Positions 1 through 64,000 of a stretch of DNA of 64,000 nt are shown here, piece by piece. Below the pieces are notes generated by a model. It was not told where the DNA came from, searched no databases, and saw nothing but the letters and a program-made list of their open reading frames with translations. Both the position numbers and the translations under genes were made by a program. This DNA comes from Rugalucina vietnamica. Lineage: Eukaryota; Mollusca; Bivalvia; Lucinida; Lucinidae. Positions within the stretch are counted from its first letter, which is position 1; each line of letters starts with the position of its first letter. The stretch covers positions 13,029,351 through 13,093,350 of the forward strand of contig OZ024878.1 of NCBI GenBank assembly GCA_964017185.1, in the 5' to 3' direction.

Positions 1-780
1 ATTTTGGACCAAAATCATAGAAAAATTTGCAACTTGAAGTGGATGACAAAATTTTACGAGTCGTTTTCCAACCCTACCCCCATACTTGAAAAGTCGGAAA
101 AATCAATATTTTGAAATGTGCCAAACCCATATTTGTAGATTCAAACTTTTTCTTGTATTTTCACACAACATAGTACTTGGTAATATTGTTCGAATAAAAG
201 AAAGAAATATATATGGTAGTGTGCATATAAGAGAGAACCAATCACTTGAAAATCGCCATTTTAAGCCTTTTTTCGGCTGTTTTATTTCTTAAAGCCCATT
301 TCATAAAACCACCCAAAATTTTAAAACTAGCACACCAAATACAGAAAGACTGACTTAGAAGACAATGTACACATATACTGCTGCTAAAATAAACATAGAA
401 CTAGTGCAATTTATTTGAAATTGTAAAAGATGTAAGTTTAATCTACCGTACCCCCTAAATTTTACTGACAACTAAAATTTTCTGAAAAAGTGCAGAAAAT
501 GGGGTGAAAAAATGAAGTTCCTTAGATTGACAATTTTCATGGCTCATTCAATGCATATCATCAATATGTATCCAAATATAAAATATAAGGAATATATCTG
601 CAACCGTTTACGAGATATTCAACAAAATAAAAACCGGAAGTTCCGAAATGTCAGATGTTGGCAGCGAACATCCTTAAGTTCTGGCAACTGATTGAAAACG
701 TTTTATTTGGCCTGTAATGATAGAAAAGCATTTTTCACTTCCTCTGACCAAAGTTGATATACACTTTGGTCATGTCAGAA
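1..780. other. Unassigned AT-rich sequence
   Basis: I see no gene, hairpin or known repeat here. Open frames are short, of biased composition, and look like chance. It ends where a reverse-transcriptase-like reading frame begins near 785. Confidence 0.4.
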
Positions 781-784
781 TATA

Positions 785-3012
785 TGCGATGCCTTATCCT
801 ATCTCCTGAATAATATTTATATTAGATTTGCGACCAAGTTATACAGACAAATTGTTGGAATCCCGATGGGTACCCATTGCGCCTCTCTCGTAGCTGATCT
901 ATTTTATACTGCAACGAAAGAGACTTCATGGATTCTCTTAACCATGACAATCAAGCTGATGTTATGGAGGCCTTTAATTCGACTTCTAGGTACCTCGATG
1001 ACCTTTTGAAAATTGACAATCCTTATTTTGAAGGCATGGTCAAACAAATTTATCCCCCTGAACTACAGTTGAATAAAGCAAACAACACAGATACCGAAGC
1101 CCCATTTTTAGACTTACATCTTTCTATTGCAAATAGTTTCTTCTAAAATTTATGATAAACGTAATGACTTTGATTTTGATATAGTAAACTTTCCGTTTTA
1201 GGATGGTGACGTTCCTCGCCGTGCTTCTTATGGCGTATACATTTCACAACTTATTAGGTTTGCTAGAGTCTGCAATCATGTTGCGGACTTCAATTCACGA
1301 AAAAAATGTTTAACAGCTAAACTTCTTCAGAAGGGCTTGATTCATGAAGCAGTGGTAATGCTCTCCTTCCCGCCTAGTATCTTTGGGTCGAGAATTTTGG
1401 CTTTATTTGCAGCAACATTTGTAATACATATGTTAGCCAGTATTGATCTTGGTTTATTTTTTATTCTGATCTGTTTTGGTAGTCGCTGGTGCATTTTCGC
1501 TATACTGATAAATATAGTAATTTCGCTGTCCCAGTGAAAATGTTTTTTGTTAATGATAATTATAATCGCTGTATTTCCGGTGTATTTGGTTGGGATTTTG
1601 GCTTGGTTTTATCAAAAGTTTTTGTTGCATGTGTTCGCTAGTTGAACGCTATTTTTTTTTTATTTAATTTTCTTTCTTTATGATTTCGTGAATGTCCCCC
1701 AGGAGAAGTGGTTTTCGGCGTTGTGCCTGGTAAAATCGTTAAGTTGTGTCCCAGATACAGTGATTTGTTTTCATCATACTTGTCCCCTGTTGGAACGATA
1801 ATCGGTGTCCCAGGAAAGTGGTTTATCTTCATTATACTACTGTTTATTGTGCCTACCTCTCTGTCGTACTCGTTCCCTTTCGTTCCTGTTGAAATATAGC
1901 CGGATGGCTACCTTGTTGGGAAAGAGCTAGTCATTCTGCTTTTCGAGTGTGTTGTCGGAAAATGTTTTGTTGTGTTTTATGTATTTTCTTTCCCACCCGC
2001 TGTCTATGTTGGGACTTTAAATTTAATTGCATCGATTCCTGGTCCCTCTATTCTTACTATAGGTATCATAAACTTCGAAAACCCTTTTTCTAAATTTTAT
2101 CGCAGACACTATGAACTGATTTCCAAATCTAATGTTGGGCTAAAGACCCTTTTACGTGAGGGCCTTTCGGAACCAGAATTTTATGGTGACTTGGTTTACA
2201 AATTTAAGAAACTTATTGGAAGGAATGATTTTTCTTTTCAATTCAGAAAAATCATTACGCGTTACAGACGTATAGGATATAACTTAAATGTTATGCGACA
2301 GTCTGCATGCTTAGTTTTTAATACAATCACGGTTGATAGCTACGCTGCCTTCTTTAATTGCACGCCGGTGGGTCGGACGTCAGACTCTATGATGGCCCCG
2401 ACAGATAGCTATTCATTTAGTTGGTTGGGACCGGAGCTTCTTGTCTGTTGCTTGGCCAAATGGGGTTCAACTGGCGGTTTTCTTTTGCTCCGGAGTTAGT
2501 AAGTTATTGGGCGCCCAGGGATCTCCATCGTCGGGCAGCTTACTCATTCTGTGAGTCCTCGTTTTTGATTCATCATGGAATTTATCATGATTTATTTGTT
2601 TGTCCATGATGATTCATTGACTAGTTACAGATTCACTACGAGGACGAACATCTAAATAAATGTTATGAACCACTGCAGAAGCTGAAGGTGAGGTTAGGAT
2701 CCTGAAAAACCGGTTTAAGCCCGCCAGTAATTTTATATTACTGATCGTTCCAAGGCGATACTTCTGTTGTGGTTCTTATTGTTTTGTGTCTTGGTGTTTA
2801 ATTTTTTGTGCTGTTGGCGCCTTATGTATGTTATCATATTTTAGTTAAGTTTGGGTGGCAGAGTGGCCACCTATTATTCGGCTTACTAAATGCATTCATG
2901 GTCTTAGTACCTTATTGTTAGTTTGGTTTTTCCCGCCTCGGTGTTTTGAGTGGGAATCTTTTTTCTTATTGCGCCTTTTCCTGATCGTTGCCTACTTGTA
3001 CCTTTTCACTTG
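785..3012 (+). mobile_element. Penelope-like retroelement, decayed copy with tail
   Basis: A reverse transcriptase is recognisable in pieces: a GIPMGTH-type block near 860-885, the catalytic-type YLDDLL block near 990-1010, and a downstream thumb/connection region (SKFYRRHYELISKSNVGLKT and TPVGRTSDSMMAPT) at about 2090-2405. A non-coding tail of about 600 bp follows and ends in GCCTACTTGTACCTTTT near 3010. The same tail recurs at least eight times in the window on both strands. Assignment to Penelope-like elements rests on the RT style, on 5'-truncated copies with short target duplications, and on partly duplicated or inverted ends; no GIY-YIG endonuclease was seen, so the family stays open. 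The copy is broken in several places and is not functional. A separate repeat module lies inside it at 1640-2062. Confidence 0.65.
1640..2062 (+). repeat. Dispersed module lying inside the RT region
   Basis: This stretch splits the RT homology: the part reading TAKLLQ lies before it and the part reading SKFYRRHYEL just after. It is repeated without RT sequence at 38318-38620 (+) and, in part, at 59095-59225 (-). Shared landmarks are CAGGAAAAGTGGTTTATC-like, GGATGGCTACC, and TTTCTTTCCCACC followed by TCTATGTTGGGACTT. It could be a retained intron, which Penelope-like elements are known to carry, or an independent element that inserted here. A CTATAGGT-type junction precedes the resumed RT homology. 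Either way it is a mobile, multi-copy unit. Confidence 0.5.
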
Positions 3013-3029
3013 TCTTACCGTAATGGAAA

Positions 3030-4130
3030 TACCTGTTGACTTGTCTTACGCTAATGGAAATACGTGTACATGTACCTGTTCACTTGGCTTACCCTACGTT
3101 CTCTTTGAACCGGTACCAGTCCTTTATTGTCATTTTGGTTGGTTTCGGTGTTTAAGATTGAAAATTCTGTTCTAATTGCCACGATCATTGCTTACTGTTT
3201 TCATATTTAAATATCAAGTATTGAAAATTCTTTTCTTCTGAATGGTGTAGACTTATTGAAACACTTATTGTGACGTTATTATTTATCTTAATGCCTTTTG
3301 ACTTATTCACAGATGGTTTCTATCTAAAGCCTTGCGAGACCATTGATGGCTGATACGGCCTTAGTTCAAAAGCATGCATGTATACATGTATATACAAGAA
3401 ACTTACACAAGCATATATAATATAATATTTTATCATGCACAACTCAGCTGAGACAAAATCTCTCCGACTCATATATGTAAAAATGAATGCCAACACTCGT
3501 CGGCATTTTAATATTTATATTAGCTAAATTAATTATCAGATTTCAAGACCTAGGTCATAGTGACAAAGTGACATAGTGACATCATTTTCCTGTCAAATAT
3601 CAGGTAATGCGTAGCTTATAACCTTCTTGATCATGGGCTTAATCAAGACGTGTTAGCTGTAACACGTGCGTGCAAAAATCGTGAGGTACCATGTAATGAG
3701 TTTCAACAGCCAGGTTATACGTAATCAATGGCCTTTTTATCACGGCTTTTATCAACTAAACTGCCAGTTGTAACGCGAAGAAGTCCGACGTGTTATTACA
3801 GCACTGATCGAGTTACGCAAACCCATGATAGTTTTAACAGCAAACCCGGTAACGAACATAAGATCAAATGCAATAACTGTAAACATTAAAGAAAGAAAAG
3901 ATAATTACAGGAAAAGCATTAAACGAAGAAAATACAGCTAAGATAAGTTAAATAAACCCACGCCCTCGTACATGTACATTGAAAAATGCAATAGTAAGCA
4001 ATGATCAGAAACTGGTGCAATCAAGGGCAAGTTGTACAAAATTAACCCACATTTGACGAATGGATTCTCCCATCGTTATCATTTGGGTGAGTCCACTGTC
4101 AATTTTAGGGGCGTTAGGAGTGAATTTGAC
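3030..4130. other. No recognisable feature
   Basis: AT-rich sequence. It contains only a short telomere-unrelated direct repeat (TGACAAAGTGACATAGTGACA) near 3560 and an alternating ATGCATGTATACATGTATAT patch near 3372. No exon-like open frame or family match was seen. Confidence 0.4.
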
Positions 4131-4163
4131 TATTTATTCCATTTTTCGATGAATTTCCTCTAA

Positions 4164-4230
4164 GCAAACAGAAAAGCCCCAGATGGGACGCCGCGTTCTG
4201 CGGCGTCACATCTGGGGCTATTCTGTTTGC
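4164..4230. repeat. 67 bp GC-rich hairpin
   Basis: Arms GCAAACAGAA..GCCCCAGATG..ACGCCGC and its reverse complement are separated by a 4-5 base loop (GTTCT). The pairing holds over about 30 positions with few mismatches, and the GC content is far above the surroundings. Probably the core of a short fold-back MITE; a hairpin transcript is possible but has no support beyond structure. Confidence 0.7.
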
Positions 4231-4284
4231 CTATGTCCCATAAAAGGGACGCCAGGCTTAAATGAGTTAACGATGTCGCTAGTC

Positions 4285-4440
4285 AACAATTCGTTAAAAT
4301 GTCATACATGAATATTACAAATACACTGTTATTTTTTTTTTAAATGTGAGAATCCTTTGCATTGCAGAGGGTTCTCATATTTTATCAACAAAATATAACC
4401 GTGTATTTGCTTATGTAGTCGGCATACGTTAGTCTAACGA
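4285..4440. mobile_element. Partial copy of the 'CAGTTGTTCAAA' MITE
   Basis: The interior matches the complete element at 47087-47336: AATATTACAAATACACTG, a GTGAGAATCCTTTGCA.TGCA..GG-TTCTCA palindrome at the centre, and CGTTA.. subterminal sequence. The outer inverted repeats are lost or diverged, so this is an older or truncated relative. Confidence 0.65.
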
Positions 4441-4634
4441 AGTTTTGAAGAACATACCCTAGGACTATTGTCCCATCTTAAAACCGAGGTGGAAAAATGG
4501 GAATTAAATTATGGTACAGGATGAGCAACAATACCCATAAAGGTGGTCACTCGATTACCTATACTAAAAACTTTATTATGATAATAAGCACGAAAACGTC
4601 ACCAAAACATGAAACAAATAAAACCCCTCCAGAA

Positions 4635-5560
4635 AAAGGTACAAATAGGCAATGATCAGGAAATGGCGCAATCAGAAAGATATTCCCACTCCAAAAACCA
4701 AGGGGGGGGGGGGGAAGAAAAAACCTAAGTGACACTTAGGTACTTGTACCAAGAAAACATATCGTAAGCCAAGTGAGCAGCCATTCTCTAATAGGGAGCC
4801 ACTCAGTTACCCGAACTTAACTAAAATATGAAAACGTACATAAGGCTCAAACGGCACAAAAGTTCAACTCCAAAACATGGAACAGTTAGAAACACAACAG
4901 AAACCTACAAGTTAGAAAGTCACTCTTATAGCAAGTACAAACAATAGCAACAGACAAACAAAACTAAAGTCATTCTTGTCACCAAGTTCACACTTCCACA
5001 AACCTAAAACACAACATCTACAAGCAACCAAACATAGCTCGTCAAGTCCGAAATCAGGCGAGTCGCTGAAGTAGCACGTGAAAGGTTATTCAGATTGTAA
5101 CAGTACTCATACTTAATGTGCGTGCAACTGAAGTTTAACGGAAAACATACGACATTTCGTCCTGATTATCCTGTAACGTTCTTTTACGTACCTGGACTCG
5201 CCCGCCTTTTGACGCTAGAGGTCAAAATCTAGCTAGTATACGGAAATTGAAAACAGAACCACTCACCAAACAGCCTACGCAAAATTAAAAGATAAGTGTT
5301 AGACTTAAGTATGTTTGGATTTTGGATGCAGCAAAAAGAAAGGTAAAATAGGCAATGATCAGGAAATGGCAAAGATGGCCCCGCTTCAAAAACCTAGGTG
5401 GGAAAAACTTAATTGACAATTAGGTACTTGTACTACTTGTACTAGGAAGAGATATTTAAAGCCGAGTGAGCAGCTATTTCCCAATGGGTGGCCACCCAGT
5501 TACTCGAACTTAGTAACTAAAATATGAAAACGTACGAAGCAACATCAATACAGTTATGCT
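4635..5560 (-). mobile_element. Two decayed tail fragments of the Penelope-like element
   Basis: Reverse-complement matches to the tail start at 4635 (AAAAAGGTACAAATAGGCAA) and again at 5338 (AGGTAAAATAGGCAATGATC). Both continue through the diagnostic ACTCCAAAAACC..AGG and GTAAGCC.AGTGAGCAGC blocks. At 5060-5245 lies a separate repeat (AGCACGTGAAAGGTTATTC) whose relative sits inverted at 48060-48247. Both tails are 5'-truncated and diverged. Confidence 0.6.
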
Positions 5561-5886
5561 CGGAAGATAGATGACAGTAAGTGCATTTGTGCACTATGAA
5601 GTGCACTTTACTAGCGATGTTTTGTAGTAATTAGTGCACGTACTAGTGCACTGTATGTGAAAAAGGGTGTTTCCTTTCGTCAAAGCACTACTGTATTTGT
5701 GTAATTATGGACAATGCATTCTCATCTGACACTGACCTTTTTTTTATCACCAACGTAAACAATTAAGGGCTTATACAGTGTATTAATGGTCTTTGTTTTT
5801 GCAATGCAGGTTTCCTTACGTATTTAGAATGCGACTTTGGTTTTAATTCCCGATGGGAATTCAAAAGTGTCGTGTGAAGGAACATT

Positions 5887-6170
5887 TCATCAAGAAAACA
5901 TGCCCGTGTAATGTATACCCCCTTATACTCCACTTTATATAGCTAAACTGGGGTACGCAGGAGTAAACGTATTTATTTTTACTTTCGCTCTAAAACATAG
6001 ATTGTGGGTACTCGTTAGAACCGCCTCGCCAAGGCGGTTCTAACGTGTACCCACAATCTATGTTTTGAGCAAAAATAAGAAAAATAATAACATTTTTTCT
6101 ACTGAAATGTTTTATTTTTTACAACTATTAAAATCTCTGTATATTACATAGGCATGTTTTCGTAATGTCA
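5887..6170 (+). mobile_element. MITE family 1 (GAGGCGGTTCTAACG palindrome)
   Basis: About 280 bp with ends matching CAT(T/C)A.GAAAACATGCCC. A central near-perfect palindrome is built from AACATAGATTGTGGGTAC, TCGTTAGAACCGCCTCG and their reverse complements. Flanking arms read CCCCTTATACTCCAC (left) and TCTCTGTATATTRCAT (right). About sixteen copies are scattered through this window. No open frame, so it is non-autonomous; the mobilising transposase is unknown. Confidence 0.8.
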
Positions 6171-6757
6171 TGATTAAGAATGTCATGATTTTGTTTTGAA
6201 TTCCCGATGGGAATTCCATATTGTCATATGAAAGAACAATTACTGTGTTCAAAGGTAATAGAAAATATTAACTTTTTATTACAATGTATAATCAGCTCAA
6301 GAGGGTTCGAATATAACTTGACGTTTCGTAAAAAACAAAATCTAGACCAGACGTGAAAAGACATAAAATAGAAAAAAATAATAATTCTTGCTAAATGTGT
6401 TGAGAGATTGTACAGGTTGTTCAATTTTATTGAATTTTTTTTAACATTTTGTTTTTATAAAAAATGTCATAAAAAACAACTAAAGACCAGTCCTTCGTTT
6501 AGAAATTGTTATCAACAACATGAACATACAAACATTAAACCTCACTTGATAATATAAACAAGTATATACACACACCCACATGTAGCAAACAGCAAAGAAA
6601 ACAGTCAAAAGCCAAAACATTTTTTAATAAATTTATACACCACAAATACAAAAAAATAGCAACAAACTGATAAAAATGGCGCAATTGTTTGTTATCAGGT
6701 CCACACCCCCAATACACATACAGCCGGAGCAACCTTGAAACAACTAAAGACAGCATT

Positions 6758-7386
6758 TAAAGCTATTCATTTTAGTTGGTTGGGGCCGGAGCTTCTTGTC
6801 TGTTGCTTGGCCCACCGGGGTCCAACTGGTGTTTTTCTTTTGCTCCGGAGTTAGTAGGTTATTCGGCGCCCAGGGATCTCCATCGTCGGGCAGCTTACTC
6901 AATCTGTGAGTCCTGGTTTTTGATTCATCAGGATGTTTATCATGATTTATTTGTTTGTTCTTGATGATTCATTGACTAGTTAGAGATTCACCACGAGGAC
7001 CGAAGAACTAACTAAATGTTGTGAACCACTGCAGAAGCTGAGGGTGAGGTTAGGTACCTGTAAAACCGGTTTAAGCCCGCCAGTAACTTTGTGTTACTGA
7101 TCGTTCCAAGTCGATACTTCTGTAGTGGTTCTTTTTGTTTTATGTCTTGGTGTTTAAAATTTTTTGTGCTGTTGGCGCCTTATGTATGTTTTCATATTTT
7201 TAGTTAAGTTAAGGTAACTGAGTGGCCACCTATTGGGAAAATAGCTGCTCATTCGGCTTACGATATGTTTCATGGTATAAGTACCTGATTGTTAGTTTGG
7301 TTTTTTCCCACCTCGGTTTTTGGAGTGGGAATCTTTTTCTGATTGCGCCTTTTCCTGATCTTTGCCTACTTGTACCTTTTTGTTAA
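6758..7386 (+). mobile_element. Penelope-like element, 5'-truncated copy
   Basis: Matches 2405-3012 closely, starting at the very end of the RT homology (AGCTATTCATTTTAGTTGG) and running to the GCCTACTTGTACCTTTTT end. The 63-codon open frame at 6776-6964 is an accidental frame shared by all tail copies, not a gene. 5' truncation is typical of target-primed reverse transcription. Confidence 0.7.
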
Positions 7387-7461
7387 AAGTCTAAATCCCT
7401 TACAATAACAGCAACGTACAACAAAATATTTATTCATTTGGAAGCTCTGCAGTGAAAGCAT

Positions 7462-7684
7462 TTGAGCCGCCGAATGGAAAACCAAAAAATCTGCATAGGC
7501 GAAAACAAAGGCGCAGATAAGCTGATCAGCGCCTTTGTTTTCGCTACACGGATATTACAATTGCTCTACTTTCTAAATACAACATTTTCAGCCTCCATCC
7601 ATCTTCTGTGACTGTACAGGCCGGTTAGTGTCGGAGCTGATTGGAACCCAAATTGTTGGTTTTCTCACGCACTGGTCCATTTAT
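7462..7684 (+). mobile_element. MITE family 2 (TGAGCCGC ends)
   Basis: Ends read TTTGAGCCGCCG..GGAAAACC and GGTTTTCTCACGCACTGGTCC. Inside is a hairpin core around GCGAAAACAAAGGCGCAGAT paired with ATCAGCGCCTTTGTTTTCGC, followed by CTGTACAGGCCGGTT and TCGGAGCTGATTGGAACC. No coding capacity. About nine whole or partial relatives occur in this window. Confidence 0.8.
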
Positions 7685-7734
7685 AAAGAAACAATCGCGA
7701 ATATTTTGCAATTTTGGACAAAAAATAAACAATG

Positions 7735-8800
7735 ACTGCTTGTGTTCATTTTACAACAACTTATGTTTAATTGTCACATCATATGAATAGAAAAGAAAAT
7801 ATTCATTTTGTAAATATATCTCTTAATACTTTTACAAATTGCTGTTTTTGCAGTACATATATTAATCTCATCCACCTGTCTCAGAGAATGCAGACTGTCT
7901 GTCAATAAAGTCAGAGAGCTACTTAATTCGTATCACTCGTGAAATTTCTCTGATCCAACGGAATTCGAACACTTGACACGTACATTTGCATGATTACGTA
8001 GTTGCAAATACATAAATACTTGTGTAATGCTTGAAAATACATTTGTATGAATTAACTCCATTATCATGTCCACTTTAAGGAAAATCATACATTACTGTAT
8101 ATAAGCGTGTAAAAATCTGGTAAGCTTATATATACTTGCCCAAAGAGCCAACGCAACAGTGGGTTGTTTTATTAGTTTTACTCATCCTGTCCACCAGTTC
8201 GTCGAAACCGTGCATGGTTATAGCATGGTGTAAAACTTCAGTTTAACAATAAGTCGCAAGTGAGCCACGAATCAATCAATTTTCTAGAGGCAGTGTATCT
8301 GTAGAGACGAAATGCACGGGTTATTGTCGATGTTCGGCATGTGATATTTGACAAGGAAATTACGTTTCTTTCAAATGTTCAATGTTTGAGAAAAATCCAA
8401 ACGCATCTGAGCATACGTGTGTTATCCGTTGCATGTTTGGTTTAAATTTCAGTCAACACGACGAGCTACTCAATTGATAGATGGTGCGTGTCGAATCATG
8501 CATGTTAAAGGTTTCAACCGATATAAATTGCTTGCTCATATGTTATACAATTGAACAACAGGTTATAGATGCGACAGATAAGCTTTGGTGTAGGTAGTCG
8601 AAGATATGATCTTGGATTATTTGATACATTTCTCATCGCAGACATAAGCACTATGATATTTTCAGCATATAACAAAATTTAAGGCTTCTTTAGTTGCAAA
8701 CAAAGAGCTACTGCTGTTAAGTCACGATCTATTTAGCATGGAGAGACGCTCTATTTAAACTAGTTGGTGTTGACATATTAAAGACTGGAACATGTTCTAT
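7735..8800 (+). repeat. Tandem unit copy A (most diverged)
   Basis: First of four tandem copies of a roughly 2.2 kb unit. It shares the unit start (CTTATGTTTAATTG, then TCTCAGAGAATGCAG with TGTCTGTCAATAA, then GAGAGCTACTTAATTCGTAT). It then has a conserved island at 8563-8790 beginning GATGCGACAGATAAGC. The sequence between those blocks has diverged beyond recognition from copies B-D, so the island stands out. Confidence 0.7.
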
Positions 8801-8937
8801 AGGGCACAGTTGTGCTTGCTCGTACCGCAGTACGCGTATGCACAATAGGAGATTATTTGTGTGCGTCACTGCATGCATAATATCATAACTGGCTACTGTG
8901 ACATCAGAAGCGTGCTATCGTGTAAGACATGAAGGAA

Positions 8938-9172
8938 TATCATTACGAAAATATGCCCATGCAATATACAGAGATTTTTGAAGTTGTAAAAAATGATATT
9001 TTTTAGTAGAAAATTTTCGATATTTTTCTTATTTTTGCTAAAAAGATTGTAGGTACACGTTAGAACCGCCTCGTCGAGGCGGTTCTAACGAGTACCCACA
9101 ATCTATGTTTATGTTCAAAAATAAAAAAAATAGGTATACCCCTGCATAACCGGACATGTTTTCCTGATGCTT
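8938..9172 (-). mobile_element. MITE family 1 copy
   Basis: Begins CATTACGAAAATATGCCCAT with CAATATACAGAG, carries the GAACCGCCTCGTCGAGGCGG centre flanked by inverted TGTGGGTAC arms, and ends GGACATGTTTTCCTGATG. Opposite orientation to the copy at 5887. The left arm is shortened. Confidence 0.8.
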
Positions 9173-9448
9173 CATCATTCCAAGGGTTCTGTTATGGTTC
9201 TCATTGTTTTATGTTTTGGTGTTGAATTTTGTGCTGTTTGCACTTTATGTACGTTTTCATATTTTAGTTATGTTCGGGTAACTGAGTGGCCGCCTTTTGG
9301 GAAATGGCTACTCTGTTCGGCTAACGATATGTTTTCTTACAAGTACCTAATTGTCAATTTATTTTTTCCCATCTCGGTTTTTTGAAGTGGTAATTTCTTT
9401 CTGACTGCGCTATTTCCTGATCATTGCCCACTTTTACCTTTTTACAAT
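9172..9448 (+). mobile_element. Penelope-like tail fragment
   Basis: Runs from TCCAAGGGTTCTGTTATGGT to TGCCCACTTTTACCTTTTTA, matching the last 280 bp of the tail. It abuts MITE family 1 on the left and tandem unit B on the right, and so marks the junction between units A and B. Confidence 0.65.
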
Positions 9449-9781
9449 GTGCTTCCTTATGATCAACCTCATTTTGTAACAGCTTATGTTTAATTGCTAC
9501 ATCAATTAAACAGAATAGACAGCAATCATTTCTAAATATATCTCAATACTTTTCCAAGTAGCTGTTTTTGCAACAGATATATAAATCTCATTCATTTGTC
9601 TCAGAAAAAAGCAGCAATTGTCTGTCATTGAATTTAGAGAGCTACTTAATTTGTATCATTCGTGAGATTTTTTTTCTGTTTATGATCTATCAAAATTCGA
9701 ACACTTAACACAAACGTTAGCATGATATAAAAACAATGCATTATTCCATTCACCACAACATTATGAATTCTTGAAACATAA

Positions 9782-9914
9782 AGTGGGTTCGCGCCTCGCA
9801 CGGGGCACGAATTCATATGTGAGACAAGCCATGTTCTGCTTGCGGGTGAATCAGGTGGTTTTTCTCCGGGTACTCCGGTTAAAACTGAATCAAAAAAAAA
9901 AAAAAAAAAAAAAT
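9782..9914 (+). mobile_element. 5'-truncated tRNA-derived SINE with poly(A)
   Basis: Begins inside the tRNA-like head (GTTCGCGCCTCGCACGGGGC), continues through the shared body ACATGTGAGACAAGCC-like and CTTGCGGGTG..CAGGTGG, and ends AAAACTGAATC plus about 21 A. Copy C of the tandem unit reads straight through this point (GAAACATAAAATTGGATTC), so the insertion postdates the duplication. Confidence 0.75.
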
Positions 9915-10248
9915 AGATTCTATTTAATTTAGTGAATAATGATTTTTCCTGTCAAAAGAATTAGGTAGATAAATACGCAAACAGTGCATTTACGTGATGT
10001 AGGTACGCCTCTGTTAACTCAGACATTACTGTCTTTAATTAAATATTTCCAGAAAAAATGCATTTTAATGTTTGCTGGCCTGGTTAGTTTGCATACATTG
10101 TACGTTTGCAGTTCGAATTTGAACAATCACGAGTATTGTATTAAATTTGCAATATGCAAACTAATATTCCAAGGTATAGACAGTTTATAAGCCCAAATAA
10201 GTTGGAATTAATTTTGACTTTTATTTGCCCTGTTGAAGACATCTTGTA

Positions 10249-11266
10249 CGAGGGTTGTCCGGAAAGTTTTAGGAGTGTGCCGATAACTTAAAAAATATTT
10301 TATGCTATACAAATAAAGATATATGAGTTTATAGATAAGGCCTTCCTGAATAATATATGGGAAAATTGGAATCAAAACCTACATACACTTGGAGATATTG
10401 GTCTCCAAGGCAACCGATGTGGCGCTTCTCATAGCACTTTGAATTTTGTGTTTTCTAAAACCTGGTGACAAGAAAACAATTGCTCACAAATTGGCCATAT
10501 GGCTTTTGAATACAGCAACAATTTGCATGGTATCACGCCATCATTAGTTCAATATGTTCGCAAACTTCCATGGTCTTTCGACGGTTATCAACTTTGCAAA
10601 AGCTAACAGAAGTGTATGTGTCGATCAAAATGTTGGTAAGGACCTCGACGTCGCCGCATCGAATTAAGCAGCGCTTTTTTATCATACAGTGTTCCTGCCG
10701 TAATGAGTTCACAAATCTAATCAAAATTTATCACTGTTGGTTGAACAAAATCCAGGCTATGCAAGATCATTATTTTTTCGCTTTTTCGAAAAGTTTTTGT
10801 CAGGAAATCGGTGATAAGAGGAAGGGCTACAAGCCGTTCGATGCGTGCGAAAAAGGGAAACCCCATTTAAAATCGGCGCAAAAGAGTTTGGAGGTAGCCA
10901 AATGAAAACGAAGGCGTTTTCCTGATATATTTTGTATTGTTGCCCTCAGAATAATCAAATAAACTTGAAACTATCAAGCGTTGGTGCCCGATGACCTTGA
11001 GAGCCACTTTAAAATGCATCCGATCAGCCAGGCCTTTCTTGTAAAATCATAACGGGCGCGACGTTATTGACGTCAAAGTATTCCGAGAGTAGCAACATGC
11101 TCGTATTAAAATGATTATATCAATATGTTCCCGGTGAGCAAATATGCTGAAATTTTCAGCAATAATTCATGATATAATGTAATATTCTTGTGTAAAATTA
11201 CAACTGATTTTCTTGAATAGTTATTGAGATATTGACACAGTCTCAAAACTTTCCGGACAGCCTACG
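10249..11266. mobile_element. Tc1/mariner-type non-autonomous element, 1018 bp
   Basis: Terminal inverted repeats begin CGAGGGTTGTCCGGAAAGTT and CGTAGGCTGTCCGGAAAGTT, flanked by TA at 10247-10248 and 11267-11268. Units C and D have the empty site (GAAGACATATTATAAACAATT and GACATACTGTAAACAC), so TA is the target duplication. Open frames at 10570-10905 (+) and 10533-10724 (-) overlap and do not read as a mariner transposase to me. The element is probably a deletion derivative or an old copy. Confidence 0.85.
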
Positions 11267-13307
11267 TAAACAATTTCAATCTCAAATTTTCCCAAGTTCG
11301 AGGTATTAAACGTTTTGATCCAAACAAAGCGGATATTTTCATTCTTTGTGGGTTGCCAGAAAATATGAGTCACAGTTATTCAATATATACAGATATCTTG
11401 AGCAGTGTATTTGGCAATTTTTGTGGCTAGCTGGTCACATGACTTTGAATTATGATCACACGATTATCTTATCATACAACTGCGATAGCTCAGTCAGTGT
11501 CAAGCAAAACGTATTCATAAAACACACTGACGTAATATTCAGAATAGCCTGGTGTATTTAAGGTTTGAAAGTAACAAAATCTTCTCTTGCCTCTGTTATT
11601 CAATTTTACTTACAGGTTGCAGATGCGACAGATAAGCCTTGTTGTAGGTAGTCGTAGATATGATCTTGGATTATTTGATACATTTCTCATCACAGACATT
11701 AGCACTATGATATTTCCATTTTAACTGAAGATATAAGGCTTGCTTTGTGGTAAACAAAGTTCTGCTGCTGTTATGTCACGATCTATTTAGCATAGCAAGT
11801 CGCTCTGTTTAAAATATTCGTTTTTACATACAGCACAGTGTAAACGCTCTAAGTTTGACACAAATTTAATGACAATCCCCAAGGAGCGAGAATATGGTCT
11901 TCATTTGTTTTCTAAGATAATACTTTGAAATTTCTTGAAACAGCAAATGGATAACCATTTGGCGTGTAACAGTCTCTATATTCTTTTTACATATAAATCC
12001 TGAAATTATGACATTGTTCTAAAAGCTGAAAGGTGCAGAAAAATTCGACTTGAACTTGATTTTTCCAGGAAATCAGTCTGACATGCATTTTAGCAGATGT
12101 TAGAAGAACATGCTCAAAACTAGCTTTCCATGACAATGTTTGAGCTAATTAAAAATAAATCGCTAATATTGTCAAAATTTGAACTCAAAAAGACATGCTG
12201 TATGGGCTTCGGTAGGACATTTCTTGATTCAAGTTTCTTGTTGTTAGTAACATTGTTGCATTGTCTAACAAAAAGCAAATAAAGCCAACATTCTGGGTCC
12301 AAGATGATTTTCATTAGAGTTGGATGATCTAGGATCAAACTTGGAGTATTTTACGTTGAGCGGTACGGAAAATAACAAATTGATGATTATCAAATTTTGA
12401 GTAGTATATGCTACGATGAAATTAGAAGCGTACTTCCATGTAGACGTGGAGAAATATTTATTTCACTACACGCTTCCTTATGATCAACCTCATTTTGTAA
12501 CAGCTTATGTTTAATTGCTACATCAATTAAACAGAATAGACAGCAATCATTTCTAAATATATCTCTTAAAACTTTTCCAAGCAGCTGTTTTTGCAGCAGA
12601 TATATAAATCTCATTCACTTGTCTCAGAAAAAGCTGCAGTTGTCTGTCAGTAAATTTAGAGAGCTACTTAATTTTTATCATTCATGAGATTTTTTTCTGT
12701 TTCTGATATATCAAAATTCGAAAACTTAACACAATCGTTTGCATGATAGAAAGAAAATGCTTTATTCCATTCACCACAACATTATGAATTCTTGAAACAT
12801 AAAATTGGATTCTATTTGATTTAGTGAATAATGATTTTTCCTGTCAACAGAATTAATAGATACGCAAACAGTGCATTTACGTGATGTGGGTAAGCCTCTG
12901 TTAACTCAGGCATTACGGCCTTTAATGATACATTTCGAAAAAAAAATACATTTTAATGTTTGCTGGCCTGGTTAGTTTGCATGCATTGTATGTTTGCAGT
13001 TCAAATTTGATCTTGTGTATTGTGTTAATATTGCAATATGAAAAATAAAATTCCAAGGTACATACAATTTATATGCCCAATAGGTTGGAATTAATCTTGA
13101 CTTTGCCCTGTTGAAGACATATTATAAACAATTTCAATCCTAAATGTTCCCAAGTTCGAGGTATTAAACATTTTGATCCAAACAAAGCGGATATTTTCAT
13201 TCTTTGCGGGTTGCCAGAAAGTATGGGCCACAGTTATGCAATATATACAGTTATCTTGAGCAGTGTATTTGGCAATTTTTGTGGCTAGATGGTCACATGA
13301 CTTTGAA

Positions 13308-13368
13308 AAGGTACAAGTAGGCAAAGATCAGGAAAAGGCGCAATCAGAAAAAGATTCCTACTCCAAAA
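13308..13368 (-). mobile_element. 61 bp terminal scrap of the Penelope-like element with TGAA duplication
   Basis: AAGGTACAAGTAGGCAAAGA through CCTACTCCAAAA matches only the extreme 3' end of the Penelope-like tail. TGAA flanks it at 13304-13307 and 13369-13372. Units B and D read uninterrupted (ACATGACTTTGAATTATG and ACATGACTTTGAACTCTG). This is an extremely 5'-truncated insertion. Confidence 0.85.
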
Positions 13369-14249
13369 TGAATTATGATCACATGAATTATTATCATACC
13401 ACTGCGATAGCTCAGTCAATGTCAAGTAAAACGTATTCAAAATAATATACTAACGTAATATTTAGAATAGCCTGGTGTATTTAAGGTTTGAAAGTATCAA
13501 AATCTCTTGCCTCTGTTATTCAATTTTAACCAACAGGTTGCAGATGCGACAGATAAGCCTTGTTGTAGGTAGTCGTAGATATGATCTTGGATTATCTGAT
13601 TCATTTCACATCGTAGCCATTAGAACGATGATATTTCCAGTTTAACTTAAGATAGAAGACTTGCTTTGTGGTCAATAAAGTTCTACTGCTGTTATGTCAC
13701 GATGTATTTAGCATGGCAATTCGCTCTTTTTAAAATATTCGGTGTTTACACAGGGTAAATCGCTCTAGTTTGACACAAATTTAATGACAATTCCCAAGGA
13801 GCAAGAGTATGGTCTTCATTGCTTTTTCTAAGATAATACTTCGAAATATATGACTACAAGAAATTTGAAACAGCAAATGGATAACCATTTTACGTAGAAC
13901 AGTCTCTGTATTCTTTCTAAATCCTTAAGTTATGACATTTTTCTTAAAGCTCAAAGGTGCACAAAAAATCGACTTGAACTTGATTTTTCTAGGGAATCAG
14001 TCTTATATGCATCCTAGCAGATATGAGCAGTACATGATCAAAACTTGCTCGCCATGACAATGTCTGAGAAAAAATCGCTAATGTTGTCAAAATTTTAACT
14101 TAAAAGACATGCTGTATGGTAGGACATTTTAGGACTTTTTTTTTGTTTCAAATTTCTTGTTGACAGTATTATCAGTCTGATATGCATTCTAGCAGATGTG
14201 AGCAGTACATGATCAAAACTTGCTTGTCATGACAATGACTGAGCTAATT

Positions 14250-14330
14250 TAAAAAAAAAAACTAAAAAAAAAAAAAAATAAATAAAAAAAAATAAAAAAA
14301 AAAACTAAAAAAAAAAAAAAAACAAAAAAA
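14250..14330. repeat. A-rich low-complexity patch
   Basis: Runs of A broken by CT and T (AAAACTAAAA, AAATAAATAAAA). It is unique to tandem unit C and may be an expanded poly(A) tail or slippage product. Confidence 0.8.
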
Positions 14331-14646
14331 CTCTAATATTGTCAAAATTTGAACTTAAAAAGACATGCTGTATGGACTTCGGTAGGACATTTTAGGATTT
14401 GTTTTTGTTTCAAATTTCTTGTTGTTAGTGTATTTGATGCAATGTGTAACAAAAAGCAAATAAATCCAACATTCTGGGTCCAAGAGGGTTGCCATTAGAG
14501 TTGGATCAAACTAAGAGTATTTTACACTGAGCGGTACGGAAAATAACACATTGATGATTATCAAATTTTGAGTAGTATATGCTACATGTACAATGAAATT
14601 AGAAGCGTATATCCATGTAGACGTGGAGAAATATTATTTCGGTACA

Positions 14647-16425
14647 CGCTTCCTTATGATCAACCTCATTTTATAACAGCTTATGTTTAATTGCTACATC
14701 AATTAAACAGAATAGACAGCAATCAGTTCTAAATATATCTCTTAATACTTTTCCAAGCAGCTGTTTTTGCAGCAGATATATAAATCTCATTCACTTGTCT
14801 CAGAAAAAGCAGCAATTGTCTGTCAGTAAATTTACAGAGCTACTTAATTTGTATCATTCATGAGATTTTTCTGATCTAACAAAATTCGAACATTTAACAC
14901 AAACGATTGCACGTTATAAAAACAATGCATTACTACCATCACCATAAAACATAAGCTTTGAAATTCATGAAAGAGTGGTCGTGAAGCACATTTTGAGTGT
15001 CATGACATCCTAATGTTGGGTAAAAGTCCCATAAAATGGAGGCAACGTCCCGAAATGACCATAGTTGTTGACTGGGACATCAATTCAAACAAACAAACAA
15101 ATTTCCTGAAACAGAAAACCATGTATAAGTAAATAGCGAACTTACCTATCAAAAGAAATAAGGTAAATAAATACATGTACTCAATCCGTGCATGTACGTA
15201 ATGTAAGTGTACTCGGGACATTACGGTGTTTATACATTTCCAGAATTTTTTTTTTTTGGTAACCCGGTTCGTTTGCATATAAAACTTATAAGACTTCATG
15301 GGAGTAATTTAGAATTAGAACAGAGTTTAATTCAAAGGGTCGGGTGGAAATATAGGCCCCCGCCCATTAGGGCCTAGGAGAAATAGATGGGCTGCTTGTG
15401 CCTACAGGCAACTGACCGACCATTTGATTACTTCTTAACCGCTAATGTCTAGTCAAACCATCCATACATACAAGCCTTATTGTCTTTGCTGGGTGGTTAT
15501 ATTTATGAAGCACACTTTGAGTGTCGTGACATCCTAATGTTGGGTAAAAGTCTCATAAAATGGAGGCAACGTCCCGACATGACCATTGCTGTTGACTGGA
15601 ACGTAAAGCATCAATTCAAACAACCAAACAAATGCTTCAACAGGAAATCAATATTGCAATATGAAAAAATAATATTCCAAGGTACAGATTGTACACGATA
15701 TAGAAAATACAATTTATAAGATCAATGGGTTAGAATTGGTTATCTTGACCTTTATTTGCCCTGTTAAAGACATACTGTAAACACTATCAATACTGAATGT
15801 TCCCGAGTTCAGGGCAGTAGGATTATTCAAACAAAGCAGATATTTTCATTTTTTTTTTTTGCGGGTTGCCTAAAAATGTAGACCGCAGTTGTCGTAGTTC
15901 ACACATGTGATACATGTATATACAGAAAACAATATAGAGTTCCTTTACACACATTCTGTGCAGTGTATTTGGCAACTTGGTCGCTCGATGGTCACATGAC
16001 TTTGAACTCTGATCACATTTTTATCTGACCATACAACTGCGATAGCACAGTCAATGACACAATCTGTTCAAAATATTGCACAGACGTAATATTATTTAGA
16101 ATTATTGTCACGCGTTTAAGGTTTAAACGTATCAAAATCTTCTCTTGTCTCTGTTATTTAATTTTACCAACAGGTTGCAGATGCGACAGATAAGCCTTGT
16201 TGTAGGTAGTCGTAGATATGATCTTGGATTATCTGATTCATTTCACATCACAGACATTAGAACTATGATATTTTAAGTATAACAGAAGACTTTAAGCTTC
16301 TTTTGTGACAAGCACAGAAAAAATACTGTCACGGTCTATTTACCATGTCGAGACGTTCCATTTGAAGAGTTTGGTGTTCATATGTTCAAGTAATAAAATG
16401 TGCCATCCAGAGCCATCAGGTGCCA
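14647..16425 (+). repeat. Tandem unit copy D
   Basis: Starts CGCTTCCTTATGATCAACC. Colinear with C but interrupted by two copies of repeat SX (about 14964-15112 and 15335-15632). It retains the empty sites of the mariner element and of the 61 bp scrap. The conserved island starts at about 16174; homology fades before 16425, where a MITE family 1 fragment begins. Confidence 0.75.
14964..15632 (+). mobile_element. Repeat SX, one truncated and one full copy
   Basis: SX is a roughly 300 bp interspersed repeat. It has a head with GGCCCCCGCCCATTAGGGCC-like and CTGACCGACCATTTGATTAC sequence, a middle TCATGACATCCTAATGTTGG, and an end AATGGAGGCAACGTCCCGA plus TGTTGACTGGGAC and a CAAACAAAC tail. The first copy (14964-15112) has only the 3' half; the second (15335-15632) is nearly complete. 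The 3' end resembles the tail of the second SINE family (50125), suggesting that they share a retrotransposition tail. Confidence 0.65.
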
Positions 16426-16427
16426 TT

Positions 16428-16490
16428 ACGAAAACTTGCCCATGCAACATATTATGATTGTTTTGGTTGTAAAAATGTAATTTACATTAC
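16428..16490 (-). mobile_element. MITE family 1 end fragment
   Basis: CATTACGAAAACTTGCCCAT, then GCAACATAT and TTGGTTGTAAAAATG, match one terminus only. It marks the end of tandem unit D. Confidence 0.6.
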
Positions 16491-16509
16491 TTCTGTTGTA
16501 CCAGTAGTC

Positions 16510-17560
16510 ATGAAATCTAAATATTATTGAATTTGGTCCTGTTAGATTAGGTAACATCTCTGCTACATATTTAAAGGTAAAGTTCTTGTAAAATATTTGC
16601 TTTTTGTCATAAATTTTGGTGATCCCCTTAGCAGCTTGAATTTAAAAATCATATAATGGTAACGTGCGTAACACGCTCTGGCATGATAAAGCCGTCAGAG
16701 TGCTAACAAGCAGCATTTAGAAGCATAGGGTACTGGCTTTCAAAAAATATATGTCTACAAAATCCCCGGCATGGTGCACCTCTGCCATATACTATGTGAT
16801 AAGCCAGTTGCTTCCCTCTAACTTCAGTTCGATTCGTTGAAAATCTTATGGACGAGATTTCTAAAAGTATGTATATACGTCAATTTTCCGAACTCTGACA
16901 GGTGAACACCGTCATTGTCAAATAGTTCTGACATGTACCAAAAAATGTGTGGTGTAAGGGTTTGACCTAATTTAAAGCCTTGCATGTACTGATGAGCAGC
17001 TCTGTTAATTCTGTTGCACTTCAGGTTGAGTGTTTTTGAGTCATCAGTCATATTTTTACGCCAAAACAGACGGGATAAAATATCGTACCATATCAGCAAA
17101 GCAGAGCCATAAACTGATTTAACATATTAGTGGTCAACTCTTATTGATTGCATAAGGGACAGCTGGGGGACGGAATCGATATTATTCCCATCTATATGAC
17201 CGTATATAATGATCCTTGGGAGTCCCCTGTTAAGCACCAGAAACTGTAACCTTGGCAGGAGCTGTTCCCAACGCATGTTGGAGGTACCATCTCAAACTGT
17301 TCTGTACTTGGACTGGCCCAACTGCTCGCAACCTAGTTTTCTGGCATAATTTCCCCCATGTTTGACGATAGAGTCCACTGTCTTTTCTGTAGTTTAGCCG
17401 GCTGCGACTTTATACTGTCCTCGGCTTGCCTCTTAGCCCTTGGAGTTTCCTCTTCCCGACATTTCTTTTTTTTTCTTTGCAATATTAGTTGATTAATTTC
17501 CTGAGTTGCTTCTCCTTTAGACTCATGCAGGAAAATGAAATAAATCAATGGAAAAATATT
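16510..17560 (-). pseudogene. SGNH/GDSL-hydrolase-like domain remnant with 3' region, retroelement-associated
   Basis: Read on the minus strand, a 91-codon frame (17099-16824) carries LIWYDILSRLFWR, a basic NLKCNRINRAAHQY stretch, and the C-terminal DGVHLSEFG block. That D..H pair is the usual catalytic Asp-His block of SGNH hydrolases. Just upstream on the same strand PRIIIYGHIDGN resembles the preceding GxND-type block, and further up is a Lys/Glu-rich stretch (17548-17333). In invertebrate genomes such domains with VW-DILPR and GVHLS blocks are common inside retroelements, which I infer here. The copy is degenerate. Its 3' part (16510-16815) has an inverted paralogue at 42446-42765, supporting a mobile origin. 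Confidence 0.6.
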
Positions 17561-17677
17561 GATAGTTTTTTCTTATTTTTGCTGAAAATGAATTGTGGGT
17601 ACCCTATTTTTTCTATATAAAAGTGGGGTTTACGGGGGTATAATTTTCATGGACATGTTTCCTCAGTAATGTTTGTG
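17555..17677 (-). mobile_element. MITE family 1 fragment
   Basis: TTTCTTATTTTTGCTGAAAA, then TTGTGGGTACCC, AAAAGTGGGG and GGGGGTATAA, end in GGACATGTTTCCTCAGTAATG. Central palindrome and one half missing. Confidence 0.6.
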
Positions 17678-17804
17678 AGGAACATTAGATGTTCTGCACT
17701 CTCCTGCATACATTTTGTGCTACTATCTTCTTTAAATAGTAGCGCTCAACTGTGTAGGGCATATTAGTTTGATACTTCATAAAATGTTTAATAAAATACT
17801 GGTT

Positions 17805-17996
17805 TAAGGCACTCCAGTAATTTGTATTACTAATCGTTCAAAGGCGATACATCTGTTGTGGTTCTAATTGTTTAATGTTTGGCAATAGCTGCTCACTCGG
17901 CTTACGATACGTTTTCTTAGTATTAGTACCTAATTGTCCATTTAGTTTTTTCCCACCTTGGTTTTATGAGTGGGAATGACTTATACCTGTTTACGT
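17805..17996 (+). mobile_element. Penelope-like tail fragment
   Basis: TTTAAGGCACTCCAGTAATT through TTCCCACCTTGG and AGTGGGAATGAC matches the tail, with the middle deleted and the final GCCTACTTGTACC diverged. It leads directly into an 89 bp tandem duplication. Confidence 0.55.
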
Positions 17997-18123
17997 GTCA
18001 AAGTGGGAGGTTGGGCCCCAACCCACTGCGGCCGTTTTTTCCCACCTTGGTTTTATGAGTGGGAATGACTTATACCTGTTTACGTGTCAAAGTGGGAGGT
18101 TGGGCCCCAACCCACTGCGGCCG
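17946..18123 (+). repeat. 89 bp perfect tandem duplication
   Basis: TTTTTTCCCACCTTGG..CACTGCGGCCG occurs twice with a period of 89 bp (CCCACCTTGG at 17952 and 18041) and no difference that I can see. The unit joins a Penelope-like tail end to a fragment of repeat SX (GGTTGGGCCCCAACCCACTG), so the duplication is recent and postdates the junction. Confidence 0.9.
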
Positions 18124-18205
18124 TGAGAAATAGATGGCATTTTTATGACTACAGCATAACATGATAACCAAATGACCGACCATCTGATTACTTTTCAGTT
18201 CATAT
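18124..18205 (+). mobile_element. Repeat SX head fragment
   Basis: GAGAAATAGATGGC, then ACCAAATGACCGACC and ATCTGATTAC match the SX head at 15390-15440. Confidence 0.55.
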
Positions 18206-18239
18206 TTGATCTTGGTTTATCTAACAGTCTGACAGTTTA

Positions 18240-18590
18240 GTACCGGTCCCACTGCGCTTAAGATCGCTTAAGATCGTTATACGATTGCCTAAATATGAAT
18301 TTGTGGGGCATTTCTTTGGCCCTGATATGCAAATTTATTAAGAAAGCATAAGTGCGTTGGAAGAAAACATTTTACATAATTTACATGCGCGGTCTTACGA
18401 TTCAGTGGGACCGGCACTTTAAGTCCCAGTCCCACTGCGCTTAAGATCACTTTACGGTAGTCTTAATATCAATTTGGGCGTCATTTCTTTGACCCCGATA
18501 TACAAATCAAGAAAGCAGAAACACGTTGAACAACATTTTACAAATCTATAACCTTATGTACGATTGCTTACGATTCAGTGGGACCGACAC
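18240..18590. mobile_element. Two head-to-tail TTTA-flanked MITEs
   Basis: Copy 1 (18240-18417) starts GTACCGGTCCCACTG and ends CAGTGGGACCGGCAC. Copy 2 (18423-18590) starts GTCCCAGTCCCACTG and ends CAGTGGGACCGACAC. TTTA lies at 18236-18239, 18418-18421 and 18591-18594, so both insertions share the middle target. Interiors are homologous (CTTAAGATC, CATTTCTTTG..CC, GCAAAT, GAACAACATTTTACA). A TTA-type target points to PIF/Harbinger transposition, but no transposase is present. Confidence 0.8.
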
Positions 18591-18726
18591 TTTACCCAAG
18601 CTTACAAAGTTATATGAATCGCAAAACCTCGATAAGCTTGTCGACTCTCCTCATTCAATAAATCAAATCTTAACAATGCACATATAAGCAATACACCTGT
18701 TGGCTTTATTCTGGAAATAATATTAT

Positions 18727-18966
18727 TTGAGCCGCCGCATGGGAAAACCAACAATCTGTATCGGCAAAAACAAAGGCGCAGATCAGCTGTGCAGTAACTG
18801 CACAGCTGATCAGTGCCTTTGTTTTCGCTACACGATAGTACAATTCCTCCTCTAGTTATACCTAAAATTCCATGCTTCTAGCCTGCTTCTGAGGTTGTAC
18901 AGGCCAGTTTGTGTCTGACCTGGTCGGAACCCAAATTGTTTGTTTTCTCACGTATAGGCTCATTTA
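18727..18966 (+). mobile_element. MITE family 2 copy
   Basis: TTGAGCCGCCGCATGGGAAA to ACGTATAGGCTCATTTA. The core hairpin is extended: CAGATCAGCTGTGCAG pairs with CTGCACAGCTGATCAG. Nearly complete. Confidence 0.8.
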
Positions 18967-19640
18967 TCTGCAATAATAACAATCCTCTGTCTGACTCAAC
19001 ACCCCAGGGACTGGGTAACCACCTTGCACATATGAAAAACGTATTATTATTATAGATGCTCTTTTGTAACAGACAAAATCCAGAGATCTAAATCTCAGAT
19101 GATCGATTCTAATAAGCACTTTTATGTCGCCCCCGTAAAACAGATAGCGCAAAAGGTATTCTAAATGACTATATATCTACAGTATACAGTAATACATAAA
19201 GGAAAAGGAGCTTTAAGATGAAGAATCATATAGTGCATTGAGTAGACAGGTTAGTGAATAAATCGTGAAAGATATATTATCATATTGTTGCATGTTTATT
19301 GAGTTATTTTCTGAAAAAGACATATTGTTAGTTGTGTCTGTCAGATACATGTATGAGCTGCAGTTACCATTTGAACAAATTTCCACTTCCTCTTTTGGAG
19401 CTCGTTCCCATGTTTACCACCCGTGTAATTGTACACATCGGCTCTAGTCTTTAGCCTGAGTCATCCAAGTTTTCGATGTTTCTATCAATGAACTACTTTT
19501 TCTCCGCCAAATTATTTTGGGAACATGAAATCTTAATGAACCCCCAAAAGACCATTCAGGTTGTTTAAAGTTGAAACCGCCTTCAATGTAGAATACAGAT
19601 GTTAAAGTAGTGAAACAGCCATTAATAATATAAGAATCTT
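18967..19640. other. No recognisable feature
   Basis: Mixed AT-rich sequence without a supported gene, hairpin or shared repeat. Open frames (for example 19265-19447) lack any family resemblance. Confidence 0.35.
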
Positions 19641-19777
19641 ATATGGTGTTCTGTTCTAGATGGAAGTTTCCAACCCAAGGGATGACCTTGTTGAGCGGAA
19701 CCGAGGCTCCGCCGAGGTTCCGCTCAGCACGGTCATCCCGAGGGTTGGAAACTTCCATCTAGAACAGAACACCATAT
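19641..19777. repeat. 137 bp near-perfect hairpin
   Basis: Left arm starts ATATGGTGTTCTGTTCTAGA; the right arm is its reverse complement and ends CTAGAACAGAACACCATAT. Arms of about 64 bp differ at only a few positions, with a short GC-rich loop (GGCTCCGCC). It is too similar arm-to-arm to be old. Candidates are a young fold-back MITE or a locus giving a long hairpin RNA; no second copy occurs here. Confidence 0.85.
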
Positions 19778-20249
19778 TAAATTCTTTTTCTTGCACAACA
19801 ACCCCCATAATCTGGTTTATTTCAAGGTTTTGCGTATTTTTTTTGGCCTGGGTGAGAACACCTGGGTGAGATGCAATTTTATCACCCAGGCAAAAAGTGT
19901 GGCAATTTCTGTCTGGTGTGCAAGAAAAAGTCTGTCTGAAGCAGCCTAAACGCGCATTGTATATGAAACCCCTTACATGTAAAACTGGAGAGAAAATGAA
20001 TAAGACGGTATATCTGAAAGAAGCGCTTAGAAGTACAAAATTATTTCTAGATACGGCATAAGCATAAATGGTACTAAAGCGCTACTGAATCCACTATAAA
20101 ATCGGCCTTCACCAATCGACCTTGGGACGGCTTTTGGATATTGACTGGAGTTAAACCTGTAAACACCACACATTTATAATGTTTCACGTTTATTTGAACT
20201 TTAATATTGACAAAAACGTACAACAATTTCAATTAAATCATCATTGTTA

Positions 20250-20500
20250 AATGTCCCCAGGGGTGCGTTTAGGATCAAGAAGACCTTGATTGTTTTGCGT
20301 TTGCAATCGACGATCTAACAAGCCCAATATACCAAATTCCATCCAGGAAGCACCCGGAATTTCGACCATCGAGTAATTGTCGGGCATTTTGGCTGTTTTA
20401 CGCGCCGCTTTGTCCTGATGGAACACCATGTCCCTAGAATAGTTCCTTGGGAACATACACAGAAAATTCTCGTCGATAATGAGGTCAGAATATGCTGATC
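20250..20500 (-). pseudogene. Tc1/mariner-family transposase remnant
   Basis: On the minus strand the sequence reads DENFLCMFPRNYSRDMVFHQ followed by DKAARKTAK. That is the HQD(K)A..HTAK block holding the second catalytic Asp of the Tc1/mariner DDE/D domain (Asp codon at 20412-20414). Further on, a block reading WMEFGILGLLDRR matches the usual MDFGIWG.L.RR block. An intervening region reads better in another frame (RVLPGWNLVYWAC), so there is at least one frameshift, and the last catalytic Asp position reads Glu. No inverted terminal repeats were located. Confidence 0.6.
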
Positions 20501-20509
20501 GCCGGTGGG

Positions 20510-21420
20510 ACTAGATAGCGAAAAGATGCTACACAATCGCAATTAACCCCCCCATGAAATTAATGATTCCCAATGAAGTCTTGCTATGGTAGTTAACACC
20601 ACCCCGAACCATAACCAAGCGGCGAAAGTTTCACGTTTGACATCCTTGATTTTGCCATGGTTAACAAACGACTGTCTGACGTAGCACATGCGCCTCCAAC
20701 CACAACTGCCACGAAGACAAAACATTGCCTAATCAGGTAAAACAAGGTGGTATCATTAGTATTGTTTTTAACTTCTGGTAAAATTTTCCAAGAACGCCAA
20801 CGGCATGTGTGTGACTGTATCATACTTAGCTTTTGGAATATTTTGATTTTTTTTTTGTTGTTGTTGTTTTTTCTGCGTCTGACGTTCAACCTTGCATATT
20901 GTTGAAGCAGACATTCATAACTATGCCGCGCTTTCACGTAGTGTTGGTGGGTCAACTCTAGCAATCATGGCGGCTACTTAATATGAAAATGTGTCTAGGA
21001 GTGGCATTTGTTACGGATTGTTTGTTTGCCAAAGGTTGTTTTCCGGTTAACTGTAAATCTGCGAGTCTATATAACGTTACTAAATGTTCTAAAGGAAGCA
21101 GTTCATCCCATTCCGAAAATACATAATAGTTGTTTTTTTTTTTTCAGTTTCAAAGTATTATTTTACGATGACTCTGTCGCAGCATCGATTTTATTCCTCC
21201 CCATTTAAGTAAAGCACGCAAATATGCATGTAGGTGGATGTACAGGCACATATCTATATACATATTTAACCATAAAATTGAGAAAAATCATTTTATGCAA
21301 TGTTTTAGCGTTTCATATTTTGTCCAAATAAACATGACACAGGTCATGTATAGTTAAGGGGGCCTGTCATGATCACCCCTAATAAACAGTCCAGGTTGAA
21401 TATCCCATATTAAAAGTACA
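20510..21420. other. Unassigned sequence with two long open frames
   Basis: A 123-codon minus-strand frame (20964-20593) and a 60-codon frame overlapping it show no recognisable domain; the longer one includes a low-complexity Asn/Lys run from a T-rich tract. I do not call either a gene. Confidence 0.3.
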
Positions 21421-21426
21421 TGGCAG

Positions 21427-21680
21427 CGGCCCCCGTGGCCGAGCGGTTAAAAGCGCTGTTTCTTAATCACTCGATCATCTCACTGCTGTGACTGGTGTAG
21501 ATTCGAGCCCCGCTCTGGCTACATGTGAGACAAGCCAAGTTCTGCTTGCCGGTGTGCCAGGTGGTTTTTCTCGGGGTTCTCCCGTTTTCGCCCACCTACT
21601 GATTGGCCCGTCTCATATGAGCTGCAATAATCTTGAAAGGGACGTAAAACTGAATTGAGAAAAAAAAAAGAAGAAAAAAA
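21427..21680 (+). mobile_element. tRNA-derived SINE, full length
   Basis: The head GGCCCCCGTGGCCGAGCGG, then TTAAAAGCGCTG, resembles a tRNA-Leu-type A box; GATTCGAGCCCC is the B box. The body has ACATGTGAGACAAGCCAAGT, GGTGTGCCAGGTGG, and CTACTGATTGGCCCG. It ends GGGACGTAAAACTGAATTGA plus an A-rich tail. Relatives: 60459 (+), 55890-56125 (-), 9782 (+, truncated). Confidence 0.9.
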
Positions 21681-21689
21681 TAAAAGTAC

Positions 21690-22690
21690 ATGTACATGTT
21701 TTGTCTTATCTAAGTTTTTGGCATTATCTTGGACAATAATCAATATGTAATGATATTTATTTTTTATTAATAGTTTTTTTTTTTTTTGCGTTGTCCTCTA
21801 CCTATAAGAATATCGGTAATCTCCTTTGGATTCTTATCTATTGTCTGCTTAGCCATAAGGGTGTTATGCAATTGTTAAGTCCAATTCAACTTTTGTTGTC
21901 GAAGCAAGGTTTGCTTATTAAGCAACTTGTTAACAACTCCTACGATGCACCTATCTTTAAGCGCATTTCTGAATGACCTAATTTGACTAATACTATGACC
22001 TACTTACCTCGGTTACAAAAATCCTTCAAGTGTTTATCATGATTAGAATCAGATAAATTTCTTTCGTTATTGGCCATCAAGTCCAGGTTGCTGCTAGGCT
22101 ATACATCTACTGAACCACTTCACTCCTACAATAGTGTATCGCCTACGTCCTATTCCTTCAGTGTTTGCACTCTTACATCTATGAAATTGCGAGTAAATCC
22201 TTGGAGTTCTGTTATTTGAACGTGTTAACAATGTACAAAATATTTCAGAAATTAGAGCTAGTATCACAGAATTGCAGACTTATTTCTGAACACCTATATC
22301 TGTATGTCTTATTTTATTTTGTTTTTGGAATTCATATTACAAATAATTAATTTCACAAGCAAAACATTTCATTCTTTTCACGGAAACATGAGCAGATTGT
22401 CACGTTAAATACATTCCACTTACGCGAATATTTAACCACCTGTTGATTTCATGAAAACATGAAGAATATTTGACATATATAATTAATAAACATTCACACC
22501 AACAAACTATGTATCTTCCTGATTCAGTTCTCGGTGTATCAATCAAATCATTTGAAGTGATGCACTGGCACAAGTGGGGAACACACACACCGTATCCTGA
22601 AAAAATCCAAGCGATTTTCATTGAGATGAACTATATCTTACAACTTGGTGATTTTCTATTTTAACGCCTTAAAATTGTTGCAATACTGCC
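21690..22690. other. No recognisable feature
   Basis: AT-rich. Open frames at 21791-21976, 22165-22350 and 22400-22664 lack family resemblance and overlap on both strands. Nothing supported. Confidence 0.35.
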
Positions 22691-22906
22691 TCTAATCTTC
22701 AAAACCATCAGGAAAATATGTCCGTGCATTGACTACCCCCTTAGACCCCACTTTTACATAGCAAAATTGAGGTATGCTGGGGTATATCTATTTTTCTTAT
22801 TTTTGCTCCAAAACATAGATTGTGGGTACTCGTTAGAACCGCCTCGGCGAGGCGGTTCTAACGGGTACCCAAAATCTATGTTTTGGAGCAAACATAAGAA
22901 AACTAT

Positions 22907-24450
22907 AAAAAACCAGAGGACCAATGGTCCTGTAAACGCTCACCTGAAACCTGAGATATATACCAATAACCTTGTTTGACTACAATGGTAATATACATGT
23001 ATATAACCCCAGGGCCAGATCAGAGCAACCCCTGGAGTCAAATTCTTTTTCAAATCATTAAACTCCAGTCCATTTGCCAATTTACTACAAGTTTTGCCCT
23101 TCAAATGACGTTATAACAATTTTCCCCATACAAATGCATGGGCGACCTAAGTTGACCTTGTCGTAAAATAGGTCAAGGTCATCCAAGGGTCACAATTTAT
23201 ATAAAATTTGTAGAGCTCCATTGCCTGATGCTTCATGCCAAGTTTCAAAATCATAGACCTTCTGGTTCTGGAGAAGAAGATTTTTAAAGGATTTTGCTAT
23301 TTATAGCCATGGCAGCCATCTTGGTCATGTGACCATGACCATTTATAAATACTTTCATTCCCACTTCCTAACAATGCTCCTCATAAAGTTTGGCTTTGAT
23401 TGGCCAAGCAGTTTCAGAGAAGAAGATCTTTGAATATCACTGTAATATACATGTATATTACCCCGGGGTGGGGGCAGACAGACCCCTGGGGTCCAAATTT
23501 TTTCAGAATCATCAATCTTAAGTCCACTTGCCCATTTCCTGCAAGTTTTTCCCTACAAATGACATTTTGACACTTTTCCCCATTCAAATGCATGAGCGAC
23601 CTATGTTGACCTTGCTGTAAAATAGGTCAAGGTCATCCCAGGGTCATGATTTATATACACTTTGTAGAGCTCCAGTCACTGATGCTTCACACCAAGTTTC
23701 AAAATCATTGGCCTTCTGGTTCTGGAGAAGAAAATTTTTAAAGGTTTTTTCTATTTATAGCCATGGCGGCCATCTTGGTCATGTGACCTTGACCATTTAT
23801 ATAAACTTTCTTTCCCCCTTCCCAAGGATGCTCCATATGAAGTTTGGATTTGATTGGCCAAGCGGTTTCAGGGGAGAAGATGTTTCATTATTATGGAAAT
23901 ATACATGTATATAGCCCCGGGGCAGGGGCAGACAACCCCCCAGGGGCAAAAATTTTCCATTAACATTAATCTTCTGTCCATTTGCCTATTCCCAGTAAGT
24001 TTTACCCATTAAATAACATTTTACCATTTTTTCCCATTCAAATGCATTGGCGACCTAAGTTGACCTTGCCGTAAAATAGGTCAAGGTCATGACAGGGTCA
24101 TGATTTATATAAACTATGATGGACCCGCGTCCCTAATGCTACATACCAAGTTTCATGGAAATCTGCCCACTGGTTCTGGAGAAGAAGATTTTTAAAGGTT
24201 TTTGCTATTTATAGCCATGGTGGCCATCTTGGTCATGTGACCTGGACCATTTATATAAACTTTAGTTCCCCCTCTCTAAGGATGCTCCACATGAAGTTTG
24301 GCTTTGATTGGCCAAGCGGTTTCAGAGGAGAAGATCTTTGAAATTGTGAACGACGGACGACGACGGACGACGACGGACGACGGACGACGGACGCCGGAGC
24401 ATGGGTATACTATAAGCTCACCTGTGAGCCTTCGGCTCAGGTGAGCTAAA
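22907..24450 (+). mobile_element. Helitron-like non-autonomous element with 454 bp tandem repeats
   Basis: The 5' end has a short hairpin (AGGACCAATGGTCCT) and GCTCACCTGAAACC. Three tandem repeats follow, then an ACGG/ACGACGG microsatellite (24350-24397), and a 3' hairpin CTCACCTGTGAGCC..GGCTCAGGTGAG followed by CTAAA. A 3' hairpin plus CTRR-type end, no terminal inverted repeat and no target duplication are Helitron hallmarks. The layout matches the tandem-repeat-bearing Helitron relatives known from bivalves (pearl/HINE type). No Rep/helicase is encoded. Confidence 0.8.
22990..24343 (+). repeat. Three tandem repeats of 454 bp
   Basis: Repeats start at 22990, 23444 and 23898 (each AATATACATGTATAT), an exact spacing of 454 bp. 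Shared blocks: GACCTAAGTTGACCTTG, AAAATAGGTCAAGGTCAT, CCTTCTGGTTCTGGAGAAGA, ATTTATAGCCATGG and CATCTTGGTCATGTGACC. The third copy ends at the ACGG microsatellite. Open frames inside (for example 23708-23914) are accidental. Confidence 0.9.
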
Positions 24451-24884
24451 AATTCTACTGAAAATTTTCATTTTTAACAACTTTAAAAATATCTGTACAT
24501 TGCATGGGCATGTTTTCGTAATGCTATGTAACGAGTTTGACGAAAGTCGAAGATCATCTGAAATATCACTTTGACTGGCATCAAAATTGATCTGCCGCCC
24601 TGCCTTCATGTCCAGCCCCCAACAGGATATTCCAGAAATTATAATACAAATTTAGATACTGCACGAAATCACTTAAAGCGTGCACGTGTACATTTCATAG
24701 GAAACATAGAACACCCTATCACGTGATAAGAATTTGATTTTTTACATGTGAGCAACTTTGGATATATATGCTAAATAAAGGACATAGTTGCCCCGTTTAT
24801 CACACTGAAGCTTGTAAATAATTATGAGAAAAATTGCTTGAACAAATTTTATTTGTTAGTTTGAGTTTTGGTTTAGCGTTCCAG

Positions 24885-25170
24885 TAAACAGCTATGGTCA
24901 TGTCGAGACGTTGTCTCCATTTTATGGGACTTTTACACAAAATTAAGTTGTAATCATATAGTGACATCCAAAAAGTGTTTCAAATATAACCACCCAACTA
25001 AGCCAATACGGCTTATATGTATGGATGGTTTGACTTGAACTACTTTTCCTGGGCAGGCTCAGACCTGAGCGGTTAACCAATAATCAGATGATCAGTCAGT
25101 AGCGTAGAAGATTTGCCTGGAGGCACAGGCAGCCTATCTATTTCTTTAGGCCCAAATGGGCGGGGACCCT
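24885..25170 (-). mobile_element. Repeat SX copy
   Basis: Reverse complement of the SX consensus: GTTGTCTCCATTTTATGGGA, then ATCATATAGTGACATCC, the CCATCTGATT-like head and GCCCAAATGGGCGGGGACCC. Its middle (CGGCTTATATGTATGGATGG) is the uninterrupted counterpart of the site where a MITE landed at 53552. Confidence 0.7.
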
Positions 25171-25250
25171 TGAACAATTTTGTAATGCACCAGTAGACGC
25201 TAATGCCTCCTGAATTTTCTCTTATTTCGAGGTGTTCATTTTGCCATTAC

Positions 25251-25526
25251 GAAAAAATGCCCATGCAATATACAGAGATTTTTCAAGTTGTAAAAAATGA
25301 AAATTTTCAGTAGAAAAAAAAATGATAATTTTCTTATTTTTGCTCAAAACATAGATTGTGGGTACTTGTTAGAATCGCCTCGCCGAGGCGGTTCTAACGA
25401 GTACCCACAATCTATGTTTTGGAGCAAAAATGAGAAAAATAGGTATACCCCTGCATATCCCAATTTTGCTATATAAAAGTGGGGTATTAGGGGGTATACA
25501 TTACACGTACATGTTTTTCTGATGCA
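25251..25526 (-). mobile_element. MITE family 1, complete copy
   Basis: CATTACGAAAAAATGCCCAT..GTACATGTTTTTCTGATG. The full palindrome TCGCCTCGCCGAGGCGGTTC is flanked by TGTGGGTAC arms and the CAATTTTGCTATATAAAAG arm. A good reference copy for the family. Confidence 0.85.
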
Positions 25527-26075
25527 GTTTCCCAATTAAATTTGTTTTGAATCTAATCGGTTCCATGCAGCATATGTGTCTTTGATGTTTCTTTTCTTTA
25601 TTACAAATAATTTACAGAAAAGCCATTTGAATATCTAGCCACCAGAATTAGAAGTAAAATATAAAGCGTTATTGAATTTTATAGTATGAACTGTTTGCCA
25701 CCCTCAGATCATTACGAGGAAAACAGAATCTATGAAGTTGAAACATGCCTTAGACTTTGGCTGATGACTTGGAAATATGGCATCGACATGAAACATAGAT
25801 TGTCATCTTTTTAAACCATGTACATATATATAACTATCGCCCACCAATATTAAGAATATGGTACCCTATAATTCTAGTACCTGTAGGTAAATATGCATTC
25901 AAATAATTTGCATAAAATAATCATGTCTATTCAGTTAAGATGGCTATCACTGTGTATACGTACAAGCAATTTTATTTTTCACATGAGGTGTAGGAATTTT
26001 GATGTGTAGAACTGATATCACGTTTATGCAAAGTAAAAAAAATAAACTTTTGGAATAAATTGCTTTTCATATATA

Positions 26076-26971
26076 CTGAGTCAAACATATAACGCAACAC
26101 GGTTATGGCATGTTTTTCGCATTTTAATGTTACATAAGACGGTCTACCCGACATATGATGGTCAGCAATCGCCAATGAATAAATTGGGTACAAAGGTTTT
26201 GGCTTTCTAGGCATGGGTCACTGAGCTCGAATCTGATTGGCCAAAACGGTTATTTTGGTGGCATGCGCCCCCTGAGAGATTCTGGAAGTCAGTTTATACA
26301 CAAATGGCTTCTTTATGGATCGCCCAATGAGATTCGATGGGGTAATTGCAATTTGGCTTCCATTTGTACCCAAAATTTCAAATCAAAGTTTACATCATTG
26401 AAAATTGAACGTTTAATACTGAGCATTCCATTGAACACAATAGAAAATGGAATTAGTGAAAAATTCTAACGGCGAATGTTTTTAACGAAACCTTTGTGAA
26501 AACGTGTTCATGCCTTCATTTAGCATTGTTAGAAAACACAATAGCATCCAATTGTTGGGTCAGAACGTCTATAACAAATGCTAAAATGTGAGTAAACTTG
26601 AATGGTTGGGAGTAAAAATGAGTCTTCAACTCTGCTTAAAATTGAGCAAAATTGATCATCTGTCAGTAAAATTATTCATTGTCTAAAATGGGACAGGGGT
26701 AACCCTGAAAACCGACACTAATTTCTAGGGTACGAATACACGTCTCATGTCGTATTCTGGAAAATCACAATGCATTTCATTTTTTGCCAAGACCCTACCT
26801 CTGAAAAATGTTTAATTTCTTGAGACGCATAACACAGAATGTTACAAACAAGGTCTTATGAGATGTGTCGATCGTCCGGCAATCTAATTCAGTGGAGGAA
26901 AAGTTTATTTGATACTATTCTTGTGTATAACAATAAAAATAAACTTATGTTGCGTTATAAGTTTGGCTCAG
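26076..26971. mobile_element. Tc1/mariner-type non-autonomous element, 896 bp
   Basis: Ends CTGAGTCAAACATATAACGC and, inverted, CTGAGCCAAACTTATAACGC, then AACA on both. TA precedes (26074-26075) and follows (26972-26973). No transposase-like frame was found; the interior has CGAATCTGATTGGCC and simple A-rich parts. Confidence 0.8.
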
Positions 26972-27367
26972 TATACTATCATGCTACATGTAGATTGTGA
27001 TATGAAGTTACTGTTTTCCATAAATGTTTTAATAGTTGATTTCCAGTTAAAGTGCCCAAACATTTATGATAAACGAAATCCAACAATGAAAGCTATTTTC
27101 GGAATTACAGCAGAATAGTCTGGCTTTCGTTGCCAGTTTTGGGCGGGCTATTGATGGGGTTTCATTGCGCGGGGTTGCGCAATATAGTCCATACTATCTC
27201 CCTTTGAATTTTTTACTGCTTCCATAGGATCAAACCTTTATATTTTAATTAATACGAACAACGTTATTAAATGTTCTAATAGAAGGTGGTAAAATAGCAT
27301 GGTTATTAATCACATATGTTTTACCTTTTACATAATAAGATGACCTTTGACACTGCTGTCAGCATAA

Positions 27368-27600
27368 TTGAGCCGCATCGTGAGAAAACCGGATTTTTGC
27401 CTAGGCGAAAACAAAGGCGCAGATCAGCTTCGCGGTAACTGATCAGCGCCTTTGTTTTCGCTACTCGGATAGTGCAATTCCTCCTTTACTTAAATCCAAA
27501 ATTTAAAGCTTCTAGCTCTTTTCTGAGCTTGTACCGACCGGTTTGTGTCGGACCTGGTCGGAAACCCCGAAGACCGGTTTTCTCGCGTCACGGCTCATAT
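27368..27600 (+). mobile_element. MITE family 2, complete copy
   Basis: TTGAGCCGCATCGTGAGAAA to CGCGTCACGGCTCATAT. Core hairpin GGCGAAAACAAAGGCGCAGA with ATCAGCGCCTTTGTTTTCGC, and both TCGGACCTGGTCGGAAACC and GTACCGACCGGTTTGTG blocks. One of the least damaged copies. Confidence 0.85.
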
Positions 27601-28096
27601 ATATTTTTTTCAATATGATGTGGTGCTGCTTCTGTACAGCTGTAGCAATACCAATGGTTCAATTGTCATCGTTCTCATGCCTGTTCATTTATTTGATAGC
27701 CAGTTTGTAAAATCAGATATATTAAAAATAAGTGGGTAGATACTTAATATTATTCAAATTCTTCGAATTGTTCCATAATTAGAAACCACTTACATTTAAA
27801 TCATAGCAATATCGTTACCATCCGAATTTATGAATCCTTTAATACTTGTCTTATTTGATGTTAGCAAATTGCTGAAAAGTATATACTTATAGTATTTATG
27901 AAACATTAAGTTTATATCAGCACTAATAAAGATCTCAACAGGTAAAATCAGCAGACAGTAATTTACCTGGAATTGCCACAGTACGAAAACACACTTTTGC
28001 AATGAATAAGGACTTTTTTCGGCTCAGAAATGAAAAACAACATGTTTAAGTTTTTTTCTTATCTTTTGCAAACAAACTGATTATGGGCACCCCTTT
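27601..28096. other. No recognisable feature
   Basis: AT-rich; small open frames on both strands without resemblance to anything known to me. Confidence 0.35.
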
Positions 28097-28097
28097 C

Positions 28098-28470
28098 ATT
28101 ACGAAAACACGCCCATACAATATACAGAGATTTTTTTTTCAGCTGTAAAAATTGAAAATTTCATAAGAAAAATTAGATAATTTTCTTATTTTTGCTCCAA
28201 ACATAGATTGTGGGTACACGTTAGAACCGCCTCACAGTCTATGTTTCAGAGCAAAAATAAGAAAAATAGGTATACCCCTGCATACCCCAGTTTTGCTATA
28301 TAAAAGTGGGATGTAATGGGGTAAACATTATATGGACATGTTTTCCTGATGGAACCGCCTCGCGTACGCAATATCTATATTTCACAACAAAAACTGAAAA
28401 AAGGTATACCTCTATCGGATAAAATGTAATGGGGTACATATTACACAGACATGTTAACGTGATGTGTTGG
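28098..28470 (-). mobile_element. MITE family 1 copy with a duplicated end
   Basis: CATTACGAAAACACGCCCAT.. to GGACATGTTTTCCTGATG (about 28352), with most of one palindrome arm deleted (GAACCGCCTCACAGTCTATG). A second partial right end follows (GTATACCTCTATC..CAGACATGTTAACGTGATG), as if a second copy had inserted or recombined. Confidence 0.7.
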
Positions 28471-28717
28471 GTTACCGTTGCCAATTCGGAGGTCTTCAAC
28501 GGGCTAATTTTATGAATGAAAAGTTCAGTTTTTGTTGATGAATAATGCGAACTTTCCGGTACATTTCAAACCAACACATCATTCATTCATATGTACATTC
28601 ATTCATTCATTTAAATGCTAAAGAATCTATATATTTGCTCCACTGTTAATATCATGGCTCATCATGATCAGTGTCAGTCTTGTATTACGTAACAGCGCCA
28701 TGCAATAAACAACGTCA

Positions 28718-28845
28718 AATCAGGAAGACCTATACATAAATTGTGTAGCCCCTTACATCCCACTTTTAAATTTGGTAAAACTGGGGTATGCAGGGGTATA
28801 TATATTTTCTCTTATTTTTGCTCTTAAACATATGGGTAATGTGTT
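28718..28845 (+). mobile_element. MITE family 1 half copy
   Basis: ATCAGGAAGACCTATAC.., CCCCTTACATCCCAC, AAAACTGGGGTATGCAGGGG and TTATTTTTGCTCTTAAACAT match the left half; the palindrome is missing. Confidence 0.6.
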
Positions 28846-29086
28846 CAGAAAACAATCGTGTTCTGTAAGTCACACTTGCGCGACAGTTAATTGGTCTTTC
28901 CTGCCCTAGACCATGGTTGATGCCAAGGGTTATTAATACGCCTATTGACACCCGTTTTTCACTCCTTTAAAATTCCTGTTATACATTTGTGTGTTTCTTT
29001 TTGCGTTGAATGCACACTGACGCAGGCTCGTGCAAGAGTTTACCTTAGTTTTCGGAATAAGGCATCATTCTATGCTATGATACTAT

Positions 29087-30335
29087 GCCGCCGCATAGGA
29101 AAACCAACAATCTGCAGAGGCGAAAACAAAGGAGCAGATCAGCTTCGCGGTAATTGATTTCGCTACACGGCTACATGTAGTATAATTCCTTTACTTTCTA
29201 AATCCAAAATTTCCAGCATCTAAAGATACAAGTAGGCAACAATCAGGAAAAGACGCAATCAGAAAAAGATTCCCACTCCAAAAACCGAGGTGGGGAAAAG
29301 TAAATTAACAATCACACACTTGTACCATGACAACATATCGTAAGCCGAATGAGCAGCTATTTTGGCCACTCTGTTACATAAACTTAACTAAAAATTTGAT
29401 GACATACATAAGGCGCCAACAGCACAAAAATTTTAAACACCAAGAAACCGCCACAGAAATATCGCCTTGGAACGATCAGTAATTTAAAATTACTGACGGG
29501 CTGAAATCAATTTCACAGGTACCTAACATCACCCTCAGCTTCTGCAGTGGTTCAGTGATATACAAGAAATAAGAAAACTCTATTAAGAAAATACTAAACG
29601 TTAAACATCAGAGTGAGCAGCTATTGAAGGTAAGGTGGTCGCAATGCTAGCTTGGACAGAAAAAGTAAAATGCAGAGGCTAAGTGAACAGCCAAATCATA
29701 CTCGGTTGGCCACAAAGCCATGCAACATAAAAAAAAAACAACTCGTAATTGGAATAACTTAGATAGGTGTGAATCACAACAGAATAGTACCGCCTTGGAA
29801 CGGTCTGTTATAAATAAATGGGGGGCTTAAATCGATTTTTACAGGTACCTAACCTCACCCTCAGCTTCTGCAGTGCTTCACAACATTAAGTTAGTTGTTC
29901 GGTCCTCGTGGTGAATCTCTAGCTAGTCAATGAATCATCATGGACAAACAAATAAATCATAATAAACATCCTGATGAATAAAAAACCAGGACTCACAGAT
30001 TGAGTAAGCTGTCTGACGATGGAGATCCCTGGGCGCCAAATAACTTACTAAATTTGGAGCAAAAAGAAAAACACCAATTGAACCCCGGTGGGCCAAGCAA
30101 CAGACAAGAAGCTCCGGCCCCAACCAACTTAAATAAATAATTTTATGTCGGGGCCATCATAGAGTCTGACGCCCGACCCACCGGCGTAGAATTAAAGAAG
30201 GCAGCATAGTTATCAGTTATCTAACCATCTTCTGTGTTCTGTGATTGTACAGCCTGGTTTGTGTCGGACGTAATCGGTGTGTCGGACGTAGTCGGAACCA
30301 AAATTGTTGGTTTTCTCACGCACATGCTCACTTTA
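29087..30335 (+). mobile_element. MITE family 2 copy split by a Penelope-like element
   Basis: Left half 29087-29223 (GCCGCCGCATAGGAAAACCA, GAAAACAAAGGAGCAGATCA, TTTCCAGCATCTAA). Right half 30219-30335 (ATCTAACCATCTTCTGTG, TTGTACAGCCTGG, GGTTTTCTCACGCACATG). ATCTAA stands on both sides of the insert, and the other MITE copies are continuous here. Confidence 0.8.
29224..30218 (-). mobile_element. Penelope-like element, 5'-truncated, with 6 bp target duplication
   Basis: Minus-strand copy. Its 3' end (GCCTACTTGTATCT in sense) lies at 29224 and its 5' end is cut inside the C-terminal RT homology (VDNYAAFF-type residues) at 30218. ATCTAA repeats at 29218-29223 and 30219-30224. Inside, the segment with CCTCACCCTCAGCTTCTGCA occurs twice (near 29535 and 29865), so part of the tail is duplicated in tandem, as in the partial terminal duplications of Penelope-like elements. 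The only open frame (29938-30123) is the accidental tail frame. Confidence 0.8.
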
Positions 30336-30639
30336 TATGACTACCTTAACGTGAAATGACGTTATTTGTAACTAGTACAAGGAAACGAAATTACCATACT
30401 TGCCTTAACGGTACTGTATGTGGGAGTTAAGGGATAAAATAGTTGAAATCAAGCGTAAATCTCGTGGGAAACAGTATAAAACACCATGGAAATAGATTTC
30501 ACATCTCAATTAACAATGATGTTTAATTGTTGAGAAACCGATTTAACAATCAAACTTCAAATTAATCAATTGTGGAGATACTGAACAAACAAATCATTGA
30601 CAATATGCGATGGCTTGAATGCGATGGGGAGAAGCAGTG

Positions 30640-30666
30640 GCTCTAATTTTTACCCCCCCCCCCCCG
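30640..30666. repeat. C-homopolymer tract
   Basis: A run of about 13 C at 30653-30665 within otherwise unassigned AT-rich sequence (30336-30900). Nothing else noted around it. Confidence 0.7.
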
Positions 30667-30907
30667 ATTAAGTGGCTGACAAGTCCAAGGTGGACAATCA
30701 CGTGACTAAAATTGATTTTTGAGTACAAGAATTCGGGTAGAACCAGTGGGCAAATCAGCTCTAGTTTTCTTCAACTTTAATGAAATTTCTCGGGATAAAG
30801 TGCACATACCCCGGAATGGTACGCTCTTATTTGTAATACAGCAGTCAAATTTATTGCGCGCTATAGTTTAATAGATTACCCCCAAGCAAATGGATTTACA
30901 TTTTTAA

Positions 30908-31119
30908 GGCCTAGTTTCCACGGACATTTTTTCTTTGACAAAGTAGGTTTGTCGCAGAAAAAAATATGTTCGTGTAAACTCAATCAGTCTATGGCGAAGT
31001 TTCTTTGTCAAATATCTGTGACAAAGGTGAGCTTTGCTGTGTGTGAACACAAACTCACAGCCAATGTGTCTGTGACAAAGAATCTTCGTCAGAGAAACAT
31101 TGTCCGTGGAGACGCGGCC
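30908..31119. mobile_element. TAA-flanked MITE (GGCC.. TCCACGGACA ends)
   Basis: 212 bp with ends GGCCTAGTTTCCACGGACAT and, inverted, GGCCGCGTCTCCACGGACAA. TAA sits at 30905-30907 and 31120-31122. Inner inverted blocks: CTTTGACAAAGTAGGTTTGT, AAGTTTCTTTGTCAAAT.TGTGACAAAG and GAATCTTCGTCAGAGAAAC. Two relatives at 48250-48477 and 48558-48781. TAA equals TTA on the other strand, again of PIF/Harbinger type. Confidence 0.8.
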
Positions 31120-31239
31120 TAACACTGAGGTTGCTCGGAATTATCTATGAAACGATAGTGTGCATTTTACTGTCTTTTGTATACCAGTTTAAAGCGTACC
31201 ATTCCAGGGTAAGTGTACTTTACATAATGACATTTTATT

Positions 31240-31241
31240 CT

Positions 31242-31275
<34 letters not shown>
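31240..31275. repeat. Poly(T) tract
   Basis: About 36 consecutive T. May be the tail of a minus-strand retroposed sequence, but no body was recognised beside it. Confidence 0.85.
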
Positions 31276-31280
<5 letters not shown>

Positions 31281-31481
31281 ATGGTATATTTACTAACTGA
31301 TCATGTCCGAATACTGGTACACAAAAATCAATTTAGGCCAAGTGATTGTCCGCCTTGAAGTCGTGCCGGAAATCGTGCCGGCTATCTATGAATAGATTAT
31401 TTCAGTATTACAGTCACGACAATCAGAAAAAATAGCGTGATTACAGGTATGGAAACCGACCCTAATCGGTCACATTTTAAG

Positions 31482-31530
<49 letters not shown>
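31482..31530. repeat. (TC)n microsatellite
   Basis: About 24 dinucleotide repeats, directly 3' of the secreted-protein gene that ends at 31545 on the minus strand. Confidence 0.95.
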
Positions 31531-31533
<3 letters not shown>

Positions 31534-31544
31534 CACCTGATTTA

Positions 31545-31991
31545 TTAATGTAATTGTCTATACTGTATCATATAACTTTTATTATCATAACTGTCATCGA
31601 TTCGAAGAACTGAAAATCCAGAGACGTTTCTTTCTTTCTCCAGTATAACTGTTAGCTTGGTACCGAGCCAGCCCTCTCTCCATCCATTGCCTAGTTCGTG
31701 TACATCTTGAGGCTTCATGGACTCAAAATCTCGAAGGGCCTGTCTGTAACCGCCTGTTTTGGTGTACACCGTCATTAAAGGTGTATGGACAAGTACAAAA
31801 GCATCGTCAAGAATATTTATCAACGTGCGATGGAAAGTAGTGATAGATCTGCCTTTTCTGTTTCCCGAATCCGTGTCCGATACTTGTACGTCATTTCTAC
31901 CATCTGCGTGGCTATTCTTGCCTTTGTCCAAATAAGCAGCATTTGAGTGACAAGCATGTACCGCAATGACAAAGCCGATAAGGGTGATCAT
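31545..31991 (-). CDS. Small secreted protein with a module resembling bacterial polymorphic-protein C-termini
   Basis: An uninterrupted 148-codon frame, the best gene-like frame in the window. Residues 1-18 (MITLIGFVIAVHACHSNA) are a classic signal peptide with likely cleavage after Ala18 or Ala19. Residues 20-55 are polar and probably disordered. Residues 76-145 form a compact domain: YTKTGGYRQALRDFESMKP, then V97, GNGWREGWLGTKLTVIL, and finally a short strand ending in IQYR. From memory this spacing (GGY-x3-AL-x-DF-x4-P-x2-V, a glycine pair, TVIV-type and IKIRY-type strands) resembles a short C-terminal module of bacterial secreted polymorphic proteins; I could not check this. Two N-glycosylation sequons (N122, N137); no Cys in the mature chain. 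On the minus strand TTTGTTTTGTAG stands directly before the ATG, as a splice acceptor after a 5' UTR intron would. An AATAAA overlaps the TAA stop. Function unknown; it looks whole. Confidence 0.7.
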   Translation of the reverse strand: MITLIGFVIAVHACHSNAAYLDKGKNSHADGRNDVQVSDTDSGNRKGRSITTFHRTLINILDDAFVLVHTPLMTVYTKTGGYRQALRDFESMKPQDVHELGNGWREGWLGTKLTVILEKERNVSGFSVLRIDDSYDNKSYMIQYRQLH

Positions 31992-32003
31992 CTACAAAAC
32001 AAA
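31992..32003 (-). promoter_or_regulatory. Possible splice acceptor just before the ATG
   Basis: On the minus strand the pyrimidine-rich TTTGTTTTGTAG ends immediately before the start codon of the secreted-protein gene. That would place an intron in the 5' UTR. The upstream exon is not identified. Confidence 0.4.
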
Positions 32004-32029
32004 GTTTGAAATGTGAAACGTTTTTGCAT

Positions 32030-32060
32030 ATATATATATATATATATGCATATATATATA
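32030..32060. repeat. (TA)n/(ATGC) microsatellite
   Basis: Alternating TA with one GC step. The flanking mariner-type element appears to have inserted within this TA tract, since TA repeats resume at 33024. Confidence 0.85.
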
Positions 32061-33023
32061 CGAAGGGCGTTCAAAAAGTTCGCGGAAAAGTGCCATCATA
32101 TTCTTATTTTGTAAATCAGATGAATTAAACTATTACAGTTATATAGACAAACATGATTTGTACTTATACAGCAAATTCTGCTCCTCTGGCATGAATACAA
32201 TGTTAACAGTGGTTGCTATGGAAACCGTACATTACGATTACCGGCCCACTTTTGTTCATTTTTGCAAAAAGTCGACGTTAAATGATGACGTTGCATTTGA
32301 CAGTTTACCGTGCTTTTTTCACCAAACTTTGTATGAGCAAAAGTCAATATGTTTGCGGTGAGCACATGACGTCATATAAGTCTGTGACGTCATTTGGGCG
32401 TAAAGCGGCCGTATTGTTTAGTGGGTATGCCTAAAATGCGAAGGGAACAACGGTATTCGATAAATTGTGTGTTTGGAACGGACTATAAAAGAAAGAATCA
32501 CTGCTAAGAGCAGAAAGCGCATATGTTAACAAGGAAATTAAGAAAACGGCAATCAACAAATAGTATGCATGATTTCTACACGACCAGAAAAGCGTCCATG
32601 TCGACTCGCGCAGCGTAACGTCAAATAACGTCATAATGTCGAAAATGATCATCGTGATAGTAATGAGTAGAATTCGTGAAATACACAACATATCAAATTG
32701 TAGTTTCGGCACAATTCACCGCATTATACACACAGAACTGACAATTAGACGCCCGAATGCCAGGTAGATTCCAAAAATGCTTAAGAGCTAGCCAACAACG
32801 GCATGAATGCGTATAGCATGACGTTGTTATGACGTTGGGCCGGTTTTACTGTTGTTACCTTAGAAACGCACGTGATTTAATGCCTAATTTTTATCCTATT
32901 TTATTCAAATTTTGTGCATATGTTAACAATATGTTTATGTACAAAATGCTTAGAGATCGTGAATTTCCCATGAAAACTAACAATTTGGCAGCACTTTTCC
33001 TCGGACTTTTTGAATCCCCCTCG
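32061..33023. mobile_element. Tc1/mariner-type element, 963 bp
   Basis: Inverted ends CGAAGGGCGTTCAAAAAGTT and CGAGGGGGATTCAAAAAGTC, both continuing to GGAAAAGTGC, pair over about 34 bp with some mismatches. TA flanks both sides. A 93-codon minus frame (32712-32431) is hydrophobic and does not read as transposase. Non-autonomous. Confidence 0.8.
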
Positions 33024-33025
33024 TA

Positions 33026-33082
<57 letters not shown>
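33024..33082. repeat. (TA)n followed by poly(T)
   Basis: About 12 TA repeats then about 33 T. The TA part continues the tract at 32030-32060 that the mariner-type element interrupts. Confidence 0.9.
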
Positions 33083-33149
33083 TCATGAACCCCACTCTGA
33101 AATTTTCAATGCATTGTAATTGAAAATCTTCAAAATATTGTTTCAATTA

Positions 33150-33812
33150 AGAATAGTAACTGCTGTGCCATACAATTAAAATACATACGTTTCTTGAAGA
33201 ATATCAAAATAGAAACATTTCCCTTGAAGCGATACGTATTGTACAAATATTAAATATATACTGCTTATATAAAACAATGATAAATCACAATGAAACACAA
33301 TTGGCAAACACAACATGTACAGTATTACATGTGTACATGTCATCAATAGTATCATCTTAAAAGAAATAAATGTAGAGTACGGAATGTGCCAAAGGCCTAA
33401 ACAGTGCCAATTAGTCTAAATGGCCTAAACAGGCAGTCACACGTCCGGAGTAATTGTTTTACACGGATCAACTCAGATGTTTGGTCCACAGCTGACTTAA
33501 TTAAGAACCTAAATGAAAAGTCCAATGTATTGTGTAAATGAAAACCTTGATCAGTATGTCATAGATGTAGCAATGGATTAAATTATGAAAAGTAACTGCT
33601 GTGTCATACAATAAATACATACATATCTCGGAGAATTTCGAAACAGAAACATTTCCTTCCAGCGATAGGAAATACAAGTATTTAAAATGCTTATAAAACA
33701 ACGATAAATCATAATGATACACAATTTGCACACATGACATGTAAATTATACATATCATCAGTAGTATCATTTTCAAAATCATAAATTTAGAGTACGGAAT
33801 GTGTGAAATGGA
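33150..33812. repeat. Two tandem copies of a ~225 bp AT-rich segment
   Basis: Copy 1 at about 33152-33395 and copy 2 at about 33588-33812, offset about 437 bp. Shared order: AGTAACTGCTGTG.CATACA, GAAACATTTCC, AAATCA.AATGA.ACACAATT, TCATCA.TAGTATCAT and AGAGTACGGAATGTG. The 115-codon minus frame over copy 2 (33848-33501) is not matched in copy 1 and is probably chance. Confidence 0.75.
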
Positions 33813-33959
33813 TATGACATGTATACCTGAAAATGCAGTCACAGGCAAACCTGCACCAAAACAAAAGTTATCTAACGGTCATTTTACAGATTTATTTTCT
33901 TTCCGACAAAGCGCTTTTGGAATTAATAATTGTGTATTTCAAGGCTGTGTGTGCATGAT

Positions 33960-34395
33960 GTTTCCTGATCCTGATCATTGCCTACTTGTACCTTTTTTTT
34001 CAAAACAACAAGTGCAAAAAAGAAAAGTTTGAAAACAAAAATAGGAATTCAGAAAGGGACTTTTGTTCATTATCAATGATCTCAACACAGTCAGTCTTTG
34101 TGTAACTGGTCTTTCCAACTCGATACTTCTGTGGTGGTTCTTTTTGTTTTATGTCTTGGTGTTTTAAATAGTTTTGTGCTGTTGACGCCTTATGTATGTT
34201 TTCATATTTTTAGTTAAGTTAAGGTAACTGAGTGTCCACCTATTGGGAAAATAGCTGCTCATTCGGCTTACGAAGTGTTTTCATGGTATAAGTACCTGAT
34301 TGTTAGTTTGGTTTTTTCCCACCTCGGTTTTTGGAGTGTAAATCTTTTTCTGATTGCGCCTTTTCCTGATCTTTGCCTACTTGTACCTTTTTATG
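33960..34395 (+). mobile_element. Penelope-like tail pieces
   Basis: A short end scrap at 33960-33998 (CATTGCCTACTTGTACCTTT) and a longer piece at 34105-34395 from CGATACTTCTGTGGTGGTTC to CCTACTTGTACCTTTTTA. Close to the copy at 6758-7386. Confidence 0.65.
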
Positions 34396-34534
34396 GGCAA
34401 ATTTGGCTGACCATTCACATCCATCATGAAATGGCATGTATCAGACTGGGTTATTGTGCCATACTGTCAAGAATCATCTTTTTTGCCATGCTTACAAAAT
34501 AATGCTTTTCATGGAGGCACTGGCGCCATTTAAA

Positions 34535-34640
34535 CGCCCTTTGTATGTCGTGGCCGAGGGTGGGGGCAAACCTGCGACATACCGCTCCCGAAGCGAACGT
34601 TTTAACCACAGAGCTTTCGGGGGTGATCTTAAAATATGTA
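34535..34640 (-). mobile_element. tRNA-like SINE head fragment
   Basis: Minus strand: AAAGCTCTGTGGTTAAAACG resembles an A box and GCAGGTTTGCCCCC a weak B box, in tRNA-like spacing. No SINE body follows that I recognise, so this is tentative. Confidence 0.35.
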
Positions 34641-34665
34641 CATTATCAATGACATGACTACATCT

Positions 34666-35044
34666 GCAAAGTGTAAAAAGGTACAAGTAGGCAATGATCA
34701 GGAAATGGCGCAATCAGAAAGATATTCCCACTTCAGTAATATTACTGATCATTCCAAGGCGATACTTCTGTTTTGGTTCTAATTGTTTTGCGTTTTGGAG
34801 TCGAGTTTTTGTGCTGTTTGAGCCTTATGTACGTTTTCATATTTTAAGTTCAGTTCAGGTAACTAAGTGGCCGCCTATTTGGGAATAGCTGCTCAATAGG
34901 TTTACGATATGATTTCTTGGTATACGTACCTAAGTATCATTTTATTACCCCCCCCCCCTCCCCCGCGCGGTTTATGAAGTGGGAATATCTTTCTGATTGC
35001 GCCATTTCCTGATCATTGCCTACTTGTACCTTTTTACACTTTGC
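34666..35044 (+). mobile_element. Penelope-like tail with perfect 68 bp inverted ends
   Basis: 34666-34733 (GCAAAGTGTAAAAAGGTACA..) is the exact reverse complement of 34977-35044 (..TGTACCTTTTTACACTTTGC). Between them lies an ordinary plus-strand tail segment, including a C tract at 34945-34963. All 68 positions pair, whereas other copies of this end differ among themselves, so the left arm was copied from the right one recently. Confidence 0.85.
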
Positions 35045-35159
35045 TTAAAAGAATTTTATCGAAGAATGAAATAAAAAAAATATAAACAATTCTGATGGTC
35101 CCAAAATGAAAGTGCACTCAAATGAAAATGATGGGCATTTTATACATTTTGTACGTATA

Positions 35160-35318
35160 AACCTTTTGTGATAGTTGGATGGTTATGTGTTTCAAGCATA
35201 AGTTGGATGTCATGACATCCTCATCTTTAGTAAAAATCCCATAAAATGGAGGCAACATCCCGACATGACTTCCGCTGTTGACTGTGACGAAAAACAAAAA
35301 CATCTATTAAAACAAACA
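35160..35318 (+). mobile_element. Repeat SX, 3' half
   Basis: GTCATGACATCCTCATC, then AAAATGGAGGCAACATCCCG and GTTGACTGTGACG, with a CAAACAAAC tail. 5'-truncated. Confidence 0.65.
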
Positions 35319-35356
35319 AACATTTGTTATTAAAAGGTTCCACTTGTTGTTTCTTC

Positions 35357-35545
35357 ATTACGAAAACTTGCCCATGCAAGATACAGATTTTTTTTTTCAT
35401 ATGTAAAAAATGAAAAATTTCAGTAGAAAATATTTTATAGTATATTTATTTTTGCTCAAAACATACACTCACGGTGGAAACACGTTCGAACAGCCTCACC
35501 AAGGCGGTTCTAACCAGTACTTAACATTTGTATCAGAAAATATTC
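35357..35545 (-). mobile_element. MITE family 1, truncated and decayed
   Basis: CATTACGAAAACTTGCCCAT, GTTCGAACAGCCTCACCAAG and GCGGTTCTAACCAGTAC. The second half is missing. Confidence 0.65.
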
Positions 35546-35551
35546 CTGATA

Positions 35552-35775
35552 TATGAGCCATCTCGTGAGAAAACCAACAATCTGCATATGCGAAAACAAA
35601 GGGGCAGAAGCTGATCAGCGCCTTTGTTTTCGCTACTCGGATAGTACATTTCCTCCTCTACTTAACTTCAAAATTTCCAGCTTCTAGTCTGCTTCTGTGC
35701 TTGTACAGGTCGGTTTGTGTCGGACCTGTTCGGAAACCACATTGTTGGTTTTCCCACGAGGCGGCTCATATATTT
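35552..35775 (+). mobile_element. MITE family 2 copy
   Basis: ATATGAGCCATCTCGTGAGA to CCACGAGGCGGCTCATAT. Terminal inverted repeats are well kept; the central hairpin loop is shortened (GCAGAAGCTGATC). Confidence 0.8.
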
Positions 35776-36085
35776 TTATACATCAACTAGTACATGTATC
35801 TCGTGCTAATTAAAAGTGAACGACAGTGTTCTCCTGGGGTCGCCAACTAACTGTGTGTAACAAAGTTTAACACAGTTGAAAAGTGAGGTCTATTATTTTA
35901 TGATTCCAAAACAAGAAATGATACATTCATAAAGCAAAACCCAATGGAATAGGGGGCGTAAATATAACAAAACACTACAATATAATTTGATAGAAGCTCA
36001 TAAACCATATCCAGAATAGATATAAATACAAATGTATGAACAAAAAGTTGGTCAATATCCAGTAGAATATAATAAATCGTGACAT
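35776..36085. other. No recognisable feature
   Basis: AT-rich sequence between two MITE family 2 copies; nothing supported. Confidence 0.35.
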
Positions 36086-36089
36086 TATT

Positions 36090-36245
36090 TGATCCGTGAC
36101 GTGAGAAAACCGGCCGCCGGGGTTTACGACCAGGTCAGTCACAAACAGTCCTGTGCACCTACAGAAGATTGCCAGAAGCTTGAAATTCTGGATTTAAGAC
36201 GAAGAGGAATTGTTTTATCCAGTGTAGCGAAAACAAGAAACATCT
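36090..36245 (-). mobile_element. MITE family 2, half copy
   Basis: CGTGACGTGAGAAAACCGGC, GACCAGGTCAGTCACAAAC, CAGAAGCTTGAAATTCTGGA and CCAGTGTAGCGAAAAC are one half in reverse orientation, ending where the hairpin core should begin. Confidence 0.7.
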
Positions 36246-36249
36246 TTAA

Positions 36250-37139
36250 AAAGATAATTGTCGAAGATTAATATCTGTTCTGCAATAGGGTACAGGATGC
36301 ATGAGAGACAGACAGACAGACAGTATGACTCTTGCAGAGCCAACTCCAGACATGACTGAGAGGAAAAGCTTTTCAAATGTCCTTACGGCGATAGTCCCTA
36401 AGAGTCGCTGGACCGAAACGACTCGTTCTGTTGAGCAGAGCCTTTGATCCGAACACGGCTATATTTAATGGAGAAAATCCGAACGCATCTTATCTACGAT
36501 GGCCTGCATGGATCATAAGATTTCAAAATCCACAGATTTTAGATTTTAATTTTTCTTTGCAAAAGCTTTCGTCACACAAAAAGCGACTAAAATGAATAAC
36601 AATAAGGACTAATAATGGATTGTATAGTAAAAAACATCATCTTAAAGTACTTTTTAAAGAGATGCAGTTTGTTGCCTTTTTCATCTTCCATAAGGGAAAA
36701 ACCCGGATGCAGGTCAAAAATGATCTGAGATGTCTTCGACAAACAAAGGCGCTGATCACAGAGAGTATGTCGTAAAACAGCAGTCATATATTAACAAATA
36801 TCACTAACGGACGCCTAACGAACGCGTTATGCGTTCTAATGCGATACTTATCCGTTTCATGCGGTGGTTTCCGTTTTATTCGGTTACAGGTTTGGGTCAT
36901 GTTCAAAACTGGGAACGGACGCCATCGTACGAGTAACAGATAGACTGGCGACTCATTTTATCTTGAACGACACTTTCCGTCACCGGACAAAAATGTACTT
37001 TAATAATGTTTTATCGGTTATGAGTATATATTGATATATTGTAAGTTTATGCATTATCTGTCCGCTCGGCATCCGGTAATGTAACAACTACTTAAGATTC
37101 GAAGGAAAAATGATCTTATTCACATAAGATTTTAAGGCA

Positions 37140-37182
<43 letters not shown>

Positions 37183-37545
37183 ATGAAGTGGAACGCATAC
37201 AGCACGAACGGTCCATTCTTTCCATTTATCATTAATCATTCTTATTGTTTCTACAACCCTAAAGCATTTGTCTACTGTCTATAGACGTTTAACCTTCGCC
37301 ATTGCGTTTGGCTTGCGTTAGGTCGCCGACCTTTTCGTTGAAGCAATCTAGATACTGATCCATATGACTAAGAACGTCGTCCTACGCACATATGTTTAAT
37401 GTGCCGATTCGTCTCCCACCTGATGTCTGTACTGTTTTTTTCTTTTACTGTGGCTGTGTCAGGCAATTCTGAATGGTTCGAGCATCAGGTGTCAATTAAT
37501 TGCATAAAACCTCGTGAAGACTTAAAACGAAAAAAATAGCTTTTA
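36250..37545. other. Mostly unassigned; AGAC microsatellite and 38 bp poly(T)
   Basis: Short (GACA)n at 36307-36324 and poly(T) at 37142-37179. 36800-36960 is rich in ACGGACGCC/AACGAACGCG-type words. No end structure was found, so I leave it unclassified. Confidence 0.4.
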
Positions 37546-37547
37546 CT

Positions 37548-37790
37548 GCACCAGAAAAACAAAAATCTGCATTATGCGAAAACAAAGACGCAGATCAGTT
37601 TCACAGTAACTGCGAAACTGATCAGCGCCTTTGTTTTCGATTCAAGGATACAAGTAGTACATTCCCTCGTTTTCTTAATTTCGAAATTTCAAGCTTCTAG
37701 TCTGTCTTCTTCTGTGACTGTACAGACAGTTTGTGTCGGACCTTGTCGGAAACTCAAATTGTTGCATTTTTCATTCAGAGGCTCAAATAG
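37548..37790 (+). mobile_element. MITE family 2 copy with decayed ends
   Basis: GCGAAAACAAAGACGCAGAT, an extended hairpin (CAGTTTCACAGTAACTGCGA pairs around its centre), and CTGATCAGCGCCTTTGTTTT, then GACTGTACAGACAG and GACCTTGTCGGAAACTC. The terminal GAGCCGC motif is degraded on the left. Confidence 0.75.
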
Positions 37791-37865
37791 CTTTTACTGC
37801 TGCCTTTTTAGGAAAGAGCAAGTCACCATGTACTTCATGCGTGTTGTAACATTTTCCTTCGAACC

Positions 37866-38072
37866 CACGCCCATGCAATATACAGATGATCCTCAAGTTG
37901 TAAAAATTGATAATTATCACCAGAATATTTTCGAGACGGTTCTAACGAGTACCCACAATCTAGGCTTTGGATTAAAATTAAGAAAATATGTGTACCCCTG
38001 TAAACTCCAGTTTTACTATATAAAACGGTGGGGTAAAAGGGGGTACGTAAACTTTTCACGGACATGTTATTC
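37866..38072 (-). mobile_element. MITE family 1, truncated
   Basis: ACGCCCATGCAATATACAGA, GACGGTTCTAACGAGTACCC, CCAGTTTTACTATATAAAAC and GGGGGTACGT end in GGACATGTTATTC. One palindrome arm is lost. Confidence 0.65.
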
Positions 38073-38317
38073 TTTTTAATGTTTTGTGCTGCACTTTGTT
38101 TCCTGTCTTTTGTCCAGATTTAGATTTGGATTGTTTTAATCAAGTGCCTTCTATTCTTACTATAAAGGTTGTTCAGAGACGACTGACTGGAACAATTAGC
38201 GGATCACGTATATTCGTTTAGTATGATTATTTTATTTAAATGCCTGATCACACTGAAGCGAAAATCGCTCGACGCAGATGTCCCTTTTCTAGTGTTTAAA
38301 AAGTTTAAGTAGCCGAA

Positions 38318-38620
38318 ACCGCGGTTTGTGGCGTTGTCGACAGTAAAAACGGTAATCGGTGTGAGTTGGTGTCCTGGGAAAAGTGGTTTATCTTCATTTT
38401 ATGACTATTTAATGTGCCTGCCTCTCTGTCGTGCTCGTTGCCTATCGTTTCGGTTGAAGCTAAGCAGGATGGCTACCTTTTTTGCTCTTCGTGTGTGTCG
38501 TCGGAAAAAATGTTTCGATATGTTTTATGTATTTTCTTTCCCACCTGGTGTCTATGTTGGGACTTAAGAGAATATAATTGCATTGATTCCTGGTCCCTCT
38601 ATTTCTATTACGTAGACTTA
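38318..38620 (+). repeat. Second copy of the dispersed module seen at 1640
   Basis: CCTGGGAAAAGTGGTTTATC, GCCTCTCTGTCGTGCTCGTT, CAGGATGGCTACC and GTCTATGTTGGGACTTAA parallel 1695-2062 in the same order, without flanking RT sequence. It runs into the 376 bp satellite that begins near 38640. Confidence 0.65.
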
Positions 38621-38639
38621 CAATTCATTGCGAAAAGGA

Positions 38640-41075
38640 ATTTGTGTTTGTCTGCTAACCAATGTTTTATATATTTGGCCCCATTTAGATGATACTCGAC
38701 TTTGTATCGACTACCCTGTTGAAAGTTGCCAAATTTCAGTAATTCTCTTTATACTGCTCTCACATATACCGAAATTCCCTTGCGAATGCCCTTCCGAATG
38801 CAGTTTTGCGCAAATTCGCATTAATCGCAAAAATTCGGTAGCATTTGGTAGCATTTGCAAGCATTCGTAAGCATTCTGCCCAATCGGAGAAAATTTCAAG
38901 TTGTTGCGAAAATTAGGAGCATGCTCCTAAAATTTGGAAGGAAAACAAATTCTTAACATATTCGTAAAAGAATCGAAACAAATTCTGATTGATCGCAAGA
39001 CATTAGTAACGATGGTAAGGCATTCGTAAGGATTCGGTAGCATTTACTTCTATTGAGTTTCGACGTCCGTAAAGAATCGCTAGGAAATCGTAACTTATTT
39101 TCACATTCAAGACTACGTTTTTTGGCATAGTTTATTTATTCAGGCGCTATCCTCCAATTAAAAGCCTAAGCTTTAAGCTATTCATAAATGTATGTCTGAC
39201 AAATTAAAGACCCGTGAAATTTTGGTTAGCCCAGTAAAATTGTCTTTTTTAATATGTAGATCACAATTTGAGAGAAACAACAAAGTGTTGTGTGTTTCAA
39301 GAGAAGACTTTGATCAGTAATGATATATTTATTCCATGCCCCTTGGCATTGCGGGCGATTCTGATTTACATTGATATTAATTGCTATATTGCTTGCGAAC
39401 AAGTGACAAATGAAAACAATTCGGAAAGCATTCGCTACGCAGTTGCTTCATTCGTGGGGTATTTGCAAGGAGTTCTCATTATTTGTAACGGCATTTGTAA
39501 GCGTTCGTAACATGCGTAAGCCATTTTTAAGAATTCGGCAGTGTGGGTAACAATCAATTGCAACATTCTTAAAACATTTGTAAGGATCTGCAAGCATTCT
39601 TAACGTTTTGGTAAATTATACATCGTTTTCTACAGGCCCCGCCCCGTCCATTCGCATCATATTCGGTAATTTCAGCGCGATTTTCAAATTTTAGCATTCG
39701 CAAGGGATATTCGGTATATGTGAGAGCAGCATTAGCTCCATGTTGCCAAATCTAAAGGGTCACCGACGAGACTTCAATAGTCGAAACCGCGGTATAACCC
39801 ATCCCCTTTCTCATTAATGTGTTCACTGCTGTTTTATTTTTATTTGCTATTACTGTAGCTGGTGTTGTGCCGTGTGGCGGCCCTAAAAAGTCTCCCCGTA
39901 CATCACCCATAGTGCAGATTATATTTTCCTTTTGGTCCTATGAGATCGGCGAGGATGTTCTGAGATATCAAAATTTATTATCGGTTAAAATTCATTTTCT
40001 AACCAATGTTTCATATATTTGGCCCCATGGAGCCAAATCTAAAGGATCACTGACGATACTTTAATAGTCGAAACCGCGGTATGGCCCATCCCCTTTCTCA
40101 TTACTGTGTTCACTGCTCTTAAAGGATCTCAGTTTTATTTTCATTTGCTATTACTGTAGCTGGTGTTGTGCCTTGTGGCGGCGCTAAAAGTCTCACCGTA
40201 CATCATCTATAGTGCAGATTATATTTTCCTTTTGGTCCTTTGAGATCGGCGAGGATGTTCTGAGAAATCAAAATTTATTGTCGGTTAAGATTCATTTTCT
40301 AACCAATGTTTTATATACTTTGCCCTATTTCGATGATACTCGACTTTGTATCGACTAGCCTGTTGAAAGTTGCCAAATTTCAGTAATTCTCTTTGGCTCC
40401 ATGTTGCAAATTTCTAAAGGGTCACTGACGAGACTTTAATAGTCGAGACCGCGGTATGGCCCATCCCCTTTCTCATTAATGTGTTCACTGCTCTTAAAGA
40501 ATCTCAGTTTTATTTTTATTTGCTATTACTGTAGCTGGTGTTGTGCCTTGTGGCGGCCCTAAAAAGTCTCCCCGTTCATCATCTATAGTGCAGATTATAT
40601 TTTCCTTTTGGTCCTTTGAGATCGGCGAGGATGTTCTGAGAAATCAAAATTTATGATCGGTTAAGATTCATTTTCTAACCAATGTTTTTATATATTTGGC
40701 CCCATTTCGATGATACTCGACTTTCTATCGACTACCCTGTTGAAAATTGCCAAATTTCAGTAATTCTCTTTGGCTCCATGTTGCCAAATCTAAAGGGTCA
40801 CTGACGAGACTTTAATAGTCGAAACCGCGGTATGGCCCATCCCCTTTCTCATTTATTAGTTCACTGCTCTTAAAGGATCTCAGTTTTATTTTTATTTGCT
40901 ATTACAGTAGCAGATTATATTTTCCTTTTGGTCCTTTGAGATCGGCGAAGATGTTTTATGAAATCAAAATTTATTATCGGTTAAGATTCATTTTCAAATA
41001 GTCGAAAGCGCGGTATGGCCCATCCCCTTTCTCATTAATGTGTTCACTGCTCTTAAAGGATCTCAGTTTCATTTT
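38640..41075 (+). repeat. 376 bp satellite array, interrupted
   Basis: The marker AGTCGAAACCGCGGT recurs at 39779, 40066, 40441, 40817 and 41000 (spacings 287, 375, 376, 183): full monomers of about 376 bp plus shortened variants. Other shared words: CTCATTAATGTGTTCACTGC, CTTGTGGCGGCCC, GAGATCGGCGAGGATGTTC and GATGATACTCGACTTTGTAT. The array begins before 38752, where a 980 bp element splits it, and ends near 41075. Confidence 0.85.
38752..39731. mobile_element. TTA-flanked PIF/Harbinger-type non-autonomous element, 980 bp
   Basis: Ends TACTGCTCTCACATATACCG and, inverted, TGCTGCTCTCACATATACCG pair over about 38 bp (through TCCCTTGCGAATGC). TTA at 38749-38751 and 39732-39734. Uninterrupted satellite monomers read CTCTTTGGCTCC at this point, giving the empty site with one substitution. 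The interior is dense in degenerate copies of GCATTCGTAAG/GCATTTGTAAG words on both strands. No transposase frame. Confidence 0.85.
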
Positions 41076-41084
41076 TTATTATTT

Positions 41085-41160
41085 ATTGCTTTACGTCCCT
41101 TTCAACATCTAATGCCCGGGTATGACCATATTTGTTGACTGAGACGTACATGTTAATCAA
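41085..41160 (+). mobile_element. SINE-type tail scrap
   Basis: TTTACGTCCCTTTCAACATC and TTGTTGACTGAGACGTA resemble the shared SINE/SX 3' tail. It closes the satellite array. Confidence 0.4.
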
Positions 41161-41416
41161 TAAATCAAGAATTCACAAACATTTTTCGCAATTAAACGCA
41201 AGTCTGTGTCGAGAGATTTTCGCATATGTGTGATGAGGCATTCAACATCAGTTATCATGTTGTGTTGCAGAACATGGCAAAACATTATGCCAGCCATCTT
41301 GAAATCACCACAGCACCTATGTGAAATATTTGATGAAATATGTTTCGTCTATTGAAACTATCCTTGGAATGAATATTGAAATGTATAGCTTAGATCATTT
41401 TTAAATTACAGCTATC

Positions 41417-41702
41417 CATTACGAAAACTTGGCTATGCAATACGAATTCGTACACGGGGAATTTTTAAGCAGTAAACATTGCCATCATGAAAATTTGACC
41501 TGATAAAAAATGATATTTTTCATATTTTTGCTCAAAATATTGATCGTGACTACACGTTAGAACCGCCTCGCCGAGTAAACAAAATCTATGTTTTGGAGCA
41601 AAATAAAACAAAAATAGGTTTAGTCCTCCATACACCAGTTTTGCTGCATAAAAGCTGGGTATGGGGGTGTATACTATTTATGGACATCTTTGTCCAGATG
41701 CG
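41417..41702 (-). mobile_element. MITE family 1 copy, one arm deleted
   Basis: CATTACGAAAACTTGGCTAT, GTTAGAACCGCCTCGCCGAG, AATCTATGTTTTGGAGC and GTTTTGCTGCATAAAAGC. The right palindrome arm is missing. Confidence 0.7.
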
Positions 41703-41948
41703 AGATCAGGAGGAAGTGTTTTGCCAGCAAACTTAACAAAGTAATCTTTTTATAGTCATCGCAGCGTTTTATACTTTACCGTCTTACCATTCCCAGTCCA
41801 GTGGACAACATGCTGACCACAATGGGTCTTGTACGAAAACGCCAAACAACTGTTTACGTTCCTCTTGCTACATTATGAAAGCTACGAGTGAGACACTGAA
41901 GTAAGCTTGGGTGTGTTGTTGTCCTCGGCGGATACTTTGTATTATGTT

Positions 41949-42232
41949 TCGTCAGGAAAACGAGTCCTTGCAATAAATACCTCCTAAAATCCCACTATTC
42001 AAGTATACAGCAAAACTGGGGTATTGTGGGGTATACCCATTTTTCTTATTTTTGCTTCAAAACATAGATTGTGGGCACTCGTTAAAACCGCCTCACCGTG
42101 GCGGTTTTAACATATACCCATACTCTATGTTTTGAGCAAAAATAAGAAAAGTATCAACATTTTTCTGCTAAAAAGTTTCATTTTCTATAGCTATAAAATA
42201 TCCGTATATTGCATGGGCAAGTTTTCGTAATG
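41949..42232 (+). mobile_element. MITE family 1, complete copy
   Basis: CGTCAGGAAAACGAGTCCTT, CAAAACTGGGGTATTGTGGG, the GTTAAAACCGCCTCACCGTG palindrome with compensating changes in both arms, and ATTGCATGGGCAAGTTTTCG ending TAATG. Confidence 0.8.
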
Positions 42233-42445
42233 TACAGGTTTGTCCATTAGTATCTAATTGCAACATCACTGCCTAGTACGCCTATAGGAGACCGGGAACT
42301 AATTATGTCAACATATCCCAGAAATCAAAATCTGTAGGTTGCTCCCAGACTGTTATCTGGTAATGGAGGCATATGATTGGGTGATAATAACTGAACTAAA
42401 ATACTTTTTTTTTTCTATCTAGCAACTGAAAAAAAATATTTTCTT

Positions 42446-42840
42446 CAAATTATCACATAGTCTATAGCAGAGGTGCACCATGCCGGGGATTTATGTAGAC
42501 ATATATTTTCTGAAAGCCAGTTACCTAAGCTACTAAATGCCGATTGTTAGCACTCTGACTGCTGGGGCTTTATCGTGCCAGAGCGTGTTACGTACGTTAC
42601 CGATGTATGATTTTTAAATTCAAACTGCTATGGGGATCACCAAAATTTATCTACAAAAAGCAAATATTTGACAAGAACTTTACCTTAAGATATGTAGAAG
42701 AGATGATACATATACCTAAACTAACAGGACCAAATTCAATAGTATTTAGATATCAAGACTACTGGTACAATAGAAGTAACGTAAATAACCCGTGCAATTT
42801 AGCATATTTACCGTGTTTCGTTTCTTGTAGAATATAGCTT
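42446..42840 (+). repeat. Inverted paralogue of the SGNH-remnant 3' region
   Basis: Reads as the reverse complement of 16510-16815: GCAGAGGTGCACCATGCCGG, CTGAAAGCCAGTTAC, TGCCAGAGCGTGTTACG, GGGGATCACCAAAATTTAT, GACAAGAACTTTACCTTAA and CAGGACCAAATTCAATA. The 76-codon frame at 42607-42837 is not preserved in the other copy, so I do not call it a gene. Confidence 0.7.
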
Positions 42841-43122
42841 AGACCAAATATCATAATGCAATTTATATCATAGTTATCTACAGTCACAGTCATTGTCCGA
42901 AAATGACACATAGTAGAGCTCTCTGTGACCTTCCATCACTCCACAGATGCTGATTGTCTTCCCGTACCCCCACTATTGTTATATAATTTACCACCTGATG
43001 CACATAAATTGTGTTTTTTTTCTGGTCCAAAGAGTAATAACAGTGATTTTGAAAATGAGGTCAGGTGGGTTTTCCCAAAAATTCACGGCCATTCTTCAAC
43101 ATGCAACAGCTGAGAAAAGATG

Positions 43123-43262
43123 TGTAACGAACAGCCGAGCCAAGCCACAGAAACCCCGTCGGTGGAAAAGCATGCTCATCTACCAAGGGTGGTTTGCTGC
43201 GCTAGATACCTAACACTTACTCTAATCACAAAGTTTCGAGTTTCTAATTTGCATATTACTAC
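43123..43262 (-). mobile_element. Partial solo LTR of a miniature LTR element
   Basis: TGTAACGAACAGCCGAGCCA and the next 140 bp match the LTRs at 44528-45207 in the same orientation. It lacks the other LTR end and has no internal region. Confidence 0.7.
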
Positions 43263-43647
43263 CCGCTATTTTTTTTTCAGTTTTAAATCTTCTTATCTAT
43301 CTTTTGGCTTGAAATTCAGGTATATTTTGATGACCCAAGTGTTACCTGGAATACAAAATAAACTGCCGAAGAGCAGGAATTTAGCATTGGAGCCTATGGG
43401 ATAAATAATTAGTTCACAGTCCACTATAGAGACGTATAATGATTTTGATACTAAAAGCAGATACAGTACAAATACTTTGATCATGCCGATTGACCTCTGT
43501 TATAGATAAGCATTTGTTGATCGGCCTGCTTATATGAGTATGTTTTCAATCATTCGACTCTTTGATGATAAGCAATATATGGCCACGGGCTTCACATTGC
43601 ACTGGGAAAATGTGCAAACAAATAGGTACCCCTTTTCTAGTGTTTAC

Positions 43648-43967
43648 AAAAAGGTACAAGTAGGCAAAGATCAGGAAAAGGCGCAATCAGAAAAAAGATT
43701 CCCACTCCAAAAGCCGAGGTTGGAAAAAACCAAACTAACAGTCAGGTACTTATACCATGAAAACATATCGCAAGCCGAATGAGCAGCTTTTTTCCCAATA
43801 GGTGGCCACTCAGTTACCTTTTAACTAAAGATATGAAAACACACATAAGAAGCCAACAGCACAAAAAATTTAAACACCAAGACATAAAACAAAAAGAACC
43901 ACCACAGAAGTATCGTCTTGGAACGATCAGTAACACAAAGTTACTGGCGGGCTTAAACTATGTCACG
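43648..43967 (-). mobile_element. Penelope-like tail copy
   Basis: From AAAAAGGTACAAGTAGGCAA through CAAGCCGAATGAGCAGC to TTACTGGCGGGCTTAAAC. 5'-truncated, otherwise well preserved. Confidence 0.7.
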
Positions 43968-44159
43968 TGAGGTCAACCAGCACGGTCAAAGTATTTGTAC
44001 GATACTATGATATACATTGGACCTGTATTATATCGATTCTTGCTTTATTTAAAATCATCACTCTTGCTGTATAGACTTTCTTGCTGTTTTATACGTGTGT
44101 AGTGTAATCATGGCAGGTATACATTTATCAATATTGTATAGCGCAAATACTTTGACTTT

Positions 44160-44240
44160 CAGATTTTCTACTGAAATTTTTCAATTTTTACAACTTAAAA
44201 AATCTCTGTTTATTGCATGAGCGTGTTTTCGTAGTGCTTT
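44160..44240 (+). mobile_element. MITE family 1 end fragment
   Basis: TTCTACTGAAATTTTTCAAT, ATCTCTGTTTATTGCATGAG and CGTGTTTTCGTAGTG match the right terminus. Confidence 0.6.
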
Positions 44241-44527
44241 TTAAGCAGTCGAATCAACAACCATCTACGTCAGGCATGGCCAAAATATTTGTACTCATTT
44301 GATTCACATTGCAAGAAGTTTTGCCTTATTCGGTTTTGACTCAAGAGGTTGAGGGCCATAGAGTATAAATGCTAACATTTATGAATTTTGAAGAATGACT
44401 TTGACAGTGAAAATCAAGGTACAGAAGGATACTACGTAGCCGATATGTGCGTTTGTTTAATTGTGCATGGGTTGTTTATGGCCCATAGTGGTGCACTCAT
44501 AAAACAGAGTAAGGTAGCTGAACAAAT

Positions 44528-45207
44528 TGTAACGAACAGCCGAGCCAAACCATAGCAAACCCCGTCGGTGGAAAAGCATGCTTATCCACCAAGGGTGATT
44601 TACTGCGCTATATACTCAATACTTACTCTATTCACAAAGTTTCGAGTTTGAAATTTGCATATTACAAGCACTCAATATGCCGCTAATACGTTGCACCAAC
44701 GTATTTTTCCAAGGGAGGCTATCCAGTCACATAGCTTCCCCCTCCGAGAAGATTCGCCCCGAGTCTTGACCTGGGGACTACATGGGTAAAGCAACTCCGG
44801 TCCGGCAGTTGTCATCATCCCACCGCTGCCACCAAATGTAACGAACAGCCGAGTCAAACCACAGCAAACCTCGTCGGTGGATAAGCATGCTCATCCACCG
44901 AGGGTGATTTTACTGCGCTATATACTCTACACTTACTCGATTCACAAAGTTTCCAGATTGAAACTTGCATATTACAAGCTCTCAATATGCTGCCTCCGTG
45001 GTGCTTTGGTTAAGTCCCTCGCCTTGTAAACCAGGGGTCGATCCCGGGCTTCTCCTAAAACCTCCTTCCGGTTGAGCCTTCGGGTGCTCCCGGAACAACA
45101 AACCCACAAAAACAACCTTCTATAGTACTGGTCTCGCCCAGGAAAAAAAAAATATGCTGCTAATACGTTGCACCAAGGTATTTTTCCAAGGGGGCAATCC
45201 CGTCACA
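44528..45207 (-). mobile_element. Miniature LTR retroelement (TRIM-like), Gypsy-like signals, fossil
   Basis: Two direct LTRs in minus orientation: 5' LTR 45207-44837 (lengthened by a SINE) and 3' LTR 44731-44528 (204 bp), both starting TGTGAC and ending CGTTACA. The internal region 44732-44836 is only 105 bp and non-coding. After the 5' LTR comes TTTGGTGGCAGCGGTGGGAT, a primer-binding-type sequence, and before the 3' LTR a purine tract GGAGGGGGAAGC. AAAT flanks both ends (44524-44527 and 45208-45211). It looks structurally complete as a miniature element, and the LTRs differ by a moderate number of substitutions, so it is not very recent. Confidence 0.75.
44994..45150 (+). mobile_element. 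Short tRNA-derived SINE inside an LTR, 10 bp target duplication
   Basis: The head CTCCGTGGTGCTTTGGTTAA and GGGGTCGATCCCGGG supply A-box- and B-box-like motifs. The body ends TAGTACTGGTCTCGCCCAGG plus A8. AATATGCTGC repeats at 44984-44993 and 45151-45160. The other LTR of the same element is continuous here (AATATGCCGCTAATACG), confirming the insertion. Confidence 0.85.
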
Positions 45208-45488
45208 AAATAATTGAACTTTTATTTCAAACTTGATCATTCTTAACGGATGTAACACGTTCCGGGGAAACCTTGAAACGATATTTTTATTCAACGCTAT
45301 GACAATATCATATTAACCTTCTGACTATTTAAACAAGCCTGGTTGTAAAATAGCAGAGATTTCATCAGCCTGACAAATGGTATCCGACACGCAATGGTAA
45401 CGTTCCTTGGAGAATTGTAGGTGGTTTTGTCATCAGGAAGTATTGACAGTAAAAAGCTTGATGTTGTCAAATGAGTAAATTGCACGAA

Positions 45489-45758
45489 TTCATTACGAAA
45501 TCATGTCCATGCAATATACAGATATTTTTACGATGTATAAAATGAAAATTGTCAGGAAAAATATTTTATATTTTTCTTATTTTTGCTCAAAACATAGATT
45601 GTGGGTACTCGTTAAAACCGCCACGCCGAGTACCCACAATCTTTGTTTTGGAGCAAAAATAAGAAAAATAGGTATATCCCTGTATACCCCAGTTTTACTA
45701 TATAAAATGGGGTATGAGCGGGTATGCATTGCACGGACATATTTTCGTGACGACATGC
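45489..45758 (-). mobile_element. MITE family 1 copy
   Basis: CATTACGAAATCATGTCCAT.., GTTAAAACCGCCACGCCGAG with a shortened palindrome, AAAGTACCCACAATCT-type arm, and GGACATATTTTCGTGACG. Confidence 0.75.
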
Positions 45759-46217
45759 CCATGCGGTAAACGTTATATTGATGGTACAGATGCAGAACGA
45801 GCCATTGGAAAGAGAATCTATAACGCACAATCATTGGTCATCATGCACTGCCTAGATGTATTTCTTTTCTTTTAAGGAATCATGATGAAAATTACTACAA
45901 AAATGTTGTTTAACCATCAGCTCAAAGCCAGACACCATTGATAACATATCGGAGTAGGAATTTCAGATCGTCAGGTTTTGTTCTTAGGTGTTTGGATTTT
46001 GTTGTGGCTGTCGTGTAAAATCAAATTGTAACATGAAACTTAATAACACCGGGAATAAAACGAACAAATTAATCAAAAGCATGTGACACGGAATCGAGTC
46101 ATTAAAAAGGCAAATTTAGAAGCATGATGTTCCAAGAATAAACAGTTTTCATATTAAAAATTTGTTTAAACATACATCATCATGAAAGATTTATAAGTGC
46201 AAGAAACAAGTCCATTT

Positions 46218-46458
46218 ATTACGATAGCATGTCCGTTTAATGCATACCCCCTTATACCCCACTTTTATATAGTAAAACTGGAGAATACAAAAAGTATACA
46301 TTTTTTATTTTTTTATCCATAACAAGGCGGTTCTAACGAGTGCCCACAATCTACATTGTATGTTTTGAGCAAAAAAAAAAAAAAAAAAAAAAAAAAGAGA
46401 GAGAAACTGTCAAAATCGAAAAGTTTCATTTTACTGCATGGGCGTGTGTTCATAATAT
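46218..46458 (+). mobile_element. MITE family 1 copy with expanded A tract
   Basis: ATTACGATAGCATGTCCGTT, CCCCCTTATACCCCAC, GGCGGTTCTAACGAGTGCCC, then a run of about 24 A at 46373-46396, and TGCATGGGCGTGTGTTCATA. Confidence 0.65.
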
Positions 46459-46459
46459 A

Positions 46460-47085
46460 TTACAACAATGCCCTTTTCACATTTTTGGTAAGGTTTTGAA
46501 GCATACCTCAAATACTTACATGTAGTAATTAAGAAAATTTCCCAAACAAAAAGCAGTATTTCGAAGACTAAATTTCAAGTTCGTGCTTTCAGGACAGGAC
46601 CATTGGTTCGCTGATCCTATATATTGAAAAGTATTCTGCATACATAAATAAATTAAACTAATTATTATACGAAGTATATGGCATCAATGACTCAACAGAT
46701 ATACCAAAGAGCACACGCACATTGAAGAAGTTTCTGCTTGCTCTTGATGTTTCAACTGTACTATGGGTAATTATACTGGCAAATCTGTATAGCCAAGAAC
46801 AGAACGAAACACAAACTTTATTTTTAACAAAATCTTATTATGCCACATGTAAACATGTCGTGGCAAAGGTTATTTTGGTAAATATGTTTCGCTAACTAAA
46901 CAGTTAAAACGGGACAATCCTGGTCACGGGTAGGCGACAATAAACAATGTGGACACTTTAGAATGGCATAAGAGACCAGGTACATGCAGAGGAGATATGT
47001 TGATTTAAAGGATCTATAAATTAAAAGAATACGTATAAATTAAAAGAAAAAATGTTCTATAGATATATAGATCAAACACATAATC
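46460..47085. other. No recognisable feature
   Basis: AT-rich sequence, no supported gene or repeat. Confidence 0.35.
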
Positions 47086-47086
47086 A

Positions 47087-47336
47087 GGGGCCAGTTGTTC
47101 AAAACTAACGACGTCATTAGTTAACGTTTCGTTAAAATTTCAAACATTAATATTACAAATACACTGTTATTTTTTGTTGAAAAAATGTGAGAATCCTTTG
47201 CACTGCAAAGGATTCTCACATTTTTTCAACAAAAAATAACAGTGTATTTGTTACTTTTGCTGATATTTGCTTTACAAATTTACATGTATGTCTAAACGAT
47301 ATCGTTAAGCTAACGATGCTTTGAACAACTGGCTCC
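47087..47336. mobile_element. MITE with CCAGTTGTTCAAA ends
   Basis: Left GGGGCCAGTTGTTCAAAAC and right (inverted) GGAGCCAGTTGTTCAAAGC. The centre is a long palindrome: ACACTGTTATTTTTTGTTGA, AATGTGAGAATCCTTTGCAC and their complements pair almost perfectly. No clear target duplication. The relative at 4285 is more decayed. Confidence 0.8.
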
Positions 47337-48249
47337 TGTCTGCTAAAATTGGGTAAATGAAAATAGCATTCCAAATCCTTGTGCACATTTGTGTCGAAGA
47401 TCTACGCTGCTGACTTTCACTTTTCGTTATTTGCTTGGCCAGTTTGCTGTAGATGCTGCATAGAATACAGTGCATCTTTTATTTCACTGTACATTTTACT
47501 AAGAACGACTTAAGGTCAGGGTGAAGTAATGGTTGTTATGCAGCGTCACGAGCGACGTTGCGTTGCAACGACGTCGGTTCAAGAGTTGAGACGTTAACGT
47601 CGCGCCGTTTTTACTAGGATATAAAATAAGTTCTAGCACATAATAAAATATGTAAATTATGTATCCTAATTGTCTGTCTGTTATTGTGAATACCACTGAC
47701 TGTAGCATGCTTTAAAAGGACGAGACTTTGGTTGCCGGATTGGACTAATACATATATGATTTATAAAAAAGAAGCCTATCAGTAAAATCCAGTTACTTTT
47801 CAGAAAGAACAAAAATTGCTGACAAACTCTCAGATCTTCATATGGGTGGGGAGGGGGTCGATTCCAAGCGCGATCAGGAAATGAGTTTTGTACCTTTCCA
47901 TACAGTAAACGAGATCGCAACAGACCGACGAATAAATGTGCTACCGGGTTTGGATTAGTTTATTGATGAAACGCCAAAATGACCGCATATTTCTCACCAG
48001 TCCTTCTCTCTCACAGACGTGAAATTAATGAAGTCAAGCGCTCGTGTGCAGACAAAATAAGGTATTGCTAGAGTTGACCACTAGCGAGTGCATGAAGAAG
48101 CACATGAAAGGTAAATCAGGAAGAAATGCTGCAAGATTTTTGTTTTACTTAGTTGCACACACAGCAAGTATGTGTACTGTTACAATTTGAATATCCTTTC
48201 ACGTGCTCGTCGATCTTTTGACGCGCCTGCGGTCAAAATCGAACAATAA

Positions 48250-48477
48250 GGCCTCGTCTCCACGGACAATGTTTCTTTGACGAAGATTCTTTGTCATAGA
48301 AACTTTGGCAATGAGATTGTGTTCACAAACAGCATAGATTACTTATACTACTTAGCTCGCTCAACTTTGTCACAGACATTTGACAAAGAAACTTCGCCAC
48401 AGAATTGAGTTTACACGAGCTTATTTTCCGCGACAAACCTACTTTGCGAGAGAAAAAGTGTCCATGGGAACGCGGCC
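48250..48477. mobile_element. GGCC-ended MITE, copy 2
   Basis: GGCCTCGTCTCCACGGACAA to GGGAACGCGGCC; left flank TAA, right flank TAG. Relative of 30908-31119, in the opposite orientation. Confidence 0.75.
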
Positions 48478-48557
48478 TAGCGAGAAATGTTTGGCTAGTT
48501 CACGATCTTCGGTTGACATGGGCCTTAGGCCAATAACTTTGTTCAAGTTTGGGAGCA

Positions 48558-48781
48558 GGCCTGGTTTCCACGGACAATTTTTCTAAGACAAAGTAGGTTT
48601 GTCGCAGATAAATTTTATATCCTCGTGTAAAATCAATTCTGTCGCGAAGTTTCATTGTCAAATATTTGTGGAACGAGCTCAGTAATATAAGAAATCTTTG
48701 CTGTGCGTGAACTCACTCATTGCCAAAGTTTCTATGACATATAATCTTCGTCAAAGAAACATTGTTCGTGGAAACCAGGCC
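48558..48781. mobile_element. GGCC-ended MITE, copy 3
   Basis: GGCCTGGTTTCCACGGACAA to GTTCGTGGAAACCAGGCC. Same orientation as 30908-31119 and only 80 bp from copy 2, with which it forms an inverted pair. Confidence 0.75.
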
Positions 48782-49819
48782 TGAATAAAATGATCAAAAA
48801 TGATTTCGTCGAAAATGTGTTTTGTCGAAAAGTTTGTAACTTCAAAAATATTCACCGCAAAATTTTGAGATTTATTCCGTAGAAGACTAACCTGTAGAAG
48901 CTCATTTTGAGCCAACAACCACTAGGGTTAGGGCATGGGGACATTTTCCACAAATGTTATTTTCGACAAAATGTCGCGGAGGCGATAAAGTAAATATCAT
49001 GGGGTCTATAGAAGCAGACTCACGTCACATATTTACTATTATAAATACCAATGAAATAAATCTAAATCTGACCTAGGCCTATAAAAGCAGATGTGTCCGG
49101 TAAATCTGTGAAGTGAGTATAACACGATCGTCCAGGATCTAAGATAAATCCCCCGAACCGTCCACCATAGAAGTTTTACACGGAGGATGAACGAAATCGT
49201 TATTCTTGGTGCTTTCTTCCAATGGAAGTTTGGAGAGGTAAACGACAAAAATACTTACAGTATATGTGTAGTGTGTTCCAAATTTGTTTCAAATTCTTTG
49301 TAGATCTAAACCCCGATTAGTAAGCCGTTTCTAAACCCCGATTAGTAAGCCGTTTGCTTTGGATGCTAGATTTTGAACGTTTTATCAGCCGACGTCACAT
49401 AAAATTGTGACGCCCATTTGAGCCACGACATTACGTTACGTCGTGGAAAATACCAGAAAAGCCCGACCTTACACGTGAAAGATGTTAAATAGCTCGAAAA
49501 CGAGCCTGGTTGTCAATGACTTTTTTTCAAGCAACCTGTTCCAAAATAATTCACGCAGATAATATCCGTTTTTTTTTAAAAATTCATGGTGGAATTTAGG
49601 AGAAAAATATGTTTATGTGCGAAATCAGACATCTATTTCCCGTTTCCCATTGAGTTTAATGGTAAAAATGGTGGTTTTGGATTGCCTGTAGCTCAAAAAC
49701 TAATCTGGTAGTCAAGGAATATTTTTACATATTCCGATGGAGGAGCATTTAAAACATCGATATGCAAAAAATAAAAAAAATCTGTCGTGGCGTTTTTTAC
49801 TTCACCCTGACCTTAAAGA

Positions 49820-50115
49820 GCTGAATTGTCTTCAGAATTGTTTGGACGCTATTTTGAATAAAAATAGACTATTTTCTGTATTTTGCTACAGATACATGTA
49901 TTGCATTTAGGCTATATTTACATAAAACAAGTACTAGCTTTGTAAAAAATGCTGGTTTGTATTTCGTATTTCAATTATTTCATTTCTAATGTTTTACTTG
50001 AGATCTTTTTAGTATACTCTAATCATACTTTCTTCTCACACTCTTCTTAATAAGGGGCTGTACATAAATAATATGCCCAGTTGAGGTTAATCTGGATCAG
50101 AAATGTTGCAATATT
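49820..50115. other. No recognisable feature
   Basis: AT-rich spacer between the TTAA-flanked element and a SINE. Confidence 0.35.
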
Positions 50116-50124
50116 TTCTGTATA

Positions 50125-50335
50125 TGGAGCGCGGCGGCGTAACGGTAGAGCATCGGACTCTGCATTGACAGGTCCTGGGTTCGATCCCCAAAAGCGGCAC
50201 CGTGTTGTGTCCTTGAGCAAGGATTATTTACTTCCTACAGTACTGGTTAAACCCAGGAAGCGTTTGCTCCGTCCCGACATGACTGAAAAATTGTTGACTG
50301 GGACGCTTAGCCTCAATAAAAACAAGCAAAACCAT
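50125..50335 (+). mobile_element. tRNA-derived SINE, second family
   Basis: The head GGAGCGCGGCGGCGTAACGG, TAGAGCATCGGACTC and TGGGTTCGATCCCC has clear A and B boxes. The body CACCGTGTTGTGTCCTTGAG leads to an end with GTCCCGACATGACTGAAAAA, GTTGACTGGGACG and AATAAAAACAAGCAAAACC. The 3' tail is shared with SX and with a scrap at 54878-54955. Confidence 0.85.
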
Positions 50336-50479
50336 TTTCTATGCAGCTTCCGTAGCAAAATAGACATGTCATGCAAAAACGATAAGTGAAATTCCGTAAC
50401 ATAGACAATAGACAACAATGTGGAAAAGGATTTGGGATGCGATTTCCATTCAGTCATTTTTGGCAGACAGATAATATGT

Positions 50480-50580
50480 TTAATCTATAAATTTATAGAA
50501 TATTTTTTCTAGTAATTTATAAATATTCTATGAATTTATAGATATTATATAAATTTACAGATACTCTATAAATCAGTGTA
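50480..50580. repeat. Imperfect tandem repeat of TATAAATTTATAGA words
   Basis: Several self-complementary (TCTATAAATTTATAGA)-type words in about 100 bp. It could extrude as cruciforms. No family known. Confidence 0.6.
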
Positions 50581-50584
50581 CATG

Positions 50585-51405
50585 TATCTCCTCTACCTGT
50601 TTAATAAACAGTAGTCGGATTTCTGTGAAGCTTGGCTGTTTGTGGAACATTCAAACGTTAGCAGAAACAAATTAAATCGCTTGTATATACATGTATATGT
50701 AGCTACATGCCATCACATAACGCTACAATGCTGAATTATAAATAGACAAGATCGCCAATTATTGCGCCGATTTCAAATGTGCAATTTGTATTCTTTCATT
50801 ACCATGGATTCCATAACAGCCTGTGGTGTAATATGAATGCCATTATTTTGAGAATGATTTCTCTTCATCTTTGAACTTCTGTCAATTCATCATGAGCATT
50901 TAAGCAGTATCCCGAGAAAGCCTATTTTCGGTGTTTCCGATCAGGTCTTGTACAAATCATACTGTACAATCAAAGAAAAAAGCTAGACGATTGAGTTTTC
51001 TACTAATTATGGAGCAAACACAGCAACGCTACATTGCTGCGCAGTTTCTGTAGAACGCAGGTTTAGATTTTATTTCCCATGATGCGGCTCAATAATTTGA
51101 TGGCCAAGCTCCGGGCATGTAAATTCATGGCCAATGTAATAACGGAATAGGACACTTGTGGTCCCTTAGGAAATGTAGGAGGACCAAAATTAATAAATAT
51201 ATTAAGTATCTCTCTAGGTAGAGCAACTTATATTTCGAGAAAATTGCTTTTATCTGTAGACAAATGTTGGGCACAGCTGAGTCGTACATGTACACAAGTT
51301 GGACAATATACATGTAACATGCCCGTATATACATACCTATATTTCATAGAAGCCGTGTCAAGACTTAGAGCCTTTGTGGCAACTGGCCAGCTACTAAGGC
51401 ACAAT
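50585..51405. other. No recognisable feature
   Basis: AT-rich, with TACATGTAC-type alternating patches; overlapping open frames on both strands near 51125-51507 lack any resemblance. Confidence 0.35.
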
Positions 51406-51410
51406 GCATT

Positions 51411-51690
51411 CATTACGAAAACTTGCCCATGCAATATATTGAGAATTTTTTCAGATGTAAAAATTAAACATTTCACTAGACAAGTTTTGATATTTTTGAT
51501 ATTTTAGCTCAAAACATACATTGTGGGTACACTTTAGTACCGCCTCACCAAGGCGGTTCTAACGATTACCCACAATGTATGGTTTGGGTCAAAAACAAGA
51601 AAATTAGGTATACCCTTGCATACCCCAGTTTTACTATATGAAAGTGGGTTATAATGGGTAAACATTACACGGGCGTGTTTTCTTAATGTT
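51411..51690 (-). mobile_element. MITE family 1, complete copy
   Basis: CATTACGAAAACTTGCCCAT, TACCGCCTCACCAAGGCGGT and GGGCGTGTTTTCTTAATG; all arms present. Confidence 0.8.
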
Positions 51691-51699
51691 ATCGTCAGC

Positions 51700-53315
51700 C
51701 ACTCAGACAGAAATTGTTGCTGGTTTTGAATGGAAAAAATGTAGCTGATATGCGGTTTGCTCGTAATGCAGAAATAAAGTTTATTTTGACGATAACCCTT
51801 TTTATCGCTGACTAATAAGCTTTCGTTTTATTTTGGGTTATCTTTGTTGAATAAACTCGTTATGGTGCCATCAATACATGCTGAAAGAGACGCATTATTT
51901 TATACGAAGCCACCTGATGTTCAGTAACACCCAGGAATACCTGTTACAGGGAACTCGGAGGTTCGGGGAACTCGGAGGTAAACAATGGAAGGCGCCGCAG
52001 ACTAGGGGCAGTATTTATCCGATTCTATTTTCAACTTACGTCTTCTTTAGAAATTTTAACATAACGCACATATAAAGTTTAGAAGACAAAGCCCTTGCAT
52101 GCAAGATGACACGTAAATTTTCAGTCAAAAACAAATAATATAAACAGGAAATTGTATGATTGTAAAGCATTTTCAAATCGGACTACTTATTTTTTTAGCA
52201 TTTACGATATTTTCGCATTAAGCAGCTGCTGATTTCTAAAAATACAGGTACTTATGAGCATCATGCAAAATTTTAGCCTCATACATTTAAAATATCAAGT
52301 GTTTAACCCAGATTCATGTAGGAGGTATCACAATTTTGGGTACGGTAATTATCGGAGGTATGATCTGGGAGGGTCAGTTCATTGAAAATGACTCGTGGTT
52401 TTGCTTCTGGAGCAAACTGGACTTTAATTTTATGACATGCAGTCCAGTTAATATGTAAAGTACCAATTATATATTAAGGTCATTGTTCTAAACACTGGCA
52501 TAGTTTGGCTGCTTCGAACATGTTCGGCCAGTTTTGACCATCTGATTGGAGAGAAAACAAGAATGTATTTTGCCAAAAGTTTGTCCGACTCTATTATGAA
52601 TAGTTATTCTTTATTGCCAAACATCACAATTTTAATCATGCAAAGCACCAGTATGGCGTTACAAGGGATATGAAAAGTGACCAAAACAAGCATTTTCGAT
52701 AAACTTACCACCATGAATAGCTTAGGTAATCCTTTTGCACGCGAATGGCAGATTTTTTCTGCACATCACATTCCGACTGCTTTTAAAAACAAGATATTTA
52801 ACTATCCAAAAACACATTTGTTTTGAGAAAATAAGTTATGGTTCATGTAGAGCAATGTACGCGGAAAATGTAGTATATAATTTTCCTTGTGTACATGTTT
52901 TAATATTACACAACAGTTTTGAGAAAGTCCTGAACACGGGGTGCAATATACTCTTCCTCAAAAGTCCTGTCACCCTATTAGTTTTCATTTATTGAATAAA
53001 TGAAAATGCATTGTGTTCCATTTTTGTCTATTGAAATATACATGACAAAGTCCAGTATGCCAAATGTCCATTTCATGCAGTTCACGTTTGTTGCGTATGT
53101 GCAGTTTAAACACATTTTTTTATAGTTACAAGGGTGCGAATGGGTGGGGATCGGGGGTGGAGGTCAGTCCATGTTAGTTGCATCCTTCGGATAAAACTGA
53201 AGTCTAGAGCATCCGTGGTGTGGTAAAGCTATCTGCTATGTAATAAGTGGCTGGGAAATCGCTCTAGGGCTTCTCCGGCATATTCATTCCAGATGAAATT
53301 TCAAATATGCCCTGT
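51700..53315. other. No recognisable feature
   Basis: The longest stretch in the window free of recognised repeats. Open frames of 60-86 codons (for example 52735-52995) lack splice context or family resemblance. If a host gene has unseen small exons or regulatory DNA here, I cannot tell. Confidence 0.35.
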
Positions 53316-53317
53316 CT

Positions 53318-53965
53318 CAGTTTGAATTCGTTCGAATTGATGCTTTACATCCCAGTCAACAGCTAAGGTCATGTCGGGACGTTGCCTCCACTTTATGGGG
53401 CTCTTGCCCAAAATGAAGACGTCCCAGTCAACAACTAAGGTCATGTTGGGACATTGCCTCCATTTTATGGGACTCTTGCCCAAGATGTCATGAGTCTTTG
53501 ACATCCAACATGTGCTTCAAATATAACCAGACAAAACCAAAAGGGGTTATAATATATGAGCCTTGATGCGAGAAAACCGGTCTTCACGGTTTCCTACCAG
53601 GTCCGACATAAACGGGTCTGTGCAGTCTCAGACAATGGTCAAAAGCTTGAAATTTCGGATTTAGGAAGAAGAGAAATTTTACTATCCGAGTGGTGAAACC
53701 AAAGGCGCTGATCAGCTTCGCAGTTACTGCGAATCTGATCTGCGCCTTTGTTTTTCGCAGTATGCAAAATTCCGGTTTTCTCACGATGCGGCTCATATTA
53801 TAATGTGCGGATGGTTAGACTCGGAACCTCTTTTCCTGGGCAGGCTCAGACCCGAGCAGTTAACCAGTAATCAGATAGCCAGTCAGCATCGTACAGACTT
53901 TCACTGGAGGCATAATCAGCCCATCTATTTCCTTCTGAGGCCCCAATGGGTAGGGGCCCCTGTTT
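53318..53965 (-). mobile_element. Repeat SX copy split by a MITE family 2 copy
   Basis: The 3' end of SX (GGGACGTTGCCTCCACTTTA) is tandemly duplicated (two blocks about 72 bp apart, 53343-53485). The middle follows to 53551. After the MITE, the head resumes (GTGCGGATGGTTAGACTCGG, GACCCGAGCAGTTAACCAG, GGCCCCAATGGGTAGGGGCC). Confidence 0.75.
53558..53798 (-). mobile_element. MITE family 2, complete copy nested in SX
   Basis: ATATGAGCCTTGATGCGAGA to TCACGATGCGGCTCATAT. TATAAT flanks both sides, consistent with a 6 bp target duplication. Hairpin core CGCTGATCAGCTTCGCAG pairs with CTGCGAATCTGATCTGCG. Uninterrupted SX at 24995-25030 is the empty site. Confidence 0.85.
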
Positions 53966-54037
53966 CAGTATGACTTGCGATGTAAGTAGGGCATAAAACG
54001 CTGACACTACAACAAGAATATGATTCAGTGGTCTATA

Positions 54038-54763
54038 GTCCAATTCGCATGCGCAAAAAATACACGCGTGTAAATATACTCCGGTGTGTATTTATACTCC
54101 GGTGTGCAAATCAACCTGAGAGTAAATTTAAATTGCGTTCGCATGGGTTTTATCGCCAGGAGTATTTTTGTAGGTAAATTTATCATTTCTAGATTAAAAC
54201 CTGTTCATTTAAGTTTTCTGTATTTGCAAAACAAGAAGAGGCTGCTTCAAGGTGTTCTTGTAGACTTTGGCAGCAGAGGGGAATCATGTAATGGTCAGGC
54301 TTAACCTAAGCAGTTTTTCATACTTTCACAAGGAATTACTGTTAAAATGCCCCAAGAAGATGAAGAAATAGTGTGGCTGTTTGCACTCCATATGATCTAA
54401 AATGTTATGAATGGCAATAAACTCTTATTTAGCAACAATGTCCACAGTTTCAGCAACTGTCATACAATCAGTTAGGAACAAAAAATGAGAAAATTTGATA
54501 TCTAAAAGCAGAATATTGACTTGAAATAAAAATACTCATGGGTAAATTTTACTTTGCGTTCGCATGGGACATAATAGTAAATTTACACGTGTGTATTTGT
54601 AAAAATAAAATTTGCATCTGGTCAGACGCAGGAGTAAATTTACCCATATGTAAATATACTCCGGTGTGTATTTGCGTTCGCATGCGCCATTTACTTACCC
54701 CGAGTAAAATTTGCACACCGGAGTATATTTACACGTTGTATTTTTGGCGCATGCGAATTGGAC
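54038..54763. mobile_element. 726 bp element with 50 bp inverted ends and motif-dense interior
   Basis: GTCCAATTCGCATGCGC.AAA and its inverse begin about 50 bp of pairing that includes TAAATATACTCCGGTGTG. Flanks are ATA and TTA, close to a TWA target. The interior repeats TACTCCGGTGTGTATTT, GCGTTCGCATGGG and AGTAAATTTA words near both ends. A 72-codon frame (54086-54304) is not convincing. Confidence 0.75.
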
Positions 54764-54877
54764 TTAAGTTTCAGATTTCTTAAATAGTTGCTATTCGTCT
54801 TACTGCTGATATATATTACAAAATACGTGATTTGGGACTTCACTTCAATGCTACACTGCTAAACTGCTGACAGCCCC

Positions 54878-54955
54878 ACAAGCGTTGGCTCCGCCCCGAC
54901 ATGACTAAAAAATTGTTGACTGGAATGTTAAGCCTCCATACAAACAACCAAATTA
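54878..54955 (+). mobile_element. SINE 3' end fragment
   Basis: AAGCGTTGGCTCCGCCCCGA, CATGACTAAAAAATTGTTGA and AAGCCTCCATACAAACAACC match the end of the SINE at 50125. Confidence 0.7.
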
Positions 54956-54959
54956 ACTG

Positions 54960-55890
54960 CTGACAGCCTACGGACATTTTTCCCAAATCGAGCTTGCTCA
55001 TTGTGTAATGGTTAGAGTGTCGTAGGTTAGATCCAGAGCCGCATCATAAATAAGACCGTTTAAATGGTATCAGTGGCTACTTTGCTTGGCGCTCAGCATT
55101 ATAAGGCAAGCACTGGATTCTCTTCTTTCAAAATATAGCATTACTTATATCTCGAAAATATATGAATATGACTGAAAAAAAAATAAAGGTCTGATACTGA
55201 TCACTGTCTGTATTCACTGGAGGACCATATGGGAGATTGTCAATTGTGCTAAATTTGTTGTCCTCCTAAAATATAAAATTTATTTATTTATTTATTTATT
55301 ATTATTATTATTTTTATTACAACACTTAAGGTTACCCATACCAACAGCAAAGCAAAAAAAAATATATATATATATGAAAAAAAGACCACTGAAACTTGTC
55401 TATCTTGTACCCCCTTATAGGATAGTCCTTGGACAAAGTCGGTCAAGCAAAACATTGGTCAACCTGGTACAATATCGACATACATGTACATGTAACATAG
55501 CTCTGGGCCTATTGAACTGTTTCCAGAGTGATATTGATCCAAGGGTTCTTCAGCCTTTCCGGTTAAAATTTAAAATGAGCTAGTTTATCCGCATGACCTT
55601 AGCTACAGTATTAAGTGGGACGTAAAAACATTACCAAACAAGCCATTGAAGCAAAACTTAACTGTTTTGCCTAGACATGTTATTTGCAACCTTGGGTCTA
55701 ATGCATATACACAATGTAAATACTGACTCATAGGATGGTTGTGTCAAGTCATTATTTTTTTTTCTCACTTTCTTTTGTGTTTTGGCCGTAATGCATTTCA
55801 CAACTATTATTTAGTCAATGCGAGACAAAGCCATCCCTTTCTGGTTACGTAACCGGTACTTTGTGGAGCTTGAAGTTTTTTTTTTTTTTT
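54960..55890. other. Unassigned, with TTTA/TTA microsatellite
   Basis: (TTTA)n/(TTA)n at 55278-55318 and a TA patch near 55362. No gene supported. Confidence 0.4.
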
Positions 55891-56125
55891 TTTTTTTTTT
55901 TTTCAATTTTGCATCCCTTTCAAGCTTCTTTACTCATATCAAGACAAATCAATCGGTAGGTGTGGCGAAAACCAGAGTACCCGGGGAAAGCCACCTGACA
56001 CACCCGCAAGCAGAACTATGCTTGTCCCACATGTGACTCATGCCCCGTGCGAGGTGCGAGGATCGAATGATCAAGAGCACTGAAGTCAGCGACCTTAACC
56101 ATTCGGCCATGGGGGCCGCCCGGAG
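55878..56125 (-). mobile_element. tRNA-derived SINE, first family, minus strand
   Basis: From a 26 bp poly(T) (minus-strand A tail) through AAGCCACCTGACACACCCGC and GTCCCACATGTGACTCATGC to CTTAACCATTCGGCCATGGG. Reverse complement of the SINE at 21427, with a diverged head. Confidence 0.8.
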
Positions 56126-56639
56126 CTTGAAGTGTCTTGCTCAGGGACACCACATGGCGGAGGCGGGTATCGGACCGAATCATGACCTCTCAGTTGTTAG
56201 TCCGGTTCTCTGTTAGCAAACCAGGCTCCCCACGTTTTGCTAGGAGAGCCGCTTTTTCTTTTGTGTTTCTTGGGTGAATAAATTTAGTAACTGTCATAAA
56301 ATCAAATTTTCATTACAGTCAAGTACTTGGTTTCGCAAAATGTTCTTGTCAATGATAAATCATTGCCATCAGAAGAATAGAATTTTAATTACTGCTAAAC
56401 TATACCCGACAAGATGTAGACAAAGTCATATCCTTTACTTTGCAGGAAAGATTTTTATGACCAAATTTTTCGTTTCTTGAAGCCGTTACCTAATAGAAGC
56501 GACTATTTCAAAAGAAATTGTACATTCTTGCTGATTTTTTAGCCCCGGCAATGTGTCATCCTACGTAAGTTTGAAGTATTGGGTTCTGGTCCAGCCTGTG
56601 TTTGCCATTAAATATAATGTACAGTACAGCTTTCGTGAC

Positions 56640-56870
56640 TTTCCTAAATGTCTCGCTGCACGGTGTGCGTGACGTCTGCGTGGCAGGCGTGACAGCCACG
56701 GTGGGGCCCGTGTTGTCCACTTTCCACCGCGAGCGCGTTGAAATTCCACGCCGTGTACCATCGTGTAAGCCGTGGCACACCGCGATTTTTATTGCCTAAT
56801 TCGCAGTTGTTAATTATGTATCTTGGCATTGCTAATCGAAACCGTGGACCACCGTGTTCGCCGTGGCAGA
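56640..56870. repeat. CpG-rich patch with reiterated CACGGTG/GCCGTGGCA words
   Basis: Words such as CACGGTGTGCGTGACG, CCACGGTGGGGCCCGTG, GCCGTGGCACACCGCG and ACCACCGTGTTCGCCGTGG recur in both orientations, against AT-rich flanks. It resembles the interior of the 59382 element in style. No end structure was found; overlapping frames on both strands are by-products. Confidence 0.55.
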
Positions 56871-57202
56871 TAACGATTGGTAATTGTCTCTACTGAAGTA
56901 TTTCAAAGCTTTCGTCTGAATACTATCTATGATTTGATGAGTTCAAGTAAAATTTTGCAAATTCATTTTGTTTGAAGAAATATTTGAGATTTCAATTTAC
57001 GGTAGGTTTATAAAAGAAGAAACAATCATAATTTATGCTAAAGGATTACGCCATCTATGTACATTTCTTCTCATTTCTTACATGTACGTTTGATTATTTT
57101 CATCATTAAACACAGATTCGTAATTTGCAACTTTTTAAGTGTAGCCTACTGTTAAAATACGAAACTCGTATGCTTATTGCTATATATTTCACTACTGACA
57201 AT

Positions 57203-57655
57203 CACGTGGTATTGTTTACATACAAACAGGTATATGATCGGGTGGCACACACTATAATGAGAATGAATTTGCCGTTAGATTTTCGAGTTTTCTCCAACAG
57301 CGTTTCTTTCTACTGACTGATAGATTGGTGCAGTCAATACAGAAATTGAACATGTTTCGAAAGAAACTAACATAAGAAATCCCGGTTATTTCGTTTTCGC
57401 AAACACTTCAATACTACTGTATGGGAAGTACTATATCTTCATGGGACGGAAGTGTTTGTGAAAACGAAATAAACTGGATTGCATATGTTACTTTCATTCA
57501 ATAAATGTTCAATTTCTGCATTGACTGCACCTATCTATCAGTCAATAGAGTAAACGTAATCGGAGATAACTCAAATTTCTCATCTCAACATTGAACATAA
57601 TTTCATTGTCCGTCACCCGATCATTTATCGATTTGTTGGTATACAATACCACGTG
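57203..57655. mobile_element. 453 bp fold-back element
   Basis: Ends CACGTGGTATTGT and inverted CACGTGGTATTGT, then ATGATCGGGTG.C pairs, and an inner inverted pair TGACTGATAGAT.GGTGCAG with CAAT.CAGAAATTGAACAT and TTATTTCGTTTTC.CAAACA. Pairing extends nearly to the centre (about 57425). No target duplication is obvious. Confidence 0.75.
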
Positions 57656-57659
57656 TTTC

Positions 57660-58635
57660 TCAGCTGTGTATTTATTTTTATCCTGTCGCTGGCTTTTTGC
57701 TTGATTATTAAAATATTATATCTCATAATTTCATATATAAATACATACACAATTTTAAGAATAGTCGACCTAAACGGAAGCACTAAACCTCGATTGTTTG
57801 CGCTCAAAGTTATCGGCAAGTCTATCACAAGAAGTAATAAACTAATAAAGTTTTGCACAGGAAATATGTTTCGTTGCCTAAACGGAGCAAAACTTCTACG
57901 CGTTCTTGGCAAAATGTAAAATTTCTCATATGTTTAGTTGTTCTCTCTTTCTGTATATACAGCACCGTTGCAATTTATTTCCGCGTAGATGCGACATGTC
58001 AGATTTACGTTTGAGTAGAAAAATATATACACAAACATCAGTCGTTGTTTTTACATGTAGATGTACATGTATGTACATATGTATGTTAGTGTACCAATAA
58101 ATAAAAGCATCGTGGTGCAGCCTGTTAAGCTGCTAAGGTAAGTTGTTTAACATAATTATTCTGCGCTTGTAACATTGAAACCGTAAACGGTTCATTTCTT
58201 TCTTTATAATCCTAATTTCAGAATAAAGTGACCCTCTGCTTAATGCGCCGGTGTTTCTAATTCACAGCACGGCGTTATACGTAAGCGTTAGATAAGAACA
58301 TTTTGTGTTTGCTAGTTTAATTTTCCTGATAATTAATGACAGGTTTTATCTGCAGATTTCTGAATTCAATAATTTGAGATGGATTTGCATAATTTAACAT
58401 TAAGGTGACAATCATTTTCACTGCGGGTGGGGGTCACCATAGAACGTCTTTGTAAGAGGCGGTTAAATAAATGAGAGCTAAAACCGTCTCGGCTCCATAA
58501 TTGGTTAAATCCAATCTGTCAATCATTCCACTGCTCTCTTAGTAATGTATTAATTGAAAAAAGAAATCCGAATGTGTCGTCATTTGCTATTTGAATATAA
58601 TTGGAATGACTTCTTAATATATTCTATCGTAATTT
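57660..58635. other. Upstream region of the SR-repeat gene, unresolved
   Basis: Two overlapping frames (57653-57919 + and 57912-57625 -) are AT-biased and unconvincing. The stretch from 58100 to 58635 probably includes promoter and 5' UTR of the gene starting at 58640, but no core promoter element is clear. Confidence 0.3.
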
Positions 58636-58639
58636 AAGT

Positions 58640-58750
58640 ATGCCTCTAAGACAAAGGAATAAGTCAAATGATAATTCGTATCTTGTGCAGTATCTTGTGG
58701 ACGGAATTTTTCAAGTCAGACACTCGGGACTAATACAGGTTGAAGATGAG
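58640..58750 (+). CDS. Exon 1 of a nuclear-looking protein with SR/KRRR repeats
   Basis: 37 codons from ATG: MPLRQRNKSNDNSYLVQYLV, then DGIFQVRHSGLIQVEDE, ending exactly at a strong donor GTAAGT (58751). The SYLVQYLVDGIFQV..L..VEDE segment joins in phase 0 to exon 2, giving a small globular N-terminal module (YLVQ-DGIF-V..-I-VG-YRVQWGK). Such modules occur in front of BEN or other nuclear domains in invertebrate proteins, as far as I recall; the assignment is weak. The start is the first ATG of the open frame and has a purine (A) at -3. Confidence 0.6.
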
Positions 58751-59094
58751 GTAAGTGTATTATATTGTATTTGTTTTACCATATTCGTTGTATTCGATGG
58801 TTCTTGGCTCTTTAAACTTAAGACTTAAGCCCGGCGACCCATTACCGGCGTGAAAACTTTCGAGAGTGTTTAGTTGTACCTTTTATTTATTGTAGAAAGG
58901 ACTTTCGGTGTGACTCCCAAATGGTTTGTTATTTTTCTGAAGGGTGTCCTTCGATAGAGCTAAGCTTACATGAGTATGGTTATCAAATCGGGCACAATTT
59001 CATCCCCTTTCGTATATGAGAATCCACTTCCCTGATTTCAATAAACATTCGTTAATTAATAATTTTATATCAAACACCAGGAATCGCCGCAATT

Positions 59095-59225
59095 TACTTT
59101 TAAGTCCCACCATAGACACCAGGTCGGAGTCTCAACAACACAATACATAACAAAACATTTCTTCCAACAACACACTAGAAGAACAGGATGGCTAGCTCTT
59201 TCCTATCAAGGTAGCCATCCGGCTA
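59095..59225 (-). repeat. Third copy of the dispersed module
   Basis: Reverse complement of 1895-2020: AAGTCCCACCATAGACACCA.., CAACACAATACATAACAAAA, GAACAGGATGGCTAGCTC, and TTTCCTATCAAGGTAGCCAT. Short and isolated from any RT. Confidence 0.65.
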
Positions 59226-59345
59226 GTCTCAACCAAAACCAAAGGTAATAATGTTTTTCTAAGTCAGCCAATGTGAATACGACATTTTTATTATTATTAA
59301 ATATCAACTGAACTCTACAGTGTAAGTTGCTGCATAAAGCATGCG

Positions 59346-60287
59346 TCACGATCACATGTCCGTATCATGTATATCCCCTTAAGCAGCAGTCACACATTAG
59401 CGTATAACCAAAACGCGCGCCGGGCGTATGAAAAATCTCAACACGCTGAAGATTTTGGACGTATAAAAATTAATTTGTTCCTTTAGCAGTCACACATTAG
59501 CGCGTGATTGAGACGTGTGCCGGACGTATAAAAATCTCAAAGCGTTGGAGTAAGTTTGTGTTACGTCCCAAACTCGCTAAGCACGTGCTTCAGGCGCGCA
59601 GCAAACGTTCAATTCGCGTCACACACACGCTTGGGGCACTCTACTAAAGCAATATCTCATAAAATCGCAACGCGCATGTAGCGTACACGGGCGTGCCTAA
59701 AACGTGCGCCAAACGTGTTCCAAACGTATTCAACGCGCACGGAACGTATTCGAAACGTATACGACACACGTCCGGGACACGCCGAGCTTCTAGAAAAATT
59801 TAAAGCATGTTTAAAAATTTATTTTAGTCCAAACGCGCGCGAAACGCGCACCGACTTTTAGCGACGTACAGCGACGCGCACCGGACGTACACCAAACGTA
59901 CCCAACGCACGCGAAACGAGTTTCTAACGTGTCTCTGACGTGCTCCTGGCGTATGTTGAATTTTACATTTTTATCAACACGCCCAGTGCGCGTTTGGATT
60001 ATACGCTAATGTGTGACTGCTATTTTACATCCCAACTTTATATTATAGTAAAACTGGCGTATACAGGGGTAAACTTACTTTTCTGAATTTGTATCCAAAC
60101 CATAGACATGATAGATTGTGGGTGCTTGTTAGAACCGCCTCGGTAAAGTTTTTAACATGTACCATAATCACCGTTTTAAGCAAAACTAAAAACAAATATC
60201 AACATTGTTCTGATATTTTTTTTTTTTTCATTTTTTTACAGCTGAAAAACATCTCTGTATATTGCTTAGGCGTGTTTTGGTAATGTT
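59346..60287 (+). mobile_element. MITE family 1 copy split by a TTA-flanked element
   Basis: Left ATCACATGTCCGTATCATGT with ATATCCCCTTA; right TTACATCCCAACTTTATATT, AGAACCGCCTCGGTAAAG and GGCGTGTTTTGGTAATG. The two parts join into the family consensus when the insert is removed. The right palindrome arm is degraded. Confidence 0.8.
59382..60024. mobile_element. CpG-rich TTA-flanked non-autonomous element, 643 bp
   Basis: Ends AGCAGCAGTCACACATTAGC and inverted AATAGCAGTCACACATTAGC, with about 40 bp of further pairing (GTATAA.CCAAACGCGC). TTA at 59379-59381 and 60025-60027. The interior is packed with AACGCGC/GGACGTA/AAACGTA words on both strands. The left end occurs twice (second TAGCAGTCACACATTAGCGC at about 59484). 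PIF/Harbinger-type target; no transposase. Confidence 0.85.
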
Positions 60288-60458
60288 ACACTTTCTTCAA
60301 CTTGCAAGCTGTCCCAACATGACTTAGAATGTTTAACATTGATACGAACAAATCACCATGCAAGCCGCGATTTTGTTTCAGCATTGTTTCATGTCTTTGT
60401 TTATGATAAAGCACAGATAATGAAAGGTCACAGTCGTGTTAGCATCATATCATGAGAA

Positions 60459-60695
60459 AGGCGTGGCCAGCGGTTAAGAGCGCTGTTTCTTAATCACTCG
60501 ATCATCTCTCACCGCTGTGTCTGGTGCGGGTTCGAGCCCCGCACTGGCCACATGTGAGACAAGCCAAGTTCTGCTTGCGGGTGTGCCAGGTGGTTTTTCT
60601 CGGGTTCTCCCGTTTCGCCCACCTACTGATTGGCCCGTCTCATATGAGCTGAAATAATCTTGAAATGGACGTAAAACTGAATAAAAAATATTATG
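60459..60695 (+). mobile_element. tRNA-derived SINE, first family
   Basis: GGCGTGGCCAGCGGTTAAGA, GCGGGTTCGAGCCCCGC as B box, ACATGTGAGACAAGCC and GGTGTGCCAGGTGG, ending GACGTAAAACTGAATAAAAA. Very close to 21427. Sense to the host gene, inside its intron. Confidence 0.9.
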
Positions 60696-61097
60696 AGAAA
60701 ACGGGCACATTTGGACCACTGTTTCGTGCATTTGCGTGCAAAAGCATTCTTAATCAATGAACTGGCAGTTTTCGTCATGTGCCACCCGACACGATCAACA
60801 CAAAAATTTGCCGTCTTACATTTTTATAACGTTTTAACGGTAAGCGCGTGACCGCCTTTTAAGTTGCCTAAAATTATTAAATCACTTTGCATAAAATAAT
60901 TAAATAATTTGAAAAAAAAGAAGAAAGAAACGCGCTGTCTCAGTAGTTTCATAGGTGAGGCGGGGTCCCCCGGGGCTCGAACTCATACCTGAACATGACA
61001 TGAACATTTCGCTAGGGTCTTCAAACGGGTGAAAAAACACACACACTTTTTGTTGAATTTTATTCTTACGAAACGTTAAAAGAAGATAAAGCGATGT

Positions 61098-61099
<2 letters not shown>

Positions 61100-61157
<58 letters not shown>
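61100..61157. repeat. (CT)n microsatellite
   Basis: About 28 CT dinucleotides in intron 1 of the SR-repeat gene. Confidence 0.95.
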
Positions 61158-61161
<4 letters not shown>

Positions 61162-61660
61162 GTGTTTCTATTAACACGCGTATTTGTCAGAGTAATTATT
61201 TATGCTGCGATTTAGACGGAGGTTATTGTTTTTATTATCAAACCAGCTGTTTAAACTGGATAACTAAAGCTGGTAGAAATTCAGGTTGCGTTTTCAAAGG
61301 CCTGTTATATATTGAGATCGTAAATGTTAAAATTCAAGCGTTTAACATTGCTGAGCAGGATAAATTTTAGTCTCATCTGAGTTGAGCATGAAAGAAAGCT
61401 TAATAATGATTTTTCTCATGATGCATGTCATACTGTTAAGTTTTTAGGTCAATTGTTGTAATTGGAGATCTTACATTTACGTATCTTTGGAATGTTTAGC
61501 CAAATGTATACATGGTTTTTACATCGACAAATTTCACATTGACCAATAATTTTTGTCGTCTTCACGTGACCTGCATGGTTTATTTAGCGATCCGAATGTC
61601 TCTTTGTGACACGTTTTTTGTATGTACATTATTAATTAAAACAAGGTTTAAAATTTACAG

Positions 61661-61978
61661 ATATTGGTTGGCACGTCCTATCGTGTCCAGTGGGGTAAGC
61701 GTGATGAAGTCGCTGTCGCCAAAATATTAGCGTCCGGTACTGACACCGAAATGAGAAGACTGAAAGTGACAAAGGAAAGAGAGACTTCAAAGCGCAAAGG
61801 TTCACCGACTCCTGACAGTCAAACATGCAGTCCGAAACGACGACGTAGTTCTACTCCACAGAGCAGACCAGCAAGTAGTCCGAAAAGACGACGTAACTCT
61901 TCCCCACACAGCAGACCAGCAAGTAGTCCGAAAAGACGACGTAACTCTACTCCGCAGAGCAGACAACAGGCGACTAAG
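61661..61978 (+). CDS. Exon 2 of the SR-repeat gene
   Basis: Acceptor TTTACAG then 106 codons in phase with exon 1, followed by a plausible donor AAG|GTAAAT. ILVGTSYRVQWGKRDEVAVA and KILASGTDTEMRRLK finish the N-terminal module. Then comes a low-complexity basic/serine tail: KERETSKRKGSPTPDSQ and three repeats of SPKRRR.S.P.SRPASS (about 61830-61960). KRRR clusters look like nuclear localisation signals, and SP/SR-rich repeats are typical of proteins phosphorylated by CDK or SR kinases. The repeats are near-identical at DNA level (period 51 bp), so the number of copies may vary. If the intron were retained the frame would add only about 16 residues before a stop; I prefer continuation in exons beyond 62 kb or outside the window. 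Confidence 0.6.
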
Positions 61979-62039
61979 GTAAATGTTGGAATTGGTTGTT
62001 GGAGTAAACGATTGCTAACCATGTTCCAGTAAAATAAAT

Positions 62040-63145
62040 TTAAACGCACGCAATTGGACTGTGCTGTGCATGTAACTGTACATTTAAAATACGTATGGAT
62101 CATAATTGTGTTTCCGTTGTCGCAAATCAGAAATCCGTTTTATTGCCAAAGTACGTCCCCCTGTCAACAGCCTTAAGGTGATGTCGGTGTGGTCATTTAT
62201 CCTAACCATTTCTGTTCCCGTGCAAGCCGATGTGAATAACGAGCATGATGCGTCTTAAATATAATTAAATTTATCAAAGAAACGAAAAAAAAAAAGTTTT
62301 TGTATTGAGGTTTAACGTCCCAGTCAACAATTTTGCAGTCGTGTCGAAATGGCCATGGCTTCCAGCTTATCAAGTTATAAACCAGGGTCCGAAATTTACA
62401 ATTATCCCTTAAAAAGCTAAGAAACACAACTAATGATTCGTTGTTTTCCTGCTTAAATCAATAACTGTTTTTACCAAAATGTACAGGTGTGAAAAATTAA
62501 ATGCCCTTTTATATGATAAAACCGAAGAAAAGTACGATTTCAGTTTGATTTAAATGCATGTTTGGGATGCTGTTTTTTTCACTTGAACGAAGGTCTTCCT
62601 TTACTTTAATCTGGGTCCAGTTCTCTGTGTAGTTGTCTTACATGTTCTCAAGGACAAGCACGGTGCCACAAGTGGAGAAAATAGTAACGTTAATAACCAG
62701 TAAAATATCGGAAAACAACTGTTCGGAGAAAGTCTTTACTTGTGCATAAAAATTTCTATCCAACGTTCAAATATCAACACTATTCTCTAACCCACAATAC
62801 CAGATTATTGCTTAGAACCAAATACCATCCAGCTCATAAAAGATAATTAAGTGGCTATCAAAACACAGCATGTACTTCTTTTCTGGCAATATGATAATTA
62901 CAGTGATCCTACCTTGAACAGCATGAGGTCACTACCATATGGCACACATGAAAAGATAGTGTTACTCTCACCCCTTATTTATGCCAATAAATAATGATAT
63001 CTGTTCACTATTTCCTATGGCTTGTCTTGCATGATCTATTGAATTATAACATTTTTTTTATTTATTTTATTCACTCTTATGGGGCTGGTGGCGATATGAC
63101 AATATAGTCAAATCAAATTTGAAAGCTGATTTTGCTACTTTGTTA
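62040..63145. other. Probable intron 2, with a SINE-tail scrap
   Basis: 62293-62350 (TTTAACGTCCCAGTCAACAA) is an inverted scrap of the SINE/SX tail. The rest is AT-rich without a supported exon. Confidence 0.35.
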
Positions 63146-63147
63146 TT

Positions 63148-63520
63148 TGAGCCGCGATGCGAGAAAACAAGTCTGCATGATCTTAAAACAGGTCCGACAC
63201 AAATCGGTCTATGCAGCAGCAGTCAATAGTAAGAAGCTTGAAAATTCAGAATAAGAAAGATCTGAAACATCGTACTATCTACTGGGCAAAAACAAAGAGG
63301 CTCATCATTTTGCAGTTACAGTACAGCGGATCTGTGTCTCTGTTTTAAAGCTATGCAAAACGACGATTTTTTCATGATGCGGCACCAGTCTTCGGGGCTT
63401 ATCGGACCAGGTCGACACTAACCAGCCTGTACAGTCACAGTAAAAAGCTGAAATATTGAAATGTTGGGTTTAAGTAGAGGAGTAATTTTACTATCTGTGT
63501 AGCGAAAATAAGTGTCATTT
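63148..63520 (-). mobile_element. MITE family 2 copy plus a second half copy
   Basis: TGAGCCGCGATGCGAGAAAA, GGTCCGACACAAATCGGTCT, a hairpin core with AAAACAAAGAGGCTCATCA.. and GGATCTGTGTCTCTGTTTT, and TCATGATGCGGC near 63383. A second half follows (TCGGACCAGGTCGACACTAA, CAGCCTGTACAGTCACAG, TATCTGTGTAGCGAAAATAA) without its other end. Confidence 0.7.
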
Positions 63521-63524
63521 TCTG

Positions 63525-64000
63525 CAACTCTGTATTTACTTTTTCCAAAATTTCAAGAAAAATAAATGATTGAAAAATCATATAAATTGAGGCATGCAAT
63601 TTTCAAATTGATGTGGATCCATACAGTAATGTCTTTGGTTTTGATATATGCATATTTCAAATGGTAAGAATATCGGTGATATTCAAAATGCCGATAGTCA
63701 GCAAAACTTACATTTTTTTGCATTTTGTGTATGTAAACAATCGGTTTGGGCTTCCCCTTGTGCCAGTTTAAATTGACAAATAGACACACCAATGTTTAAT
63801 GGCAAAACGCTCCTGTGCACTTTTTAACCGTCTGATAACAACAGAGTTGCCCTTGCTTGGGTTTCCGGGTTCTGTAGCTGTCTGTTAAAATATTGAAAGC
63901 TTTTTCCGGTAGAATTCTCTGGGAACAATCGGTTTGGAAAATCACCTGTGGCCTTGCCTTCACGCAGAACCACTACAGGTGCAACTTTGTATACATGGTC
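63525..64000. other. No recognisable feature
   Basis: AT-rich to the window edge. No exon-like frame of the SR-repeat gene was recognised, so its next exon presumably lies beyond 64000. Confidence 0.35.

Follow-up and report, generated by a model that had tools for sequence, protein, structure and literature searches.

A C-terminal module homologous to bacterial polymorphic toxins in an expanded host protein family

An open frame of 148 codons in the window (the whole 64-kb stretch of DNA analysed here) probably encodes a divergent member of a large family of secreted host proteins, in which a toxin-homologous module has been domesticated and expanded as an effector processed by convertases; we put the probability of this reading at roughly 0.6. 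The module is homologous to the C-termini of the polymorphic toxins of the RHS, hemagglutinin-repeat and DUF6531 types. In the host genome the family is expanded, the module is placed at the C-terminus of the proteins, and one subfamily is split into exons. An initial annotation, made from the letters of the window, had suggested that a module of bacterial appearance could have been domesticated as a secreted effector or immune protein of an animal. It was right on this main point but understated the scale, and domestication is now supported by the multiplication of the family, by the split-exon subfamily and by the conservation of the module.

The open frame and its surroundings

The frame begins with an ATG at position 31991 and ends with a TAA at 31547-31545, giving a product of 148 aa. 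The initial annotation had reported a frame of this length at 31545..31991; it is present, on the minus strand, which the annotation did not state, and the plus strand of the same interval contains stops in the frame read. The following features are found in the frame or adjoining it:

31991..31545, minus strand: 148-codon open frame plus TAA stop (locus L010 in the search of the host's own genome)
31935..31991, minus strand: signal-peptide-like segment, residues 1-19 (from the sequence, hydrophobic)
31848..31859, minus strand: RKGR, residues 45-48, a putative convertase site of the RxxR type ahead of the module (from the sequence)
31791..31835, minus strand: preceding helix region of the host side, residues 53-67, consensus approximately LLxGAKxI (alignment columns 5-19)
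31545..31772, minus strand: C-terminal module, residues 74-148, homologous to bacterial polymorphic-toxin C-termini (profiles and alignment)
31701..31754, minus strand: core helix motif GGYRQALRDFESMKPQDV, residues 80-97 (pattern scan and alignment)
31992..32004, minus strand: polypyrimidine/AG stretch resembling a splice acceptor, adjoining the ATG (from the sequence)
31546..31541, minus strand: candidate AATAAA polyadenylation signal overlapping the stop codon (from the sequence)

The signal peptide, polyadenylation signal and acceptor-like site of the initial annotation can thus be recognized, as candidate elements, in residues 1-19, in the AATAAA and in the CTTTGTTTTGTAG located directly 5' of the ATG. 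The start of the frame scores 2.78 by a crude rule that considers hydropathy only. The acceptor-like site would imply a 5' exon upstream, and the surroundings of the frame fit those of a terminal exon, as far as can be judged from the letters. No RHS, hemagglutinin or DUF6531 carrier is present within the frame itself, and an in-frame TAG is located directly before the ATG. In the columns of the preceding helix region, the bacterial modules show mostly gaps, partly since they were cut near the start of the module. The frame ends four residues past the profile match, the corresponding median for 42 full-module frames being five residues (range 1 to 49). Searches with the window frame in Pfam, NCBIfam and PHROGs gave no family at E≤10.

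No other ATG frame in the window is as long, the next one having 111 codons. ATG frames of at least 148 codons appeared in 26 of 60 simulated windows (order-4 Markov) and, therefore, the length of the frame alone proves nothing.

Bacterial counterparts of the module

A DNA pattern was built from the helix of the window frame (GGYxxALxDFxx[NTN]xPxxV). This helix, which the initial annotation had singled out as GGY-x3-AL-x-DF..P..V, has a single match in the window and none in 100 shuffles of it. There are two matches in 257 Gb of prokaryote genomes, with about 0.5 expected by chance (a hand estimate that supposes uniform bases), and none in viral contigs. Both prokaryote matches are the last residues of long frames, one from Arachidicoccus (L002) and the other from a Kaiserbacteria MAG (L003), which we take to belong to the Bacteroidota and the Patescibacteria, respectively. 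The NCBIfam RHS-associated core (TIGR03696) was detected in both frames, with 56.2 and 54.1 bits for a cut-off of 32.5. In the Pfam scan, L003 showed RHS repeats, and the L002 piece had no match. The likeness to C-termini of bacterial polymorphic proteins, noted in the initial annotation, is supported in that the two pattern matches, 2/2, terminate RHS-core proteins.

By tblastn with the L003 and L002 modules, more copies were found in plasmids (10 and 5 records, respectively), which, where annotated, belong to RHS, hemagglutinin-repeat or DUF6531 proteins. Six plasmid places were retrieved (L004-L009), so that the bacterial set comprises L002-L009; according to the sequence records, carriers come from Bacillota and Pseudomonadota. 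Each bacterial copy sits at the end of a larger carrier protein, with a small ORF after it, whereas host copies are small proteins, many of them with a signal-like start and an RxxR. A small ORF of the immunity type lies after the toxin gene in all eight bacterial loci; these downstream ORFs are mutually similar in six of the eight, and the seven that were scanned gave no Pfam match above cut-off. Host and bacterial modules have in common a helix of the approximate form GG[YF]xxAxx[DE]FxxLxPxxV, set at the end of the protein as in the RHS, hemagglutinin-repeat and DUF6531 toxins, and, after this helix, strands approximating to G-x-VG, V-x-V, PTxE and IxY. Further occurrences of the module among the plasmid and phage hits are a Paenibacillus larvae phage protein that carries the annotation toxin, and Neisseria gonorrhoeae records that list no gene at that place.

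The module has no Pfam or NCBIfam model on either the bacterial or the host side. For nine modules, NCBIfam yielded nothing at E≤1 and Pfam nothing better than E 0.11, and eight host paralogues were all below the cut-off of the curated families (best E 0.065). A putative bacterial pair of toxin and immunity protein is hereby exposed, with a toxin module lacking such a model and apparently distributed over four bacterial phyla.

A profile of L004-L009, which leaves out the motif-derived seeds L002 and L003, was searched against 1287 frames of the window. The window frame was found at E 5.6e-7 and the next best frame at 2.8; part of the helix similarity behind these values is selected, because the bacterial seeds came from the motif of the window frame, and L004-L009 were themselves found through seeds sharing that helix motif. 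None of 5000 residue shuffles reached 26 bits, the best scores being 11.0 and 12.9 with two profiles. When ten host modules were compared with six bacterial modules by hhalign, a probability of 97.4 was obtained over 62 columns, covering the helix and the first strands. A lack of similarity above background had been named in the initial annotation as a result that would speak against it; what was found is the above-mentioned profile E value and hhalign probability. The profile of ten host modules was run against the eight bacterial modules and nothing else; seven were recovered at E≤6.4e-9, L006 being the exception (E 0.4). With a profile of the beta half alone, the window frame was absent among the matches listed, to E about 7 to 10, and the best host member (L016) had only E 0.41. 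Identity between host and bacterial modules is low (37 percent for L002, 24 percent for L003).

An expanded family in the host genome

The host's own genome is assembled into 47 contigs totalling 1.09 Gb, of which C10 carries the window. This genome size and the split exons described below are consistent with a eukaryotic host, which is probably an animal. Some repeats are similar in appearance to those of bivalve genomes. Used as query, the window frame finds 12 places at E≤0.1, or 52 when the threshold is relaxed to E≤10, and its paralogue L016 (contig C1) finds 61 places at E≤0.1. The bacterial L003 module as the only query gives four host places at E≤1, and all four are members of the family. 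Merging the queries gives 70 places with E≤0.1, spread over 13 contigs, among which places 12 clusters can be distinguished (neighbours within 60 kb).

For further analysis, 30 of the 61 L016-query rows were retrieved (31 were left out), as well as 30 of the 52 window-query rows. A family frame is present at E≤1e-4 by an iterated host profile in 64/64 retrieved loci, corresponding to 61 distinct frames that measure from 46 to 264 aa from stop to stop. With the bacterial profile, 43 of these 61 frames are found at E≤1e-3, and no other frame is picked up. The initial annotation had described the frame as standing alone. This holds for the window, in which the second-best family score has E 0.88, but not for the genome, where paralogues were found.

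Beta-half exons account for two of the 61 frames, and some others are helix exons of a split subfamily, many of them on contig C16. To judge from the frames, the helix and the beta half of the module are apparently encoded by separate exons in this subfamily, with an intron between them. Examples on C16 are L022:2580-2735:+ and L021:828-965:-.

These data bear on the origin of the sequences. Bacterial contamination or a recent bacterial insert could explain the homology to bacterial modules, yet it would have to be reconciled with matching places on 13 contigs of a 1.09-Gb assembly, with the splitting of one subfamily into exons and with the low identity to the bacterial modules; we consider it highly improbable.

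Acceptor-like sites are also found in other members. For instance, among 23 paralogous frames examined, three (L011, L017 and L027) have an acceptor-like AG six bases before the first in-frame Met. In L012 and L015 the frame opens with TTTTCAG, which is not immediately followed by an in-frame Met; translation of these two may therefore begin in an exon further 5'. Some members of the family are broken by internal stops. L051, L057 and L023 show internal stops or, in the case of L023, continuation in another frame, and are apparently decaying copies.

Putative processing and selection

A hydrophobic, signal-like start was detected in 30 of 42 full-module frames by a crude rule. Of the 35 testable frames, 26 have an RxxR in the 40 aa that precede the module, the mean of 2000 rounds of shuffling being 10.8 and the largest value 19. 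Similarly, the stricter R-x-K/R-R precedes the module in 11 of 35 frames (shuffle mean 1.9, largest 8).

The module is conserved between close paralogues. Its dN/dS is below 1 in all 12 close pairs (0.13 to 0.90) and does not exceed 0.35 in eight of them; these pairs are few and non-independent, with small counts of changes, and four of the 12 include broken-looking frames (L015, L051, L057). In seven of the eight computable pairs the module has a lower dN/dS than the pro-region, the exception being L038/L055. All pairs are formed by other members, as the window frame has no close paralogue.

The sequence of events that we favour would be as follows. A bacterial toxin module would have been acquired by the host, probably once, and provided with a signal peptide and a pro-region carrying an RxxR site. 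On its way through the secretory pathway the mature module would be freed by proprotein convertases, and it would then function extracellularly, as an effector of host defence or as a ligand. Secretion, clustering and diversification suggest that the family may serve in defence.

The direction of transfer, from bacteria to host, is suggested by the broad range of bacterial carriers together with the single bacterial side of the tree. In a quick tree of 76 columns, the eight bacterial rows are grouped on one side of one branch with an SH-aLRT of 95; this tree is unrooted, keeps few columns and contains several long host rows, and the row of the window is not firmly placed in it.

Conserved residues and the fate of the toxin chemistry

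The joint alignment is constituted by 38 host and 8 bacterial modules, since L037, L015, L033 and L057 were left out of the 42 full-module frames. Columns G37, A42, G78 and Y139 are invariant in the 46 modules. This invariance argues against a chance frame carrying a chance motif, as do the origin of both prokaryote matches from one kind of protein and the fact that the family in the host genome is reached from host and bacterial queries alike. Such an accident would agree with the length of the frame, which is that expected by chance, and with the lack of significance of the beta half alone; even so, its probability appears minimal.

Other columns separate the two sides of the alignment. The strand-5 arginine (R138) is present in 8/8 bacterial modules vs 1/38 host modules (L012). 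Column 91 has R in seven of the eight bacterial modules, while in the host R is found in 7/38 and K in 8/38 (basic in 15/38). T111 and E113 are both present in 8/8 bacterial modules; at the former position host modules have T in 12/38 and S in 7/38, and at the latter E in 17/38. The G of the DG hairpin, also present in 8/8 bacterial modules, corresponds to a gap in 37/38 host modules and to E in the remaining one. Because of the contrast in the strand-5 arginine, the original toxin chemistry has probably been altered or lost in host modules.

At columns 91, 111, 113 and 138 the window copy reads L, V, R and Q, i.e. the strand-3 arginine, the strand-4 threonine and glutamate, and the strand-5 arginine are all replaced. 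It is one of the more degenerate members of the family. Since these four bacterial signature residues are replaced, the window copy would be expected to bind rather than to cut.

It might be argued that the family is real but that the window copy itself is decaying and not expressed. It lacks the four signature residues examined as well as a close paralogue, and internal stops or, in L023, a run-on in another frame occur in other members. However, it combines an intact frame, a start, an acceptor-like site, a stop and an AATAAA in register, and it retains the C-terminal length and the final Y. We regard decay as unlikely for this copy.

Another explanation is that host members are active secreted toxins that keep the bacterial activity (possibly that of a BECR-type RNase) and serve as weapons, either against microbes or in the manner of a venom. 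All 38 host modules retain the final Y and 17/38 retain E113, the module is conserved in a family expanded in clusters, and secretion would keep a toxin away from the host's own cytosol. Nevertheless, the strand-5 R persists in one host module of 38 and a basic R/K at column 91 in 15/38, and retained activity seems improbable to us.

Structure and relation to known systems

The bacterial module is predicted to consist of a strand, a helix, and then five strands (pLDDT 86.1). The BECR-fold RNases (Ntox7 and others) are described in PMC3482391 as a helix followed by a four-stranded meander with an optional fifth strand, and the predicted order of elements in the bacterial module agrees with this helix and meander. 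A structure comparison of the predicted model for the BECR fold gave no significant structural match. The motif printed for Ntox7 in PMC3482391 is DGx+xhR, plus an N motif, whereas many bacterial modules show DG[RST]xVxVR, with a spacing one residue longer; this comparison is of descriptions only.

At least 14 polymorphic-toxin domains are known to have been transferred to animals (PMC3482391). One precedent there is the C-terminal domain of teneurins, which resembles GHH nucleases and is catalytically inactive: like the module described here, it would be a module derived from bacterial RHS toxins, set in an animal extracellular protein, with loss of catalysis. Teneurins differ in the class of the domain (HNH) and in having kept the RHS repeats, according to the same text, whereas the host family consists of dozens of small secreted-looking proteins without RHS repeats. 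The biomphalysins of a snail, which are aerolysin-like, are also comparable as a family of bacterial-type toxins acquired and diversified in an invertebrate, and differ in being of the aerolysin type of protein (PMC8047071).

The teneurin precedent, as given in PMC3482391, lends some support to the idea that an inactive module became a processed extracellular ligand with a signalling function. The loss of bacterial signature residues and the combination of a signal-like start, an RxxR and a small C-terminal module are consistent with it too. However, dozens of diverging and clustered paralogues would be, from general knowledge, unusual for developmental ligands, and there is a rather small chance that signalling is the function of the family.

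Going beyond the preferred reading of a domesticated and convertase-processed effector family, a eukaryotic, probably animal, lineage may have taken over the architecture of the weapon as such (a signal, a cleavable carrier and a diversifying module) and built with it an antimicrobial arsenal of about 70 or more loci. We propose this tentatively, as a plausible extension that falls short of being probable. If it were true, a secreted arsenal would derive from a toxin class for which neither Pfam nor NCBIfam has a model. A clustered, diversifying family provided with a release site would also test how inter-bacterial weapons become host effectors.

Other features of the window

A selenoprotein was considered on account of a SECIS_1 match at 30168..30101 on the minus strand, 1.4 kb downstream of the frame (35.3 bits, cut-off 35), and rejected. 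The match falls within a dispersed repeat that recurs at 2334-2645 and 6758-7001, and no SECIS was listed up to E 1 when 2300-7100 was scanned. The match is taken as a product of chance because it belongs to a dispersed repeat whose other two copies in the window are without SECIS.

Two overlapping frames at 758-1143 on the plus strand (IGIPMGTHCA..DL) resemble pieces of a reverse transcriptase; Pfam gave no match for the frame at 758-1006. Tandem arrays of long period are located at 22987-24342 (454 bp x 3.0) and 40018-40911 (376 bp x 2.4). Finally, a frame at 61652-62029 on the plus strand contains a 48-bp tandem repeat (61829-61964), which encodes units like SPKRRRNSTPQSRPAS.
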